Source: Yoonia vestfoldensis (GTDB taxonomy: Bacteria > Pseudomonadota > Alphaproteobacteria > Rhodobacterales > Rhodobacteraceae). From it: DNA of 64,000 nt. The stretch's first letter is position 1. Each line of letters starts with the position of its first letter. A program made the position numbers and the translations under genes. This document shows positions 1 to 64,000 of the stretch, piece after piece. The stretch is taken from the NCBI RefSeq assembly GCF_002158905.1, contig NZ_CP021431.1, forward strand, positions 558,001 to 622,000, written 5' to 3'. The notes beneath the pieces were generated by a model, which saw only the letters and a program-made list of their open reading frames with translations, was not told the origin of the DNA and ran no database searches.

Positions 1-588
1 ATGAAATTCCTTTGTGACGCGGATCGCTGCATTGAATGCAACGCTTGTGTTACGGCCTGCAAAAACGAGCATGAAGTCCCGTGGGGCATCAACCGCCGCC
101 GGGTCGTGACGCTGAATGATGGTCTGCCGGGTGAACGGTCGGTCTCGATGGCCTGTATGCATTGCACCGACGCGCCTTGTGCTGCGGTCTGTCCGGTGGA
201 TTGCTTTTACACCACCGATGATGCGGTCGTGTTGCACAACAAAGACACCTGTATCGGTTGTGGCTATTGCAGCTATGCGTGCCCCTTTGGCGCGCCGCAA
301 TATCCGCAAACCGCCAATTTCGGCACGCGCGGCAAGATGGACAAATGCACCTATTGTTCGGGTGGTCCAGAGCCGGACATGTCGCAGGCCGAATATGTGA
401 AATATGGCGCAAACCGTCTTGCCGAAGGCAAACTGCCGCTTTGTGCGGAAATGTGTTCAACCAAGGCGTTGTTGGCGGGGGATGGCGACATCATCGCTGA
501 CATCTACCGCGAACGGGTTGTCACACGAGGCTATGGATCGGGTGCCTGGGGTTGGCGCACGGCTTATGGCGAAACGGTAGCGGTTTAA
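1..588 (+). CDS. fdh3B: Formate dehydrogenase FDH3-type iron-sulfur (beta) subunit
   Basis: Electron-transfer subunit of a membrane-associated formate dehydrogenase; it should carry electrons from the molybdopterin alpha subunit (not in the window) to the cytochrome b subunit encoded next. The 195-residue product is a polyferredoxin with Cys at 5/10/13/16/20, 52/55/60/64/68, 84/87/90/94, 116/119 and 148/152, enough for four [4Fe-4S] clusters as in FdnH/FdoH relatives. No membrane helix is visible. The frame opens with ATG at base 1; relatives often begin a few residues earlier, so the true start may lie just outside. The stop at 586-588 runs into AAGGAGG, the ribosome-binding site of the gamma-subunit gene, so the two are cotranscribed. 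Confidence 0.9.
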   Translation: MKFLCDADRCIECNACVTACKNEHEVPWGINRRRVVTLNDGLPGERSVSMACMHCTDAPCAAVCPVDCFYTTDDAVVLHNKDTCIGCGYCSYACPFGAPQYPQTANFGTRGKMDKCTYCSGGPEPDMSQAEYVKYGANRLAEGKLPLCAEMCSTKALLAGDGDIIADIYRERVVTRGYGSGAWGWRTAYGETVAV

Positions 589-601
589 GGAGGATATGAA
601 G

Positions 602-1585
602 ATGCGATACGTCTCTCAATTTATGATCGCTCTCGCGGTTCTCGTGTTTGTCGGGCAGGCCTCTGCGCAGGTTAACCCGACGCAAAGCGCCGTCACCGAA
701 GACTCCATGTTCGAGGCATTGGGCAGTAATTCCAACGCTGTGGCGGGGCGCGTGTCGATCCCGGATACCAGCGCCGGGAACCTGATCAAGCCCGATAACA
801 AGGCATGGGCTGCTTTGCAGGATGGCACGATCCAGACGCTTTCCGTTGTCGCTGTTGTGGGGATGGTGGGTCTGCTGGCGCTGTTCTACATGGTCCGTGG
901 CCGTATCCAGGTGGATTCCGGCATGTCCGGTCTCAAGATCCTGCGTTTTGGCGCGATCGACCGTTTTGCTCATTGGACGCTGGCGGCGACCTTTATCATC
1001 CTGGCGATCAGCGGGCTGAACTTGATCATCGGCAATGCCGTGATCCTGCCGCTCATCGGGGAAAATGCGTTTGGGGCTTTGTCGGCTTTTGGCAAGATCG
1101 CGCACAACTACCTGGCCTGGCCGTTCATGCTGGCGCTGGCGTTGATCTTCGTGCTTTGGGTGATCGACAACATCCCCGACAAGGTTGACCTGGAATGGAT
1201 CAAGCAGGGTGGTGGCCTTCTCAAGAAAGGCGTGCACCCGCCTGCCAAAAAGTTCAACGCTGGTCAGAAAGTCATTTTCTGGTCCGTGATCCTTGGTGGC
1301 GCTGGTCTGTCCTTCACAGGTGTCATGCTGCTGTTCCCCGGCTTTGCTGGCGCACCGGCTGATTGGCAGCTCTATCAGACGATCCATGCCCTGATCGCGG
1401 CGGCTCTGTCGGCCATCATCATCGCGCATATCTATATCGGCTCTGTCGGGATGGAAGGCGCGTTCGATGCGATGGGGTCCGGCGAGGTTGACGTCAACTG
1501 GGCCAAGGAACACCATGGTCTGTGGGTCGAGCAAGAAAAAGCAAAGCCCGCCAAGGACGGCGCCTTGTCGACACCTGCCGAGTAA
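602..1585 (+). CDS. Formate dehydrogenase cytochrome b556 (gamma) subunit
   Basis: Membrane anchor and quinone-side cytochrome b of the formate dehydrogenase. The product has an N-terminal hydrophobic segment ending in a signal-like ASAQ, a periplasmic stretch, then about four membrane helices with histidines suited to b-haem ligation (for example in RFAHW near residue 120 and in the IHALIAA and IAHIYIG helices), ending in a polar tail. ATG codons occur at 596 and 602. AGGAGG at 588-593 lies only 2 bases from the first but 8 from the second, so 602 is preferred. A hairpin terminator follows the gene. The assignment rests on its fit to the FdoI/FdnI family and on the adjacent beta subunit. Confidence 0.88.
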   Translation: MRYVSQFMIALAVLVFVGQASAQVNPTQSAVTEDSMFEALGSNSNAVAGRVSIPDTSAGNLIKPDNKAWAALQDGTIQTLSVVAVVGMVGLLALFYMVRGRIQVDSGMSGLKILRFGAIDRFAHWTLAATFIILAISGLNLIIGNAVILPLIGENAFGALSAFGKIAHNYLAWPFMLALALIFVLWVIDNIPDKVDLEWIKQGGGLLKKGVHPPAKKFNAGQKVIFWSVILGGAGLSFTGVMLLFPGFAGAPADWQLYQTIHALIAAALSAIIIAHIYIGSVGMEGAFDAMGSGEVDVNWAKEHHGLWVEQEKAKPAKDGALSTPAE

Positions 1586-1609
1586 TCGGGCGTTCGACCA
1601 TTAACAGAT

Positions 1610-1641
1610 ACGACCCAGCCTTGATCCAGAGGCTGGGTCGT
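1610..1641 (+). terminator. Rho-independent-type hairpin after the formate dehydrogenase operon
   Basis: Perfect 11-bp inverted repeat (ACGACCCAGCC / GGCTGGGTCGT) with a 10-base loop, 24 bases after the gamma-subunit stop. The T tract is short (TTTG), so termination may be partial. Confidence 0.75.
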
Positions 1642-1667
1642 TTGCCCTGAAATACGTTGTGAGAAAT

Positions 1668-2759
1668 ATGTCCCAAGGCGACCGCGATCTCGATGATGAC
1701 ATATCCGGGGTTCTGGTAGAGATGCTTTTGCCGGACGGCAAACCCTTGGGCACGTCGGGGCGGATTGCCGGGCTGAACCAATCGGGCGGCCGGGTCAGCC
1801 TGTCGATCCAGATCAGCCCCGATGAAGCCACGGCCTTTGCGCCGCTGCGCGATAGGCTCGAAGCGCGCTTGCGGGCTTTGGAGGGGGTCACATCGGCCTT
1901 TGTCGTGCTGACCGCCGAACGGGCAGCACCACCGAAACTGGTTGAAAAGACGCCATCAAAGACGGACCCTTTGGAAAATGTCGGTCATGTGATCGCCGTG
2001 GCCTCTGGCAAGGGCGGGGTCGGCAAATCGACCACGACGGTCAATCTGGCGCTGGCGCTGGTGGCCTTGGGCCTGCGGGTCGGCATTCTGGACGCGGATA
2101 TCTATGGCCCGTCCTTGCCGACCTTGTTGGGATTGCATGGCAAACCCGGCATGGGCGAGGGGCGCAAATTGCGCCCGATGCGGGCCTATGGGTTGCAAGC
2201 GATGTCGATGGGCCTGCTGGTCGAGCCAGAGACTGCGATGGTCTGGCGGGGACCAATGGTGATGTCGGCGATCACGCAGATGATGGCCGATGTGGAATGG
2301 GGCGCGCTGGATGTGCTGCTGGTCGATATGCCGCCCGGCACCGGCGATGCCCAGCTGGCGCTGGCACAGGGCACAAGGCTGGCGGGGGCGGTGATCGTCT
2401 CGACCCCGCAGGACCTGTCGCTGATCGACGTGCGGCGCGGCATTGCGATGTTCCGCAAGGTGGATGTGCCGATCCTTGGGGTGATCGAGAATATGGCCCA
2501 ATTCATCTGCCCCGATTGCGGCAGCAGCCATGCGATCTTTGGCGAGGGCGGCGCGAAAACAGAGGCCGGGCGGCTGGGTGTGCCGTTCCTGGGGGCGGTG
2601 CCGCTGACCATGGCGCTGCGCGCGGCCTCGGATGCGGGGCAACCGATTGTCGCGCGCGATCCCGACGGTCCCTTGGGGCAGATTTACAAGGATATCGCGC
2701 AGACCATGCTTGATGGGCTGGGCGCAGAAAAGCCGGGGCTTTCCCCGCGCATGATGTAA
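1668..2759 (+). CDS. apbC: Mrp/NBP35-family P-loop ATPase, Fe-S cluster carrier
   Basis: Cytosolic P-loop NTPase of the Mrp/ApbC family, thought to bind and deliver [4Fe-4S] clusters to apoproteins. A divergent DUF59-like N-terminal part (about residues 1-85) precedes the deviant Walker A GKGGVGKS at about 114-121; DMPPGTGDAQ is the Walker-B region; the cluster-binding CPDC motif is Cys281/Cys284. A GTG at 1659 is also in frame, but ATG 1668 has a weak GAGA just upstream and gives 363 residues. It follows the formate dehydrogenase terminator, so it probably has its own promoter, although a role in Fe-S supply to that enzyme is plausible. A 51-codon gene follows 27 bases later. Confidence 0.92.
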   Translation: MSQGDRDLDDDISGVLVEMLLPDGKPLGTSGRIAGLNQSGGRVSLSIQISPDEATAFAPLRDRLEARLRALEGVTSAFVVLTAERAAPPKLVEKTPSKTDPLENVGHVIAVASGKGGVGKSTTTVNLALALVALGLRVGILDADIYGPSLPTLLGLHGKPGMGEGRKLRPMRAYGLQAMSMGLLVEPETAMVWRGPMVMSAITQMMADVEWGALDVLLVDMPPGTGDAQLALAQGTRLAGAVIVSTPQDLSLIDVRRGIAMFRKVDVPILGVIENMAQFICPDCGSSHAIFGEGGAKTEAGRLGVPFLGAVPLTMALRAASDAGQPIVARDPDGPLGQIYKDIAQTMLDGLGAEKPGLSPRMM

Positions 2760-2786
2760 CAAACGAAAACAGACAGGAGAACCGAT

Positions 2787-2942
2787 ATGAAAGCCTTTAT
2801 TTTTGCCGTGATCTTTGCCGGTGTCATCGCCTTTGGCGCGGCGTCGGTGTTGCAGGGCTCGTTCCAGCAGCCAAGCTATTCCGCCTATGCGACCGAGGGC
2901 GCGCGGGTCGATGCGCCCGGAACAAATCTGGTCACCTATTGA
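2787..2942 (+). CDS. Small single-pass membrane or exported protein, 51 residues
   Basis: A 51-codon frame with ATG at 2787 behind ACAGGAGA (SD AGGAG, 8 bases of spacing) and a stop at 2940-2942. The product starts with a hydrophobic segment (MKAFIFAVIFAGVIAFGAA, then SVLQGSF), followed by a short polar tail ending in GTNLVTY. It could be a membrane-anchored micropeptide or an uncleaved signal anchor. It sits between apbC and the WD40-cytochrome c gene, 13 bases before the likely start of the latter, which suggests cotranscription. No function is known to me. The clear ribosome-binding site and operonic spacing are the reasons to treat it as real. Confidence 0.7.
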   Translation: MKAFIFAVIFAGVIAFGAASVLQGSFQQPSYSAYATEGARVDAPGTNLVTY

Positions 2943-2955
2943 TCCTGCGCGGATC

Positions 2956-4206
2956 GTGCGTCAGGGGCTGATACCGCTGATCACGGCGCTTGGCCTGATC
3001 GGGCCTGCCGCTGCGCAGGATCTGGTCGGGCATGGCGGGCCGGTGGGTGCGTTGGATGCGGGACAGGGCCTGCTGGTTTCTGGCGGCTTTGACACGCGGG
3101 CGATCCTGTGGACATTGGACGCGGCAACCGCGCGCAATGTCACCCGGTTTCACACCGGCAATGTCACCGCTGTCCGGCTTTTGCCGCATGGCGGTTTCAT
3201 CACCGCAGGGCAGGACGGGCGTCTGGCGGTCTGGCAGCTGGACGGACGCATGCCCGATTTTGCCACGCCAGCGGGGCAATCCGCCGTGGCCTCGCTTGCC
3301 GTCAGTGCCGATGGGACGCAGGCCGCCGCTGGCTATTGGGACGGGCGCGTGATGCGCCTTGATCTTGGCAGTTTCGAAACACAGATTTTCACGGCCCATA
3401 GCGACCGGGTGACGGGCCTTGGCTTTTTGCCGGATGGGCAGCTGGTCACATTGGGCGGCGACTTGCTGCTGACTGGCTTGACTGCGTCATCCACGTTGGC
3501 ATTCAGGGTGGGGCTGCCCGCGCTGCCAAATGGTCTGGCGCGCGTGGATGATGGCGTTGCGGTGATCTTTGCCGATGGCGCGCTGCGGCGTTACGATGCG
3601 GCCGGCGCCTTGACGGCAGAGCGGTTTCTGACCGACCGCCCGCTGCTGTCGGTGGCGTCCGGCGCAGATCATATCGCGGCGGGAACGCTGGATGGGACGG
3701 TCTGGCTGGTGCAGGGCGATAATCTGGTGCCGCGCCATTCCTTTACCGCTGCGGCCGGTCCGGTCTGGGGCCTGGCCATCACGCAGGCGCAGCTATTCAC
3801 CGCGGGCGCGGACGGCACGATCCGCCGCTGGTCGCTTGATGGTGATGCTTTGGGGGGCGGTCTGGCCCCGGCGGTCGCCGCTGCGCATGACAATAGCCGT
3901 GGCGCCGAGATCTGGAACAATTGCGCCGTCTGCCATTCACTCGAACCGGATGACCACAGCAGGGCAGGCCCCAGCCTTTACGGCATTTTTGGCCGCAAGA
4001 TCGGCTCGCAGTCGGGGTATGATTATTCCGAAGCCTTGCAAGAGATGGCGATCATCTGGACCCCGCAAACGCTGTCCGACCTGTTCACCTACGGCCCCGA
4101 GGCCTATACCCCCGGTTCGCGGATGCCCGAACAGCGCATCGCCGCACCCGAGGACCGCGCGGCCCTGGCCGATTATCTGGAACGTGTTGTCGCGGATCCC
4201 GAGTAG
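2956..4206 (+). CDS. Secreted WD40 beta-propeller protein with a C-terminal cytochrome c domain
   Basis: Periplasmic fusion protein of 416 residues from GTG 2956: a signal peptide (RQGLIPLITALGLIGPAAAQ), about seven degenerate WD40-type blades at roughly 25-300 (repeated S/T-A-G-x-D-G-x-[IL]-x-x-W patterns), then a class-I cytochrome c domain with haem motif CAVCH at 323-327, a GPSLYGIFGRK segment and a likely Met ligand in PGSRMPEQ. The frame is open further upstream, but that part overlaps the preceding small gene and encodes an Arg/Ser/Pro-rich, signal-less sequence; GTG 2956 places the signal peptide correctly. The role is unknown. The haem domain implies periplasmic electron transfer, and the propeller probably binds a partner. 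Confidence 0.82.
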   Translation: MRQGLIPLITALGLIGPAAAQDLVGHGGPVGALDAGQGLLVSGGFDTRAILWTLDAATARNVTRFHTGNVTAVRLLPHGGFITAGQDGRLAVWQLDGRMPDFATPAGQSAVASLAVSADGTQAAAGYWDGRVMRLDLGSFETQIFTAHSDRVTGLGFLPDGQLVTLGGDLLLTGLTASSTLAFRVGLPALPNGLARVDDGVAVIFADGALRRYDAAGALTAERFLTDRPLLSVASGADHIAAGTLDGTVWLVQGDNLVPRHSFTAAAGPVWGLAITQAQLFTAGADGTIRRWSLDGDALGGGLAPAVAAAHDNSRGAEIWNNCAVCHSLEPDDHSRAGPSLYGIFGRKIGSQSGYDYSEALQEMAIIWTPQTLSDLFTYGPEAYTPGSRMPEQRIAAPEDRAALADYLERVVADPE

Positions 4207-4368
4207 CCCCCAAGCCCTGCCATGATCGCCCCGAACCCTGCCGCAGGGAACGAAGCCCCGCGCGCGGCGTTCTGTGCCTATACGTCAGGGCCGCCGCTTG
4301 ACATCAGGCGGGGCGGGTTGCGCAAGGCGGCCCCCCATTCACCCGTCCCATGGCGACAGGAGAAGATG

Positions 4369-4824
4369 ATGCAATTCAAAAATATCACTGCAACTGGCGC
4401 AATCGGGTTTTGCCTCTCTGTGATGCCAGCCGTCAGCCATGCGCAAAGCAATCATGCCGCAGCCCAGGACGAGGCGCTTTTCGTGCCGATGGTCGATGAA
4501 TGCGTGGCGATGCCCAGTGCCGAAACCTGCGGGCGGGTGCGTGCCGTGATCATCGAATGTGCCGAAGAGCTTGAACGCGCGCTTTGCGATGTCCTGTTCA
4601 CCCAGCCGAGCGCGGTCTTTGATCGGCCGCAGATGCAGGCCGAGGCGCAGATCTTGTTGTCCGCTACGCGTGACGCCATCGCGGATATCGCCTTTGCGGA
4701 GATCGAGACCCCCGAAAACGATGGCATTATCGCAGAAAGCCGCGCCGATGCAGAACGCGAGATGCTGCGCGGAGATGCCAATCCCATGTCGCATTCCGGC
4801 CCGCCCGCCGTCGTGGCCCCGTGA
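4369..4824 (+). CDS. Small secreted protein of unknown function
   Basis: From ATG 4369 (SD AGGAG at 4358-4362, 6 bases of spacing; another ATG at 4366 is too close) the product is about 151 residues. It has a signal peptide (FKNITATGAIGFCLSVMPAVSHAQ) and a mature acidic helical region with four Cys (VDECVAM, AETCGRV, IIECAEE, RALCDVL) that could form two disulfides, then a Pro-rich tail. I recognise no family. It follows the WD40-cytochrome c gene by 160 bases that hold nothing else obvious, so it is probably transcribed separately. Confidence 0.65.
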   Translation: MQFKNITATGAIGFCLSVMPAVSHAQSNHAAAQDEALFVPMVDECVAMPSAETCGRVRAVIIECAEELERALCDVLFTQPSAVFDRPQMQAEAQILLSATRDAIADIAFAEIETPENDGIIAESRADAEREMLRGDANPMSHSGPPAVVAP

Positions 4825-4929
4825 TCGCGCAATTTCTCTGACGCAAAGGGGCGCAGACCAAGCCCGCCAAGGCCTGACGCGCGCGCAACAGCCCGCCCGG
4901 CGCAATAAAAAGTGATTATCTGGGTAAGC

Positions 4930-5004
4930 TGGCTGGGATGGTAGGATTCGAACCTACGATACACGGTACCAAAAACCGATGCCTTACCACTTGGCTACAT
5001 CCCA
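4930..5004 (-). tRNA. trnQ: tRNA-Gln (anticodon TTG)
   Basis: Read on the minus strand from 5004: acceptor arm TGGGATG/CATCCCA, D-arm GCCAAGTGGTAAGGC, anticodon loop TTTTGGT (anticodon TTG), T-arm GTAGG-TTCGAAT-CCTAC, discriminator G and an encoded CCA (4930-4932). The anticodon stem carries a U27-U43 mismatch. It decodes CAA/CAG. The bases from here to the end of kdsA (5005-5251) hold only its candidate promoter and nothing else I can support. Confidence 0.96.
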
Positions 5005-5016
5005 ACAGCGTGGCGC

Positions 5017-5045
5017 TGGATACTGCGAAGCGCAGGGCGGTTCAA
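5017..5045 (-). promoter_or_regulatory. Candidate sigma70 promoter of tRNA-Gln
   Basis: On the minus strand, TTGAAC (5045-5040) is separated by 17 bases from TATCCA (5022-5017), which ends 12 bases before the tRNA 5' end. Spacing and position suit a stable-RNA promoter; this is inference from sequence only. Confidence 0.5.
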
Positions 5046-5251
5046 GCCCCGTTTTGCCAAAAAGCCGACTATTCCTTTTGGCGGTCCGGGCGCGAAAACT
5101 TTCTGCTGACGTGGCGGGGGCATGCATCCGCATGGCGGCGCATGTGCCGGGCGGTTCATGCCGCCAAGCTGCGTGTTTTGCGCGTTGTTTTGTGGGGTAT
5201 AAGCGGCGTCTGCGCGCAAGGCCCTGCCGGTCAGCCTCGGCCTGCGCTTTG

Positions 5252-6085
5252 TCAGACCCGGATCGGGTCTGCCTTTGCCAGCGCGTCGAAATCCATCAGG
5301 CTTTGGACCAGCGCGTCCATCTGCGCCAGCGGGATCATGTTCGGCCCGTCGGATGGCGCAATGTCGGGGTCTTCATGGGTCTCGATAAAGACTGCGGCGA
5401 TCCCCAGCGATACTGCGGCCCGTGCCATCACCGGGGCGAATTCGCGTTGGCCGCCCGATGATCCGCCTTGCCCGCCCGGTTGCTGCACCGAATGGGTCGC
5501 ATCCATCACGACAGGATAGCCCATCCGCGCCATCGTCGGCAGCGACCGCATGTCGGCCACCAGCGTGTTATAGCCAAAAGACGTGCCACGATCCGTCACA
5601 AGGATGCGCCGGTTGCCGGTGCTTTCGATCTTGGCCACGACATTGGGCATGTCCCAGGGGGCCAGGAACTGGCCTTTCTTGACGTTAATGACTGCGCCGG
5701 TTTCGCCTGCCGCGATCAAAAGGTCGGTCTGCCGGCACAGGAAAGCGGGGATTTGCAGCACGTCGCAGACCGCAGCGACCGGGGCGCATTGATCAGCCGT
5801 GTGGATATCGGTCAGCACCGGGCAGCCGATGCTGTCCTTGACCGATTGCATCACCTTCAGCCCGCCATCGATGCCAAGCCCGCGCTTGCCACCGACCGAG
5901 GTGCGATTGGCCTTGTCGAAACTGCCTTTGAACACGAATTGCGCGCCATGGGCCGCACAGATTTCCGCCATCCGCCCCGCGATCATCTGGGCGTGATCGG
6001 TGCTTTCCAACTGGCAAGGACCAGCGATCAGCAGCAGCGGCAGATCATTGCCGACCTTCAGTTTTCCGATTTCAACGATATGCAT
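5252..6085 (-). CDS. kdsA: 3-deoxy-8-phosphooctulonate synthase (Kdo-8-P synthase)
   Basis: Condenses phosphoenolpyruvate and arabinose-5-phosphate to Kdo-8-phosphate, the precursor of Kdo in lipopolysaccharide and capsule linkers. The 277-residue product has family motifs in order: LLIAGPCQLES, FKGSFDKANRTS, GLKVMQSVK, VLTDIHTADQ, NVKKGQFLAPWDM and VMDATHSVQQPGG. Length is normal. The start ATG at 6085-6083 overlaps the TGA of the upstream capsule export gene by one base (TGATG), so the two are translationally coupled, which links it to capsule production in this genome. A short hairpin overlaps its stop codon. Confidence 0.95.
   Translation of the reverse strand: MHIVEIGKLKVGNDLPLLLIAGPCQLESTDHAQMIAGRMAEICAAHGAQFVFKGSFDKANRTSVGGKRGLGIDGGLKVMQSVKDSIGCPVLTDIHTADQCAPVAAVCDVLQIPAFLCRQTDLLIAAGETGAVINVKKGQFLAPWDMPNVVAKIESTGNRRILVTDRGTSFGYNTLVADMRSLPTMARMGYPVVMDATHSVQQPGGQGGSSGGQREFAPVMARAAVSLGIAAVFIETHEDPDIAPSDGPNMIPLAQMDALVQSLMDFDALAKADPIRV
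5253..5271 (-). terminator. Hairpin overlapping the kdsA stop codon
   Basis: CAGACCCG / CGGGTCTG, a perfect 8-bp stem with a 3-base loop, covers the last codons and stop of kdsA. There is no T tract, so it could be a weak or Rho-assisted terminator or a 3'-end stabiliser. Confidence 0.35.
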
Positions 6086-7632
6086 CAAGAGCTGACCTGT
6101 TCGCGAAGGATAGAGGCTGTCAACGAGATCATCAGGTAAATGCCCGAGAATATCAAAAAAGCCAGTATCGTGTTTTCAAAAGCACGCGGATAGGTCGCCT
6201 GATCGGGCAAGACAGGCCGCACGCTTTCTGACAGGTAGCGCACCTGCCGGTTCGCTTCAATCCGGGCTGTTTCCATCTGGGTCAGCGCCTGTTGCACCAT
6301 GACTGTCTGAAAGGTGTAATTTTCTTCGGCGGTCAGCAATTCGGTGTTGCGCGCGGCCAGTGACCCTTGATCATTGTTCTTGCCGATCAGCTCGCCGCGC
6401 AATTCACTGATCAAGGCGTTGATATTCGCGATCTGGTCGCGCAGCGTCTGGACCTGCACCTGGCTGGGCCGGTCCACGTTCAGCCGCGATTGCAGCACCA
6501 GTTCCAAGCGCTGCCTTTCGCCTTCCAATGTCGAAATCTGGCCAAGGCGGCTGGCGGATTCGCTGACCGGGTCGATCTGCTGAACCTCTTGCTGGATCGC
6601 GAGCCATGCCGCCAGCGCCTCTGCGCGGCGTCGTTCGGCGGCTTCATAGCTTTCCTGCGCGCCCTGCATCTGGTCGCCGCGCATGCGGCGGGTCAATTGA
6701 TCAACCTGTTCTTCGGCATAGCCGATCAGCGCTTGCGCAAATTCATAGGCCTTGTCGGGCGCGGCTGCGATGACCTCCATCCGGATCAGGCCCTCGGTCG
6801 GGTCATAGCTGATGATGACATGGCGCTTGAACAGTTTGAACGCGGCCTCATTGGTGGCATCCGGGGCAAGGCGCTGGATCGGGTCGATGGCGGGGTCGCT
6901 GAAATGCGCCTTAAAGCCGTGATCGGCATCCAGCCGCAACATCGCCTCGCGCGAGGCAAGATAGGATTGCACGGCGATACTGTCTTGTTGGGTGGCCATC
7001 GAGGTGCCTTGAAACATATTGGCAAAGCCGCCGGCCCCGGCTTGGGCGGGCTGCGCCTGCTGGATCACGATTTCGGATTTGGTGGCATACATCGGCGTGG
7101 CAATCGTGTAGTAATACCAGCCCGCCAGAAAGGTCGGCAGCAAGATAAAGACCGCCAGACGCACCGTCAGCAATGCCAGCTTGCGCCGCCTGCGGCGGGC
7201 AATGTCGCGCTGGATCTTGACGATCTCAGAGGCATTCTTGTTGGCCCGCTGGATCGCCTTGGATTCGGGCAGCGTATTGCCCTGGGCAATCGTGTCGGGC
7301 AATTGGATACGCCCGGCGGCATCGGGTTTGGGCTGCACCAGTTCCAGCACAGATTGCCGCTGGAACGGGTCGATCCCGGCCAGGCGCAGCTGGCGCACGG
7401 CGTCGTAATCGGACCCGACGGTCAAACCCTGTTTCTGGGCGACACGGCGCGCCATGCGCAGCTGGCGGCCGGTCAGCCCTTCTTGGGCGATGGCATCCAG
7501 CTGCTCCTGCAGGCTCTGGGCGGGTGCGGCCGGCGCGGCGGGTTGCGCGGCCTCGGCCTGTGGCGCGGGCGCTGCATCTGCCTGCGCATCGCGCCGGATG
7601 CGGAATTTCTGGACCCTAGGTTTGGTAGTCAT
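6085..7632 (-). CDS. Capsule polysaccharide export inner-membrane protein (KpsE/CtrB/PCP-like)
   Basis: Polysaccharide co-polymerase-type protein that should couple the capsule ABC exporter to the outer-membrane channel. From ATG 7632 it is 515 residues: a long Ala/Gln/Pro-rich cytoplasmic N-terminus of about 150 residues, a first membrane helix (VRLAVFILLPTFLAGWYYY), a large periplasmic region with coiled-coil stretches (about 280-440), and a C-terminal helix (ILAFLIFSGIYLMISL). Classical KpsE is under 400 residues, so the N-terminal extension is notable. The frame continues upstream of 7632 inside the ATPase gene, but that part is a shadow. Its start overlaps the kpsT-like gene by 17 bases and its stop overlaps kdsA. 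Confidence 0.85.
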   Translation of the reverse strand: MTTKPRVQKFRIRRDAQADAAPAPQAEAAQPAAPAAPAQSLQEQLDAIAQEGLTGRQLRMARRVAQKQGLTVGSDYDAVRQLRLAGIDPFQRQSVLELVQPKPDAAGRIQLPDTIAQGNTLPESKAIQRANKNASEIVKIQRDIARRRRRKLALLTVRLAVFILLPTFLAGWYYYTIATPMYATKSEIVIQQAQPAQAGAGGFANMFQGTSMATQQDSIAVQSYLASREAMLRLDADHGFKAHFSDPAIDPIQRLAPDATNEAAFKLFKRHVIISYDPTEGLIRMEVIAAAPDKAYEFAQALIGYAEEQVDQLTRRMRGDQMQGAQESYEAAERRRAEALAAWLAIQQEVQQIDPVSESASRLGQISTLEGERQRLELVLQSRLNVDRPSQVQVQTLRDQIANINALISELRGELIGKNNDQGSLAARNTELLTAEENYTFQTVMVQQALTQMETARIEANRQVRYLSESVRPVLPDQATYPRAFENTILAFLIFSGIYLMISLTASILREQVSS

Positions 7633-8269
7633 ATAGCGCCTTTGCCTCTTCGAGTGTATCGAACATGTAAAGCTGCCCGTTGCGCAGCACGGCGGCAGAG
7701 CGCGCGAACCGTTCCAGCGTCGCCGCCTGATGCGATACGATGATGATCGTCGTGCTTTCCAGCCGTTCGCGCAGGATATCGCCCGCCTTGCGATTGAATT
7801 CCGCATCCGTGGCGCTGGGCATGCCTTCGTCGATCAGGTAGATGTCGAAATCCAGCGCCAGCATCAGCGCAAAGGTGAACCGCTGTTTCATCCCGCTGGA
7901 ATAGGTGCCGACGGGCATGTCGAAATATTCCTCGATCCCGCAGAGCCAGCGACAGAAGCTTTCGACATAATCAGGATCAAGCCCATAGATCCGCGCGATA
8001 TAGCGGCTGTTTTCCATCGCGCTCAGCTTGTTGATCACCCCGCCCATGAACCCCAATGGAAAGGAAATGCGGCAATTGCGGGTGATCATGCCTTCATCGG
8101 GTTTTTCCAGCCCCGCCATCATGTTGATCAAGGTGGTCTTGCCGGTCCCGTTGGGCGCAAGAATGCCCAGCGAATTGCCCAGTTCCACGCGAAACGACAC
8201 GCGGTCAAGGATCACCTTGCGCTGTGTGCCGGTCCAGAATGATTTGCTGACATGCGCAAATTCCAGCAT
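7616..8269 (-). CDS. kpsT: Capsule polysaccharide ABC exporter ATP-binding protein (KpsT/CtrD-like)
   Basis: Nucleotide-binding subunit that powers export of a lipid-linked capsular polysaccharide. The 217-residue product has the Walker A APNGTGKTT near residue 40, the KpsT-type signature YSSGMKQR and the Walker-B region IYLIDEGM followed by the family-typical A-T-D-A-EF. Start ATG 8269 has AGGA five bases upstream. It is the first gene of kpsT-kpsE-kdsA. The partner permease (KpsM) is not adjacent; the neighbour upstream is divergent and unrelated. The 261-base gap upstream must hold the promoters of both. Confidence 0.88.
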   Translation of the reverse strand: MLEFAHVSKSFWTGTQRKVILDRVSFRVELGNSLGILAPNGTGKTTLINMMAGLEKPDEGMITRNCRISFPLGFMGGVINKLSAMENSRYIARIYGLDPDYVESFCRWLCGIEEYFDMPVGTYSSGMKQRFTFALMLALDFDIYLIDEGMPSATDAEFNRKAGDILRERLESTTIIIVSHQAATLERFARSAAVLRNGQLYMFDTLEEAKALYDYQT

Positions 8270-8530
8270 TTGGGTCCTGTAACTACCTGTCAGAACGTTG
8301 TGCGACAGGATGCCCGCTAAAAGGTTAACAGGCCCTGATGATCGGGATTCATAGTCACAAAATGCGGCCTGATTGCGACGACAACGCCATGATCAGGGCA
8401 AAACTGCGCCCATGGGCGGGCTTGCCCTTCCGGCATGGTCTGACATGATGCACGGGCAGCTTTGACGGGCGGCGGGATTGACCCCGCGTGCCACGCGCTA
8501 TCTTTGCCAAAATGAATAGGACTATGGATC

Positions 8531-9400
8531 ATGACAAAACTTGCTTTTCTCGGCCTTGGGGTGATGGGTTTCCCGATGGCGGGCCATCTGGCCGCCGCCG
8601 GGCATGAGGTGACCGTCTATAACCGGACCCGCGCCAAGGCCGATGCCTGGGTCGCCAAACATGGGGGCACTGCCGCCGACACACCCGCCGCCGCCGCCAA
8701 AGGCGCCGATATCGTGCTGGCCTGCGTGGGCAATGACGATGATCTGCGCGCGGTCTGCACCGGCGCTGATGGGGCCTTTGCGACCATGGGCAAAGGCGCG
8801 ATCTTTGTCGATCATACCACCGTCTCCGCCAAGGTCACGCGCGAGCTTTACGCCGCCGCCAAGGACAAGGGTCTTGGCTTTGTCGATGCGCCGATCTCGG
8901 GCGGCCAGGCCGGTGCGGAAAACGCGCAATTGTCGATCATGTGTGGCGGTGACCAGGCCGATTACGATGCGATCAGCGCGGTGATCGACGTCTATGCCAA
9001 GCTCGCCCGCCGGATCGGCGACAGCGGTGCTGGCCAGATGACCAAGATGTGCAACCAGATCGCCATCGCGGGGCTTGTGCAGGGCCTGTCCGAGGCGATG
9101 CATTTCGCCGATAAGGCCGGGCTTGACGGGCATGCGGTGATCGAGGTGATCAGCCAGGGGGCCGCGGGCAGTTGGCAGATGAACAACCGCTATAAAACCA
9201 TGCTGGACGATCATTTCACCCATGGTTTCGCCGTGGATTGGATGCGCAAGGATTTGGGCATCTGCCTTGATACGGCAGATGAAAACGGCGCCAGCCTGCC
9301 TGTCACCGCGCTTGTGGATCAATTCTACAAGGATGTGCAGAAAATGGGTGGCGGGCGCTGGGATACCTCTGCCTTGTTCAAACGGTTGCAGGCGCTCTAG
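8531..9400 (+). CDS. 3-hydroxyisobutyrate dehydrogenase-family NAD(P)-dependent oxidoreductase
   Basis: Beta-hydroxyacid dehydrogenase of 289 residues. It has a Rossmann dinucleotide fold at the N-terminus (LGLGVMGFPMAGHL, residues 6-19), the substrate-binding DAPISGGQAGAEN, and the catalytic Lys in GQMTKMCNQI, with the all-alpha C-terminal domain to the end. Candidate substrates in this family include 3-hydroxyisobutyrate, tartronate semialdehyde, succinic semialdehyde and glyoxylate; sequence reading does not separate them. It is followed 3 bases later by an SseB-domain gene, so they form an operon. Confidence 0.85.
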   Translation: MTKLAFLGLGVMGFPMAGHLAAAGHEVTVYNRTRAKADAWVAKHGGTAADTPAAAAKGADIVLACVGNDDDLRAVCTGADGAFATMGKGAIFVDHTTVSAKVTRELYAAAKDKGLGFVDAPISGGQAGAENAQLSIMCGGDQADYDAISAVIDVYAKLARRIGDSGAGQMTKMCNQIAIAGLVQGLSEAMHFADKAGLDGHAVIEVISQGAAGSWQMNNRYKTMLDDHFTHGFAVDWMRKDLGICLDTADENGASLPVTALVDQFYKDVQKMGGGRWDTSALFKRLQAL

Positions 9401-9403
9401 GCA

Positions 9404-10183
9404 ATGACCGATCTCGACAATGCCCATGCGGCGATGGAGGCAGCACCCGAGGATGATGCCGCCCGTTTGCGGTTCTACGAAAGGCTGGCCGATAGCGAAA
9501 TCTATCTGCTGCTGGGCGGCGAGGCGGATGGCGACCAGATCACGCCGGCGCTCTTTGATGTCGAGGACGGGCAATATGCGCTGATCTTTGACCGCGAAGA
9601 ACGGCTGTCGGATTTCGTGGGCCGGATCGCGCCCTATGCAGCCTTGCCGGGGCGGGCGCTGGTGCAGATGCTGGCGGGGCAGGGGGTCGGGCTGGGGCTG
9701 AACCTTGACGTGGCCCCCTCTGCCATGCTGATCCCTGCGGATGCGGTGGATTGGCTGGCGCAGACGCTGTCACATGCCCCCGCCGAGACCGAGGCGCGGT
9801 TGACTGCCATCGCTGCCCCGCGCCACCTGCCGCAAAGCGTGATCACAGGGCTTGACCGCAAACTGGCGATTGCCGCCGGGCTGGCGCGGTTGGCCTATCT
9901 GGCCGAAGTCACCTATGACAGCGGCGCGAAAGGCCATATTCTGGCCTTTGTCGATACAGTGGACGGTGCCGAAAAGGCGCTGGCCTCTGCGGCAGGCGAG
10001 GCGCTGACCTTTTCAGGCATCGCGGCGGGGATGATGGATGTGCTGTTCCTGCGCGCCAGCGACCCGATGGCAGCACGCTTGGCAAAGGTCGGCCTGCGCT
10101 TTGACCTGCCCGAACCCCCCGTCGCTGCCTCCGGTCCCGCCGCCCCTGGCATGGACCCGACAAAGCCGCCCAAATTGCGCTGA
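9404..10183 (+). CDS. SseB N-terminal domain protein
   Basis: Soluble 259-residue protein. The first about 130 residues resemble the SseB N-terminal domain (ARLRFYERLADSEIYLLL, QYALIFDREERLSDF, ALPGRALVQMLAGQGVGLGL and then NLDVAPSAMLIP). The rest is Ala/Leu-rich, ending in a Pro-rich tail. The function of SseB-domain proteins outside secretion systems is unclear. It is coupled to the preceding dehydrogenase gene and ends just before a palindromic repeat element shared with other loci. Confidence 0.75.
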   Translation: MTDLDNAHAAMEAAPEDDAARLRFYERLADSEIYLLLGGEADGDQITPALFDVEDGQYALIFDREERLSDFVGRIAPYAALPGRALVQMLAGQGVGLGLNLDVAPSAMLIPADAVDWLAQTLSHAPAETEARLTAIAAPRHLPQSVITGLDRKLAIAAGLARLAYLAEVTYDSGAKGHILAFVDTVDGAEKALASAAGEALTFSGIAAGMMDVLFLRASDPMAARLAKVGLRFDLPEPPVAASGPAAPGMDPTKPPKLR

Positions 10184-10190
10184 CGCGATC

Positions 10191-10226
10191 CCATCTTCCG
10201 AGCCCAAATATCCCCGCCGGAGGCAT
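10191..10226. repeat. Dispersed repeat element, CATCTTCCGAG...CCGCCGGAGGCAT type
   Basis: Between convergent genes. On the minus strand it reads ATGCCTCCGGCGGGGATATTT followed by GGGCTCGGAAGATGG. Copies or relatives sharing the outer blocks lie at 38577-38633 and inside xdhB (42023-42092); the GGCGGGAGTATTTT relative is in nrdJ (57591-57620). Confidence 0.75.
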
Positions 10227-10245
10227 CGTATTCCGCAGGAATGCG
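10227..10245. terminator. Short hairpin between convergent genes
   Basis: CGTATTCC / GGAATGCG, an 8-bp stem with one G-T pair and a 3-base loop, 43 bases after the SseB-domain stop and 3 bases beyond the ghrA stop. No T tract; possible bidirectional 3'-end structure. Confidence 0.35.
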
Positions 10246-10248
10246 ACC

Positions 10249-11181
10249 CTAATACCCCAACTGCCGGTCGACGACGTTCAGAAACGGCAGCCCTGCCTCG
10301 CCCCGCCTGATGTTCTCGGCGATGATCTTGGCGGCGGTTTCGGGGCGCGTGGTGGCGGCAATGTGGGGGGTGACGGTCACTTGGGGATGCGCCCAGTACG
10401 GGTGATCGGCGGGCAAGGGTTCGCGGCGGAACACATCCAGCGTGGCATGGGCGATCTGGCCGCTGTCCAGCGCCTGCAACAAGGCGGCATCGTCGATCAG
10501 CGGACCGCGACCGGGGTTGATGACGCAGGCACCCGGTGCCAGCAGCGCCAGATTTTGCGCATCAAGGATATTTTGCGTATCCGCCGTCTGCGGCAACAAG
10601 GTCACGACGATCTGCGCCGCGCGCAGCGCCTCTTGCAAGCCGGCCGCGCCATGCAGACAGCGCAGGCCCGGCACGTCTTTTGGTGATCTGCTCCAGCCGG
10701 TCACCGCGAAACCCAGACCGGCCAGGGCCTGCCCGCAAGCCGCCCCCAGCGCGCCGATGCCCAGGATTGTCACTGGTCTTTCCGCGGCCAGCGGTGGGCT
10801 GATCTCATCGCGCCAGATGCCATCCTGGCCCAGGATATGCGCATCCATCCCCAGATGATGGCGCAGCACATGGCCTGTCACCCATTCCACCATCCCCCGC
10901 GTCAGGCCGGGATCGACAAGCCGGCATAAAGGCTGGGTCAGGGTGGGGTTGTCCACGACAGTCTCGACCCCGGCCCAAAGGCTCAACACGGCTTTGGTAT
11001 TCACATAGGGCGCAAAATCGCGCACCGGCCCATTGGGGGCAAAGACGATGTAATCGGTCTTGGCGGGGGCGTGGTCGCGCGCCAGCGCAACAGCCAGCCC
11101 GGCCTTGGCAAATGCATCCGACAAGGGGGCTTGATAGGCGTCCCATGCCTGCGGCTTGGCGGAAAACAGAACATTCAACAT
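10249..11181 (-). CDS. ghrA: Glyoxylate/hydroxypyruvate reductase A
   Basis: NAD(P)H-dependent 2-hydroxyacid dehydrogenase that should reduce glyoxylate and hydroxypyruvate in the cytosol. The 310-residue product has the Rossmann motif GIGALGAACGQAL, the catalytic Arg region around residues 70-95, the PGRGPLIDDAALL segment, the DVFRREPLPADHPYW region with the catalytic Glu, and the terminal catalytic His in TPHIAATT. Its ATG overlaps the TGA of rodA by one base (TGATG), making it the unexpected last gene of the cell-shape operon. Confidence 0.9.
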   Translation of the reverse strand: MLNVLFSAKPQAWDAYQAPLSDAFAKAGLAVALARDHAPAKTDYIVFAPNGPVRDFAPYVNTKAVLSLWAGVETVVDNPTLTQPLCRLVDPGLTRGMVEWVTGHVLRHHLGMDAHILGQDGIWRDEISPPLAAERPVTILGIGALGAACGQALAGLGFAVTGWSRSPKDVPGLRCLHGAAGLQEALRAAQIVVTLLPQTADTQNILDAQNLALLAPGACVINPGRGPLIDDAALLQALDSGQIAHATLDVFRREPLPADHPYWAHPQVTVTPHIAATTRPETAAKIIAENIRRGEAGLPFLNVVDRQLGY

Positions 11182-12320
11182 CAGCGTGGCCTATGCACAT
11201 GGGCGCTTTGGATCAGCCCGAAAGCGCCCATTAGCACCAGCATCGCCGATCCGCCATAGCTGACCAGCGGCAAGGGCACGCCGACCACCGGGGCCAATCC
11301 CGTGACCATCGCCATATTCACGGCGAAGAACAAAAAGAACGTCAGCGCGATCCCCAGCGTCAGCAAGGCCCCAAAGCGGTCCTTGTTCGACAGCGCAGAG
11401 GCGATGCAGAACAGGATGATCAGCGTATAGAGCACCAACAGGGTCATTGCGCCGACAAAACCGAATTCTTCGGCCAGGGTGGTAAAGATGAAATCGGTAT
11501 GCTTTTCGGGCAGAAAGTTCAGCTGCGATTGGGTGCCTTGCATGAACCCCCGCCCGGTCCATCCACCAGAGCCAAGCGCGATCTTGGCCTGGGTGATGTT
11601 ATAGCCCGCGCCCAGCGGGTCGTTGGTCGGGTCCAGAAAAGTGTCGATGCGCCGGTATTGATAATCTTGCAGGATTTGCCAGGCTGTGCCGCGGCTTTGG
11701 AATACCGCCATGACAAGGCCAAGCCCCGCGGCAATCACCGTGGCGAAATAGGCCCAATGCACGCCCGCCAGAAACATGATCGCGCCCCCGCCGATCAAAA
11801 GCAGCAAGGCCGTGCCAAGGTCGGGCTGTTGCAGCACCAGCGCCACCGGCACAAGGATCACGACCACCGGCACCATGACCCAGACAGGATGCGATTTGCG
11901 CTCTAGCGGCAGCCAGTCGTAATAGGCCGCCAGAAACATCACCAGCGTGATCTTTGTCAGCTCCGAGGGTTGCAGCCGCATGAAACCCAGATCGATCCAG
12001 CGTTGCGCGCCCATCCGCACATCGCCGAATAATTCCACCCCGATCAGCAGCAGAACGGACCCGCCAAAAGCCACAAAGGACATGTTCCGCCAGAACCAGA
12101 TCGGCACCATCGCCACGCCGATCATGACGCAAAGCCCAAGGGCGAACCGCTTCATCTGGGGTTCCACCCATGGAGTGATCGACCCGCCGCCCACCGAATA
12201 CAACATCACGAAACCGGCCGAAGCGACCGCGATCAGCAACAAGACCACCGGCCAGTTGAGATACAGCAATTTGCGCAGGCCGACCGGCACGGATTTGGTG
12301 TTATATTCAAGATAGCTCAT
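11181..12320 (-). CDS. rodA: Rod-shape SEDS peptidoglycan glycosyltransferase RodA
   Basis: Polytopic SEDS-family glycosyltransferase that polymerises lipid II for lateral wall growth with PBP2. The 379-residue product has about ten hydrophobic helices and the family motifs GAQRWIDLGFMRLQPSEL, QQPDLGTALLL and FLPEKHTDFIFTTLAEEFG. Start ATG 12320 overlaps the mrdA stop by 4 bases (ATGA). It forms the elongasome operon with mreBCD and mrdA. Confidence 0.95.
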   Translation of the reverse strand: MSYLEYNTKSVPVGLRKLLYLNWPVVLLLIAVASAGFVMLYSVGGGSITPWVEPQMKRFALGLCVMIGVAMVPIWFWRNMSFVAFGGSVLLLIGVELFGDVRMGAQRWIDLGFMRLQPSELTKITLVMFLAAYYDWLPLERKSHPVWVMVPVVVILVPVALVLQQPDLGTALLLLIGGGAIMFLAGVHWAYFATVIAAGLGLVMAVFQSRGTAWQILQDYQYRRIDTFLDPTNDPLGAGYNITQAKIALGSGGWTGRGFMQGTQSQLNFLPEKHTDFIFTTLAEEFGFVGAMTLLVLYTLIILFCIASALSNKDRFGALLTLGIALTFFLFFAVNMAMVTGLAPVVGVPLPLVSYGGSAMLVLMGAFGLIQSAHVHRPR

Positions 12321-14257
12321 GCGCGGCTCTGACTGCGGGTGCCGGCGGGGATGCGGTCCGCGATGCGGCGCTGCTGGGCGGCGATCTGCTCGCGCAGGTT
12401 GGCGGGATAGGCCGTCAGCGGCGGCGGGCCACCATATTGGGCCTGCAACAGGATGTCACGCGCCACCGGGGCGGCCGCCGCCGCGCCGCCGCCGCCATGT
12501 TCGACCACGACCGAGACGGCATAGCGCGGATTATCCAGCGGCGCATAGCCCACGAACAAGGCATGGTCGCGGCGTTCCCAGGGCAGGTCTTCGTTGCGGA
12601 TCACCCCTGCGGCGCGTTCTTCGGGGGTGATGCGGCGGACCTGGCTGGTGCCGGTCTTGCCCGCCATCTTGCGCCCCTCGGCCAGGATGCGTGATCCATA
12701 GGCGGTGCCACGGTTGTGATTGCAGACCGCATCCATCGAGGCGCGCACCCGGCGCAGGGTGTTTTCATTCAACCCCAAGCTTGGCCCGATCCCGCCGGGC
12801 TGGGCGACCCCGTCGATCAGCCGGATCAGCCGGGGCGTGATCTCGTGGCCAGTGGCAAGCCGGGCCGTCATCACCGCCAGCTGCATCGGCGATGTCAACA
12901 CATAGCCCTGGCCGATGGATGCGTTGACCGTATCGCCGATCCGCCAGGTCTCGCCGCGCACCGATGTTTTCCAATCGCGGTCGGGTGCGATGCCTGTCGC
13001 CACGGCGGATAAGGGCAGGTCATGGCGGACGCCAAGGCCCAGCTTGCGGGCCATTTCTGCCATTTTGTCTATGCCGACGCGCTGCGCGATATCGTAATAA
13101 TACACATCGCAGCTTTGTTTCATGGATTCATGCAGGTTCATATTGCCATGACCGCCGCGTTTCCAGCAATGAAACCTTGTGCCGCCCACATCGGCATGGC
13201 CCGGACAATAGACAGTGTCCTCTGCGGTGATCACGCCAGCCTCCATCGCGGCGAGCAGCGTGACCATCTTAAAGGTCGATCCGGGCGGATAGGTGCCTTG
13301 CACCGCCTTGGCCGCCAGCGGGCGATATTTGTTTTCCATCAGCGCCTGCCAATCCGCCACCGAAATGCCGCGCACGAACATGTTCGGATCGAAGGAGGGC
13401 GATGAGACCACCGCGCGCAGATCGCCGTTTTCAAGGTCGATCACCACCGCGCTGGCGGATTCGCCATCCAGCCGCGCCTGCACATAAGATTGCAGCCGCG
13501 CGTCGATGGTCAATTGCACATCCTTGCCGGCGATACCGTCCTGCCGGTCAAGTTCGCGGATGATCCGGCCTGCGGCGCTGATCTCGATGCGGCGGGTGCC
13601 GCCCTTGCCGCGCAGATCTGTCTCGAGCCGGTTTTCCGCGCCGGTCTTGCCGTATTCGAAACGCGGGATCTGCAACAGCGGGTCGGGGTTCTCGATCTGG
13701 CTGAGGTCGAAATCGCTGACCGGGCCGACATAGCCGACGACATGGGCCATATCCTCGCCCATCGGATAATAGCGGCTAAGCCCGACCTCGGCCTGCACAC
13801 CGGGCAGAACCGGCGTGTTCAGATTGATCTGTGCGACATGGTCCCAGGACACGCGTTCAAGGATCGTGACCGGCACAAAGGGCGCGCGGCGGCGCATTTC
13901 CTCGATCGCGCGGGTCAGCGCATCGGGGGGGATGTCGATGATCTCGGTCAGGCGCGCGAGCACTTTTTCGATATCGCCCGCATCCTCGCGGACCATGACG
14001 ACGCGGTAATTCTGTTCATTGGCGGCAATGGCGATCCCGTTGCGGTCAAAGATCATGCCGCGTGCGGGCGGCAGCAGGCGCATGCTGATGCGGTTTTCCT
14101 CGGCCAGCATCCGGTATTGATCGGCCTGTTCGACCTGCATGTCGCGCAGCCGAAAACCGATCGCGCCCAAGACGCCCAATTGCAACCCGCCGACGACCAG
14201 CGCGCGCCGCCCGATGATGCGCGTGCTCTGGATCACGTCCTTGGGAGGGCGTCTCAT
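12317..14257 (-). CDS. mrdA: Penicillin-binding protein 2 (class B transpeptidase)
   Basis: Peptidoglycan DD-transpeptidase of the elongasome. From ATG 14257 the product is 646 residues: an N-terminal membrane anchor (about 18-40), a pedestal/dimerisation domain with PARGMIFDRNG, then the transpeptidase domain with catalytic S327-T-F-K330 in YPPGSTFKM, the SCD motif in MKQSCDVYY and the KTG motif in MAGKTGTSQV. The frame is open upstream but that part lies inside mreD; ATG 14257 overlaps the mreD stop by 4 bases and is the natural start. The C-terminus is Arg/Gln-rich. Confidence 0.95.
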   Translation of the reverse strand: MRRPPKDVIQSTRIIGRRALVVGGLQLGVLGAIGFRLRDMQVEQADQYRMLAEENRISMRLLPPARGMIFDRNGIAIAANEQNYRVVMVREDAGDIEKVLARLTEIIDIPPDALTRAIEEMRRRAPFVPVTILERVSWDHVAQINLNTPVLPGVQAEVGLSRYYPMGEDMAHVVGYVGPVSDFDLSQIENPDPLLQIPRFEYGKTGAENRLETDLRGKGGTRRIEISAAGRIIRELDRQDGIAGKDVQLTIDARLQSYVQARLDGESASAVVIDLENGDLRAVVSSPSFDPNMFVRGISVADWQALMENKYRPLAAKAVQGTYPPGSTFKMVTLLAAMEAGVITAEDTVYCPGHADVGGTRFHCWKRGGHGNMNLHESMKQSCDVYYYDIAQRVGIDKMAEMARKLGLGVRHDLPLSAVATGIAPDRDWKTSVRGETWRIGDTVNASIGQGYVLTSPMQLAVMTARLATGHEITPRLIRLIDGVAQPGGIGPSLGLNENTLRRVRASMDAVCNHNRGTAYGSRILAEGRKMAGKTGTSQVRRITPEERAAGVIRNEDLPWERRDHALFVGYAPLDNPRYAVSVVVEHGGGGAAAAAPVARDILLQAQYGGPPPLTAYPANLREQIAAQQRRIADRIPAGTRSQSRA

Positions 14258-14796
14258 GGGCGTTGTCCAATCTTGCGCATATCGCCCGGCGCGGCATAGG
14301 CCACGCCAAGCAGGTAATGGGCGACGAATACCACCAGCGGATAGATCAGCACAGTGCCGCCCAATTGCATCATCGTCAGCCCCAAAGGTGCCAAAGGTGT
14401 CATCACAATAGCAAGCACGACCCGGTTCGCCAATGTGATCGTGACCAGCCCCAGCGCGACAAAGGCCCATTCCGCCGCGAAAGACATGCTGCGCAATTCG
14501 CGGTGTCGGGTGCGGATCGCCTCGGACAGCAGCACCACCAGCGCCGCCCAGAGACCGGGTGGCCGCTGGAACAGCAGATCGGTGGCGAAAAACACTGCAG
14601 CAACGATGTAGACTGGCACATAGCTTGGCCGACGCGCGACCCAGACGCAGGTCATGGCCAGCAGCAGGTCAGGGGCGGCCCAGCCTGCCGGTTCCAGGTT
14701 CAGCGGCACCAGCTGGGTGATCGTCACGATGCTCGCCAGCAGCACGAATACCGCCCGCCGCGCCCAGGTTGATGGCTCGGCAAAATCAGCCATCAC
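14254..14796 (-). CDS. mreD: Rod shape-determining protein MreD
   Basis: Integral inner-membrane component of the elongasome. The 180-residue product is mostly five to six hydrophobic helices, with a polar RTRHRELRSM segment in the middle. Sequence conservation in this family is low; assignment rests on topology, length and its position between mreC and mrdA. It overlaps mreC by 11 bases and mrdA by 4. Confidence 0.88.
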   Translation of the reverse strand: MMADFAEPSTWARRAVFVLLASIVTITQLVPLNLEPAGWAAPDLLLAMTCVWVARRPSYVPVYIVAAVFFATDLLFQRPPGLWAALVVLLSEAIRTRHRELRSMSFAAEWAFVALGLVTITLANRVVLAIVMTPLAPLGLTMMQLGGTVLIYPLVVFVAHYLLGVAYAAPGDMRKIGQRP

Positions 14797-15709
14797 TGGC
14801 CCCGGCTGTGCCGGCTGTCGCGGGGTTAAGCGCGGATGGCCCGTAGATCTCTGGCAAAGGTGTCAGCAAGCGGCCCGGATCATGGATCACCTCACGCGGA
14901 TGTGCCCGCAGGACGCGCAGGAATTCCAGCCGCTGGTAATCGGCCGCCAGACGCACGCGCAGCCGGTTGTCGGTGCCCAAGGCCACTTGTCCCACCAGCA
15001 GATCGGCGGGAAAGACCCCGCCATCGCCCGAGGATACGACCCTGTCACCAGGGCGCACGACGGCGCGGTCTTCGAGAAACTCGATCAGCGGGTTCGGGGT
15101 GCTGTCACCGGCAAGGATCGCGCGCTGCCCCGAGGGCAGGATCGTGATCGGTATCCGGCTGGATGTATCGGTCAGCAGTAGCACCCGGCTTGTCTGGCGG
15201 CCGACGCCCGCGATCCGGCCGACCAGCCCGATACCATCCATCGTGGGCCAGCCATCAATGATCCCGTCGCGTGTCCCGACATTCAGCAGCACCGATTGCC
15301 GGAAAGGCGATCCGCTATCGGTCATCACGACACCGGTCACGAAGGTCAGCTGCGGGTCGATCCGGACATTGTTCAGATCCAGCAGCTTTGCATTCTCTTG
15401 TTCCAGCTGCAGCGCGGCCTCGCGCCAGGCTTTCATCTGTTGCAGTTCGCGGCGCAGATCCTGGTTCTGCGCAGCAAGCCGCTGATAGCTTTGGAAATCG
15501 GCCAGCAGATGGGCGGCCCCTTGGACCGGGGCCATCGCCCATTCGACCGAGGGCACGACGCGGTCGATCACCGCCATGCGCAAGCGTTCCACGCGCGGGC
15601 TGTCGATCCGCCAGACAGCAAAAACCGCCAGCAAGGCCAGCACCAACACCCCCACCAGCAGGTTGCGGACGGGGGCGATATAGGTCTCGCTGGTCTTGTC
15701 GCGTGCCAA
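14786..15709 (-). CDS. mreC: Rod shape-determining protein MreC
   Basis: Bitopic periplasmic scaffold linking MreB to the wall synthases. The 307-residue product has one N-terminal membrane helix (about 14-32), a coiled coil (about 65-105, QRLAAQNQDLRRELQQMK and following), and the double beta-barrel domain with VLLNVGTRDGIIDGWP, GLVGRIAGVG and LPSGQRAILAGD. The Pro-rich C-terminal tail is short. It lies 24 bases downstream of mreB. Confidence 0.93.
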   Translation of the reverse strand: MARDKTSETYIAPVRNLLVGVLVLALLAVFAVWRIDSPRVERLRMAVIDRVVPSVEWAMAPVQGAAHLLADFQSYQRLAAQNQDLRRELQQMKAWREAALQLEQENAKLLDLNNVRIDPQLTFVTGVVMTDSGSPFRQSVLLNVGTRDGIIDGWPTMDGIGLVGRIAGVGRQTSRVLLLTDTSSRIPITILPSGQRAILAGDSTPNPLIEFLEDRAVVRPGDRVVSSGDGGVFPADLLVGQVALGTDNRLRVRLAADYQRLEFLRVLRAHPREVIHDPGRLLTPLPEIYGPSALNPATAGTAGASDG

Positions 15710-15733
15710 GGGGCGGATGTCCTCAGGCCGGAG

Positions 15734-16783
<1,050 letters not shown>

Positions 16784-16904
16784 CTATTCAAAAATCACTG
16801 TCCCGCGCCGTCCCGCTGCGCCCGGTTGCAACGGTTATAAAGATTGCGGCGCAGGGAGAGAAGCCCTCGTTTCTGTCATGGTGGCGGTCGGGCGCTGATT
16901 GATC

Positions 16905-16975
16905 TAATGCAATGTATCGTTTCTATTTTAGCTAAAGTAACAACAATAGATATAACTTTTGCAACATCGCCTTAT
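16905..16975 (-). promoter_or_regulatory. AT-rich candidate promoter region of the mre operon
   Basis: About 70 bases of strikingly AT-rich sequence in an otherwise GC-rich region, 130-200 bases upstream of mreB and containing TAAAAT and TATATC-like hexamers on the minus strand. No single -35/-10 pair is convincing. The remaining part of this 288-base gap holds the leuA terminator. Confidence 0.35.
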
Positions 16976-17004
16976 ATCCCGCCCGATACCCGGCCCTGCA
17001 AAGA

Positions 17005-17038
17005 CAACAGGCGGCCCCGTTGCGGGGGCCGCCTGTTG
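17005..17038 (-). terminator. Rho-independent terminator of leuA
   Basis: Perfect 14-bp stem (CAACAGGCGGCCCC / GGGGCCGCCTGTTG) with a 6-base loop, 22 bases beyond the leuA stop; on the minus strand it is followed by TCTTT. Confidence 0.85.
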
Positions 17039-17059
17039 CACGCATCCGAGTCGTTTGGC

Positions 17060-18616
17060 TTAGCTGTCTTTGTAGCTGACACCCTTGGTGTCATAGCCCG
17101 GCTGTGAATGGGCGCGCCGCACCAGCAGCCGGTTCAGCGCGTTGATATAGGCTTTGGCGCTGGCCACGACCGTATCGGTATCGGCGGATTGGCCGGTTGC
17201 GATGCGGCCGTCCTCTTCCATCCGGACCATGACGGTGGCCTGTGCATCGGTGCCTTCGGTCACGGCCTGCACCTGATACAATTGCAACCGCGCGCCATGC
17301 GGGAACAAAGCCTTGACCGCGTTGAAGGTCGCATCCACAGGGCCGTCGCCCGTGGCCGTTGTGGTGGCATCTTCGCCGTCGATATCCAGCACCATATCCG
17401 CCTGCTGCGGCCCTTCGGTGCCACAGACGACGCGCAGGGATTTCAGCTTGATCCGGTCCTCGCCGCTTTCGTTTTGATAGACCAGCGCCATCAGGTCATC
17501 GTCAAAGACTTCCTTTTTGCGGTCGGCCAGATCCTTGAACCGCACGAAGACATCATTCAGCTGGTTATCGGCCAGATCAAAGCCAAGCGCGGCCAGTTTC
17601 GCGCGCAGGGCGGCACGGCCCGAATGTTTGCCCAACGGCAGGCTGGTGCCCGACAGGCCCACATCCTCTGGGCGCATGATCTCAAACGTTTCGGCGTTCT
17701 TCAGCATCCCGTCCTGATGGATGCCGCTTTCATGGGCAAAGGCGTTCTTGCCCACGATGGCCTTGTTGAACTGCACGGCAAAGCCCGACACGGTCGCCAC
17801 CCGGCGCGAGATGTTCATGATCTTGCGCGTGTCGATCCCCGTCTCATAGGGCATGATATCGCCACGGATTTTCAGGGCCATCACGACCTCTTCCAAGGCG
17901 GTGTTGCCCGCGCGTTCGCCCAGACCGTTGATCGTGCATTCGATCTGGCGCGCGCCGCCGATCACAGCGGCCAGCGAATTGGCCGTCGCCATGCCAAGGT
18001 CATTGTGGCAATGGGTGGCGAAAATCACATCATCCGCGCCGGGCACAGTGGCGATCAGCCGCTTGATCAGATCGGCACTTTCGGCAGGGGCGGTATAGCC
18101 CACGGTGTCGGGGATGTTGATCGTCGTCGCCCCCGCCTTGATCGCGATCTCAACCACGCGGCACAGGTAATCCCATTCCGTGCGCGTCGCATCCATCGGC
18201 GACCACTGCACATTGTCGCACAGATTGCGCGCATGGGTCACCGTGTCATGGATGCGTTCGGCCATCTGGTCCATGTCAAGGTTCGGGATCGCGCGGTGCA
18301 ACGGCGAGGTGCCGATGAAGGTATGGATGCGCGGCGATGCGGCGTGTTTCACCGCGTCCCAGCAGCGGTCGATATCCTTGTAATTCGCCCGCGCCAGCCC
18401 GCAGATCGTGGCGCGTTTGGCCCGTTTGGCGATTTCGCTGACCGCGTTGAAATCCCCCTCAGAAGCGATGGGGAAACCGGCCTCGATGATATCGACGCCC
18501 ATATCATCCAGCAATTCCGCGATTTCCAGCTTTTCGGCATGGGTCATCGTCGCACCGGGGCTTTGTTCGCCGTCGCGCAGGGTCGTGTCGAAAATCAACA
18601 CTTTGTCTTTGGTCAT
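17060..18616 (-). CDS. leuA: 2-isopropylmalate synthase
   Basis: First committed enzyme of leucine synthesis (2-oxoisovalerate + acetyl-CoA). The 518-residue product has the catalytic (beta/alpha)8 barrel at the N-terminus with DTTLRDGEQSPGATM and the metal-binding THCHNDLGMATANS, the GLGERAGNTALEEVVMAL loop, then the C-terminal LeuA regulatory domain that binds leucine (about 385-500). Length is normal for the bacterial enzyme. A 70-base gap separates it from an upstream 20-codon leader rich in Leu codons, suggesting attenuation control in addition to feedback inhibition. Confidence 0.96.
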   Translation of the reverse strand: MTKDKVLIFDTTLRDGEQSPGATMTHAEKLEIAELLDDMGVDIIEAGFPIASEGDFNAVSEIAKRAKRATICGLARANYKDIDRCWDAVKHAASPRIHTFIGTSPLHRAIPNLDMDQMAERIHDTVTHARNLCDNVQWSPMDATRTEWDYLCRVVEIAIKAGATTINIPDTVGYTAPAESADLIKRLIATVPGADDVIFATHCHNDLGMATANSLAAVIGGARQIECTINGLGERAGNTALEEVVMALKIRGDIMPYETGIDTRKIMNISRRVATVSGFAVQFNKAIVGKNAFAHESGIHQDGMLKNAETFEIMRPEDVGLSGTSLPLGKHSGRAALRAKLAALGFDLADNQLNDVFVRFKDLADRKKEVFDDDLMALVYQNESGEDRIKLKSLRVVCGTEGPQQADMVLDIDGEDATTTATGDGPVDATFNAVKALFPHGARLQLYQVQAVTEGTDAQATVMVRMEEDGRIATGQSADTDTVVASAKAYINALNRLLVRRAHSQPGYDTKGVSYKDS

Positions 18617-18645
18617 GTCATTATTCCTTTGATCTTTGGCAGGTA

Positions 18646-18710
18646 TCGGCGCTGTCCCATCCGAGCGGTCGCGCCGACAGGCACGCTCAGGCGCTGCTAA
18701 GAAGTAGCAG
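18646..18710 (-). promoter_or_regulatory. Candidate leucine attenuator structures upstream of leuA
   Basis: Between leader peptide and leuA the transcript can form mutually exclusive pairings: GCGCC (18694-18690, at the leader's end) or GCGCCGA (18652-18646) can each pair with the same GGCGC/TCGGCGC segment (18677-18671). The Leu codons themselves sit in a CTGCTA/TAGCAG hairpin (18710-18694). No U tract follows, so control might act through Rho or translation of leuA rather than a classical terminator. Confidence 0.5.
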
Positions 18711-18749
18711 GGCGGGGGCAGTGCCGAATGTCTGTGCCATCGTGATCAT
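18687..18749 (-). CDS. leuL: leuA leader peptide (20 residues, four consecutive Leu codons)
   Basis: A 20-codon frame, ATG 18749 to TGA 18687, 70 bases upstream of leuA. It contains CTG-CTA-CTT-CTT, encoding four Leu in a row just before the stop; CTA and CTT are uncommon in this GC-rich sequence. Such peptides sense charged tRNA-Leu in leu attenuators. A -10-like TATAGT ends only 7 bases before the ATG, so transcription could begin at the A of ATG and the peptide be translated leaderless, as is known for the trp leader of some alphaproteobacteria. No ribosome-binding site is visible. Confidence 0.72.
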   Translation of the reverse strand: MITMAQTFGTAPALLLLSSA

Positions 18750-18756
18750 GGCGGTG

Positions 18757-18784
18757 ACTATACAAATCTGATCCGCGATGAAAA
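18757..18784 (-). promoter_or_regulatory. Candidate promoter of the leu leader and leuA
   Basis: TTTTCA (18784-18779), a 16-base spacer and TATAGT (18762-18757); predicted start of transcription at or beside the leader ATG (18749). Confidence 0.5.
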
Positions 18785-18845
18785 GTGCTTATTTGTCGTC
18801 AAGGCGGGGCAGGGCCTGGTCGCGATTGGGCGGCGTCCTAATCTC

Positions 18846-19517
18846 ATGCGTATGGAAAATGCATTGATCATCGGCGCCTCGGGCGGCATTGGCGCGGCGG
18901 TTGCGCTGGCACTGGAAAACCGCGGCATTGCGGTCACGCGCCTGTCGCGGCGTGGCGACGGGTTCGACGTGACCGATCCCGCCTCGGTCGATGCGCATCT
19001 TGGCGCGCTGGCGGGACCGTTCGATCTGATCTTTGTCGCAATCGGCATTCTGGCCCCGCAAGGCAGCAGCCCGGAAAAGGCGCTGGCAGCCATCGACGCA
19101 GGCACGATGGCGCAGGTCATGGCGGTCAATACCATCGGCCCCGCGCTGATCCTGCGGCATGTGCCGCGCCTTTTGGCCAAGGACGGTCCGGCCGTGACAG
19201 CCATCCTGTCCGCGCGGGTGGGGTCTATCGGCGATAACCAGATCGGCGGTTGGCACAGCTACCGCGCGTCCAAGGCAGCGCTGAACCAGATCATCCGGGG
19301 TGCCGCGATCGAATTGGGCCGGTCGCATAAACAGGCCGCCTGCGTGGCGCTGCACCCCGGCACGGTGGAAACGCCATTCACTGCCAATTACGCGGGCCGT
19401 CATAAGACCATGCCTGCATCCGAAGCGGCGGCGCATCTGCTGGCGGTGATCGATGGGCTAATGCCCGCACAGACAGGCCGGTTTTTCGATTATGCTGGCA
19501 TCGAGGTGGCGTGGTGA
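18846..19517 (+). CDS. Short-chain dehydrogenase/reductase, C-factor-like
   Basis: NAD(P)-dependent SDR of 223 residues: nucleotide-binding IIGASGGIGAAVA near residues 8-20, the N-A-type VNTIGPALIL region, active-site Ser in ILSARVGSIG, and catalytic Tyr/Lys in WHSYRASKAALNQI, followed by HPGTVETPF. It resembles the CsgA/C-factor group; the substrate is unknown. ATG 18846 is used; ATG 18852 is an alternative. Its end overlaps the photolyase gene, suggesting cotranscription and perhaps a light- or stress-related role (inference). Confidence 0.85.
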   Translation: MRMENALIIGASGGIGAAVALALENRGIAVTRLSRRGDGFDVTDPASVDAHLGALAGPFDLIFVAIGILAPQGSSPEKALAAIDAGTMAQVMAVNTIGPALILRHVPRLLAKDGPAVTAILSARVGSIGDNQIGGWHSYRASKAALNQIIRGAAIELGRSHKQAACVALHPGTVETPFTANYAGRHKTMPASEAAAHLLAVIDGLMPAQTGRFFDYAGIEVAW

Positions 19518-21037
19518 GGCTGGTTCTGGTGCTAGGTGACCAGTTGTCGCCCAACCTGTCGGCCCTGCGCAAATGCGACAAGGCCAGCGATATCGTCGTC
19601 ATGGCCGAGGTCGCAGACGAGGCGTCTTATGTCCCGCACCACCCCAAAAAGATCGCCTTTCTCTTCGCCGCGATGCGCAAATTCGCGGATTATCTGCGCC
19701 GCGATGGCTGGCAGGTCGCCTATACGCGGCTGGATGATCCCAACAACACCGGCACGATCACGGGCGAGCTGATCCGGCGCGCGAGCGAACACAAGGCGGC
19801 GGGTGTGGTCTATACCGAACCCGGCGAATGGCGGTTGATCGCGGCTTTGGGGGACATGCCGATCAAATCGCACAGCCTGCCCGATGATCGCTTTATCGCG
19901 TCGCACGCCGATTTCGACGCTTGGGCCGAGGGGCGCAAACAGTTGCGGATGGAATATTTCTACCGCGACATGCGCCGCAAGACCGGCCTTTTGATGGATG
20001 GTGACCAGCCCGCAGGCGGCAAGTGGAATTACGACCACGACAACCGCAAACCGGCCCCCGACAGCGTGGATTACGCAGGCCCGATGCAATTCACCCCCGA
20101 CGACACCGTCGAGGAGGTGCTTGATCTGGTCGCGCGCCGTTTCGGCAATAATTTCGGCGATCTGCACCCGTTCTGGTTTGCCACCGACACCGGTCAAGCC
20201 CGCCAGCATCTGGCGCATTGGATCAAAGGGGGGCTGCCCAAGTTCGGCGATTATCAGGATGCGATGCTGAACGATCACAAGTTCCTTTATCACGGGATTG
20301 TCGGGCTTTATCTTAACGCCGGTCTGCTGGACCCGCTGGAGGTTTGTCAGGCTGCCGAGGCGGCCTATCGCGTGGGCGATGCACCGCTGAACGCGGTCGA
20401 AGGTTTCATCCGCCAGATCATCGGCTGGCGCGAATATGTGCGCGGTATCTATTTCCGCGAAGGGCCGGATTATGTGACCCGCAACGCGCTGGGCCACAGC
20501 CGCAAATTGCCCGCGATGTACTGGGGCGCACCGACCAAGATGAACTGCATCGCCAAAGCCGTGGGTCAGACCAGGACCGAGGCCTATGCCCACCACATCC
20601 AGCGCCTGATGGTCACCGGCAATTTCGCGCTGCTGGCGGGGCTCGCCCCCGCAGAGGTCCATGAATGGTATCTGGCCGTCTATGCCGATGCCTATGAATG
20701 GGTCGAGGCGCCCAATGTCATCGGGATGAGCCTGTTCGCCGATGACGGGATCATCGCGTCGAAACCCTATATTTCGTCAGGCAATTACATTCACAAGATG
20801 TCGGATTACTGCGGCACTTGCGCCTACCGCGTGCAGGACAAGACCGGCGCGGATGCCTGTCCGTTCAACCTGCTTTACTGGCATTTCCTCGACCGGCACC
20901 GCGACCGGTTCAAGGGCAATCCCCGGATGGGCAATATGTACAGGATCTGGGACAAGATGGACGCGGAACGTCGCGATCAGGTGCTGTCAGAGGCGGCGGA
21001 TTTTCTGTCGCGGATGGACGACGGGCAACCCGTCTGA
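19511..21037 (+). CDS. FeS-type bacterial photolyase/cryptochrome (PhrB/CryB-like)
   Basis: Deoxyribodipyrimidine photolyase-related protein of 508 residues, the FeS-BCP/CryPro group that includes the (6-4) photolyase PhrB of Agrobacterium and CryB of Rhodobacter. An N-terminal alpha/beta domain (LVLVLGDQLSPNLSAL) precedes the helical FAD domain. Cys at 346, 434, 437 and 450 reproduce the spacing of PhrB's [4Fe-4S] ligands (350, 438, 441, 454). GTG at 19511 or 19514 is the only reasonable start; both overlap the SDR stop. It could repair (6-4) photoproducts or act as a blue-light receptor; sequence alone does not separate these. Confidence 0.9.
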   Translation: MVRLVLVLGDQLSPNLSALRKCDKASDIVVMAEVADEASYVPHHPKKIAFLFAAMRKFADYLRRDGWQVAYTRLDDPNNTGTITGELIRRASEHKAAGVVYTEPGEWRLIAALGDMPIKSHSLPDDRFIASHADFDAWAEGRKQLRMEYFYRDMRRKTGLLMDGDQPAGGKWNYDHDNRKPAPDSVDYAGPMQFTPDDTVEEVLDLVARRFGNNFGDLHPFWFATDTGQARQHLAHWIKGGLPKFGDYQDAMLNDHKFLYHGIVGLYLNAGLLDPLEVCQAAEAAYRVGDAPLNAVEGFIRQIIGWREYVRGIYFREGPDYVTRNALGHSRKLPAMYWGAPTKMNCIAKAVGQTRTEAYAHHIQRLMVTGNFALLAGLAPAEVHEWYLAVYADAYEWVEAPNVIGMSLFADDGIIASKPYISSGNYIHKMSDYCGTCAYRVQDKTGADACPFNLLYWHFLDRHRDRFKGNPRMGNMYRIWDKMDAERRDQVLSEAADFLSRMDDGQPV

Positions 21038-21048
21038 GCGTGAAAGGA

Positions 21049-22458
21049 TCACTCGCCCGCTGTTTGTCCCACAAAGGCCCCGTCCGACCAGAGGCCGGTG
21101 GCCTCTTGCCCCGTGGCATAGCGCATCCTGCCTTGGCCTTCGCGGCGGCCACGCAGGAAATTGCCCTCGTATAAATCGCCATTGGCATAGGTTGCGATGC
21201 CATAGCCGCTGATCTCGCCATCCTGCCATGCGCCAGCATAGCTGAAGCCGTCGGGCAGGGTGATCTCGCCCTGTCCGCTGCGCTGGCCACCCACGAATTC
21301 GCCGACATAGATTGTGCCGTCGGCATAGGTTGCCCGGCCAATGCCGTTGCGCTGGCCTTCGGCCCATGCGCCTTCGTAGACATAGCCATCGCTATAGGTC
21401 ATCTTGCCTTGGCCGTGGTTCTGGGCGTTCAGAAACCCGCCTTCATAGACCAGCCCATTGGCATAGGTCGCGACACCCTTGCCGCTGATCACACCGGCAA
21501 CCCAATCGCCTTCATAGGTCGACCCGTCGGGATAGGTGATCTTGCCGGTCCCGTCGGCCCGATCATTGGCAAAGGTTCCGACATAAACAGACCCGTCGGG
21601 ATAGGTGACCTCGCCCATGCCGGACATCTGGCCGCCGACCCAATCACCGACATAAACATAGCCATCCGCGCCACGGAACATGCCGGTGCCTTCGCGGCGG
21701 TCATTCACAAAGCCGCCTTCATAGCTGTCGCCATTGGCATAGGTGATGCGGCCCTGTCCTTCGCGGCGGCCCGCGATCAATGTGCCCTCATAGATATCGC
21801 CATTGGCTTGGGTCAGACTGCCTGTCCCCTCGATCTGGCCAGCGACCCAGTCACCGCTATAGACCAGCCCGTCCGCCATGGTCAGCGTGCCGGTCCCGTC
21901 GCGTTCACCCGCGCGCAAACTGCCTTCATAGAGCGCGCCATCGGGATAGGTGATGCGGCCGTCGCCCTCTTTGACGCCATTGACCCATGCGCCTTCGTAG
22001 ATATAGCCGTCGGGGCTGGTCATGATCCCGTTCCCGTGATGCATCGCATTGCGGAATGCGCCTTGATAGACGACCCCATTGGCATAGGTCGCCACGCCAT
22101 TGCCGGTGATGTTGCCATCGACCCAGTCACCCTCGAAAGTGCCGCCATCGGCAAAGGTGATCTTGCCCTGGCCTTCGGGCTTGCCCGCCACAAAGCTGCC
22201 TTCATAGACTGATCCGTTGGGAAAACGCGCAACACCCTGTCCGCGAATTTCGCCTGCGACCCATTCGCCGGTATATTCATAGCCATTGGGCAGCCGGTAG
22301 GTGCCGGTTCCGTCCTGCAACCCATCCACAAAGCTGCCTTCGTAGACGCCACCATCATCATATTGCTTGGTCTGGACGTCCTGCGCCTGCGCGCTGGCAG
22401 CTGATCCGGCCACCAAGAGGGCCAAGGCCATCCTGGCAGGTAAACCAAACATCTTCAT
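21049..22458 (-). CDS. Exported MORN-repeat protein, 18 repeats
   Basis: From ATG 22458 (GGAGA seven bases upstream) the product is 469 residues: signal peptide (about 1-26, ALALLVAGSAASAQAQ), then 18 consecutive 23-residue MORN units at 39-452 of the form Y-x-G-x-[FW]-x-x-G-x-x-x-G-x-G-x-x-x-x-x-[DN]-G-x-x, a degenerate 19th, and a short tail. MORN proteins bind lipids or act as elongated scaffolds; a periplasmic or outer-membrane site is inferred from the signal peptide. The in-frame ATG at 22530 adds an unlikely polar leader. Units 1-9 and 10-18 look like a block duplication. Confidence 0.88.
   Translation of the reverse strand: MKMFGLPARMALALLVAGSAASAQAQDVQTKQYDDGGVYEGSFVDGLQDGTGTYRLPNGYEYTGEWVAGEIRGQGVARFPNGSVYEGSFVAGKPEGQGKITFADGGTFEGDWVDGNITGNGVATYANGVVYQGAFRNAMHHGNGIMTSPDGYIYEGAWVNGVKEGDGRITYPDGALYEGSLRAGERDGTGTLTMADGLVYSGDWVAGQIEGTGSLTQANGDIYEGTLIAGRREGQGRITYANGDSYEGGFVNDRREGTGMFRGADGYVYVGDWVGGQMSGMGEVTYPDGSVYVGTFANDRADGTGKITYPDGSTYEGDWVAGVISGKGVATYANGLVYEGGFLNAQNHGQGKMTYSDGYVYEGAWAEGQRNGIGRATYADGTIYVGEFVGGQRSGQGEITLPDGFSYAGAWQDGEISGYGIATYANGDLYEGNFLRGRREGQGRMRYATGQEATGLWSDGAFVGQTAGE
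21103..22344 (-). repeat. Tandem 69-bp coding repeats (18 MORN units), two nine-unit blocks
   Basis: Block 1 (units 1-9) covers 22344-21724, block 2 (units 10-18) 21723-21103. Units 4/13, 5/14 and 6/15 are each other's closest matches, including the otherwise unique NA..HG variant in units 5 and 14. Confidence 0.8.
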
Positions 22459-22607
22459 CCGCGTCTCCGATCCCTCAGCTTGGCGCAGCTTAAAAGAGCC
22501 ACGGGCAGGTGACAACGTGTAAGACCGCAACAGCGGCGAATGTCGCCATTGGTCTTTCCCCCGCGCTCTGTTGTGCTAGACGATTGTCAGGATATTGGGA
22601 CAAAACT

Positions 22608-24269
22608 ATGACACGCATCTTTCGCCTGACCATGGCGCAGCTTAATCCCACATTGGGTGATCTGGCCGGCAATGCGGCGCTGGCGGCAGAGGCATGGGCC
22701 GCAGGCAAAGCTGCGGGTGCCGATCTGGTGGTCTTGCCCGAAATGTTCCTGACCGGTTACCAAACGCAGGATCTGGTGCGCAAACCTGCCTTCTTGGCCG
22801 ATGCCGCGATCCAGCTTGACGCGCTGGCGCAGACCTGCGCGGACGGTCCTGTGCTGGGGATCGGGCTGCCCATGGTCGAGGGTGACGGGCTCTACAATTG
22901 TTATGTCTATCTGGCCAGTGGCCGCATCACCGCGCGGTTCCGCAAGCATCTGCTGCCCAATTTCAACGTCTTCGACGAACGCCGCCTGTTCACAAGCGCC
23001 GATATCTCTGGCCCTGTCACGCTTGCGGGTGGTCCGCGGATCGGCACGCCCATCTGCGAGGATGCCTGGTCGCCCGATGTCTGCGAAACCATGGTCGAAA
23101 GCGGCGCGCAGATTTTGGTGGTCCCGAACGGGTCGCCCTATTTCCGCGCCAAATACCCGATCCGCATGCAGACCATGATCGCGCGGGTCGTGGAAAACGA
23201 GGTCCCGCTGGTCTATCTGAACATGATCGGCGGGCAGGATGACCAGATGTTCGACGGCGGGTCTTTCGTGCTGAACCGTGGTGGACAGCTGGCGGTGCAG
23301 CTGCCGGTCTATGATGCCGCGATCACCCATGTCGATTTTCAGGAAACCGCCGATGGCTGGGTCGCCCTTGATGGGCCCAAGGCGCTGTTGCCCGATGATC
23401 TGGAACAGGATTACCGCGCCATGGTCGAGGCTTTGCGCGACTATATGCGCAAGACCGGTTTCAGCAAGGTGCTGCTGGGCCTGTCGGGCGGTGTCGATTC
23501 CGCCATCGTCGCGGCCATCGCCGTTGATGCGCTGGGGGCCGATCAGGTGCGCTGCGTGATGCTGCCCTCGGAATATACCTCGCAGGCGTCGCTTGATGAT
23601 GCGGCGGCGGCGGCGCAGGCGCTGGGCTGCCGCTATGACACGATCAACATCACTGGCCCGCGCGCCGCCGTGACCGAAGCGCTGGCGCCCCTGTTCGGCG
23701 ACAGGCCCGCCGATCTGACCGAGGAAAACATCCAATCCCGCATCCGTGGCCTGCTCCTGATGGCGCAATCCAACAAATTCGGGGAAATGCTGCTGACCAC
23801 CGGCAATAAATCCGAGGTCGCGGTCGGCTATGCCACGATCTATGGCGATATGGCGGGCGGCTATAACCCGATCAAGGATATGTATAAAACCCGTGTCTTT
23901 GAAACTTGCCGCTGGCGCAACGCCAATCACCGCGACTGGATGCAGGGCCCAGCCGGCGAAGTGATCCCTGTCGCGATCATCGACAAGCCGCCATCAGCCG
24001 AATTGCGCCCCGATCAAAAGGACGAAGACAGCCTGCCGCCCTATGACGTGCTGGACGGTATTCTTGCGCTGCTGGTGGATGGCGATGCCTCGGTCGCGGA
24101 TTGCGTCGCGGCGGGCTATGACCGCGACATCGTCAAGCGGATCGAACATCTGATCTATATCAGCGAATACAAACGCTTTCAGGCCGCCCCCGGCCCGCGC
24201 CTGTCGGATCGCGCCTTTTGGCTGGACCGGCGGTATCCGATCGTCAACCGCTGGCGCGATCCAAGATGA
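22608..24269 (+). CDS. nadE: Glutamine-dependent NAD+ synthetase
   Basis: Last step of NAD synthesis: amidation of nicotinate adenine dinucleotide using glutamine. The 553-residue product is a fusion of an N-terminal nitrilase-type glutaminase (Glu in VLPEMFLTGYQ, Lys in RFRKHLLPN, Cys in GTPICEDAW) with a C-terminal synthetase whose pyrophosphate loop is LGLSGGVDSAIV, followed by LLTTGNKSEVAVGYATIYGD. The start is ATG 22608; the frame is open upstream but without a family match. Its TGA directly abuts the TGA of the convergent neighbour in the hexamer TGATCA. Confidence 0.95.
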   Translation: MTRIFRLTMAQLNPTLGDLAGNAALAAEAWAAGKAAGADLVVLPEMFLTGYQTQDLVRKPAFLADAAIQLDALAQTCADGPVLGIGLPMVEGDGLYNCYVYLASGRITARFRKHLLPNFNVFDERRLFTSADISGPVTLAGGPRIGTPICEDAWSPDVCETMVESGAQILVVPNGSPYFRAKYPIRMQTMIARVVENEVPLVYLNMIGGQDDQMFDGGSFVLNRGGQLAVQLPVYDAAITHVDFQETADGWVALDGPKALLPDDLEQDYRAMVEALRDYMRKTGFSKVLLGLSGGVDSAIVAAIAVDALGADQVRCVMLPSEYTSQASLDDAAAAAQALGCRYDTINITGPRAAVTEALAPLFGDRPADLTEENIQSRIRGLLLMAQSNKFGEMLLTTGNKSEVAVGYATIYGDMAGGYNPIKDMYKTRVFETCRWRNANHRDWMQGPAGEVIPVAIIDKPPSAELRPDQKDEDSLPPYDVLDGILALLVDGDASVADCVAAGYDRDIVKRIEHLIYISEYKRFQAAPGPRLSDRAFWLDRRYPIVNRWRDPR

Positions 24270-25184
24270 TCAGATCAGCTGATAGGAATGCGGCACGAAA
24301 TGGAACCTGTCATCCGCGCGGGTGTCAATGAACCCAAGACCGGGGAAGGGCATGTGATAGCCGATCAGCGGGATACGGTCGGCAGCGGCCATGCCCATGA
24401 TCCGACGACGGGTCGCGGCGGCGGCGGCTTTGTCCATGTCGAACCGGACCTCCCAATCGGGATAGGCCACGGACCAGACATAATGATTGGCGGTATCGGC
24501 CATCAGCAATAGCTGCGATCCACCGCTTTCCAGCATATAGCCCATATGGCCGGGGGTATGGCCAAAGGCCGCCATCGCGGTCACCCCACCGCGCACAGCA
24601 TCGCCGTCACCGAGGAAGCTCATTTTTTCGGCCAGCGGACGGACCTTGGCGTCAAAGCCTTCGTTTCCGGCGGCGGCCCAATGGTCGAATTCCACCTGAC
24701 CGGTGACATAGGCGGCATTGGCAAAGGTTTCGGCACCGGCCTCATCGGTCAGACCGCCGATATGATCGCCATGCATATGGGTGATGACGACATGGGTGAT
24801 CTGATCGGGGCTGTAACCGGCACCGGCCAGCGCTGTGGTGATCCCGGCGGCATCATTGCCGGTGTCGAACAGGATGATCTCTGATCCGGTGTTCAGCACG
24901 GTTGGCGTGAAAAAGAATTGCGCCGCATCGGTGGGGATGAAGTTTTCCGCGCTGACCGCGGCAAAGGTATCAGCATCGACATTCATGCCGAAAATACCTT
25001 GCGGGTTCTCGACCCGGCGGCTGCCCGACAACAGGGTCGTCACCCGGAAATCACCCAAGGTGAAATCGCGGTGCGTGGGCAGCGTGGCGGTGGTGGCGGC
25101 CTGTGCCTGCACCAGCGACGGGGCAGAGGCGGCCAGCGGCAAAGCGGCCCCTGACAGCAGGGCCTGACGACGCGAAATCAGCAT
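24270..25184 (-). CDS. Tat-exported metallo-beta-lactamase-fold hydrolase
   Basis: MBL-fold protein of 304 residues. The N-terminus SRRQALLSGAALPLAASA is a twin-arginine signal, so it is probably exported folded. The Zn-binding motif is THMHGDHIGG, with further ligands in FGHTPGHMGY and LMADTANH. The family includes quorum-quenching lactonases, but the substrate cannot be read here. ATG 25184 has AAGGA seven bases upstream; ATG 25199 and 25214 are also in frame. Its stop abuts nadE's stop. Confidence 0.83.
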   Translation of the reverse strand: MLISRRQALLSGAALPLAASAPSLVQAQAATTATLPTHRDFTLGDFRVTTLLSGSRRVENPQGIFGMNVDADTFAAVSAENFIPTDAAQFFFTPTVLNTGSEIILFDTGNDAAGITTALAGAGYSPDQITHVVITHMHGDHIGGLTDEAGAETFANAAYVTGQVEFDHWAAAGNEGFDAKVRPLAEKMSFLGDGDAVRGGVTAMAAFGHTPGHMGYMLESGGSQLLLMADTANHYVWSVAYPDWEVRFDMDKAAAAATRRRIMGMAAADRIPLIGYHMPFPGLGFIDTRADDRFHFVPHSYQLI

Positions 25185-25325
25185 GACGATATCCTTCATT
25201 GGTTCAGATGCCATTGAACTAGCCCCCGCGCCCCTGCCAGCAACCAACGGTTTTGTGATCGCCCTGCCTTGCATGGACAAAACGCCCCCGACATGACAAA
25301 GCGTGCCGCAACAGGAGTATATCGC

Positions 25326-26645
25326 ATGACCACGACAAGATTCGCCCCTTCCCCGACCGGCTGGCTGCATATCGGCAACCTGCGCGCGGCGTTGTTCAAC
25401 TATGCGATTGCACGGCAGAACGGCGGCACCTTTGTGCTGCGGATCGACGATACCGATCCCGAGCGGTCCAAGGATGAATATGTCGAAGGCATCAAGGCCG
25501 ATCTGACATGGCTGGGCCTGACATGGGACCGGATGGAATACCAGTCGCGCCGCATGGACCGTTATGCCGAGGCCAAGCAACGGCTGATCGACATGGGCCG
25601 GCTCTATGAATGTTTCGAGACGCCTGTGGAACTCGACCTCAAGCGCAAAAAGCAGCTGAACATGGGCAAGCCACCGGTCTATGACCGCGCGGCATTGGCG
25701 CTGTCCGAGGATGAAAAGACCGCCCTGCGCGCCGAACGCGGGTCGCATTGGCGGTTCAAGCTGGATCAGCAGCGCATCGAATGGGCGGATGGGATCATCG
25801 GGGATATTTCCATCGACGCGGCCTCGGTCAGTGATCCGGTCCTGTTCAAGAATGACGGGCAGATCCTTTATACTTTGGCATCCGTGGTCGATGACGTGGA
25901 AATGGGGATCACCGATATTGTGCGCGGGTCGGACCATGTGACCAATACCGCGACCCAGATCCAGATCATTCAGGCGCTGGGCGGCACCGTGCCCCGCTTT
26001 GCGCATCATTCCCTGCTGACCGGTCCCAAAGGCGAGGCGTTGTCGAAACGCCTTGGCACGCTGTCCTTGCGCGATCTGCGCGCCCAAGGCATCGCCCCGC
26101 AGGCGATCCTGTCGCTGATGGCGCGGCTGGGGTCGTCCGATCCGGTCGAATTGCGCGCCAATGTGGCCGAGGTGGTCGCCGGTTTCGATCTGTCGAAATT
26201 CGGATCTGCGCCCACAAAATTCGACGCCGAGGATCTTGGCCCGCTGACCGCGCGCCATCTTGCCACGCTGTCGGTGGATGACGTGGCCGATGTTCTGACA
26301 TCGGCAGCCGTGCCTTCCGACCTGTGGGTGCCATTCTGGACGCTGGTGCGCGACAATATCACGACGCTGGATGATGTGGCGGGCTGGTGGGCAATGTTCC
26401 GCGACGGCGCGACCCCGCTGGTGGCGGATGAAGACCGCGATTTCATCGCCAAAGCCTTGTTCCTGCTCGATAACCCGCCCTATACGGCGGACACTTGGGC
26501 CAATTGGACAACGCTGGTCAAGGACGAGACTGGCCGCAAGGGCAAGGCCCTCTTCATGCCTTTGCGCAAGGCGGTCACGGGGCTGGAACGCGGGCCGGAA
26601 ATGGCTGAGGTCATGCCATTGTTGCAGGTCAAGCCCAAGCTTTGA
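25326..26645 (+). CDS. gltX: Glutamate--tRNA ligase
   Basis: Class I aminoacyl-tRNA synthetase charging tRNA-Glu (and, in organisms relying on GatCAB, possibly tRNA-Gln). The 439-residue product has the HIGH-like motif PSPTGWLHIGN at the N-terminus, DDTDPERS, RGSDHVTNT, and the KMSKS-equivalent EALSKRLG. It is a short form with a compact anticodon-binding part; alphaproteobacteria often carry two gltX copies. ATG 25326 follows CAGGAG. It ends 2 bases before the convergent ybbP stop. Confidence 0.92.
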   Translation: MTTTRFAPSPTGWLHIGNLRAALFNYAIARQNGGTFVLRIDDTDPERSKDEYVEGIKADLTWLGLTWDRMEYQSRRMDRYAEAKQRLIDMGRLYECFETPVELDLKRKKQLNMGKPPVYDRAALALSEDEKTALRAERGSHWRFKLDQQRIEWADGIIGDISIDAASVSDPVLFKNDGQILYTLASVVDDVEMGITDIVRGSDHVTNTATQIQIIQALGGTVPRFAHHSLLTGPKGEALSKRLGTLSLRDLRAQGIAPQAILSLMARLGSSDPVELRANVAEVVAGFDLSKFGSAPTKFDAEDLGPLTARHLATLSVDDVADVLTSAAVPSDLWVPFWTLVRDNITTLDDVAGWWAMFRDGATPLVADEDRDFIAKALFLLDNPPYTADTWANWTTLVKDETGRKGKALFMPLRKAVTGLERGPEMAEVMPLLQVKPKL

Positions 26646-26647
26646 CG

Positions 26648-29164
26648 TTATTCCCGCGCGCGCAGCACGCGTGCGGGTTTCGCCGCCAAGGGGCGCAAGG
26701 CAAAAGCCAGCCCCGCCAGCAGCGAGGCCATGATCCCGCCGCCGATGATCAGCAGGGCATTGGCCCAGATCACGGTATAGCTGGTGTCCATAATGAACGT
26801 GGCCACGGCCCAGCCGCCCAGAATCCCCGCACCAAGTGCGACCACCCCCGCCGCCAGCCCCAGAAGCGCCGACCGCAGCGCGAAACTGGCCAGGATACTG
26901 CGCCGCGACGCGCCCAGCGTTTTCAGCACGGCGGCTTCATAGGTGCGGGTGCGTTCGCCTGCCGCCGCCGCCCCGATCAGCACCAGAAACCCGGTGATCA
27001 ACGTGATCAGCGCGCCATAGCGCGTCGCCGCCGACAGCCCGCCGACAAGGGCGATGACCTGATCAATCGCATCGCGTACGCGGATCGCGGTGATATTGGG
27101 ATAGGCGCTGGCAAGGTCGCGCAGGATCGCGGCCTCGGCCTCTGGCGTGGCATAGACGGTGGAAATCCAGCTATGTGGCGCGCCTTGCAGCGCGGATTGG
27201 TTCATCGCCAGCACGAAACCGATGCCTGCATCTTCCCAGCTGACATTGCGAAAACTGGTGACCTCGCCGGTGATGTCGCGGCCAAGGATGTTCACGGTCA
27301 TCGTATCGCCTAATTGCAGGCCGATTTCGGCGGCTTCCTCGGCCGCGAAACTGATCTGTGGCGGGCCGTCATAGCCTGCGGGCCACCATGCGCCTGCGGT
27401 AATCTCGGTTCCGGATGGCTGCGCATCGGCATAGGTCACACCGCGATCACCGCGCACGACCCAATGGCCGCCTGCGAATTCAGTGGCAGGGATGCCATTG
27501 ATCTGGGTGATGATGCCGCGCAGCATGGGGGCGGTGTCATAGCGGCTGACGGCTTCGTCCTGATCCAGACGGTCGCGGAACCCAGCAATCTGGTCGGGCT
27601 GGATATCGACGAAGAAATAGCTTGGCGCCACCGCAGGCAGGTCATCGGCAAAGGCATTGCGCAGGTTGCCGTCGATCTGGCCCACGGCCGCCAGCACTGT
27701 CAGCCCCAAGCCAAGCGACAAGACAACAGAAGTGGATTCCCCCCCGCGCGCCCCGATCGACCCCAGCGCCATGCGCAGCGATGTGTTGCCCCGTGCCGCC
27801 AGTCGTGATTTTCGCGCGACCCAGCGGATCAGGGCGGCGGCAAGGATCAGGATCAGCAAAGATCCGGTGATCCCGCCTGCGGTCCAGAGCGTCAGGAAAA
27901 TAGTGCCGGAGAACCAGACAGCCGCACCCACCAGCAGCGCCACCAGCCCTGCAATGACCGCCAGATAGGTCGCACGCGGCAGGGTGCGTGACGCGGCGAA
28001 TGCATCGCGGAACAGGGTCGCGGCGCGGATATCCTCGGTCTTGGCTAGGGGCCAGAGGGTGAATATCAGCGCGGCCAGAACGCCGTAAACCGCCGCCTCG
28101 ACCAAGGGGGCCGCATAGATGGTGAACACCGCTGGCACTGGCAAACGCGCCTCGATCAAGGGGGCGGCCAGCACCGGCAGCCCCGCACCGATGATCAAGC
28201 CCAGCGTCACGCCCGCCAGCGTCAGCACGCCGATCTGGATGAAATAGGTCAGAAAGATCGTGGAGCGCGTCGCCCCCAGCGTTTTCAGCGTGGCGATCAC
28301 GCTGGTCTTGCCCGCCAGATAGGCGCGCACCGCCGCCGAGACACCGACACCGCCCACCGCCAAGCCCGAGAGCCCCACAAGGATCAGAAACGCCCCGATC
28401 CGGTCCACGAATTGTTCGGCCCCGCCTGCACCGCGCCTGCTGTCGCGCCAGCGCATCCCTGCGTCGCGGAATTGATCCTCTGCCTGTTGTTCCAATGCGG
28501 CCAGATCGGCGCCTTCGGGCAGGTCCAGCCGGTATTGGGTGGAAAACAGCGTGCCTTCGACGATCAGCCCGGAATTGGCCAGGCTTTCGGTCAGCACGAT
28601 GCTGCGCGGGCCAAGGCCAAAGCCAGCCGAGGCATTGTCGGGATAGCGTTCAAGGATCGCGCGCAGGGTAAAGGTGGCCTCGCCCAGCCGGAAGCTATCG
28701 CCCGGCACCAGCCCCAGCCTGTCGGCCAGCACCCGTTCCATCACGCCGCCCTGACCCGCGAGCGCCTCGGCCAGCGGCATGTCGGGGGCCAGCTGCACCG
28801 CCCCGACCAAAGGATAGACATCATCGACCGCGCGGATCTGGGTCAGGCCACGTTCAACCGTGCCGTCGCGGTCCACCACAACCATTGACCGGAAATCGAC
28901 GGTTTCGGAAATCCGGTCCGCGATCCTGTTCAGAAAGGCCAGTTCTTCGTCGCGGGCGAAACGATAGGTGAATTCTACCTCGGCATCGCCGCCCAGAAGG
29001 GCCGCGCCGTCGCGGGTCAGCCCCGCCTCGATCCCGGCGCGCACGGTGCCAACGGCGGCAATGGCTGCGACACCCAGCGCCAGACAGGCCAGAAACACGC
29101 GAAAACCGCGCAGCCCGCCGCGCAATTCGCGCAAGGCAAAACGGGACGCGATGCGCAGGCTCAT
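26648..29164 (-). CDS. ybbP: FtsX-family ABC permease (YbbP-like)
   Basis: Large permease of 838 residues with two FtsX/MacB-type modules: an N-terminal helix, a periplasmic domain, clustered helices at about 240-420, a second periplasmic domain (about 480-690) and three final helices. The repeated LGATRSTIFLTYFIQ and LGASRRSILASFALRS segments are cytoplasmic coupling regions. Coupled by 4 bases to the ybbA-like ATPase and next to tesA, matching the tesA-ybbA-ybbP arrangement of E. coli; its substrate is not established. Confidence 0.88.
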   Translation of the reverse strand: MSLRIASRFALRELRGGLRGFRVFLACLALGVAAIAAVGTVRAGIEAGLTRDGAALLGGDAEVEFTYRFARDEELAFLNRIADRISETVDFRSMVVVDRDGTVERGLTQIRAVDDVYPLVGAVQLAPDMPLAEALAGQGGVMERVLADRLGLVPGDSFRLGEATFTLRAILERYPDNASAGFGLGPRSIVLTESLANSGLIVEGTLFSTQYRLDLPEGADLAALEQQAEDQFRDAGMRWRDSRRGAGGAEQFVDRIGAFLILVGLSGLAVGGVGVSAAVRAYLAGKTSVIATLKTLGATRSTIFLTYFIQIGVLTLAGVTLGLIIGAGLPVLAAPLIEARLPVPAVFTIYAAPLVEAAVYGVLAALIFTLWPLAKTEDIRAATLFRDAFAASRTLPRATYLAVIAGLVALLVGAAVWFSGTIFLTLWTAGGITGSLLILILAAALIRWVARKSRLAARGNTSLRMALGSIGARGGESTSVVLSLGLGLTVLAAVGQIDGNLRNAFADDLPAVAPSYFFVDIQPDQIAGFRDRLDQDEAVSRYDTAPMLRGIITQINGIPATEFAGGHWVVRGDRGVTYADAQPSGTEITAGAWWPAGYDGPPQISFAAEEAAEIGLQLGDTMTVNILGRDITGEVTSFRNVSWEDAGIGFVLAMNQSALQGAPHSWISTVYATPEAEAAILRDLASAYPNITAIRVRDAIDQVIALVGGLSAATRYGALITLITGFLVLIGAAAAGERTRTYEAAVLKTLGASRRSILASFALRSALLGLAAGVVALGAGILGGWAVATFIMDTSYTVIWANALLIIGGGIMASLLAGLAFALRPLAAKPARVLRARE

Positions 29165-29850
29165 TCGGCGGCCTTTGCCATGCTGTCGATCCGGCCATCG
29201 CGCAGGTTGACCACGCGGTCACAGCGCGCGGCAAGGTCATTGGCATGGGTTACCATGATCAGCGTCGCGCCATGCCGGTCGCGCAGATCAAACAGCATGT
29301 CGATGATCGCAGCGCCGTTCGTGGCATCAAGATTGCCGGTCGGTTCATCCGCCAGCAAGATCTTGGGGCGCGGCGCAGAGGCGCGCGCCAAGGCCACGCG
29401 CTGCTGTTCGCCGCCCGACATCTGGCTGGGGTAATGGGTGATCCGGTCGCCCAGACCCACGGCGCGCAATTCCGCCTCGGCCCGCGCAAAGGCATCGCGC
29501 ACCCCCGCCAGTTCCAGCGGGGTCGCCACGTTTTCCAGCGCGGTCATCGTCGGGATCAGGTGGAAAGATTGGAACACCACCCCCATATTGTCCCTACGAA
29601 AGCGGGCCAGCTGGTCCTCGTTCATCGCGGTGAGGTCCTGGCCAAGCGCCATGATCCGCCCCGATGTCGCCTGTTCCAGCCCGCCCATCAGCATAAGGAG
29701 CGATGATTTGCCCGACCCGCTTGGCCCGACCAGCCCCAAGGTTTCCCCCTGCCTGACCGTCAATGAAATATCATGCAGGATATCCACCCGCCCCGCATTG
29801 CCGTCGAGCGACAGGTTGGCATCGGTGATGGTCAGAACGGGGTCGGTCAT
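29161..29850 (-). CDS. ybbA: ABC transporter ATP-binding protein (YbbA/LolD-like)
   Basis: ATPase partner of the YbbP-like permease. The 229-residue product from ATG 29850 has Walker A GPSGSGKSS, the Q loop in VVFQSFHLIPTMTALENV, signature MSGGEQQRVALARA, Walker B KILLADEPTGNLD and the H-loop in VTHANDLA. An upstream in-frame ATG would add a sequence that runs into tesA. The start codon overlaps the divergent tesA ATG in the tetramer CATG. Confidence 0.9.
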   Translation of the reverse strand: MTDPVLTITDANLSLDGNAGRVDILHDISLTVRQGETLGLVGPSGSGKSSLLMLMGGLEQATSGRIMALGQDLTAMNEDQLARFRRDNMGVVFQSFHLIPTMTALENVATPLELAGVRDAFARAEAELRAVGLGDRITHYPSQMSGGEQQRVALARASAPRPKILLADEPTGNLDATNGAAIIDMLFDLRDRHGATLIMVTHANDLAARCDRVVNLRDGRIDSMAKAAE

Positions 29851-30526
29851 GGGCAAAGCCTTTGGTCGCGGGGTCAGTTCTGCATATGGGGTGATCCGTT
29901 GGCTGCGCAACATCGCCGGGGCGGTTTTGCTGACGATGACAGCAGCCTCGGCCGAAACGATGACGATTGCGGCGCTTGGGGACAGTTTGACCGCAGGCTA
30001 TGGGTTGGAACAGGGGCAGGGATTCGTGCCGCAACTGGAACAATGGCTGCGTGATCAGGGGGCGGATGTGACGATCATCAACGCGGGCGTGTCAGGTGAT
30101 ACGACAGCAGGCGGGCTTGCGCGGGTGGGCTGGACCCTGACGCCGGATGTGGATGCGATGATCGTGGCCTTGGGGGGCAATGATTACCTGCGCGGGCTGG
30201 ACCCCGCCGTCAGCCGCGCCAATCTGGACGGAATTCTTGCCGCAGGGCAGCAGGCCAATCTGCCGATGCTGCTGGTCGGGCTGGAGGTCGGCACCAATTA
30301 CGGGCTCGCCTACAAGCGCGAATTCGAGGCGACTTATACCGATCTTGCCGCCCGCTATGATGTGCCGCTCTATCCTGACATGTTTGCGGGGATACGCGCG
30401 GAAAACAGCGATCTGCTGGCTTTCATGCAAAGTGACGGCATTCATCCCAGCGCTGCCGGTGTCGCGCTGATCGTGGCGGCCATCGGGCCAGCCGTTCTGG
30501 CGTTGATTGCGGATACGCCGCAATAA
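29849..30526 (+). CDS. tesA: Arylesterase / multifunctional acyl-CoA thioesterase I (GDSL family)
   Basis: Periplasmic SGNH hydrolase. Signal peptide (IRWLRNIAGAVLLTMTAASA), then block I GDSLTAGYG (nucleophile Ser), the block II Gly in NAGVSGDTTAGG, block III GGNDYLRG and block V DGIHPS with the catalytic Asp/His. About 225 residues from ATG 29849; GTG 29891 would give a cleaner signal peptide of normal length and leave a 40-base gap to ybbA, so it is a good alternative start. Divergent from ybbAP, as in many proteobacteria. Confidence 0.9.
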   Translation: MGKAFGRGVSSAYGVIRWLRNIAGAVLLTMTAASAETMTIAALGDSLTAGYGLEQGQGFVPQLEQWLRDQGADVTIINAGVSGDTTAGGLARVGWTLTPDVDAMIVALGGNDYLRGLDPAVSRANLDGILAAGQQANLPMLLVGLEVGTNYGLAYKREFEATYTDLAARYDVPLYPDMFAGIRAENSDLLAFMQSDGIHPSAAGVALIVAAIGPAVLALIADTPQ

Positions 30527-30581
30527 TGGCCACCGGATGTCACCAGCCGGAGGCCTGATCGGGGGACGCGTGACCGCTGGC

Positions 30582-30791
30582 TTAATCGGCCAGTGTCAGG
30601 TTGACGGCGCTTTCACGCCCATCGCGGCTGGCTTCGATATCGAAATTCACCTTTTGGTTGTCTTTCAGACCGGTCAGGCCTGACCGTTCGACGGCAGAGA
30701 TATGCACGAAAACATCCTTGGACCCGCCATCGGGTGCGATGAAACCATAGCCTTTGGTAGTGTTGAACCACTTGACAGTGCCTGAAGCCAT
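30582..30791 (-). CDS. cspA: Cold-shock domain protein (CspA family), copy 1
   Basis: A 69-residue single-stranded nucleic-acid-binding OB-fold protein with [15 protein letters not shown] (RNP1) and [13 protein letters not shown] (RNP2). RNA chaperone role is established for the family. It closely resembles the second copy 230 bases upstream, and both have the same conserved leader block, so the pair arose by tandem duplication. Confidence 0.95.
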
Positions 30792-30838
30792 GTCCTTGTC
30801 TTTCCTCTATTTTTTCCGCTCGCATTGTGCAGCGGACC

Positions 30839-30893
30839 GGCTCGGTCAAAGTAAGATCGAATGACTGGGCCGAAAGGAGACAGTGGTCGATTT
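30839..30893 (-). promoter_or_regulatory. Conserved leader/promoter block of csp copy 1
   Basis: On the minus strand contains CGACCACTGTCTCCTTTCGG, CCCAGTCAT and CGATCTTACTTTGAC in order, nearly the same as the block upstream of the second csp gene (31279-31333) although the surrounding bases differ. Likely a shared promoter or 5'-UTR control element. Confidence 0.6.
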
Positions 30894-30979
30894 ATCAACG
30901 TCGCAAGGTCATGTTGCCATGATCTGCCGTAAAATCAACAAAATTTGGAAGCTGGGCCAATTGCGGCAGGCCCTTGCCG

Positions 30980-31012
30980 AAAAAAATGGCGCACGGAAAC
31001 CGCGCGCCATTT
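30980..31012 (-). terminator. Rho-independent terminator of csp copy 2
   Basis: AAATGGCGC / GCGCCATTT stem with an inner CGG-AAA-CCG, followed on the minus strand by seven T residues; 14 bases after the stop of the csp gene at 31026. Confidence 0.85.
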
Positions 31013-31025
31013 CTAGATCGAGATC

Positions 31026-31232
31026 TTATGCGAGCGCGAGGTTGATCGCGGATTCGCGGCCATCACGGCCGGATTCGATGTCGAAAGTGACCTTCTGGTC
31101 ATCTTTCAGGCCGGTCAGGCCGGAACGTTCCACGGCAGAGATGTGAACGAAAACGTCCTTGGATCCACCTTCAGGAGCGATAAAGCCGAAGCCTTTAGTT
31201 GCGTTGAACCACTTTACGGTGCCATTGGCCAT
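31026..31232 (-). CDS. cspA: Cold-shock domain protein (CspA family), copy 2
   Basis: A 68-residue cold-shock protein with [16 protein letters not shown] (RNP1) and [13 protein letters not shown] (RNP2). It differs from copy 1 mainly at the N-terminus and in scattered substitutions. It has its own terminator and leader block, so the two copies are separate transcription units. Confidence 0.95.
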
Positions 31233-31278
31233 CGTATTATTCCTTTTTGATGCTGCCCGCGAGATTGCGGCAGCGCGG

Positions 31279-31333
31279 CTTAGTCAGAACTTGATCGAGT
31301 GACTGTGGCCGAAAGGAGAACAGTGGGTCGAAA
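31279..31333 (-). promoter_or_regulatory. Conserved leader/promoter block of csp copy 2
   Basis: On the minus strand contains CGACCCACTGTTCTCCTTTC, GGCCACAGTCAC and TCGATCAAGTTCTGAC in order, matching the csp copy 1 block with a few substitutions and single-base indels; 47 bases upstream of the start. Confidence 0.6.
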
Positions 31334-31405
31334 AGAATAACGTTTGCAGCCCCTACATGGGGCTTGCACCGCAATAAAGCAAGGGAAACTTTGAAAGCAG
31401 GCGGT

Positions 31406-31439
31406 TTGCGCGGCGCGGCATCGGGGTGGCGCCGCGCAA
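31406..31439 (-). terminator. Hairpin after ettA
   Basis: Perfect 11-bp stem TTGCGCGGCGC / GCGCCGCGCAA with a 12-base loop, 10 bases after the ettA stop; no strong T tract. Confidence 0.55.
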
Positions 31440-31449
31440 TCCGGCAGGC

Positions 31450-33105
31450 TTAGCGCACGAATTTCTTGTGCTTCATCCGCTTGGGTTCCAGCGCGTCAGC
31501 GCCCAGACGGGCCTTTTTGTCTTCCTCGTAATCGGTGAACCCGCCTTGGAACCATTCGACATGCGCATCGCCTTCAAAGGCCAGGATATGCGTGCAGATC
31601 CGGTCAAGGAAGAAACGGTCGTGCGAAATGACCACGGCGCAGCCCGCGAAATCGACCAGCGCATCTTCGAGCGCGCGCAGGGTTTCAACGTCCAGATCGT
31701 TGGTCGGCTCGTCCAACAGCAAGACATTGCCGCCGGATTTCAAGAGCTTGGCCATATGCACGCGGTTACGTTCCCCGCCCGACAACAGGCCGACCTTTTT
31801 CTGCTGGTCGCCGCCTTTGAAGTTGAAGGCAGAGCAATAGGCGCGGCTGTTCATCTGCGCATCGCCCAGCATGATGATTTCCGCGCCACCGGTGATTTCT
31901 TCCCAGACGGTGGCATCGGGGGCCAGCGCGTCGCGGGATTGGTCGACATAGGATAGTTTCACGGTGTCGCCATAGGTGACAGAGCCTTCATCGGGCTGGG
32001 CCTGACCGGTCAGCATCGAAAACAGCGTGGATTTACCTGCACCGTTCGGCCCGATCACGCCGACAATGCCGCCCGGCGGCAGATCGAATGTCAGATCCTC
32101 GATCAACAGCTTGTCGCCCATCGCCTTTTTCAGGCCCTCGACCTCGATCACCTTGTTGCCCAGACGGGGACCGTTGGGGATGATGATCTGCGCGCGGCCC
32201 ATCTTTTCGCGTTCGGATTGGTTGGCCAGATCGTTATAGGCGCTGATCCGCGCCTTGGATTTGGCCTGCCGTGCCTTGGCGCCTTGGCGCATCCATTCCA
32301 ATTCGCGTTCCAGCGTGCGCTGTTTGGATTTGTCTTCCTTGGCTTCGCGTTCCAGCCGCTTGGCCTTGGCTTCCAGCCAGCTGGAATAATTGCCTTCATG
32401 CGGGATGCCCGACCCACGGTCGAGTTCCAGAATCCAGCCTGTGATCGCATCAAGGAAATAGCGGTCATGCGTGACGATCAGGATCGTGCCTTTATACTCG
32501 ATCAGATGCTGTTGCAGCCAGGCGATGGTTTCGGCGTCCAGATGGTTGGTCGGTTCGTCCAAGAGCAGCATGTCGGGCGCTTCGAGCAGCAGTTTGCACA
32601 AAGCGACACGGCGCTTTTCACCGCCTGAAAGGGTGGTCACATCGGCATCATCGGGGGGGCAGCGCAAAGCCTCCATCGAAATGTCGATCTGCGCATCCAG
32701 ATCCCACAGGTTCTGCGCGTCGATTTCATCCTGAAGCGCGGCCATTTCATCGGCGGTTTCTTCGGAATAATTCATCGCCACTTCGTTGTAGCGATCCAGA
32801 ATGGCCTTTTTGCCCGCCACACCCAGCATGACGTTTTCACGCACGGTCAGCGCGGGGTCGAGTTCGGGTTCCTGCGGCAGATAGCCGACGCGCGCGCCTT
32901 CGGCGGCCCAAGCCTCGCCTGCGAAATCCTTGTCCTGTCCGGCCATGATCCGCATCAGCGTGGATTTACCCGTGCCGTTGACGCCGACGACGCCGATTTT
33001 CACACCGGGCAAAAAGTTCAGGCGGATGTTCTCGAACACCTTTTTGCCGCCGGGATATGTCTTGGACACGCCGTCCATGAAATAGACGAATTGATAGGCT
33101 GCCAT
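31450..33105 (-). CDS. ettA: Energy-dependent translational throttle protein EttA (ABC-F)
   Basis: Cytosolic ABC-F ATPase that binds the ribosomal E site and gates elongation by energy status. The 551-residue product has two nucleotide-binding domains: Walker A GVNGTGKST and GPNGAGKST, signatures LSGGEKRRVAL and LSGGERNRVHM, Walker B LLLDEPTNHLD and LLLDEPTNDLD, with an arm insertion and a basic linker (about 240-320, RQAKSKARISAYNDL). ATG 33105 gives MAAYQFVYFM and normal length; the longer open frame upstream is not homologous. Confidence 0.95.
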   Translation of the reverse strand: MAAYQFVYFMDGVSKTYPGGKKVFENIRLNFLPGVKIGVVGVNGTGKSTLMRIMAGQDKDFAGEAWAAEGARVGYLPQEPELDPALTVRENVMLGVAGKKAILDRYNEVAMNYSEETADEMAALQDEIDAQNLWDLDAQIDISMEALRCPPDDADVTTLSGGEKRRVALCKLLLEAPDMLLLDEPTNHLDAETIAWLQQHLIEYKGTILIVTHDRYFLDAITGWILELDRGSGIPHEGNYSSWLEAKAKRLEREAKEDKSKQRTLERELEWMRQGAKARQAKSKARISAYNDLANQSEREKMGRAQIIIPNGPRLGNKVIEVEGLKKAMGDKLLIEDLTFDLPPGGIVGVIGPNGAGKSTLFSMLTGQAQPDEGSVTYGDTVKLSYVDQSRDALAPDATVWEEITGGAEIIMLGDAQMNSRAYCSAFNFKGGDQQKKVGLLSGGERNRVHMAKLLKSGGNVLLLDEPTNDLDVETLRALEDALVDFAGCAVVISHDRFFLDRICTHILAFEGDAHVEWFQGGFTDYEEDKKARLGADALEPKRMKHKKFVR

Positions 33106-33420
33106 TGGCGCTGCTCCGCTGTTCTGATCAGGATCAGCCCTGTCGATAACGCAAGCCCGCGCGGGGGGCAATCGGTGATGCAGGCCCAAGCTGGCGCGAC
33201 CATGCCCGGCATGTTTGATCCCGCAATCGCCATTATGCAGTCGATCTGATTAGTTTTGCGCCCATGCGGCAGACACTTTTCCCAAAATTGCGCAACCCTG
33301 CCGTTTTTTCGCCAAAAATGCGCAATCTTCCCTATGGTTGTGGAAGGCAGGCACCCGAACCTGCCCATGCGACGCCTGTGCCGCAGGCGATACAGCAACA
33401 TTAACCAACGGGGTATCACC
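33106..33420. other. Intergenic region between divergent ettA and the stress-protein gene
   Basis: 315 bases without a gene. It must carry promoters for both neighbours. The visible structure is a direct repeat, AAAATTGCGCAA (33284-33295, containing the palindrome TTGCGCAA) and AAAAATGCGCAA (33314-33325), 30 bases apart, which could be a regulator site for the downstream stress gene. Nothing else stands out. Confidence 0.45.
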
Positions 33421-33861
33421 ATGGAGAAAACCACCTTCATCGTCGGCCTTGACGGGTCCGAGACGGGCGCGCGCGCGCTTGCCTTCGCCAAGGACCGCGC
33501 CACGGCCATCGGCGGTTGTGCCATTGTCATCTGCTATGTGATCGAATGGTCGCCATTCACCTTTCAGACAGCCGAGGAAAACCGCGAGCGGCACAAGCGC
33601 CGCGAGGCCGAGATCGCCATGGCGCATGAACGCGTGCTTGATCCGGCGCTGACCATGTCCAAGGCCGAAGGCTTTGACATGGAAGGGATCGTGCGCCATG
33701 GCGACGCGGCCGAGATCCTTGACACTCTGGCCCGCGATCACGGGGCCAAGCAGATCATCGTCGGGCGCATCGGCGCGCGCGGGCTGAAATCGCGGCTGTT
33801 CGGCGGTGTCGCGGCCCGGTTGGCCGCCACGGCCAGCGTGCCGGTCACGATCATTCCATGA
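33421..33861 (+). CDS. Universal stress protein (UspA family)
   Basis: A 146-residue single-domain Usp: FIVGLDGSETGARAL at the N-terminus and the ATP-binding loop GRIGARGLKSRLFGGVAARL near the end, closing with SVPVTII. Such proteins aid survival of starvation, low oxygen or oxidative stress. The frame is open upstream but ATG 33421 gives the canonical start. Its TGA overlaps an in-frame ATG of the symporter gene (ATGA). Confidence 0.9.
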   Translation: MEKTTFIVGLDGSETGARALAFAKDRATAIGGCAIVICYVIEWSPFTFQTAEENRERHKRREAEIAMAHERVLDPALTMSKAEGFDMEGIVRHGDAAEILDTLARDHGAKQIIVGRIGARGLKSRLFGGVAARLAATASVPVTIIP

Positions 33862-33872
33862 AAGGGTCCATC

Positions 33873-35423
33873 ATGCATAGATTTCATCACATCATGGCCA
33901 CGCTCTTTGCCTGTCTGCTGCCCGGACTGGCCAGCGCGCAACAGAATCTCAGCCTTGACGAGCGGATCAACACATTGTTTGCCGATTATACCGGCTGGTA
34001 TGTCGGCTTTATCTTTGCGCCGCTGCCCGGCACGAGCTTTTCATGGATCGCTTTGTGGCTGGTCGTGGGGGCGGTCGTGTTCACCGTCTATTTCGGCGCG
34101 ATCCAGTTCAGCGGCTTTGCCCATTCGATCCGGCTGGTGAAAGGCGATTATTCCGATCCCAATGACGCGGGCGAGGTCAGCCATTTCCAGGCGCTTGCCA
34201 CGGCGCTGTCGGGGACGGTCGGCCTTGGCAATATCGCAGGCGTCGCTGTCGCGGTCAGTATCGGCGGAGCCGGGGCCACGTTCTGGATGATCGTGGCGGG
34301 GCTGTTCGGGATGGCCACGAAATTCACCGAATGCACCTTGGGCGTCAAATACCGCAACGAATATCCCGATGGCAGCGTGTCCGGCGGGCCGATGTATTAC
34401 ATGGTCAAAGGTTTTCAGGAACGCGGCCTGCCTTTGGGTGGCGCGATGGCGGTGCTGTTTTCGGTGTTTACCATTCTGGGCGCTTTGGGTGGCGGCAATA
34501 TGTTTCAGGCCAATCAGGCCCATGCGCAGATTTCAACCGTGGTCGGGGATTATCCGGGCTGGATCACCGGGGTTGCGCTGGCATTGCTGACCTTTGCGGT
34601 GATCGCGGGTGGCCTGAAATCCATCGCACGGGTCACCGAAAAGATCGTGCCCTTCATGGGGATTTTCTATGTGCTGGTCTCGGTGATGATCCTGCTGATC
34701 AACTATGACCAGATCCTCTGGGCCTTTGGCCAGATCATCGAGGGTGCCTTTACCGGGCTTGGTGTCGTCGGTGGTTTCACCGGCGCGCTGATCCAGGGCT
34801 TTCGGCGCGCGGCCTTTTCGAACGAGGCTGGCATCGGGTCTGCCGCCATCGCCCATTCGGCGGTGCGCACCAAGGAACCCGTGACCGAAGGCTATGTCGC
34901 ATTGCTGGAACCTTTCATCGACACGGTGGTGATCTGCACCATGACCGCGCTGGTGATCGTGATCAGCGGCGTGCTGGCACAAGACCCCGCAACGGGCCTT
35001 TATATCTGGAGCGCCGAATTGGGCCGGATCACCACCGCAGGCGATGTCGGCGGCGTGGCGCTGACCTCGGCGGCCTATGCGACCGCGTTTTCGTGGTTTC
35101 CGGTGCTGTTGATGGTGGCCGTGGTGTTGTTCGCCTTTTCCACGATGATCAGCTGGTCCTATTACGGGCTGAAGGCCTGGACCTATCTGTTCGGCGAAGG
35201 GGCGGTGAAGGAGCTGATCTTCAAGATCATCTTTTGCCTCTTCATCGTGATCGGGGCTGCCGCCAGCCTTGGGCCGGTGATCGATTTTTCCGATGCCATG
35301 CTGTTTTCCATGGCGATCGTGAATATCATCGCGCTCTATTTCCTGATGCCGATCGTCAAGCGTGAATTGCACAGCTATCGCAGCCGGCTAGCCTCGGGCG
35401 AGATCGCCAAACAGCCCAAATAA
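33873..35423 (+). CDS. Alanine/glycine:cation symporter (AGCS family)
   Basis: Inner-membrane sodium-coupled amino-acid transporter of about 516 residues with around ten helices. Family motifs include GTVGLGNIAGVAVAVSIGG, FGMATKFTECTLGVKYR, RRAAFSNEAGIGSAAIAHSA and SWSYYGLKAWTYLFG. Unusually for a transporter, the N-terminus reads like a cleavable signal (HIMATLFACLLPGLASAQ). ATG 33858 overlaps the upstream stop, but AAAGGG at 33861-33866 is ideally placed for ATG 33873. Cotranscribed with the universal stress gene. Confidence 0.9.
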   Translation: MHRFHHIMATLFACLLPGLASAQQNLSLDERINTLFADYTGWYVGFIFAPLPGTSFSWIALWLVVGAVVFTVYFGAIQFSGFAHSIRLVKGDYSDPNDAGEVSHFQALATALSGTVGLGNIAGVAVAVSIGGAGATFWMIVAGLFGMATKFTECTLGVKYRNEYPDGSVSGGPMYYMVKGFQERGLPLGGAMAVLFSVFTILGALGGGNMFQANQAHAQISTVVGDYPGWITGVALALLTFAVIAGGLKSIARVTEKIVPFMGIFYVLVSVMILLINYDQILWAFGQIIEGAFTGLGVVGGFTGALIQGFRRAAFSNEAGIGSAAIAHSAVRTKEPVTEGYVALLEPFIDTVVICTMTALVIVISGVLAQDPATGLYIWSAELGRITTAGDVGGVALTSAAYATAFSWFPVLLMVAVVLFAFSTMISWSYYGLKAWTYLFGEGAVKELIFKIIFCLFIVIGAAASLGPVIDFSDAMLFSMAIVNIIALYFLMPIVKRELHSYRSRLASGEIAKQPK

Positions 35424-35428
35424 ACGCA

Positions 35429-35456
35429 AAAGGCCCCGCCAATTGGCGGGGCCTTT
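35429..35456. terminator. Bidirectional Rho-independent terminator
   Basis: Perfect 12-bp stem AAAGGCCCCGCC / GGCGGGGCCTTT with loop AATT, between the convergent symporter and BMP genes; A and T tracts on either side suit termination in both directions. Confidence 0.88.
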
Positions 35457-35473
35457 CACCAAGTTCAGACCGC

Positions 35474-36547
35474 TTATTGCGGAATGTCGCCGGTCAGACC
35501 TTCGACGTAGAAATTCATCCCCAGCAGGTCCGCATCGCTGGCGACCTCCCCTTCGGCCAGCCAGACCGACCCGTCCTGACGGTTCAGCGGACCGGTGAAC
35601 GGGTGGTATTCGCGGTTGCGGATCGCTGCGATCATCGCCTCGGCAGAGGCTTTGACATCGGCAGGCACAGCCTCGGTGATTTCACCGATGGCCACCATGC
35701 CTTCGGGGATCCCGTCCCAAGTGTCGGTGCTTTCCCATGTGCCATCAATCACGGCCTGGGTGCGGGCGATATAGTAAGGTGCCCAATCGTCGATGATCGA
35801 CGACACGCGCGGGAAAGGCGCGAATTCGGACATATCGGATGCCTGACCAAAGGTGACCACATTGCCGGCGGCCTGTGCAGCAGCCTGCGGTGCGGTCGAA
35901 TCGGTGTGCTGCAGGATCACATCAGCGCCCTGTTCGATCAGCACGGTCGCGGCCTCGGCCTCTTTGGCGGGGTCGAACCAAGTATAGGCCCAGACGACGC
36001 GGAATTCGACATCGGGGTTCACTTCACGCGCATGGATAAAGGCAGAGTTGATGCCCTGGATCACCTCGGGGATCGGGTAGGACCCGATATAGCCGACGAT
36101 ATTGCTTTCGGTCATCTGGCCCGCGATATGGCCCTGAATGGCGCGGCCTTCGTAGAAACGGGCATTATAGATCGCCACGTTATCGGCGGTCTTGTAACCC
36201 GTCGCATGTTCGAATTTCACGTCCGGGAAACGTTCAGCCACGTTGATCGTCGCGTCCATATAGCCAAAGGACGTGGTAAAGATCAGGTCGGCACCCTGTA
36301 ATGCCATCTGCGTCATGACGCGTTCGGCATCGGGGCCTTCGGGCACGCTTTCGACAAAGACGGTTTCGACAGCGTCGCCAAAATGGGCTTCGACAGCCTG
36401 ACGGCCCTTGTCATGTTCATAGGTCCAGCCGCCGTCGCCGACGGGGCCCACATAGACGAAACCGACGGTGGTCGTGTCCTGCGCAAACGCGCCGGTTGCC
36501 AAGGCAAGCGCAATGCCCGTCCCGGCCAGTAAGTTCTTGATAATCAT
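35474..36547 (-). CDS. BMP-family ABC transporter substrate-binding protein (purine nucleoside type)
   Basis: Periplasmic binding protein of the basic membrane protein/PnrA family, typically binding purine nucleosides. The 357-residue product has a signal peptide (LLAGTGIALALATGAFAQ), then VGFVYVGPVGDGGWTYEHDK, FTTSFGYMDATINVAERFP and the DVILQHTDSTA region. ATG 36547 has AGGGG six bases upstream; ATG 36553 is too close to it. Last gene of the xdhABC-importer block, which supports a purine ligand. Confidence 0.88.
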   Translation of the reverse strand: MIIKNLLAGTGIALALATGAFAQDTTTVGFVYVGPVGDGGWTYEHDKGRQAVEAHFGDAVETVFVESVPEGPDAERVMTQMALQGADLIFTTSFGYMDATINVAERFPDVKFEHATGYKTADNVAIYNARFYEGRAIQGHIAGQMTESNIVGYIGSYPIPEVIQGINSAFIHAREVNPDVEFRVVWAYTWFDPAKEAEAATVLIEQGADVILQHTDSTAPQAAAQAAGNVVTFGQASDMSEFAPFPRVSSIIDDWAPYYIARTQAVIDGTWESTDTWDGIPEGMVAIGEITEAVPADVKASAEAMIAAIRNREYHPFTGPLNRQDGSVWLAEGEVASDADLLGMNFYVEGLTGDIPQ

Positions 36548-36572
36548 GTTCATCCCCTTGGTGGTCAAAGCC

Positions 36573-37490
36573 TCAACGCGAGGCGTGGAAAGACTGGGCC
36601 AGCGACCCCGGTGCCCGTCCAGCACGCATCATAACCAGAACCAGAATAGTTGCCAGATATGGTGCCATGGAAAGATAAGCCACCGGGATCGCCATCCCCG
36701 CCGCCTGTAGATTAAGCTGCAAGACGGTCACACCGCCAAATAAATAAGCACCCAGCAAAAGCCGCCATGGCCGCCAGCTGGCGAAAACGACGATGGCCAG
36801 CGCGATCCAGCCGGCACCGGCGGTCATGCCTTCGGTCCATTGCGGCACGCGCACAAGGCTCAGATAGGCCCCGCCCAGCCCGGCGCAGGCCCCGCCGAAC
36901 ATGATCGCCAGCAGGCGCACGCGAATCACATGATAGCCCAGCGCATGGGCCGCTTCGTGGTTTTCGCCGACCGCGCGCAGGATCAGTCCCGCGCGGCTGT
37001 AGCTTAGAAAGACCCAGACCGCCGCGACGATCAGGATGCCCAGATAGACAATGGGATCATGGTTGAACAGGATCGGCCCGATCACGGGAATATCGCTCAA
37101 TACCGGCACGGGCCATTTGGGAATGACCGGGGCCTTGATCCCGATATAGCCTTGCCCCAGCAACGCCGCGAGCCCCAGCCCGAACAATGTCAGCGCCAGC
37201 CCGGTCGCCACCTGATTGGACAGCAGAATCTGCGTCAGCACGCCAAAGACCAGCGCCAGCAGCGCGCCGCCAATTGCGGCCCCCGCGAAACCGATCAAGG
37301 GAGACCCCGCATTGATCGTCACGATAAAGCCGCAGACAGCGCCGGTGATCATCATCCCCTCGACACCAAGGTTCAGCACGCCCGCGCGTTCGACCACCAG
37401 CTCGCCGATGGCGGCCAGCAGGATCGGGGTCGCCGCCACCATCAGCGAGGCCAGCAAAAGGATCGGGTTGATTGCGGATAGATCCATCAT
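36573..37490 (-). CDS. Nucleoside-type ABC transporter permease, second subunit
   Basis: Inner-membrane permease of 305 residues (BPD_transp_2 family, NupQ/YufQ-like) with about eight hydrophobic helices. Motifs are ERAGVLNLGVEGMMITGA, GLALTLFGLGLAALLGQGY and GENHEAAHALGYHVIRVRLL. It overlaps the first permease by 4 bases and precedes the binding-protein gene by 25. Together with the ATPase it forms the purine importer. Confidence 0.9.
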   Translation of the reverse strand: MMDLSAINPILLLASLMVAATPILLAAIGELVVERAGVLNLGVEGMMITGAVCGFIVTINAGSPLIGFAGAAIGGALLALVFGVLTQILLSNQVATGLALTLFGLGLAALLGQGYIGIKAPVIPKWPVPVLSDIPVIGPILFNHDPIVYLGILIVAAVWVFLSYSRAGLILRAVGENHEAAHALGYHVIRVRLLAIMFGGACAGLGGAYLSLVRVPQWTEGMTAGAGWIALAIVVFASWRPWRLLLGAYLFGGVTVLQLNLQAAGMAIPVAYLSMAPYLATILVLVMMRAGRAPGSLAQSFHASR

Positions 37491-38566
37491 GCGAGCCTTT
37501 GTGTGCTGAACCGAAGCCGATAATGCGTCAGCACATCTACCGCCAGCAGGAAGAACAACAGCATCCCCTGTAGCAATTGAATGGCCGCCGCAGGCAGGCG
37601 CAGATTGGCCTGTGCGATCTCGCCGCCGATATAGGTCAGCGCCATCAACCCCGCCGCCAGCAAGATGCCTACCGGATGCAACCGGCCCAGAAAGGCCACG
37701 ATGATCGCGGTGAACCCATAGCCTGCGTTGAAATCAATGCTGATCAACCCCGATGGCCCCGCCACTTCAAACAATCCTGCCAATCCCGCCAGCGCCCCTG
37801 AAATCCCCATACAGATCAACACCAACAGGCCGGGGTTTACGCCCGCGAACCGCGCCGCGCGCGGGCTTTGCCCCGACAGGCGCACATGAAACCCGAAAAT
37901 ATGCCGCGACAGGGTGATATAGGCGAAAATCACCGCGATCAGCGCAAAGACAACCCCCCAATGCAGCCCGGCACTTTCATTGATCCAGCTTGTCGCGGAT
38001 GGATAGCGCGCAAGGTTCCGGCTGCCCGGAAACCCGCTGGCATCGGGGTTGCGCAAAGCCCCCAGCGCCATCGAGGCCAGCAGGTTCTGCGCCACATAGA
38101 CCAGCATCAAGGACACAAGGATTTCATTGGTCCCGAACCGGACCCGCAGAACGCCGGGTATCATGGCCCAGGCCCAGCCGCCCAAAGCCCCCGCCATGAT
38201 CATCAGCGGAAAGATGAACGGGCTTTCAGTTGGATAAAAGGCCAGCCCCACCGCCGCCCCGCAGATCGCGCCCAGAATATACTGGCCTTCCGCCCCGATA
38301 TTCCACACCCCCGCACGAAACCCGAAGGACAGGCCAATGGCAATCAGCACCAAAGGCGCCGCCTTGATCAACAACTGCGGGCGGTAATACCACGAGAATT
38401 CAGAAAACAGCGGGTCCCAGAAAATTGTGCGGATCGTCACGAAAGGATCATTGCCCAAGGCGGCAAACAACAGCGCGCCGCAAACCATGGTCAGCACCAC
38501 CGCCAGCACGGGGGCGGCATAGGTCCAGAACCGCGAGGGGGCCGTGCGTTTCTCAAGCCTGATCAT
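37487..38566 (-). CDS. Nucleoside-type ABC transporter permease, first subunit
   Basis: Inner-membrane permease of 359 residues (NupP/YufP-like) with around nine helices. Motifs are FGFRAGVWNIGAEGQYILGA, RFGTNEILVSLMLVYVAQNL and GYGFTAIIVAFLGRLHPVGI. ATG 38566 is chosen; the frame extends upstream into a palindromic repeat that separates it from the ATPase gene. Confidence 0.9.
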   Translation of the reverse strand: MIRLEKRTAPSRFWTYAAPVLAVVLTMVCGALLFAALGNDPFVTIRTIFWDPLFSEFSWYYRPQLLIKAAPLVLIAIGLSFGFRAGVWNIGAEGQYILGAICGAAVGLAFYPTESPFIFPLMIMAGALGGWAWAMIPGVLRVRFGTNEILVSLMLVYVAQNLLASMALGALRNPDASGFPGSRNLARYPSATSWINESAGLHWGVVFALIAVIFAYITLSRHIFGFHVRLSGQSPRAARFAGVNPGLLVLICMGISGALAGLAGLFEVAGPSGLISIDFNAGYGFTAIIVAFLGRLHPVGILLAAGLMALTYIGGEIAQANLRLPAAAIQLLQGMLLFFLLAVDVLTHYRLRFSTQRLA

Positions 38567-38576
38567 GCGATCCCCC

Positions 38577-38633
38577 CATCTTCCGAGCGCGGTGAATTGT
38601 TGCACAATTCACCGTGATCCCCGCCGGAGGCAT
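38577..38633. repeat. Dispersed repeat element interrupted by a perfect palindrome
   Basis: Outer blocks CCATCTTCCGAG and CCCCGCCGGAGGCATC match the element at 10191-10226, but the AAATAT core is replaced by a 23-base palindrome (GGTGAATTGT-TGC-ACAATTCACC, 38591-38613). It fills most of the gap between the importer ATPase and permease genes. Confidence 0.7.
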
Positions 38634-38638
38634 CAAAG

Positions 38639-40162
38639 TCAGGCCTCCACATGCGCCACCTCCATATCATGCGCACCGCCCAGCATCAGCCCGATCTGTT
38701 CCACGCTCAGCCCCTGCGCAGGACGGGGTGCTGACAACCGCCCGCCGTTAAGGGCTGCGAACCTGTCCGAAATTTCCATCAATTCATCCAGATCCTGACT
38801 GATACAGATCACCGCCGCCCCCTTGGCCGCGAGATCCAGCAAGGCCTGCCGGATCGCCGCCGCAGCCGAAGCATCGACGCCCCAGGTCGGCTGGTTCACT
38901 ACCAGCACGGCGGGGTCTTGCATGATCTCGCGGCCGATCACGAATTTCTGCAGATTGCCGCCCGACAGCGACCGCGCGGTATTGCCCGCCCCCGGCGTGC
39001 GCACGTCGAATGCGGCAATCACGCTGCCCGCGAATGCACGCGCCTTGCCCCAGCGCACGAACCCGCGCGCGGTCAGATCCTGCCGGACAGCGGCTGTCAG
39101 CAGCGCATTTTCGGTCAAGGACATATCGGGGGCGGCGGCATGGCCCATCCGTTCCTCGGGCGCGGCCAGCAGCCCCAGATGGCGGCGCGTATTGGGCGCC
39201 AGATGCCCGATGCCCTGGCCGTCAAACTGCACCATATCGCGCGCCGTGCGAATCTCGCCCGACAAGGCCGCGACCAGCTCGTCCTGACCATTGCCCGCCA
39301 CCCCGCCGATGCCCAGAATCTCGCCGCGCCTGACCGTCAGGTCGATGTCGCGCAGCGCGGTGCCAAAGCGGTGCGGAGCCTTGGCGCTTAGCCCTTGCAG
39401 GGTCAGGATCACGTCGCCTTCGGGGCGCGCGGCCTTATGCGGCACATGCAGGCTGCTGCCGACCATCAATTCGGCCATCGCGCGGGCCGATGTCGCGCGC
39501 GGCTCGCAGCTGCCCACGACACGGCCCAAGCGCAGCACGGTGGCCGCATCACACAGCGTGCGGATTTCCTCCAGCTTATGCGAGATATAAAGGATCGCCG
39601 TGCCCGCCGCGCGCAACCGGCGCAGGGTCTCGAACAGGATCGCCACCTCTTGCGGGGTCAGCACCGATGTCGGTTCGTCCATGATCAACAGCTTGGGGTC
39701 CTGCAACAGGCAGCGCACGATCTCGACCCGCTGGCGTTCGCCCGCCGAAAGCTCGCCCACGATCCGGGTCGGGTCCAATGGCAGGCCATAATGATCCGAC
39801 ACAAGCCGCACCCGCGCCGCGATCTCGCGCTGGGGCGGCGGGTTTTCCATGCCCAGCGCAATGTTCTCGGCCACATTCATCGCATCGAAAAGCGAAAAAT
39901 GCTGGAACACCATCGCCACGCCAGCGGCGCGTGCCGCCCGCGGCTCGGCCGGGGCAAAGGGCGCGCCTTGCAGCTCCATCTGTCCCGCATCGGGTTTGAC
40001 AAGGCCATAGATCGTCTTGACCAAGGTCGATTTGCCCGCGCCATTCTCGCCCAGAAGCGCGTGGATCTCGCCCGGCTGCACGTCGAAAGACACATCCTGA
40101 TTGGCCACGACGCCGGGATAGGCTTTGGTCAGGCCGCTCAGTCGCAGCAAAGCTGTGGTCAT
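38639..40162 (-). CDS. Nucleoside-type ABC transporter ATP-binding protein, double ATPase
   Basis: Energising subunit (NupO/YufO/RbsA-like) of 507 residues with two nucleotide-binding domains. The first has Walker A GENGAGKST, signature LSAGERQRVEI and Walker B LLIMDEPTSVL. The second is typically degenerate (GIGGVAGNGQDEL) with signature SLSGGNLQKFVIG and VLVVNQPTWGVD. It overlaps xdhC by 4 bases, tying the importer to xanthine oxidation. Confidence 0.92.
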   Translation of the reverse strand: MTTALLRLSGLTKAYPGVVANQDVSFDVQPGEIHALLGENGAGKSTLVKTIYGLVKPDAGQMELQGAPFAPAEPRAARAAGVAMVFQHFSLFDAMNVAENIALGMENPPPQREIAARVRLVSDHYGLPLDPTRIVGELSAGERQRVEIVRCLLQDPKLLIMDEPTSVLTPQEVAILFETLRRLRAAGTAILYISHKLEEIRTLCDAATVLRLGRVVGSCEPRATSARAMAELMVGSSLHVPHKAARPEGDVILTLQGLSAKAPHRFGTALRDIDLTVRRGEILGIGGVAGNGQDELVAALSGEIRTARDMVQFDGQGIGHLAPNTRRHLGLLAAPEERMGHAAAPDMSLTENALLTAAVRQDLTARGFVRWGKARAFAGSVIAAFDVRTPGAGNTARSLSGGNLQKFVIGREIMQDPAVLVVNQPTWGVDASAAAAIRQALLDLAAKGAAVICISQDLDELMEISDRFAALNGGRLSAPRPAQGLSVEQIGLMLGGAHDMEVAHVEA

Positions 40163-40896
40163 GCCCGGCGTTCCTTGCTGTGGCGCGTCTCGGTGCTGAT
40201 CATGGCAATTGCGACGCCAAGCGCAAGGGCTGCGGGATGTTTCCCCAATGCCGGATCACCGATCGGGCAGGCGATGCGGTCGATTTGGGCAGAATGATGC
40301 CCCAAGGCGGCCAAGCGCTTACGAAACCGCGCCCATTTGGTCGCCGATCCGATCAGCCCCGCGCGCGCGAAAGGACGCGACAGGATCGCATGGCACAGGG
40401 CCAGGTCTAGCGCATGGCTATAGGTCAGGATCAGATGATCGGCGTCATCGGGCGCATGGCGCACGACCTGCGCGGGATCGACGGCCACCAGCGTGGTGAC
40501 ATCGGTTTGCGGAAACCTGTCAGCGGCCACATCGACCCAGGTGATCGCGACATCCGGCAAAGGCTGCATCACATGCACGATGGCGCGGCCCACATGGCCT
40601 GCGCCGTAAATCCACAGCGGGCGGCGCGGTTGCTCTGCCAGCGCCTCCGCCACCTCCCACAACAATGTCACCGACCCACCGCAGCACTGGCCCAAGGCAG
40701 GCCCCAGCGGGATCGTCGCGCGATGCTCTGCGCGCCCATCCGCCAGCATCCGGCGCGCCTCGGCAATGGCCTCCCATTCCAGCGCGCCACCGCCGATCGT
40801 GCCTTCGCTGCGATCCGGCCAGACCATCATCTGCGCGCCCGGCTCGCGCGGGGCCGATCCCGCAATCTGCGCGACAGTGATGCGAATGCCCGTCAT
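40159..40896 (-). CDS. xdhC: Xanthine dehydrogenase maturation factor XdhC
   Basis: Binds and sulfurates the molybdenum cofactor and inserts it into XdhB. The 245-residue product has the XdhC/CoxI N-terminal part (TVAQIAGSAPREPGAQMMV, GTIGGGALEW, LGPALGQCCGGSVTLLWE, with the conserved Cys pair) and a C-terminal Rossmann-like domain (IYGAGHVGRAIVHVM, IGSATKWARFRKRLA). It overlaps xdhB and the ATPase gene by 4 bases each. Confidence 0.92.
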   Translation of the reverse strand: MTGIRITVAQIAGSAPREPGAQMMVWPDRSEGTIGGGALEWEAIAEARRMLADGRAEHRATIPLGPALGQCCGGSVTLLWEVAEALAEQPRRPLWIYGAGHVGRAIVHVMQPLPDVAITWVDVAADRFPQTDVTTLVAVDPAQVVRHAPDDADHLILTYSHALDLALCHAILSRPFARAGLIGSATKWARFRKRLAALGHHSAQIDRIACPIGDPALGKHPAALALGVAIAMISTETRHSKERRA

Positions 40897-43237
40897 CCGC
40901 GCGCCCTATGGATTGCGCGCAATACTTCCTCGGCCGTGGCGGGCGCCTGCAGATCGGGATAGCGCGGCCCGCAAGCCTGCACCGCCGCTGACAAGGCCAG
41001 AAAGGCGGAAATCCCCAGCATGAAAGGCGGCTCGCCCACGGCCTTGGACCGATAGATCGTCTGCGCTGGATTGGGCTGATCCCAGAGCGCCACGTTGAAA
41101 ACATCAGGCCGGTCCGAACAGGCGGGGATTTTATAGGTCGCCGGCGCATGGGTGCGCAGACGCCCCTTGGCATCCCAGACCAGTTCTTCGGTGGTCAGCC
41201 AGCCCGCGCCTTGCACATAGGCGCCCTCGACCTGCCCGATATCCAGCGCAGGGTTCAAGGATGCGCCCGCATCATGCAGCAAATCCGCGCGCAAAATCCG
41301 GTTCTCGCCGGTCAGCGTGTCAATCACCACCTCGGTCACCGCCGCGCCTTGGGCGAAATAGAAAAACGGTGTGCCTTCGCCCTTGATCCGGTCCCAGCTC
41401 AGCCCCGGCGTCTTGTAGAACCCCGTGGCCGACAGGCTGACGCGCTGGAAATAGGCGGTCTGCGCGGCCTTGGCGAATGTCATCACATCACCGCCGACAT
41501 GGACATGACCATCGGCGAAATGCACATCCTCGATGCGGGCCTGATGCAGCTGCGCCAGACAGGCCGCAATGCGGTCGCGGATCGTGTCGCAGGCAGCGGC
41601 CACCGCCATCCCGTTCAGATCCGACCCCGAAGAGGCCGCCGTCGCCGATGTATTGGGCACCTTGCCAGTATCCGTCGCGGTGATTTTGACCGCCGCGACA
41701 TCAATCCCGAACCGGCTGGCCGCCACCTGCGCCACTTTCTGGAACAGGCCTTGGCCCATCTCGGTGCCGCCATGGTTCATATGGACCGACCCGTCCTGAT
41801 AGACATGCACCAGCGCGCCCGCCTGGTTGAGATGCGACAGGGTGAAGGAAATCCCGAATTTCACCGGACTGAACGCGATCCCGCGTTTCAGCACCGGCTG
41901 GCGCGCGTTCCATTGCGCAATCGCCGCGCGCCGCGCGTGATAATCAGAACTCTGCAACAACCGCTCTGCCAAGCCATGCAGGATGAAATCCGTGACCGGC
42001 ATATGATAAGGCGTTGTCTGTGCTTCCATCTTCCGAGGTGAAATATCCTCGGGGGGCAGGTGCGCAGCACCCTGGGGGGCAGACAGCCCCCCATCCGCCA
42101 TCTCCACATAGAAATTACGTTGCCGGACGATGGCCGGATCCAGCCCCAGCGCGGCCGCGATATGATCCATCACCCGCTCGATCCCCAACACCCCCTGCGG
42201 CCCGCCAAAGCCGCGAAACGCCGTGGCCGATTGCGTATTGGTCTTGAGCCTGTGCGAGGTGATCCGCGCGGCGGGCAGATGATAGGCATTATCGGCATGC
42301 AGCATCGCGCGGTCGGCCACCGGCAGCGACAGGTCCAGCGCCCAGCCGCAACGCGTCATCTGCACGAAATCCACGGCGAGCAACCGGCCATCCGCATCCA
42401 CACCCACGTCATAGGTGATGCGGAAATCATGCCTTTTGCCGGTGATCATCATATCATCGTCGCGGTCATAGCGCATCTTGCAAGGCCGCCCCGTCAACCG
42501 CGCCGCCACCGCACAGGCCACCGCCAAGGCATTGCCCTGGCTTTCCTTGCCGCCAAACCCGCCGCCCATGCGGCGCACCTCGCAGCGCACGGCATGCATC
42601 GGCAGACCCAGGGCATCCGCGACCTTGTGCTGGATTTCCGTGGGGTGCTGGGTGGAACTTTGCACCACCATATCCCCGCCTTCTTGCGGCAGGGCGAGGG
42701 CGGCTTGCCCTTCAAGATAGAAATGTTCCTGTCCGCCCATATCGATCCGGCCTTTGATGCGGTGCGGCGCTGCGGCAAGGGCTGCGTCCACATCGCCCTT
42801 GGTCCAGATACGTGGACCATCCTCGAACCGGCTATCGGCGGCCAAAGCCTCCTCGATGGTCAGGATCGGCGATTCGGGCTTGATGCTGATCTTGCCCAGC
42901 CGTGCCGCCTTGCGCGCGGCAAGGTGGGTGCCCGCCACGACCAGAAACAGGGGCTGGCCCAGATAATGCACCGCGCCCGTGGCCAGCAAAGGTTCGTCAT
43001 GCACCGAAGGGGACACGTCATTGGCAAACGGCAGATCATCCGCCACCAGCACCGCGACCACACCGGGGGCGGCACGCACGGCGGCAAGATCCATCGCGGT
43101 GATGGTGCCTTTGGCCACATCCGACAGGCCAAAGGCCAGATGCAGCGTGCCTGCAGGCGTGGGGATATCGTCGATATAGCGCGCCTGACCGGTCACATGC
43201 AGATGGGCGGCATCATGGGGCAGGGGTTTGGCGACGC

Positions 43238-43241
<4 letters not shown>
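40893..43241 (-). CDS. xdhB: Xanthine dehydrogenase molybdopterin-binding large subunit
   Basis: Catalytic Mo subunit oxidising hypoxanthine and xanthine to urate. The 782-residue product has the xanthine-dehydrogenase a/b hammerhead domain (about 1-130), then cofactor-binding segments [39 protein letters not shown] and [17 protein letters not shown], and the active-site Glu in [11 protein letters not shown]. An extra stretch at about residues 384-406 ([18 protein letters not shown]) corresponds exactly to a palindromic repeat inserted in frame. It overlaps xdhA and xdhC by 4 bases each. Confidence 0.94.
42023..42092. repeat. Palindromic repeat inserted in frame within xdhB
   Basis: Three adjacent inverted repeats: CCGAGG/CCTCGG (42033-42052), GGTGC/GCACC (42059-42071) and GGGGGGC/GCCCCCC (42074-42092), next to the CCATCTTCCGAG-AAATATCC block that also occurs at 10191-10226. 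Confidence 0.8.
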
Positions 43242-44593
<1,352 letters not shown>

Positions 44594-44629
44594 TGGTGTA
44601 GACCTGCCGCCTTACCAGATCAAAAGGAT

Positions 44630-44658
44630 GCAGATGTCGATGCGGCGTAGACATCTGC
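44630..44658 (-). promoter_or_regulatory. Inverted repeat upstream of xdhA, candidate operator or leader hairpin
   Basis: GCAGATGTC / GACATCTGC, perfect 9-bp arms 11 bases apart, 37-65 bases before the xdhA ATG. A related direct copy of its GG(T/C)GTAGAC-CTGCC part lies at 44595-44608, about five helical turns away. Confidence 0.45.
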
Positions 44659-44759
44659 CCATAGTCACAAGGTATCAAACCGGCCCGCCCGCCGCTTTGC
44701 AAGGGTTTTCGCCGCCAATCCGCCCGCTGCGGCAGCTTCGCTGAAAAATTGGGCGAGGT

Positions 44760-45056
44760 TCAGCGCGGGTCCTGGGCGCGGTTTTCCCAGATCGTGCGTT
44801 GCCATGCCAGCCAGCCCTGGACTTCGATCAAGGGCGCTGTTTCCAGCTGGCAGATCCGCACGCGGCCTTTCTTGACAGACCGCAACACGCCGCTGTCTTC
44901 AAGCACTTTGAGATGCCGCATGAAGGTGGGCAGGGCCATCTTATGCGGGCGGTGCAATTCGCCGACGCTGGCCGGGCCAGCGGCCAACCGTTCCAAGACC
45001 GCGCGGCGCGTTGGATCGGACATCGCCCCAAAGAATTTATCAAGTTTCGCCGTCAT
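44760..45056 (-). CDS. ArsR/SmtB-family transcriptional regulator
   Basis: A 98-residue winged-helix DNA-binding protein: ALSDPTRR-like AMSDPTRRAVLERLAAGPA, recognition region HKMALPTFMRHLKVLEDSGV and wing RSVKKGRVRICQL. The typical metal-binding Cys/His motif (ELCVC) is absent, so it is probably a non-metal sensor, like the SdpR-type regulators. It stands between divergent dnaE and, in tandem, xdhA; a link to either is unproven. Confidence 0.85.
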   Translation of the reverse strand: MTAKLDKFFGAMSDPTRRAVLERLAAGPASVGELHRPHKMALPTFMRHLKVLEDSGVLRSVKKGRVRICQLETAPLIEVQGWLAWQRTIWENRAQDPR

Positions 45057-45146
45057 CGGCGCCTAGTGGCAGTCTTCGGCGGTCCAAGTCAAGGCAAGGG
45101 CCGCGCGCCACCTTGTGCCTGCGCGCCCATCCGCTAGTTTCGTCAA

Positions 45147-48100
45147 ATGACAGACAGCCCCCGATTCATCCATCTGCGCACCCATACCGAATATTCCCTG
45201 CTCGAAGGGGCGGTGCCGGTCAAATCGCTGGCGCCTTTGGCGGCGGGGATGGGCATGCCTGCGGTCGCGGTGACCGATACCAACAACATGTTCTGCGCGC
45301 TGGAATTTTCCGAATACGCGGTCAAGGCAGGTGTCCAGCCGATCATCGGCTGCCAGATCGATCTGGGCTATGCGACCCCCGAACCCGGCAAAAGGCCCGA
45401 ACCACCCGCCCCAATCGTGCTGCTGGCGCAGAATGAGACCGGCTATCTGAACCTGATGAAACTGAATTCCTGCGCCTATCTGGATGCTGCGGGGGAATTG
45501 CCGCAGGTCACGGTGGATGAACTTGGGCAATATGGCGCGGGGCTGATCTGCCTGACAGGTGGTCCTGACGGCCCCATCGGGCGGCTATTGCGGCATGGCC
45601 AACAGGCCAAGGCCGATCTGTTGCTGGACCAATTGGCCGCGATCTATCCGCAGCGGCTCTATGTCGAATTGCAGCGCCATCCGGTTGATAATGGCCTGCC
45701 CGATGCGGAACGCCTGTCCGAACGCGGCCATATTGAAATGGCCTATGCCAAGCAATTGCCTTTGGTGGCGACCAATGATGTCTATTTCCCCAAATCGGCC
45801 TTTTACGAGGCGCATGACGCGCTGATCTGCATCGCCGATGGGGCCTATGTCGATCAGCAGGAACCCCGCCGCCGCCTGACGCCGCAGCATTATTTCAAGA
45901 CGCCGCGCGAAATGGCGACCCTGTTCGCGGACCTGCCCGAAGCGCTGGAAAACACCATCGAGATCGCGCAGCGCTGCGCCTTCAAAGCCTATAAACGCGC
46001 GCCGATCCTGCCCAAATTCGCCGATGACGAGGTCGCCGAACTGCGCCGCCAAGCCCAAGAAGGGCTGCGCGCACGGCTGGCCGTGATCCCGCATGCGGCC
46101 CCTGTCGAGGATTATGAAAAACGGCTTGATTTCGAACTGGGCATTATCGAGGGCATGGGCTTTCCCGGCTATTTCCTGATCGTGGCCGATTTCATCAAAT
46201 GGGCCAAGGATCACGCAATTCCGGTAGGGCCGGGGCGGGGGTCGGGGGCAGGCTCGCTGGTGGCTTATGCGCTCTTGATTACCGATCTGGACCCTTTGCG
46301 CTATAGCCTGCTGTTTGAACGCTTCCTGAACCCAGAACGCGTGTCGATGCCCGATTTCGACATCGATTTTTGCATGGACCGCCGCGAAGAGGTGATCCGC
46401 TATGTGCAGGAAAAATACGGCCGCGACCGTGTGGGGCAGATCATCACCTTTGGCGCGCTTTTGTCCAAGGCCGCCGTGCGCGATGTGGGGCGCGTGTTGC
46501 AGATGCCCTATGGGCAGGTGGACCGCCTGTCCAAGATGATCCCCGTCGAAGGCGTCAAGCCGGTCAGTATCGAAAAGGCGCTGGCCGATGAACCGCGCCT
46601 GCGCGAAGAGGCCAAGAATGAAGAGGTCGTCCAGCGCCTTCTGACCTATGCCCAACAGGTCGAAGGGCTGCTGCGCAACGCATCGACCCATGCCGCTGGC
46701 GTGGTGATCGGCGACCGTCCGCTGGATGAATTGGTGCCTTTGTATCAAGACCCGCGGTCGGACATGCCCGCCACCCAGTTCAACATGAAATGGGTCGAAC
46801 AGGCGGGGCTGGTGAAATTCGACTTTCTGGGGCTGAAGACCCTGACCGTGATCCAGAATGCGGTGGAGCTGATCCGCAAGGCGGGACGCAGCCTGAATGT
46901 CACGGCGGATGGCGATGTGCTGTATCAGCCGCCCGTGGGTTTCGAATACGACATCGGAGCGATCCCGCTGGATGATCCGAAATCCTATGCGCTTTACGCC
47001 AGCGCCAAGACCATCGCGGTGTTCCAGGTGGAAAGCTCTGGCATGATGGATGCGCTCAAGCGCATGAAACCGACCTGTATCGAGGATATCGTGGCACTTG
47101 TGGCGCTCTATCGTCCCGGCCCGATGGAGAATATCCCTACCTATTGCGAGGTGAAAAACGGGATCAAGGAGTTAGAATCGATCCATCCGTCGATCGACCA
47201 TATTCTGGCCGAAACCCAAGGCATCATCGTTTATCAGGAACAGGTGATGGAAATCGCGCAGGTCATGGCGGGCTACAGCCTTGGCGGGGCCGACCTGTTG
47301 CGCCGCGCGATGGGTAAAAAGATCGCCGAGGAAATGGCCAAGGAACGCCCCAAATTCGAGGCGGGCGCCAAGGCCAACGGGGTCGAGCCGAAAAAGGCGC
47401 GCGAGGTTTTCGACCTTCTGGAAAAATTCGCCAATTACGGCTTCAACAAATCCCATGCTGCCGCCTATGCCGTGGTCAGTTACCAGACGGCATGGCTTAA
47501 GGCCAATCATCCCGTCGAATTCATGGCTGGTGTGATGAATTGCGATATCCATCTGACCGACAAGCTGGGTGTCTATTTCCAAGAGGTCAAAAAGGGCCTT
47601 GGGATCGATTATATCCCGCCCTGCGTGAACCGGTCCGGTGCGACATTCGAGGTGCAGGATGGCAAGCTGGTCTACGCGCTGGGTGCTTTGAAGAACGTGG
47701 GCGTCGAGGCGATGAAACTGATCGTCGCGGGCCGCGAGGGTCACCCCGGGCTTGACCCGGCGCCGCGCTCTGCCGGAGGCCCCGGATCGGGGTCCGGGGC
47801 GGGATCGAAACCGTTTGTGAACCTGTTCGATTTCGCCCGGCGCTGCGATCTCAAACGGATCGGCAAACGGTCGCTGGAAATGCTCGCGCGCGCGGGCGCG
47901 TTCGACGTGCTTGACCGGAACCGGCGGCGCGTGATGGATAGCCTTGATGCGTTGACCGCCTATTCGGCGGCGATCCATGACCAGAAATCATCCAATCAAG
48001 TGTCGCTGTTCGGGGATGCGGGCGAGGATCTGCCCGAACCGCGCCTTGCCTTTGGCGATGACTGGCTGCCTGCTGAACGGCTGGCCGAAGAATTCAAGGC

Positions 48101-48713
48101 CATCGGATTCTATCTGTCGGGTCACCCGCTTGATGATTACATGTCCGCGCTCAAGCGCAAGCAGGTGCTGACGCTGGACGAGGTGATCGCCAAGGCCGAA
48201 AGAGGTGCGGCCATCGTCAAGATGGCGGGCACCGTATCGGGGCGGCAAGAGCGCAAATCGGCGCGCGGCAACCGCTTTGCCTTTGTGCAATTGTCCGATC
48301 CCACGGGGCAATACGAGGTCACGATGTTTTCGGACACGCTGGAAACCGCCCGCGTCCATCTGGAGACCGGATCGCAGATCGTGCTGCAATGCGAGGCGAC
48401 GATGGAGGCGGATCAGCTGAAGCTTTTGGGCCGGTCGGTATCGCCCATCGACGCCGTGGTGGCGGATGCAGGCTCTGCCGGATTGCGCGTTTTCATTGAC
48501 AGCCCCGGCGCTATCGACACGATTGCCAGCATCCTGGCCAATGCGGCCCGCGACGGGGTGCGCGCGGCGCGCGGGCCGGTCTATATCTGCCTGACAAATG
48601 CCGAGCTGCCCGGCGAGGTCGAGCTGGAGCTGGGCGAGCCTTTCCCCGTCAATCCGCAGATCAAGGGCGCGCTTCGCAGCCTTGGCGGGGTGATCGAGGT
48701 CGAAGACGCATAG
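45147..48713 (+). CDS. dnaE: DNA polymerase III alpha subunit
   Basis: Replicative polymerase, 1188 residues. Order: PHP domain at the N-terminus (FIHLRTHTEYSLLEGAV), palm with the catalytic Asp residues in MPDFDIDFCMDRREEVI and VKFDFLGLKTLTV, fingers (GGADLLRRAMGKKIAEEM), helix-hairpin-helix with FNKSHAAAYAVVSYQTAWLK, an OB fold (FAFVQLSDPTGQYEVTMFS) and the tau-binding end. Around 865-888 an extra Gly/Ser/Pro-rich stretch coincides with a palindromic repeat inserted in frame. Its stop lies in a 24-base palindrome shared with slyX. Confidence 0.97.
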   Translation: MTDSPRFIHLRTHTEYSLLEGAVPVKSLAPLAAGMGMPAVAVTDTNNMFCALEFSEYAVKAGVQPIIGCQIDLGYATPEPGKRPEPPAPIVLLAQNETGYLNLMKLNSCAYLDAAGELPQVTVDELGQYGAGLICLTGGPDGPIGRLLRHGQQAKADLLLDQLAAIYPQRLYVELQRHPVDNGLPDAERLSERGHIEMAYAKQLPLVATNDVYFPKSAFYEAHDALICIADGAYVDQQEPRRRLTPQHYFKTPREMATLFADLPEALENTIEIAQRCAFKAYKRAPILPKFADDEVAELRRQAQEGLRARLAVIPHAAPVEDYEKRLDFELGIIEGMGFPGYFLIVADFIKWAKDHAIPVGPGRGSGAGSLVAYALLITDLDPLRYSLLFERFLNPERVSMPDFDIDFCMDRREEVIRYVQEKYGRDRVGQIITFGALLSKAAVRDVGRVLQMPYGQVDRLSKMIPVEGVKPVSIEKALADEPRLREEAKNEEVVQRLLTYAQQVEGLLRNASTHAAGVVIGDRPLDELVPLYQDPRSDMPATQFNMKWVEQAGLVKFDFLGLKTLTVIQNAVELIRKAGRSLNVTADGDVLYQPPVGFEYDIGAIPLDDPKSYALYASAKTIAVFQVESSGMMDALKRMKPTCIEDIVALVALYRPGPMENIPTYCEVKNGIKELESIHPSIDHILAETQGIIVYQEQVMEIAQVMAGYSLGGADLLRRAMGKKIAEEMAKERPKFEAGAKANGVEPKKAREVFDLLEKFANYGFNKSHAAAYAVVSYQTAWLKANHPVEFMAGVMNCDIHLTDKLGVYFQEVKKGLGIDYIPPCVNRSGATFEVQDGKLVYALGALKNVGVEAMKLIVAGREGHPGLDPAPRSAGGPGSGSGAGSKPFVNLFDFARRCDLKRIGKRSLEMLARAGAFDVLDRNRRRVMDSLDALTAYSAAIHDQKSSNQVSLFGDAGEDLPEPRLAFGDDWLPAERLAEEFKAIGFYLSGHPLDDYMSALKRKQVLTLDEVIAKAERGAAIVKMAGTVSGRQERKSARGNRFAFVQLSDPTGQYEVTMFSDTLETARVHLETGSQIVLQCEATMEADQLKLLGRSVSPIDAVVADAGSAGLRVFIDSPGAIDTIASILANAARDGVRAARGPVYICLTNAELPGEVELELGEPFPVNPQIKGALRSLGGVIEVEDA
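47739..47803. repeat. REP-like palindromic repeat inserted in frame within dnaE
   Basis: Contains CCCGGGCTTGACCCGG and the inverted repeat GCCCCGGA / TCCGGGGC (47779-47800, 6-base loop), plus TGCCGGAGGC. It encodes a Gly/Ser/Pro linker between the HhH part and a conserved FVNLFDFARRC segment. Confidence 0.75.
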
Positions 48714-48734
48714 GGTGGATCATGATCCACCCTA
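48711..48734. repeat. Perfect 24-bp palindrome containing both dnaE and slyX stop codons
   Basis: Two 12-base half-sites (TAGGGTGGATCA / TGATCCACCCTA) with no loop. Its first three bases are the dnaE TAG and its last three, on the minus strand, are the slyX TAG. Probably also works as a bidirectional 3'-end structure. Confidence 0.9.
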
Positions 48735-48935
48735 CCAATGCGGCGGGCGCTGGTCGGTCAAGACAATACTGCTGCCCGTATCCTGATCGCGCGCCATTTC
48801 CCGTTCGATCAGCAAGGCCACGCGCCGCGTCAACAGGGCCAATTCCTTGTCCTGCCGCGCGATCACTTCGGATAGATCATCGACGCTGCGCGTCAGATGG
48901 GCAATTTTTTCTTCAAGCTGGTCGATGCTGTTCAT
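48732..48935 (-). CDS. slyX: SlyX family protein
   Basis: A 67-residue, almost entirely coiled-coil protein (IDQLEEKIAHLTRSVDDL and on to IARQDKELALLTRRVALL), ending in the family-typical Pro-rich DQRPPHW. Biochemical role unknown. The stop codon is inside the palindrome shared with dnaE. Confidence 0.85.
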   Translation of the reverse strand: MNSIDQLEEKIAHLTRSVDDLSEVIARQDKELALLTRRVALLIEREMARDQDTGSSIVLTDQRPPHW

Positions 48936-48992
48936 AGCCTGTGATACACCGCCCGACCGCAGAGCGCAAAGCCTGTGGCGCGGTCGCGCTTT

Positions 48993-49014
48993 GAGTATTT
49001 TTGGAAAAAAGAAG
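48993..49014. repeat. Partial dispersed repeat (GAGTATTTTTGGAAAAAAGAAG)
   Basis: Matches the core of the nrdJ-internal element, which on its minus strand reads GAGTATTTTCAGAAAAAAG followed by AAG. The flanking GGCGG arm is missing here. It lies in the 164-base gap before hisS. Confidence 0.6.
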
Positions 49015-49099
49015 CGAAAGGGTGACGCCCGCTGCCGTGCATTGCATTGCCCCTGTCATGCTTGCGGGGTAAACCGCGCCAAAGCAAAAGGACATCGCG

Positions 49100-50578
49100 A
49101 TGGCCAGTGACAAAAAGCAACCGCGCCCCAAGGCGGTGACGCCCAAGGGGTTTCAGGATTATTTTGGCGCGGATGTGACCGAACGGGCCGCGATGCTGGC
49201 CAGGATCGCGGCGGTCTATCATCGCTATGGGTTCGATGCTTTGGAGACATCCGCCGTCGAGACGGTCGAGGCTTTGGGCAAGTTCCTGCCCGATGTGGAC
49301 CGTCCCAATGAGGGTGTATTCGCGTGGCAGGAAGATGCTGATTGGCTGGCTTTGCGCTATGATCTGACCGCGCCCTTGGCGCGGGTGGCGGCGCAATATC
49401 GCAATGATCTGCCAAGCCCTTACCGTCGCTATGCGATGGGGCCGGTCTGGCGCAATGAAAAGCCGGGGCCGGGGCGGTTCCGGCAGTTTTACCAATGCGA
49501 TGCCGATACTGTGGGCGCCGCCAGTGTCGCCGCCGATGCCGAGATTTGCGCGATGCTGGCGGATTGTCTGGAAGAGGTCGGTATCGCCCGCGGCGATTAT
49601 GTGATCCGGGTGAATAACCGCAAGGTTTTGAACGGTGTGCTGGAGGTTGCGGGCCTGTCGGGCGATGACAAGCACGCCGAGCGCGGGATCGTGCTGCGCG
49701 CCATCGACAAGCTGGACCGTTTGGGTGTGGCAGGTGTGCGCGCGCTCTTGGGCGCAGGCCGCAAGGATGAGAGCGGCGATTTCACCAAGGGCGCGGGGCT
49801 GAGCGCGGCGCAGGCGGATGTCGTGGTCGGGTTCATGGAGGCCAGGCGCGAGAGCGGTGCCGCCACGGTCGCCCGTCTGGCGGAACTGGTCGCAAGGTCG
49901 CAGATTGGCGTTGCGGGTGTTGCAGAGCTGGAAGAGATTGCAACGCTGCTGTCGGCCCAAGGCTATGGCCCTGACCGCATCATCATCGACCCATCCGTCG
50001 TGCGCGGTCTGGGCTATTACACCGGCCCCGTTTTCGAGGCTGAACTGACCTTCGAGGTCACCGATGAAAAGGGACGTCCGCGCAATTTCGGCTCGGTCGC
50101 GGGGGGCGGGCGGTATGACGATCTGGTCAAGCGGTTCACTGGGCAAGAGGTCCCTGCGACGGGTGTTTCCATCGGGGTGGACCGGTTGCTGGCCGCTTTG
50201 CGCGCGACGGGCCGGATCGGTACGCAGGCCGCTGGTCCTGTGATCGTCACCGTCATGGACCGCGCCCATATGGCCGATTACCAAAGCATGGTCGCCGAAT
50301 TGCGCAAGGCGGGGATCAGGGCAGAGGTCTATCTGGGCAATCCCAAGAATTTCGGCAATCAGTTGAAATATGCCGATAAGCGCGCATCGCCCGTGGCGAT
50401 TATCGCGGGGGGCGACGAATTCGCCAAAGATGTGGTGCAGATCAAGGATTTGATCCTAGGCGCGCAGATCGCCAAGAATGCCACGCTGGATGAATGGAAA
50501 GACCGCCCCAGCCAATACGAAGTGCCGCGTGATGCGCTGGTCGCAAAGGTGCGCGCCATTCTGGACGGGCAGGGCTGA
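49100..50578 (+). CDS. hisS: Histidine--tRNA ligase
   Basis: Class II synthetase charging tRNA-His. The 492-residue product has motif 1 around [17 protein letters not shown], motif 2 [20 protein letters not shown] with [14 protein letters not shown], the histidine-A region [13 protein letters not shown] and motif 3 [21 protein letters not shown], then the anticodon-binding domain. ATG 49100 follows AAAGGA. The stop overlaps the hisZ start by one base (TGATG). Confidence 0.95.
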
Positions 50579-51657
50579 TGCCGACCTCGCCCGCGACCCT
50601 GACCGAGGCGCGCCGCCTGCGGGACCATTTCGCAGCGCAGGGGGCTGTCGTGGTCAAGGCCGATGTGCTGCAACCCGCCGATCTGCTGCTGGACCTTTAT
50701 GGCGAGGATATTCGCGCGCGCGCCTATCTGACCGCCGATCCTTTGCGCGGGGAAATGGTGCTGCGCCCTGATTTCACCGTGCCGGTCGTGCAGATGCATA
50801 TGGAAACCTATGCCGATCCTGCCCGCTATACCTATGCGGGCAAGGTGTTTCGCAAACAGGAAACCGACGAGACCCGCGCCAATGAATATGTGCAGGTCGG
50901 ATACGAGGTCTTCGACGGCCAGAACCCCGCTGCCGCCGATGCCGAGGTCTTTGCCGTGATCGCCGCAGGGCTGGCGGGTTTGCCGTTGCGCGCGGCGACC
51001 GGCGATATCGGTGTGTTGATGGCGGCGGTGCGCGGCTTGCGCACGACCGACGACCGCAAGGCGGCTTTGCTGCGCCATATCTGGCGGCCGAGCCGGTTTC
51101 GCGCGCTTTTGCGCCGTTACGGGGCAGGCGAGGTGCCGCCTTTGCGCGCGGCCTTGCTGGCGGCGGATGATCCTTTTGCCGCGGCCGGTCCTGATATTGG
51201 CCTGCGCAGCCGGGCCGAGGTTGCCGCACGCATTGCCGCCTTGCGTGCCGATGCGGCTGCAGCGCCCTTGTCATCAGATGAAACCGCGCTGATCGACGCG
51301 ATCCTTGGTCTGCGTGCGACCAGCCCCGATGCGCTGAGCGTGTTGCGCGATATCGCCGTGGATATGCCCAGCATCGGCAGTGCCGTGCGCCGGATGGAGG
51401 CGCGGCTTTCCGCGATGGCCGCGCGCGGGATCGATGTGGACAGGCTCGATTTCGAAGGCAGCTATGGGCGCACCTCGCTGGAATATTACGATGGTTTCGT
51501 TTTCGGCTTTTACGCCAGCGACCGGCCTGACCTGCCGCCCATTGCCACGGGGGGGCGTTATGACGCGCTGACCGCGCGGCTGGGGCAAGGGCGTGCGGTG
51601 CCTGCCGTGGGTGGCGTGATCCGCCCCGATCTGGCGCTGGAGGTGGGCAAATGCTGA
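50578..51657 (+). CDS. hisZ: ATP phosphoribosyltransferase regulatory subunit
   Basis: HisRS-like paralogue, catalytically inactive as a synthetase, that forms the regulatory half of the HisGZ octamer in the first step of histidine synthesis. The 359-residue product keeps degenerate class II motifs (MVLRPDFTVPVVQMHM, YTYAGKVFRKQE, YVQVGYEVFDG, YDGFVFGFYA, IATGGRYDALTARLG) but lacks the anticodon domain. Overlaps hisS by 1 base and hisG by 7. Confidence 0.93.
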   Translation: MPTSPATLTEARRLRDHFAAQGAVVVKADVLQPADLLLDLYGEDIRARAYLTADPLRGEMVLRPDFTVPVVQMHMETYADPARYTYAGKVFRKQETDETRANEYVQVGYEVFDGQNPAAADAEVFAVIAAGLAGLPLRAATGDIGVLMAAVRGLRTTDDRKAALLRHIWRPSRFRALLRRYGAGEVPPLRAALLAADDPFAAAGPDIGLRSRAEVAARIAALRADAAAAPLSSDETALIDAILGLRATSPDALSVLRDIAVDMPSIGSAVRRMEARLSAMAARGIDVDRLDFEGSYGRTSLEYYDGFVFGFYASDRPDLPPIATGGRYDALTARLGQGRAVPAVGGVIRPDLALEVGKC

Positions 51658-52340
51658 AACTTGGCGTGCCGTCCAAAGGGCGGTTGATGGAAAAGACCTT
51701 CGACTGGTTCGGCGCGCGCGGCGTGACCCTGCGCAAAGCGGGGTCGGAACGTGAATATGCCGGTGCTGTCGATGGGATCGCGGGCCTGGAACTGGTGCTG
51801 TTGTCGGCGGGCGAAATCCCGCGCGAACTGGCGCTGGGCAATATCCATCTGGGGGTGACCGGGTCGGACCTCGTGCGCGAAAAGCTGGTGAATTGGGACA
51901 GGCGCGTGCGGGAAATGGCGCTGATGGGCTTTGGCGGGGCCGATCTGGTGATCGCCGTGCCGCAGGCTTGGGTCGATGTGGATACGCTTGATGATCTTGA
52001 TGCAGCAGCGGCAGCGTTTCGCGCGCAGCACGGGTTCCGGCTGCGCATTGCCACCAAATACCACCGGCTGGTGCGCGAATTTCTGCGCGACAATGGCGTG
52101 GCCGATTACCAGCTGATCGACAGCCAGGGTGCCACCGAAGGCACGGTCAAGAATGAAACCGCCGAGGCGATTGCCGATATCACCTCGACCGGGGAAACGT
52201 TGCGCGCGAACGGGTTGAAAATCCTGTCCGACGGGTTGATCCATGCCAGTCAGGCGACGCTGTTTCGCGGCAGCCGCGCCAATTGGACGGCCGAGCAGCG
52301 CCAGATCCTCAAGGCGCTGGAACGGGTGCTGGACCTGTGA
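51651..52340 (+). CDS. hisG: ATP phosphoribosyltransferase catalytic subunit, short form
   Basis: Catalyses ATP + PRPP to phosphoribosyl-ATP. The 229-residue product begins LKLGVPSKGRLMEKT and has the DLVREKL region, FGGADLVIAVP, ATKYHRLVREFL and the PRPP-binding LIDSQGATEGTVKNETAEAI. It lacks the C-terminal regulatory ACT-like domain, which is why hisZ is needed. Its TGA directly abuts the stop of the convergent MFS gene (TGATCA). Confidence 0.96.
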   Translation: MLKLGVPSKGRLMEKTFDWFGARGVTLRKAGSEREYAGAVDGIAGLELVLLSAGEIPRELALGNIHLGVTGSDLVREKLVNWDRRVREMALMGFGGADLVIAVPQAWVDVDTLDDLDAAAAAFRAQHGFRLRIATKYHRLVREFLRDNGVADYQLIDSQGATEGTVKNETAEAIADITSTGETLRANGLKILSDGLIHASQATLFRGSRANWTAEQRQILKALERVLDL

Positions 52341-53561
52341 TCATGCGGCGGCTGCGATCCTGATCCGTGCCCGCCCAAGGCGTGGATGCAGCTTGGCCGA
52401 CAGCGCCCAAGCCGCCAGCAGGCTGGCCCCCGAGGCCACGAAAACCCCCGCGACCGGCGCGAACAGCAGCACCAGCCAAGCCGTGCCGGGGGTCAGGATG
52501 CCCGAGACATCCCGGAAACTGGCATAGACGGCGGCCATTTCGGTCCGCTCGGATGGTTTGACGGCCAGCAGGAACGGCAAACCGCCCGAGACGTCAAGCA
52601 AGATCAAGAAGAACGACCCGCCCACCAGCGCCAGCACCGTGACCCAAGGCCAGCCCGCAGCCAGCCCCGCGATGCTGAACAGGCACCCCGCCATGACGAA
52701 ACCGGTGCGCACCGCATAGCGGATCGAGCGTTGCTGCATCCAGCGCAGCATCAGCGGCGTGATGAACAATGCCGCATTCGACATCGACAAAACGATGCCC
52801 GCGATCCGGTCGCCCAGCCCGTTTTCAATCGCATAGATCGGCAGATAGACGATATAGACCCACCAGCCCGCAGAGCGGATCACCGCGAAAAGCCAGCCCG
52901 CGATCAGGCGCGGTTGCCCTGCAAAACGTGGCAGATAGGCCAGCGGATTGGCCGGGGGGCGCGTCGCCTTGGTGATCAGCTTGCCATTGCCAAGGCGCAT
53001 CCACAAAAACAGGCTCAGCATTGAAAAAGCGGCACAGGCCGCAATGAAGAAAGGCGCAGCGGGCCACCAGCTATATAAAAACACCCCCAGCGCGGGGCCG
53101 ATTGTCCAGCCAAGCGCGCTGTAGAACAGGCGTGAGGTTTCCAGCCGACCCAATTGAATCTTGGCGATGTAATCCATCACATAGGCATTGAAACAGACGA
53201 AGGTGATGACCGTGGACATCGTGTTCAGCCCAAGGCCCAGAACCACCGCCAGCGGGTCGCCCGTCGCCGCAAGCAGCGATCCTGACACGAACAGGCTCGC
53301 CCCGATCACATAGACCCAGCGGCGCGGCAGGTAACGTGTCGTGAAAGGCACCATCAGCCCGACCGCCAGCGACAGCAGGCCGATCACGAAATAGGCCTCG
53401 GATATGATCTGCGCATCCTGCAAGGCATTGTACATGGCCAGCGGAAAGACGGAAATCAGGATGCCGCGCGCGACAGCCTCGGTGCCTGCAAGGGTGGCGA
53501 ACCCCCGCACGCCGGGCGCCGGAGCATGGCGCAACCATTCGGGGATTCGGCGTTCGTGCAT
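52341..53561 (-). CDS. Major facilitator superfamily transporter
   Basis: Inner-membrane transporter of 406 residues with about twelve helices; loop 2-3 FTTRYLPRRWVYVIG resembles the MFS motif A. Substrate unknown. ATG 53561 (MHERRIPEW) has AAGAAGG about seven bases upstream; an earlier in-frame ATG is less well placed. No operon partner: the next gene upstream is 84 bases away in the same direction and encodes an acyl-CoA synthetase. Confidence 0.8.
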   Translation of the reverse strand: MHERRIPEWLRHAPAPGVRGFATLAGTEAVARGILISVFPLAMYNALQDAQIISEAYFVIGLLSLAVGLMVPFTTRYLPRRWVYVIGASLFVSGSLLAATGDPLAVVLGLGLNTMSTVITFVCFNAYVMDYIAKIQLGRLETSRLFYSALGWTIGPALGVFLYSWWPAAPFFIAACAAFSMLSLFLWMRLGNGKLITKATRPPANPLAYLPRFAGQPRLIAGWLFAVIRSAGWWVYIVYLPIYAIENGLGDRIAGIVLSMSNAALFITPLMLRWMQQRSIRYAVRTGFVMAGCLFSIAGLAAGWPWVTVLALVGGSFFLILLDVSGGLPFLLAVKPSERTEMAAVYASFRDVSGILTPGTAWLVLLFAPVAGVFVASGASLLAAWALSAKLHPRLGRARIRIAAAA

Positions 53562-53645
53562 GGGACGGCCTTCTTGACTTGCCGCCAAGCTAGGCGCATC
53601 GCGCCTCAAGACTTGTCATATAGCGACGCCGCATGGCGTTTTCGG

Positions 53646-55190
53646 TCAGCCGGTTGCGCCGATTGCAATCCGGTCGCGTAACACCCGCCGCAATATCTTG
53701 CCCGAGGCCGATTTGGGAATTTCCGGCACGATATGGATCTGGTGCAATTGCTTGTAATGCGCCAGCGTCCGGCCCAGATGCGCCATGATCGCATCGGTAT
53801 CGGGCGCGCCATCCCCCGCCACGACAAAGGCAATCGGCAATTCGCCCGCCTCGGCATCGGGCAGGCCGATCACGGCAGCGTCGCTGATCCCGTCAAGCGC
53901 GACCAAGGCGGCCTCCAGCTCGGCGGGGGCGACCTGAAAGCCTTTGTATTTGATCAGTTCCTTCAGCCGGTCGACGATGAACATATAGCCGTTTTCGTCA
54001 ATCCGCACGATGTCGCCGGTGCGCAGCCAGCCATCTGCCGTGATCGTGGCGGCGGTCGCCGTGGGATTGTTCAGATAGCCCTGCATCACCTGCGGCCCCT
54101 TGATCCATAATTCACCATCTTCGCCAGCAGGCAGGTCCGCCCCCGTCTCGATATCGACGATCCGGCAGGAGGTATTGGGCACGGCCTGACCGGATGCGCC
54201 AGCCAGTGCCGCATTGGCAGGCGTGACATGGGACACCGGGGCAAGCTCGGTCATCCCGTAGCCTTGCAGGCAGATGCAATCCAGCCGCTTGCCCACGGCA
54301 TCCGACAAGTCCGCCCCCATCGGGGCGGCACCGGAAAACACCTGCGCGACGCTGGACAGATCATATTGATCCACCAGCGGATGTTTGGCCAGCGCCAGCG
54401 CCACGGGTGGGACGATCCACATGCGCCGCGCCTTGTGGTCCTGAGAGATCTGCAAGAACAGCGGCAGATCGAAACGCGGCATCGTTACCACCGCACCACC
54501 GCCTGCCAGATGCACATTCATCAGCACGGTCATCCCGTAGATATGAAAGAAGGGCAGGAACCCCGCCGCGACCTCGCCCTTGCGGAAATCGGCGGCGGCG
54601 ATGATCTGGTCCACGTTCACGACAAGGTTGCGATGCGACAGCATCACGCCTTTGGGCAGGCCCGTGGTGCCCGACGAATAGGGCAGCACGACACTATGCG
54701 CCACGATATCGACCGGCACCTGCGCGGGCAGAGGATCGCCCAGCAGCGCGTCATAAGCATCGGACCCGATAGCGATTACCTCCAGATCGCCCGCACCATC
54801 GCGGGCTGTGGCCAGAAAATCGGGGATGGTGATCAGCACATCCGCACGCGAATCCGCCAGCTGGTGGCGGATTTCGGTCGCGGTATAGGTCGGGTTCAGC
54901 GTGGTGATCGTGCCGCCCGCCCAAGCGACGGCATGAAAGATCACGCAATATTCGGGCATATTGGGGGCCATCAAAGCCACGACCTTGCCTTGCCCCAGCC
55001 CGGCCGCTGTCAGCCCGCCCGCCAGCCGCTTGACCCGATCCATGAAATCCGCGGCCGTCAGGCTGCGCCCGGTCGGCCCGTCGATCAGCACCACATCATC
55101 CGGGCGGCCCCGCAGCCCGTCAAACACGCGTTCGGTGATAGATTGATCGCGCAGAGGCACATCGGCAAAAGGCGTGTGGTAGATTGACAT
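53646..55190 (-). CDS. AMP-dependent acyl-CoA synthetase (4-coumarate/long-chain type)
   Basis: Activates a carboxylic acid to its CoA thioester through an acyl-adenylate. The 514-residue product has the P-loop-like YSSGTTGLPKGVMLSHRNL, LQGYGMTELAPVSH, the adenylate-binding DGWLRTGDIVRIDENGYMF, hinge VDRLKELIKYKGFQVAPAEL and the catalytic Lys in PKSASGKILRR. It resembles plant-type 4-coumarate:CoA ligases, but the substrate cannot be fixed from sequence. The AMP-binding domain spans about 25-400. Confidence 0.88.
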   Translation of the reverse strand: MSIYHTPFADVPLRDQSITERVFDGLRGRPDDVVLIDGPTGRSLTAADFMDRVKRLAGGLTAAGLGQGKVVALMAPNMPEYCVIFHAVAWAGGTITTLNPTYTATEIRHQLADSRADVLITIPDFLATARDGAGDLEVIAIGSDAYDALLGDPLPAQVPVDIVAHSVVLPYSSGTTGLPKGVMLSHRNLVVNVDQIIAAADFRKGEVAAGFLPFFHIYGMTVLMNVHLAGGGAVVTMPRFDLPLFLQISQDHKARRMWIVPPVALALAKHPLVDQYDLSSVAQVFSGAAPMGADLSDAVGKRLDCICLQGYGMTELAPVSHVTPANAALAGASGQAVPNTSCRIVDIETGADLPAGEDGELWIKGPQVMQGYLNNPTATAATITADGWLRTGDIVRIDENGYMFIVDRLKELIKYKGFQVAPAELEAALVALDGISDAAVIGLPDAEAGELPIAFVVAGDGAPDTDAIMAHLGRTLAHYKQLHQIHIVPEIPKSASGKILRRVLRDRIAIGATG

Positions 55191-55264
55191 GCTTTCCTCC
55201 CCAGAAATGCTGGGGTCAGGATGCGCCAGGTGCTGTGCGAAAGCCAGTCACAAGTCCGGGCGTT

Positions 55265-55696
55265 TTAGCGCACCCCGATGGCGGCCAAGGCCTTGGACAA
55301 TTCGGGGGGCAGCGCCTCTTCATGCTGGCGGCCTGCGGGCAGATCGGCGGGGGCATCCGCTGCGGGCAGATAGCGCCAGCCCTGAAAGGCGCGCTTGGGC
55401 GTTGCTGCCACACGGATCAGGCCGGGTTTGCAGACAATGGCGCAGCGGCGGATACCGTCGCCGCCGATATATTCGTCCAGCCGCAAGATCGGTTGGCGAC
55501 ACAGGATCACGCCCTTGATCACCCAGAATATCGACCCGCCGTTCAGGATTTCATCCTCACGCTTGGGCCACATGCGGGTGATGTGGCGCGGCATCCTATC
55601 CTCGGTCTGCGCGCGCCTATCCGCCTGCCATGCGGCAAGATCGGCCATATCATCCGTGCCGACCGATAGCTTAAGCAGATGGATAATCTTGGTCAT
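55265..55696 (-). CDS. DUF1489 family protein
   Basis: A 143-residue soluble protein typical of alphaproteobacteria, starting TKIIHLLKLSVGTDDMADL, with TRMWPKREDEILNGGSIFWV, ILCRQPILRLDEY and AFQGWRYLPAADAPADL. No function known. ATG 55696 is chosen because it begins the conserved part; the open frame extends further upstream without homology. Confidence 0.85.
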   Translation of the reverse strand: MTKIIHLLKLSVGTDDMADLAAWQADRRAQTEDRMPRHITRMWPKREDEILNGGSIFWVIKGVILCRQPILRLDEYIGGDGIRRCAIVCKPGLIRVAATPKRAFQGWRYLPAADAPADLPAGRQHEEALPPELSKALAAIGVR

Positions 55697-55753
55697 CACT
55701 CCCCCCCGGGATAGCGGTGAATTAAGGCTGCCATGGGCAAAGACAAGCCTGCG

Positions 55754-55769
55754 ACAAAATATACTTGGC
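55754..55769. promoter_or_regulatory. Weak NrdR-box-like sequence upstream of nrdJ
   Basis: ACAAAATATACTTGGC matches 11 of 16 positions of the NrdR consensus. No second box at the usual spacing is clear, so this is tentative. The same bases include TATACT, a possible -10. Confidence 0.25.
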
Positions 55770-55880
55770 AAATAGGTTGCGACCACAAGATGCAGCAGTC
55801 TAGAAGATCATTCCCGAATCCAGTCGCTCGTCATAGCATGGCGCAACAGCGTCGCGCCTGCCAGTCAGAAAGCCAGTCCC

Positions 55881-58190
55881 ATGTCCCATTTCACAGCCCC
55901 CATCGCCGAACAGATCTGGGATATGAAATACCGTTTCAAACAGGCCGACGGCACGCCCATCGACGTATCGGTCGCGGATACATGGCAGCGGATCGCCAAA
56001 TCCTTGGCCGCGGTCGAGGCCGACCCGCAGGCATGGGAAGGAAAATTCTATGACGCTCTGGCCGATTTCAAATACCTGCCCGCAGGCCGGATCACGGCGG
56101 GGGCCGGCACCGCGCGCTCGGTGACTTTGTTCAATTGCTTTGTCATGGGCACCGTGCCGGACAGCATGGGCGGCATCTTCGACATGCTCAAAGAGGCCGC
56201 GCTGACCATGCAGCAGGGCGGTGGCATCGGCTATGATTTCTCGACCATCCGCCCCAAGGGCGCGTCCGTGCTGGGTGTGGCCGCCGATGCCTCTGGCCCC
56301 TTGTCCTTCATGGATGTCTGGGATGCGATGTGCCGCACGATCATGTCGGCCGGGTCACGCCGGGGTGCCATGATGGCCACGATGCGCTGCGACCACCCCG
56401 ATATCGAAGCTTTCATTGTCGCCAAATCCGACCCCGCGCGCCTGCGGATGTTCAACATGTCCGTGCTGATCACCGATCCGTTCATGGCGGCGGTGAAATC
56501 CGGTGGCGACTGGGATCTGGTCTTTGACGGGCAGGTCTACAAGACGCTGAAAGCGCGCGATCTTTGGGATGCGATCATGCAATCGACCTATGATTACGCC
56601 GAACCGGGCGTGATCTTCATCGACCGCATCAACCAGATGAACAACCTGAATTACTGCGAAACCATCGCGGCGACAAACCCCTGCGGCGAACAGCCCCTGC
56701 CGCCCTATGGCGCCTGTCTGCTGGGATCGATCAACATGGCGCGGCTGGTCAGCGACCCGTTCAGCGATCACGCGAAACTTGACGCAGATGCGCTGACCGA
56801 TCTGGTCGCGACCGCCGTACGGATGATGGATAATGTCGTCGATGCCTCGCGTTTCCCGCTGCCCGCACAGCAACAAGAAGCGAAAAACAAGCGCCGCATC
56901 GGGCTGGGTGTCACTGGGCTTGCCGATGCCTTGCTGATGGTCGGGCTGCGCTATGGCTCTGAAGAGGCGGCAGCACAGACCGACGCCTGGATGCATGCGA
57001 TTGCGCGGGCGGCCTATCTGGCTTCGGTCGATCTGGCCAAGGAAAAAGGCGCCTTTCCGCTGTTCGACGCCGACGCATACCTCGCCAGCGGTGCGATGCA
57101 GCAGATGGATACCGATGTGCGCGAGGCGATCCGCACCCACGGCATTCGCAACGCATTGCTGACCTCCATCGCGCCGACAGGCACGATCAGCCTTTATGCA
57201 GGCAACGTCTCATCGGGGATCGAGCCTGTCTTTGCCTATGCCTATACCCGCAAAGTGCTGCAAAAAGACGGCAGCAAGACCGAAGAAGAAGTCGTCGATT
57301 ACGCCGTGCAGATGTGGCGCGACCTCAAAGGCGATGCGCCGCTGCCGGATTATTTCGTCAATGCGCAAACGCTGGCCCCGCTCGATCACGTCCGCATGCA
57401 GGCGGCCGCACAGAAATGGATCGACAGCAGCATTTCCAAAACCATCAACTGTCCCGAAGACATCAGCTTTGATGCGTTTAAAGAGGTCTATATGGCCGCC
57501 TGGGACCAGGGCTGCAAAGGCTGCACGACCTACCGGCCCAATGATGTGACCGGCTCGGTGCTGTCGGTCTCGGAAGAAAAACCGCAACTTCTTTTTTCTG
57601 AAAATACTCCCGCCGGAGGCGACCCGGCAGGGTCTGATGTCACCAGCCCCGGCGGCGAAGTGATCTATATGTCCGAACCGCTGGATCGGCCGCAGGAACT
57701 CGAAGGTGCGACCTATAAACTCAAATGGCCCGACAGCGAACATGCGATCTATATCACGATCAACGATCTGATCGTGGCGGGCCACCGCCGCCCGTTCGAG
57801 ATTTTCATCAATTCCAAGAATATGGAACATTTCGCCTGGACCGTGGCGCTGACGCGGATGATCTCGGCGGTGTTCCGGCGCGGCGGCGATGTGACCTTCG
57901 TGGTCGAAGAATTGAAAGCCGTCTTCGATCCGCGCGGCGGGGCCTGGATGCAGGGCAAATATGTGCCGTCAATCCTTGCCGCCATCGGCGGGGTGATCGA
58001 GCGGCACATGGTCGCGATCGGCTTTCTCGCGGGCGAGGGCTTGGGGCTCAAGACTGACCCGACGGCAGATGTGGTCGCCTTGCAGGGCGGCAAGCGGGGC
58101 AAGGCCTGTTCGTCCTGCGGGTCCTATGATTTGCGGATGATCGAAGGCTGCATGACCTGTGCCTCTTGCGGCCACTCGAAATGCGGCTAA
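55881..58190 (+). CDS. nrdJ: Adenosylcobalamin-dependent ribonucleoside-diphosphate reductase (class II)
   Basis: Reduces ribonucleotides to deoxyribonucleotides with a B12-generated thiyl radical, independent of oxygen. The 769-residue product has SVTLFNCFVMG (Cys86), TMQQGGGIGYDFSTIRPKG, the active-site NPCGEQPLPPYGACLLGSIN (Cys268), ALLTSIAPTGTISLYAGNVS, then a TSCPD-type C-terminal domain and a terminal Cys cluster (CSSCGSYDL, CMTCASCGHSKCG) likely used for re-reduction or Zn binding. Residues about 571-587 derive from an in-frame repeat insertion. No cobalamin riboswitch is evident upstream. Confidence 0.95.
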   Translation: MSHFTAPIAEQIWDMKYRFKQADGTPIDVSVADTWQRIAKSLAAVEADPQAWEGKFYDALADFKYLPAGRITAGAGTARSVTLFNCFVMGTVPDSMGGIFDMLKEAALTMQQGGGIGYDFSTIRPKGASVLGVAADASGPLSFMDVWDAMCRTIMSAGSRRGAMMATMRCDHPDIEAFIVAKSDPARLRMFNMSVLITDPFMAAVKSGGDWDLVFDGQVYKTLKARDLWDAIMQSTYDYAEPGVIFIDRINQMNNLNYCETIAATNPCGEQPLPPYGACLLGSINMARLVSDPFSDHAKLDADALTDLVATAVRMMDNVVDASRFPLPAQQQEAKNKRRIGLGVTGLADALLMVGLRYGSEEAAAQTDAWMHAIARAAYLASVDLAKEKGAFPLFDADAYLASGAMQQMDTDVREAIRTHGIRNALLTSIAPTGTISLYAGNVSSGIEPVFAYAYTRKVLQKDGSKTEEEVVDYAVQMWRDLKGDAPLPDYFVNAQTLAPLDHVRMQAAAQKWIDSSISKTINCPEDISFDAFKEVYMAAWDQGCKGCTTYRPNDVTGSVLSVSEEKPQLLFSENTPAGGDPAGSDVTSPGGEVIYMSEPLDRPQELEGATYKLKWPDSEHAIYITINDLIVAGHRRPFEIFINSKNMEHFAWTVALTRMISAVFRRGGDVTFVVEELKAVFDPRGGAWMQGKYVPSILAAIGGVIERHMVAIGFLAGEGLGLKTDPTADVVALQGGKRGKACSSCGSYDLRMIEGCMTCASCGHSKCG
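57591..57620. repeat. Dispersed repeat element inserted in frame within nrdJ
   Basis: CTTTTTTCTGAAAATACTCC followed by CGCCGGAGGC. It shares AAATA(T/C)TCC-CGCCGGAGGC with the elements at 10191-10226 and the poly-A core with 48993-49014. It lies in the variable linker between the catalytic and TSCPD domains. Confidence 0.7.
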
Positions 58191-58208
58191 GGCGTGCCAT
58201 GACCCGGA

Positions 58209-59003
58209 TCACATCAACCAGGCATGGTCCGGATCGGCGATGAAACGCCATTTGCGCAACGGCCCGGCCATGACGTTGAGATAATACATCTCATAACCAT
58301 GGGGCGCCGCGCAGGGGTGATGGCCACGCGGCACCAGAACGACATCATGGTTCTTGACGGTCATCGTTTCATCCAGCGTGCCGTCATCGGTATAGACGCG
58401 CTGGATGCCAAACCCCTGCGGCGGGTTCAGGCGGTGGTAATAGCTTTCTTCCAGATAGGTGATGCGGGGGTAATCATCCTCGTCGTGGCGGTGGCTTGGA
58501 TAGCTGGACCAATTGCCCGCAGGGGTGAATACTTCGGTGACCAGCAGGCTTTCGGCCACATCGGCGTCTTCCATCGCGATATTGTTGATCCAGCGGGTGT
58601 TCGACCCGTCGCCGCGCTGGGTCAGGGTGATACCGTCAGGCCCAAGCCGGCGCGCGGGATAATCGCCCCGGCCCGGCGCAAGGCAGATGGCCACAGTGCA
58701 GGCGGTGGTTGCCGTGACCTCCCAGCTTTGCGCGGGAGGAATATAGAGACAATGCGGCGCAGTCTTTTCAAAGACATCCATCCGGTCGCCCAGAACGCCC
58801 CAATCCTGTCCGGCCGCCTGCACCTGCGCATGGCCTTCGACCATGACAAGGATCGCTTCGCGGTCTTTGGTCAGGCCAGTGGCCGCGGCCCCCGGCGCCA
58901 GCCGGTGCAGTTCAAACCCGACATAGCGCCAGCCTGCGTTTTCAGCTGTGATCGCATGGACCAGCCCCTCGCTTGCCAAGGGCTTGCGCAGCAAATCCGC
59001 CAT
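58209..59003 (-). CDS. iolB: 5-deoxy-glucuronate isomerase
   Basis: Inositol catabolism: isomerises 5-deoxyglucuronate to 5-dehydro-2-deoxygluconate. The 264-residue bicupin has metal-binding SHRHDEDDYPRITYLEE, YYHRLNPPQGFGIQRVYTDD and a second site near VLVPRGHHPCAAPHGYEMYY. Its ATG overlaps the ATPase stop by one base (TAATG), placing it last in an ibpA-permease-ATPase-iolB operon and pointing to an inositol-type substrate for the importer. Confidence 0.93.
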   Translation of the reverse strand: MADLLRKPLASEGLVHAITAENAGWRYVGFELHRLAPGAAATGLTKDREAILVMVEGHAQVQAAGQDWGVLGDRMDVFEKTAPHCLYIPPAQSWEVTATTACTVAICLAPGRGDYPARRLGPDGITLTQRGDGSNTRWINNIAMEDADVAESLLVTEVFTPAGNWSSYPSHRHDEDDYPRITYLEESYYHRLNPPQGFGIQRVYTDDGTLDETMTVKNHDVVLVPRGHHPCAAPHGYEMYYLNVMAGPLRKWRFIADPDHAWLM

Positions 59004-59785
59004 TACACCGTTCCGCCCAATGATCCTTCGAGGGCGGCCATTTCCTGCCCGCCTGCCATCAGATCCTGCAGCGCCTCTGGCGTGATCTCGCCGCGTGCGG
59101 CCGTGCCCAGCGTCTTGCCGCGGTTCAGCACCGTGAACCGGTCGCCCACTGCCATCGCATGGCGCACGTTATGGGTGATGAAAACGATCCCGATCCCGGT
59201 CTTGCGGACGCGGTCGATGGTGGACAGCACATTGGCGGTCTGGCGCACGCCCAGCGCAGAGGTCGGCTCGTCCAGGATCAGCACCTTGGCGCCGAAATGC
59301 ACGGCGCGCGCGATGGCGACCGTTTGCCTTTCACCGCCCGACAGGGTGCCAACCGCCTGATTGGGGGACCGCAGATTGATCCCCATCTTGCGCATTTCGG
59401 ACATTGTCACGTCATTGGCGGCCTTGAAATCCATGAATTTGAACGGACCGACCTTGCGGATCGGTTCGCGGCCCATCCAGAAATTGCGGGTCACGCTCAT
59501 CAGCGGGATCATGGCCAGATCCTGATAGACGGTGGCGATCCCCGCCTCCATCGCGTCGCGCGGGCTGTCAAAATGCATCGCCTTGCCGCCGAACAGGATT
59601 TCACCGCCCGTGGGCTTATGCACCCCGGCCATCGTCTTGATAAAGGTCGATTTGCCTGCGCCATTGTCGCCCAGCAAACAGTGACATTCACCGGGGCGGA
59701 TGTCGAAGCTGACGCCGTTCAGCGCGATCACAGCGCCGAAATGCTTTTCGATATTGCGCATTTCGATGATGGGTTCGGTCGTCAT
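59003..59785 (-). CDS. Sugar/inositol ABC importer ATP-binding protein
   Basis: Single-domain CUT2-type ATPase of 260 residues: Walker A LGDNGAGKSTFIKTMAG, Q-loop YQDLAMIPLMSVTRNFWMG, signature LSGGERQTVAIARA, Walker B VLILDEPTSALG, H-loop ITHNVRHA. CUT2 systems often have a double ATPase; the half-size form is also common for inositol-type importers. Overlaps iolB by one base and sits one base from the permease. Confidence 0.9.
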   Translation of the reverse strand: MTTEPIIEMRNIEKHFGAVIALNGVSFDIRPGECHCLLGDNGAGKSTFIKTMAGVHKPTGGEILFGGKAMHFDSPRDAMEAGIATVYQDLAMIPLMSVTRNFWMGREPIRKVGPFKFMDFKAANDVTMSEMRKMGINLRSPNQAVGTLSGGERQTVAIARAVHFGAKVLILDEPTSALGVRQTANVLSTIDRVRKTGIGIVFITHNVRHAMAVGDRFTVLNRGKTLGTAARGEITPEALQDLMAGGQEMAALEGSLGGTV

Positions 59786-59786
59786 A

Positions 59787-60902
59787 TCAACGCTCTCCCG
59801 TGATGATGCGGCGGATATATGTGTTCAGGATCACGGCAAACAGCAAGATCACCCCCAGGAACACGCGGAACAGGCTGGATTCGACGCCGGCAAAGAACAG
59901 GCCCTGCTGCACCACGCCAAAGATCAGCGCGCCAAGGGCGGCCCCGATGACCGACCCATAGCCTCCGGTCAGCAAGGCGCCACCGATGACCACGGCGATG
60001 ATCGCCTCGAATTCTTTCAGCAGGCCGCGATCCGCGCCCGCCGATCCGAATTCGATCACCTGACAGGTGGCAAAGACGCAGGCGCAAAAGGCGGTGAACA
60101 TGAACATCTGGATTTTGACACGGTTGACGGGAACGCCGACATAGCGCGCGGCCTGCGCATCGCCGCCCGCGGCAAAGATCCAATTGCCGAATTGGGTGCG
60201 CGTCAGGATGATATGGGCGATGGCCACAAGCCCCAGCGCCCAGATGATCAGCATCGGGATCCCGTCGACGACCGGCTGCCCGGCGCGGGTACCACGCGAA
60301 AAGACTTCGATCACGCCCAGATCGCCCAGCCAGATGAAGAACCCGCCGCCCACCTTGCCGCCGAACAGCGGGGCAAGCCAATCGCCCTCGGCTGCCTCAG
60401 AGATGCCGCCGATGATGGTGCGGCGTTCGATCAGCTGGGGGAAAAAGATGGTAAAACCGCGCAGAATGAACAGAAAGGCCAGTGTCACGATAAAACTGGG
60501 CAGGCCGGTGCGCACGACGATGATGCCGTTCAGCGCGCCGATGGCAATGCACAGCACGAATGTCAGTATGATCGCGACCCAGATCGGCCAGCCCAAAGTG
60601 ACCGAGATGATGGCAATCGACATGCCGGCAAAGCCGATCATGGACCCCACGCTCAGGTCGAATTCGCCCGCGATCATCAACATGCAAGCCCCGACGGCGA
60701 TGATCATGAATTGCGCGGAAACGGTGGACCAGTTCAGCACGCCCTGTGCGTTGAACATGCCGCTGTCACCGGCAAAGATGATGAAAAAGGCGAAGACAGC
60801 GATCGTGCCGACAATCGCGCCCAGCTCTGGCCGGATCAGGGCTTTTCTGAGCTTCGAGGTTTCCTTGATACGTTCGTCGACGGTCGCGTCCGGATTGGAC
60901 AT
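59787..60902 (-). CDS. Sugar/inositol ABC importer permease
   Basis: CUT2/RbsC-type permease of 371 residues with eight to ten helices; motifs are AGEFDLSVGSMIGFAGM, GALNGIIVVRTGLPSFIVTL and ARYVGVPVNRVKIQMFMFTA, GGALLTGGYGSVIGAALGAL. The N-terminus has an extended charged cytoplasmic tail (about 35 residues). Follows the binding-protein gene after a strong intergenic hairpin. Confidence 0.9.
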   Translation of the reverse strand: MSNPDATVDERIKETSKLRKALIRPELGAIVGTIAVFAFFIIFAGDSGMFNAQGVLNWSTVSAQFMIIAVGACMLMIAGEFDLSVGSMIGFAGMSIAIISVTLGWPIWVAIILTFVLCIAIGALNGIIVVRTGLPSFIVTLAFLFILRGFTIFFPQLIERRTIIGGISEAAEGDWLAPLFGGKVGGGFFIWLGDLGVIEVFSRGTRAGQPVVDGIPMLIIWALGLVAIAHIILTRTQFGNWIFAAGGDAQAARYVGVPVNRVKIQMFMFTAFCACVFATCQVIEFGSAGADRGLLKEFEAIIAVVIGGALLTGGYGSVIGAALGALIFGVVQQGLFFAGVESSLFRVFLGVILLFAVILNTYIRRIITGER

Positions 60903-60936
60903 CGTAAGACCCTTCCCTTTTTGCGCAATTGGAAAA

Positions 60937-60962
60937 GGCGGGCGCTGATGTCAGCGCCCGCC
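60937..60962 (-). terminator. Intercistronic hairpin between binding-protein and permease genes
   Basis: Perfect 12-bp stem GGCGGGCGCTGA / TCAGCGCCCGCC with a 2-base loop, followed on the minus strand by TTTTCC. Likely a partial terminator or mRNA stabiliser giving excess binding protein, a known arrangement in ABC operons. Confidence 0.75.
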
Positions 60963-60975
60963 CTGATGTCGCGGT

Positions 60976-61923
60976 TTAGCGGTATTCGCCAGCCAGGTCA
61001 GCCACCAGACCCAGCGCATCGGCTGTCACGAAGCCGGGGCCAGAGTTGATGTTGTTGCCGGGCAGCACGCCAAAGCGGTGGTAATTGGTCAGCACCACGA
61101 CCGGCAGATAGGCCTGCAGGAACGGCTGCTGGTCGATGCCCCATTGGATCACGCCATCGCTGATCGCCTGCACGATATCGCCACCCAGATCGAAGGTGCC
61201 AAAGTAGATATCACCGGCAAGGCCCATCTGGTCCAGCGCCAGAATGGTCGGATCAGCCGAGGTCGGCCCGAGTGTCAGAACCGCATCCGTATCGGGATTG
61301 GCGTTCAGATAGGCCATCACGCGGTTCTGGATTTCCGATGGATCCTGGCCGCTGTCGATCATCTGGTTGCCCAGCGGCACACCCAGACCATCGGCAAAGC
61401 CTTGGCAGCGTTCGGTCGAGGCAGGCTGCGCGATATAATGGTTCACGCAAAGGAAAGATCCGACCCCGTCGCCTGCGGCGCGCTGACCGGCGGCAAAACC
61501 TGCATCATATTCAGGCTGGCCGACATACATCATCGCGCCGACTTCGCGTGCCTGTGCGGGCGTGCCAGAGTTGATGATGATCACCTCGATACCGGAATCG
61601 ACCGCATTGCGGATCGGGCCGGACAAGACGTCGAAATCCGCCAATGTGGTGATGATCCCGTCGGGCGCGCTCGCGGCGGCCTGTTCGATGATCCGCGCCA
61701 TATCGGCAAGGTCACCAGTGGGCGGGTTGCGGTATTCGACCGTCACGCCCATCTGTTCGCCACCAAGGGCGAGACCGTTCTTGATTGTGTTCCACCAGCT
61801 GTCGCTGTCAGGCGCATGGCTGACCAGCACATAGCGTTCGCCCTCGGCCATCGCGGCATTGGCGCTGATCATCGTGGTAGCCGCGACCACAGCGATCGTC
61901 ACTGTCTTCATGACTGCTTTCAT
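60976..61923 (-). CDS. Sugar/inositol ABC importer substrate-binding protein
   Basis: Periplasmic type-I binding protein (Peripla_BP_4) of 315 residues. Signal peptide (VTIAVVAATTMISANAAMA), then SHAPDSDSWWNTIKNGLALG, EVIIINSGTPAQ, FLCVNHYIAQPAS and DAVLTLGPTSADP. ATG 61923 has GGGAGGA three bases upstream; the next ATG at 61911 is less likely. First gene of the operon, under the operator described separately. The iolB neighbour suggests inositol or a related cyclitol. Confidence 0.9.
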   Translation of the reverse strand: MKAVMKTVTIAVVAATTMISANAAMAEGERYVLVSHAPDSDSWWNTIKNGLALGGEQMGVTVEYRNPPTGDLADMARIIEQAAASAPDGIITTLADFDVLSGPIRNAVDSGIEVIIINSGTPAQAREVGAMMYVGQPEYDAGFAAGQRAAGDGVGSFLCVNHYIAQPASTERCQGFADGLGVPLGNQMIDSGQDPSEIQNRVMAYLNANPDTDAVLTLGPTSADPTILALDQMGLAGDIYFGTFDLGGDIVQAISDGVIQWGIDQQPFLQAYLPVVVLTNYHRFGVLPGNNINSGPGFVTADALGLVADLAGEYR

Positions 61924-61981
61924 AATGTCCTCCCAAACAGGTTGCGAGCGAATCTGGTTCCTCCCATGACGCCCGTCCAAA

Positions 61982-62020
61982 ACTGTAGGAGTCTTTTTTA
62001 TCAATTGCAACCGGTTGCAA
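61982..62020 (-). promoter_or_regulatory. Importer promoter with a perfect LacI-family operator over its -35
   Basis: TTGCAACCGGTTGCAA (62005-62020) is a perfect 16-bp palindrome with the central CG typical of LacI-family operators. On the minus strand its second half is TTGCAA, 17 bases from TACAGT (61987-61982), forming a -35/-10 pair for ibpA. Binding there would block RNA polymerase. Confidence 0.8.
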
Positions 62021-62097
62021 AAAAGCATGGATAAATGTTTATTCTTGCATAGGCAGAGATGTATTAGAAACCTTCTGAGCCAGATGGATAGCCGGAT

Positions 62098-63093
62098 ATG
62101 ACAGTAACGCTGAAAGAGGTAGCGCTTCGCGCGGGTGTATCGCGCTCTGCCGTGTCGCGCACCTTTACCGAAGGGGCGTCTGTGTCCACCAAGACCCGGG
62201 CAAAGGTCGAAAAGGCCGCGATTGAACTGGGATATAGCCCCAATGCTTTGGCATCCTCGCTGACCACCGGGCGGACCAAGCTGATCGGGCTGGTGTCCAA
62301 CAACTTTCACAACCCGCTGTTTCTGGAAGTCTTCGATCTGTTCACGCGCGGTTTGCAGGAACGGGGCTTGCGGCCTTTGCTGGTCAATCTGAGCGCTGAA
62401 ACCGATCCCGCAAATTCGGTGCGGATGCTGCGGCAATATTCCGTGGACGGGGTGATCGTCGCGTCATCGACCTTGCCGCCCAGCTTTGCCGAGGCCTTTC
62501 GCAACGTGGGCATCCCTGTGGTCCATTCCTTTGGGCGCTACACATCCAGCCCGCATGTGCATGTCGTGGGCATCGACAACATCGCCTGCGGGCGGATGGC
62601 GGCTGCGGCGCTGGTCGCACGCGGGCACAAACGTGTGGCCTTTTTGGGTGGTCCGAAAGGCGCCACATCGACCGAGGATCGCGCCAAAGGGTTTCTGGAC
62701 GCGCTCTCTGCGCATCCTGATGTCGAGGTCGGGATCAGCTATGCCAGCGCCTATTCCTTCGATGCTGGCCGTGCAGAAATGATCCGGCTGCTGCAAGACA
62801 CCCCCGCCGAGGCCTATTTCGGCGGCGATGACGTGCTGTCCATCGGGGCGCTGTCAGCGGTGCATGATGCCGGGTTGCGGGTGCCAGATGATATCGGTTT
62901 CATCGGTTTGAACGATATGGCCATGGCGCGCTGGCAGAACATCAACCTGACGACCATCCGCCAGCCGATCGCTGAAATCATTGCCTCGTCGATCGATCTG
63001 GTGATCGGGACCATCGCTGACCCCAACCGTCACCCAGAAACGCGGCTGTTTCCTTGCAGCATTGTGGAACGTGGCACGCTGCGTTTGCCCTAG
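62098..63093 (+). CDS. LacI-family transcriptional regulator
   Basis: Repressor of 331 residues: N-terminal helix-turn-helix VTLKEVALRAGVSRSAVSRT with hinge helix PNALASSLTTGR, then a ligand-binding periplasmic-binding-like domain (LIGLVSNNFHNPLFLEV, HVVGIDNIACGRMAAAAL, RVAFLGGP, DDIGFIGLNDMAMARW). Divergent from the inositol-type importer, whose promoter holds a LacI-type operator; probable local regulator. Its TAG overlaps the convergent oxidoreductase stop in CTAG. Confidence 0.92.
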   Translation: MTVTLKEVALRAGVSRSAVSRTFTEGASVSTKTRAKVEKAAIELGYSPNALASSLTTGRTKLIGLVSNNFHNPLFLEVFDLFTRGLQERGLRPLLVNLSAETDPANSVRMLRQYSVDGVIVASSTLPPSFAEAFRNVGIPVVHSFGRYTSSPHVHVVGIDNIACGRMAAAALVARGHKRVAFLGGPKGATSTEDRAKGFLDALSAHPDVEVGISYASAYSFDAGRAEMIRLLQDTPAEAYFGGDDVLSIGALSAVHDAGLRVPDDIGFIGLNDMAMARWQNINLTTIRQPIAEIIASSIDLVIGTIADPNRHPETRLFPCSIVERGTLRLP

Positions 63094-64000
63094 CGAAACA
63101 TCGGTGGGCGCGCATCGGTCCAAGCGCCATCCGCCTTGGCAGAGGCGACACTGGCATAAACCGCCGCCATCGAGCGCAAGCCGTCCTCGGCCAAGGGCAA
63201 CCCGTCGCTGCTGCCGCCGCGGATCGCCGCTGCCAGATCGACATAGATATTGGCGACCGCCAGCGGGAACCCCTCGGGATGGGCAATCGCCACACGGCTC
63301 AGGCGCGCGGCATCCGAACAAAGCCCGGATTCGCCTTTTTCCATGATCTGGGTGCGCCCGCCCACTGGCGTGTAATAGACCTGATTGGGCTGTTCGGAGG
63401 CCCAGCGCATCCCGCCGGTTTCGCCGAAAATCTGGATATCGAAACCGTGCTGCCGCCCGATGGCCACGGAACTGGTCCATAACCGCCCGACCGTGCCGCC
63501 CGCCATGCGGAAATTGACCATGGCGTCATCTTCGAGCACGCGGCTGGCGATGGTCGATGCGAAATCGGCGGATACCTTTTCCACCTCATCGCCCACGATA
63601 AAGCTGGCCATATGCAGCGCATGGATGCCGCAATCGGCGAATTGCCCCGACACGCCCGCCATCGCGGGATCATAGCGCCAGCGCACGCGGGGGTTATCCG
63701 CATCCGTCGCGTCACCGTGGTGACCGTGGCTGAAATTGGTGACCACCAGCCGCACCTTGCCGATCTCGCCGGCGCGGACCATGGCGCGCATCTGGCGGAC
63801 CATCGGATAGGCGGAATAACAATAATTCACCGCACAAATCTTGCCCGCCGCGCGGGCGGTGCGGACGATATCCTCGCCCTGTTCGACGGTCATTGTCATC
63901 GGCTTTTCGCACAAGACGTGAAAGCCGGCTTCCAGAAAGGCCTTGGTGATCTCGTAATGGGTGGCATTGGGGGTGGCGACGGTGACCAGATCAATCCGGT
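63090..64000 (-). CDS. Gfo/Idh/MocA-family oxidoreductase, truncated by the window edge
   Basis: The 3' part of an NAD(P)-dependent sugar/cyclitol dehydrogenase; the frame is open to base 64000, so the N-terminal Rossmann motif lies outside. Visible are VATPNATHYEITKAFLEAGF and HVLCEKPMT with the catalytic Lys of the EKP motif, then GQFADCGIHALHMASFIVG and a C-terminal beta-sheet domain. In this locus, inositol 2-dehydrogenase-like activity is plausible but unproven. A TTG start at 63914 would destroy the cofactor fold and is rejected. Confidence 0.88.
   Translation of the reverse strand, partial: RIDLVTVATPNATHYEITKAFLEAGFHVLCEKPMTMTVEQGEDIVRTARAAGKICAVNYCYSAYPMVRQMRAMVRAGEIGKVRLVVTNFSHGHHGDATDADNPRVRWRYDPAMAGVSGQFADCGIHALHMASFIVGDEVEKVSADFASTIASRVLEDDAMVNFRMAGGTVGRLWTSSVAIGRQHGFDIQIFGETGGMRWASEQPNQVYYTPVGGRTQIMEKGESGLCSDAARLSRVAIAHPEGFPLAVANIYVDLAAAIRGGSSDGLPLAEDGLRSMAAVYASVASAKADGAWTDARPPMFR

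Follow-up and report, generated by a model that had tools for sequence, protein, structure and literature searches.

In gammaproteobacteria, leaders of the Leu_leader type and the classical leu attenuators carry a run of Leu codons in a short open reading frame (ORF) before leuA. In the translational attenuation of the erm and cat genes, a leader ribosome stalled by the antibiotic and the nascent peptide frees a downstream ribosome-binding site. For actinobacterial leuA, the sections on the LEU element in Seliverstov et al. 2005 (PMC1262725) describe a pseudoknot together with an alternative hairpin and, at the base, a stem that joins Leu codons to the Shine-Dalgarno box, and cite Streptomyces leuA leader mutants that did not fit classical attenuation. 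Passages on related leaders report that S. lividans LeuL1 (MRFGLLLLSCRGEGL) is leaderless and has no typical Rho-independent terminator (PMC8079986), that the presumed leuA leader of C. glutamicum contains four Leu codons (PMC4046766), and that the leaderless trp attenuator trpL/peTrpL of Sinorhizobium meliloti yields an sRNA (PMC10117765). A term search of the main text of a paper on alphaproteobacterial RNA motifs (PMC1273637) returned no leuA or leucine terms. Searches of an open-access library gave no proteobacterial report of the element described below, although subscription papers could hold one, and, among the matches listed, no relevant paper on leuA leaders in Rhodobacter or on translational attenuation in alphaproteobacteria.

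We analyzed a 64,000-nucleotide stretch of Yoonia vestfoldensis DNA (the window), whose leuA is preceded by a structured leader. The leader resembles the LEU element, as far as that element is described in the sections cited above, in its ORF with a Leu run before leuA and in its combination of a pseudoknot with an alternative hairpin (here P1, P2, and the pairing 18677-18671/18652-18646). Relatives of the window, as a set though not every one of them, also share the closing stem, in which the Leu codons pair with the Shine-Dalgarno region of leuA, but the window clade lacks it. The alphaproteobacterial element also differs in phylum, in the sequence of P1, and in lying mostly before the other type of leuA. 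Moreover, its leader stop codon lies inside P1, whereas in four actinobacterial sequences inspected by eye the stop falls in the loop after the 5' strand of P1. Compared with the Leu_leader type, the window leader has the same kind of short Leu-run ORF before leuA but no terminator, U tract, or match to an Rfam leader family. Like trpL/peTrpL, it is a leader ORF that probably begins with its transcript in an alphaproteobacterium; that system is a Trp attenuator yielding an sRNA, whereas the leuA leader would be a translational switch. As with erm and cat, a stalled leader ribosome would free a downstream ribosome-binding site, but the cause of stalling would be a shortage of charged tRNA-Leu, and the blocking helix would be built from the sensing codons themselves.

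The leuA leader locus of the window

The features of the locus, all on the minus strand, were as follows.

17060..18616, minus strand: leuA, 2-isopropylmalate synthase (NF002087, TIGR00973)
18625..18629, minus strand: leuA Shine-Dalgarno sequence AAGGA (by eye)
18630..18641, minus strand: segment just 5' of the leuA Shine-Dalgarno sequence, at the position of the anti-Leu segment A' in relatives (fold, leader shuffles)
18646..18652, minus strand: pseudoknot segment D', GCGCCGA (pairing tested on relatives)
18661..18667, minus strand: P1 3' strand CGCUCGG (window fold, model match, covariation in relatives)
18671..18677, minus strand: pseudoknot segment D, UCGGCGC, of which 18675-18672 doubles as the P2 3' strand (pairing tested on relatives)
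18680..18683, minus strand: UGCC, P2 5' strand and competitor for the pseudoknot segment (fold, P1/P2 covariation)
18684..18690, minus strand: P1 5' strand CUGAGCG, including the leader stop UGA (window fold, model match, covariation in relatives)
18687..18749, minus strand: leader ORF of 20 codons plus stop, MITMAQTFGTAPALLLLSSA (Leu-rich leader kept in relatives)
18699..18710, minus strand: Leu codons CTG CTA CTT CTT, segment A (sequence and fold)
18716..18748, minus strand: 5' half of the leader, predicted partner of the 3' region in the window clade (fold, leader shuffles)
18757..18762, minus strand: -10 hexamer TATAGT, 7 nt 5' of the leader ATG (sequence, promoter scan)
18779..18784, minus strand: -35-like hexamer TTTTCA (promoter scan)

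The first-pass annotation, which was made from the sequence alone, had placed the leader frame at 18749-18687, with four Leu codons and 70 nt upstream of leuA, and all of its coordinates agreed with the sequence; the Leu codons lie at 18710-18699, and the leader stop is 70 nt from the leuA ATG at 18616. It had also put the Leu run immediately before the stop; the run is there, but Ser-Ser-Ala separates it from the stop codon. A TATAGT ending 7 nt before the ATG was found as annotated, together with the -35-like hexamer, and TTTTCA-16-TATAGT was the sole promoter-like match in 18550-18900, where 0.2 were expected. Strings resembling TTTTCA were seen by eye at the equivalent place in many relatives. 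Judged from this spacing, the transcript carrying the leader ORF is probably leaderless. A gene for an SDR-family oxidoreductase diverges from the leader/leuA unit. An open frame on the plus strand (17108-18700) was considered as a coding gene, but it lies antisense to leuA and was dismissed as spurious.

The window RNA folded with a z score of -3.3, and 0 of 200 shuffled sequences were equally stable. Covariance model R1, built without the window copy, scored the element at 66.3 bits (E = 3e-14). A weak partial R1 match at window positions 277-298 on the plus strand (13.2 bits, E = 0.28) was taken as chance. The Leu codons lie in a hairpin, as annotated, with a perfect 6-bp stem (18710-18705/18699-18694). 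Segment UCGGCGC (18677-18671) can pair either with GCGCCGA (18652-18646) or with GCGCC (18694-18690), the two mutually exclusive pairings of the annotation. The former is the conserved pseudoknot helix, but the partner at 18694-18690 is specific to the leader end of the window clade, and the conserved 5' competitor for the pseudoknot segment is UGCC at 18683-18680. The main feature found in relatives, in which the Leu codons pair with a segment beside the leuA start, is absent from the window itself. Instead, the 3' segment of the window clade can pair with the leader start (UGAUC 18748-18744 with GAUCA 18634-18630, and UGGCA 18739-18735 with UGCCA 18641-18637), and the window fold predicts a further pairing of UCGGC-CUG-CCC (18727-18716) with GGG-CAG-GCCGA (18658-18645).

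Conservation and covariation in relatives

Conservation was examined in 219 loci, comprising 80 named leuA loci and the leuA loci of the window's genus and family; some genomes occur twice, and 9 of 119 family genomes with LeuA are outside the set. The leuA start is included in 218 of the 219 loci, and L047 lacks an upstream region. R1, which was trained on 108 of the 219, matched the sense strand of 210 loci at E ≤ 0.05 (73/80, 59/59, and 78/80). The loci missed at this threshold were L047, which is cut off, L051, L058, L061, L065, L069, L078, L201, and L220; among these, L058, L061, and L065 reached 0.05 in a smaller R1 search. A script found a Leu-rich frame with its stop in the stem in 202/218 loci, including at least one false frame (L113). 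R1 matched 14 of the 16 loci missed by the script (12 scoring at least 44 bits) and gave no match in L078 and L201. The leader often ends in LLLLSRL or LLLLTRL in Rhodobacteraceae and in LLLLSCP in Rhizobiales-type relatives. The annotation had proposed a leucine leader peptide ahead of leuA and had named nonconservation of the Leu-rich frame as the finding that would speak against it; the frame recurs in relatives, and this conservation rules out a Leu run by chance.

Whole-genome searches placed the element next to leuA. R1 matched 48 of 385 class genomes (E ≤ 0.01), with leuA adjoining the match in 29 of the 30 loci returned. A second model, R2, whose wider training alignment contains the window copy, matched 110 of the 385 (E ≤ 0.001), at one place per genome, and 77 of 398 phylum genomes, all 77 belonging to the window's class. 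Among the best-scoring whole-genome matches (71 loci, 68 distinct places), a same-strand leuA followed 23-410 nt downstream in 70, and the distance from element to leuA was within 170 nt in 67. LeuA was detected at E ≤ 1e-120 in 188/385 class genomes, 102 with an R2 match and 86 without one, indicating that in many of them the element is too divergent for R2 or absent. Conversely, eight R2 matches were in genomes without LeuA at this threshold: G174 and G324 have a cut-off ordinary leuA; G161, G392, G394, and G473 have a leuA with just about 25% identity to that of the window; the LeuA match of G248 is partial and lies on a short contig; and the eighth genome is G472. The sole model-found locus without leuA was L253, an R1 match in genome G228, where R2 finds a different place (G228:C75) that adjoins leuA. 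In Rfam 15, the search of the window at gathering scores and that of seven relatives at E 0.1 each returned only a tRNA and no leader family.

Spacing to leuA varied in some loci. In L102, L105, L106, L109, and L113, the element is at least about 400 nt away from leuA. In L105 (3067-3570), a 118-amino-acid gene, named cupin-like from its sequence, separates the two, so that the element heads a two-gene unit there. In L091 and L101, an anti-Leu segment was seen by eye directly before an ATG at the place of the intervening gene of L105. Loss of the element in genus members without a leuA-adjacent copy was considered and rejected because R1 finds the copy farther upstream.

The Leu run makes up segment A in relatives (for example, CUCCUUAGC). 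The commonest P1, found in 71 of 184 rows, is CCUCUGAGCG/CGCUCAGAGG, with the leader stop in its 5' strand, and P2 (GUGCC...GGCGC) lies within P1. On the 3' side of P1, segment D' (GCGCC) can form a pseudoknot with GGCGC, and near leuA lies segment A', complementary to A (for example, GCUAAGGA). In the P1/P2 alignment (109 rows, one of them a 10-nt stray), 97.5% of cells were paired and six pairs changed on both sides (0/500 shuffles). A class-wide alignment fitted to the model showed nine pairs changed on both sides, two of them within the stop codon, and in that alignment the leader stop shifts from UGA to UAG with its partner changing too.

The A:A' and pseudoknot pairings were assessed on 184 unique rows, from which rows with a P1 score under 19, including the window and its sister L085, were excluded. 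Each A scored 16.97 against its own A' and 13.63 ± 0.20 against swapped partners (n = 184). Outside the window's family the A:A' signal was weaker, at 15.75 compared with 14.17 ± 0.27 for swapped partners, the top of 100 swaps reaching 14.82 (n = 70). The pseudoknot pairing scored 19.45 versus 16.99 ± 0.16 when swapped; swaps were used here because D' is out of register in alignment A2 and its columns are not countable. With kinship ignored, CTTA co-occurred with TAAG in a ratio of 59:0 and CTAA with TTAG in a ratio of 23:1 among rows having either string, and 46 of 49 rows had the third base of the Leu codon paired with its counterpart in A' (C-G 27, T-A 14, T-G 4, and G-C 1; nonpairing A-A 2 and T-C 1). 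Independent pairs taken from supported branches of the LeuA tree moved in the same direction in means of 3.9 of 4, 3.9 of 5, and 2.6 of 3 and never in the opposite one, each set alone being too small for significance. Neither TAAG nor TTAG followed P1 in 81 of 169 relatives (44 CTTA rows, 21 CTAA rows, and 16 others); some of these rows paired in another register, and others had no good A'. Where A' is clear, its usual place is about 15-20 nt upstream of the ATG and on the 5' side of the best Shine-Dalgarno sequence, so one has to assume that the ribosome-binding site is occluded and not masked directly. Conservation within the element is highest in P1 and the pseudoknot. We consider the existence of a conserved alphaproteobacterial leuA leader element and of its helices very likely, its conservation and position being observed and the helices following from covariation.

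The promoter spacing in relatives bears on the transcript start. In 107 of 160 relatives (the 184 unique rows without L050-L080), a -10-like hexamer lay 6-8 nt before an in-frame leader start, compared with a shuffled mean of 8.9 and a highest value of 16; the rule was set after seeing examples and passes over TATAAA and TATAAC types, which bears on the 53 of 160 misses. The spacing was 6 nt in 8 relatives, 7 nt in 66, and 8 nt in 33, where 4-11 nt were allowed and ties were resolved towards 7. None of the 107 relatives with a -10 had a Shine-Dalgarno-like string before the leader start. This pattern fits a transcript that begins at the leader AUG, as is predicted for the window, and the comparison with relatives makes the start proposed there by the annotation very probable.

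Proposed leucine control and the window clade

We favor, as the probable reading, that the element is a cis-acting, leucine-responsive RNA leader that controls the translation of leuA. Translational control by leucine is likely, and we infer the stalling step and the sign of control. The transcript would start at or beside the AUG and be translated immediately into the Leu-rich peptide. When leucine is plentiful, the ribosome would cross the Leu codons and exit at the stop codon within P1; P1, the pseudoknot, and the closing helix would then fold against the leuA ribosome-binding site, and translation would be held down. When leucine is scarce, the ribosome would wait on the Leu codons and mask the segment needed for the closing helix, so that leuA would be translated. 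In ordinary relatives this segment would be the Leu codons themselves.

The proposal was compared with a fold model without pseudoknots, in which the leuA start was opened over -22 to +3 in 132 relatives. The mean opening cost was 7.1 kcal/mol; it was 4.6 kcal/mol with the Leu codons covered and 7.0 kcal/mol with the first 28 nt covered, and a drop of more than 0.5 kcal/mol on covering the Leu codons was seen in only 92 of the 132. Covering the stop had about the same effect as covering the Leu codons (4.49 and 4.64 kcal/mol). A ribosome on the stop would therefore open the site as well as one on the Leu codons, and leucine would have to act through dwell time. Among leader Leu codons, CTA made up 21.5% and CTT 37.4%, versus 1.8% and 9.9% in seven window ORFs; these rare codons may serve stalling, pairing, or both.

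The window departs from this scheme. A window-like element occurs in five of 56 genus genomes (L315-L319) with 89-96% identity, and A' was absent, by eye, from all six window-type copies (L314-L319). The window and its five sister genomes are a divergent subtype from which the partner of the Leu codons is gone, and in them the element is either in decay or has shifted its closing strand. The fold of the six copies pairs the leader start with the 3' region (UGAUC/GAUCA, GGCA/UGCC, (U)CGGC/GCCG(A), and CUG-CCC/GGG-CAG), the second start-region helix being weakened in L315. According to the model, the leader's own start region may pair in place of the Leu codons, so that a start-region helix may replace the closing helix formed by the Leu codons in ordinary relatives. 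Such a helix would be opened by a single ribosome or by queued ribosomes at the start codon. The fold model gave an opening cost of 8.8 for the leuA start of the window, 7.3 with the Leu codons covered, and 8.8 with the stop covered; covering the leader start lowered the predicted cost to 2.7, and covering the start and the Leu codons gave 3.6.

Decay of the window-clade element, with the closing helix lost and the long start-region pairing due to chance, is unlikely but the most serious of the alternatives. Only six genomes related by common descent carry this form, the P1 of the window has 7 bp where 10 bp or more is commonest in relatives, and the start-region pairing was noticed after looking. 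When the first 36 nt of the leader were shuffled, equal stability was reached in 0-10 of 300 shuffles per window-type sequence, so that 6/6 copies were more stable than nearly all of their shuffled versions, which speaks against decay; for two ordinary members of the genus the counts were 15/300 and 83/300, the first being near the 10/300 of L315. A separate run of leader shuffles gave 3/500 for the window and 0/500 for L085, and the mean z of 132 other relatives was -0.38, with a single relative below -3. Against decay there is also one base pair that varies as U-A, U-G, and C-G across the six copies, and the promoter, Leu run, P1, and pseudoknot are all retained.

Rho-dependent polarity would have the structure govern the exposure of untranslated RNA to Rho, the mRNA level changing secondarily. 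It is compatible with the window stretch, where an intrinsic terminator was not found, and a block in translation often brings polarity; nevertheless, the covarying helices stop at the leuA start, as expected of a translational switch, and we regard polarity as the primary mechanism as improbable. We attach similarly little weight to a trans-acting protein or other ligand that binds the pseudoknot and leaves the leader peptide secondary. P1 and the pseudoknot, as the best conserved part, would suit such a factor, and a protein was proposed for the actinobacterial LEU element, with cited mutation data, in the LEU-element sections of PMC1262725. However, the conserved rare-codon Leu run, the tight spacing from promoter to start, the retention of the stop codon within P1, and the pairing of the Leu codons themselves point to a translating ribosome.

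Classical transcription attenuation, in which the position of the ribosome selects an antiterminator or an intrinsic terminator, accounts for a leader with a Leu run and alternative helices but is very improbable, since 18550-18900 of the window has 0 terminator-like sites (0.2 in shuffles), 2 of 169 unique relatives carry TTTTT, and 14 carry TTTT, in the 60 nt following P1, and the conserved piece nearest the 3' end lies at the leuA start, out of place for a terminator. The label of transcription attenuator in the annotation was accordingly not supported, but its reservation that the mechanism might not be a classical terminator agreed with these counts, and the lack of a terminator makes translational control the likelier.

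Possible counterparts in Actinobacteria and other leuA loci

In the upstream regions of four actinobacterial leuA genes (L308-L311), the best stems, taken with no chance control, measured 11-12 bp for P1, 5-7 bp for the pseudoknot, and 6-10 bp for the Leu-codon pairing; the Leu-codon pairing of L310 scored no better than shuffled regions. R2 matched two of the four regions (27.4 and 24.8 bits), for which similar codons could be the explanation.

The element also precedes a leuA about 25% identical to that of the window in L296, L297, L298, L299, L302, and L303. The L299 protein (genome G826, from the phylum search) belongs to TIGR00970/PRK03739. With copies before both the ordinary leuA and this one, one element serves two distant kinds of leuA.

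A broader reading, which we offer as speculative and rather unlikely, is that a single mobile RNA family common to Actinobacteria and Proteobacteria uses its sensing codons as the blocking strand before two distant kinds of leuA, and that the window clade swapped its closing strand for the leader start and would thereby read ribosome load or queueing at the start codon. Under the preferred reading of a translational leucine switch, many Alphaproteobacteria appear to exert leucine control by means of a structured RNA with no Rfam match, and the old puzzle of the actinobacterial LEU element becomes testable in easily handled strains. The leaderless start, the Leu codons, the stop in P1, and the A:A' helix can be altered separately. 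Ordinary relatives and the window clade form a natural series in which the part of the leader that possibly forms the blocking helix has changed.

Two further leuA loci showed related pairings. On pSymB of Sinorhizobium meliloti Ak57 (L312), a leuA of the other kind is preceded by a Leu-rich stretch, a stem of 12 bp, a pseudoknot-like pairing of 8 bp, and, close to the leuA start, another pairing of 6 bp, all counted with no chance control. On the megaplasmid of Cupriavidus metallidurans CH34 (L313), an 11-bp pairing joins a Leu-rich stretch to the region ahead of the leuA start (CTTCCTCGCTA/TAGCGAGGAAG), and from this pairing a similar switch may exist in Betaproteobacteria.
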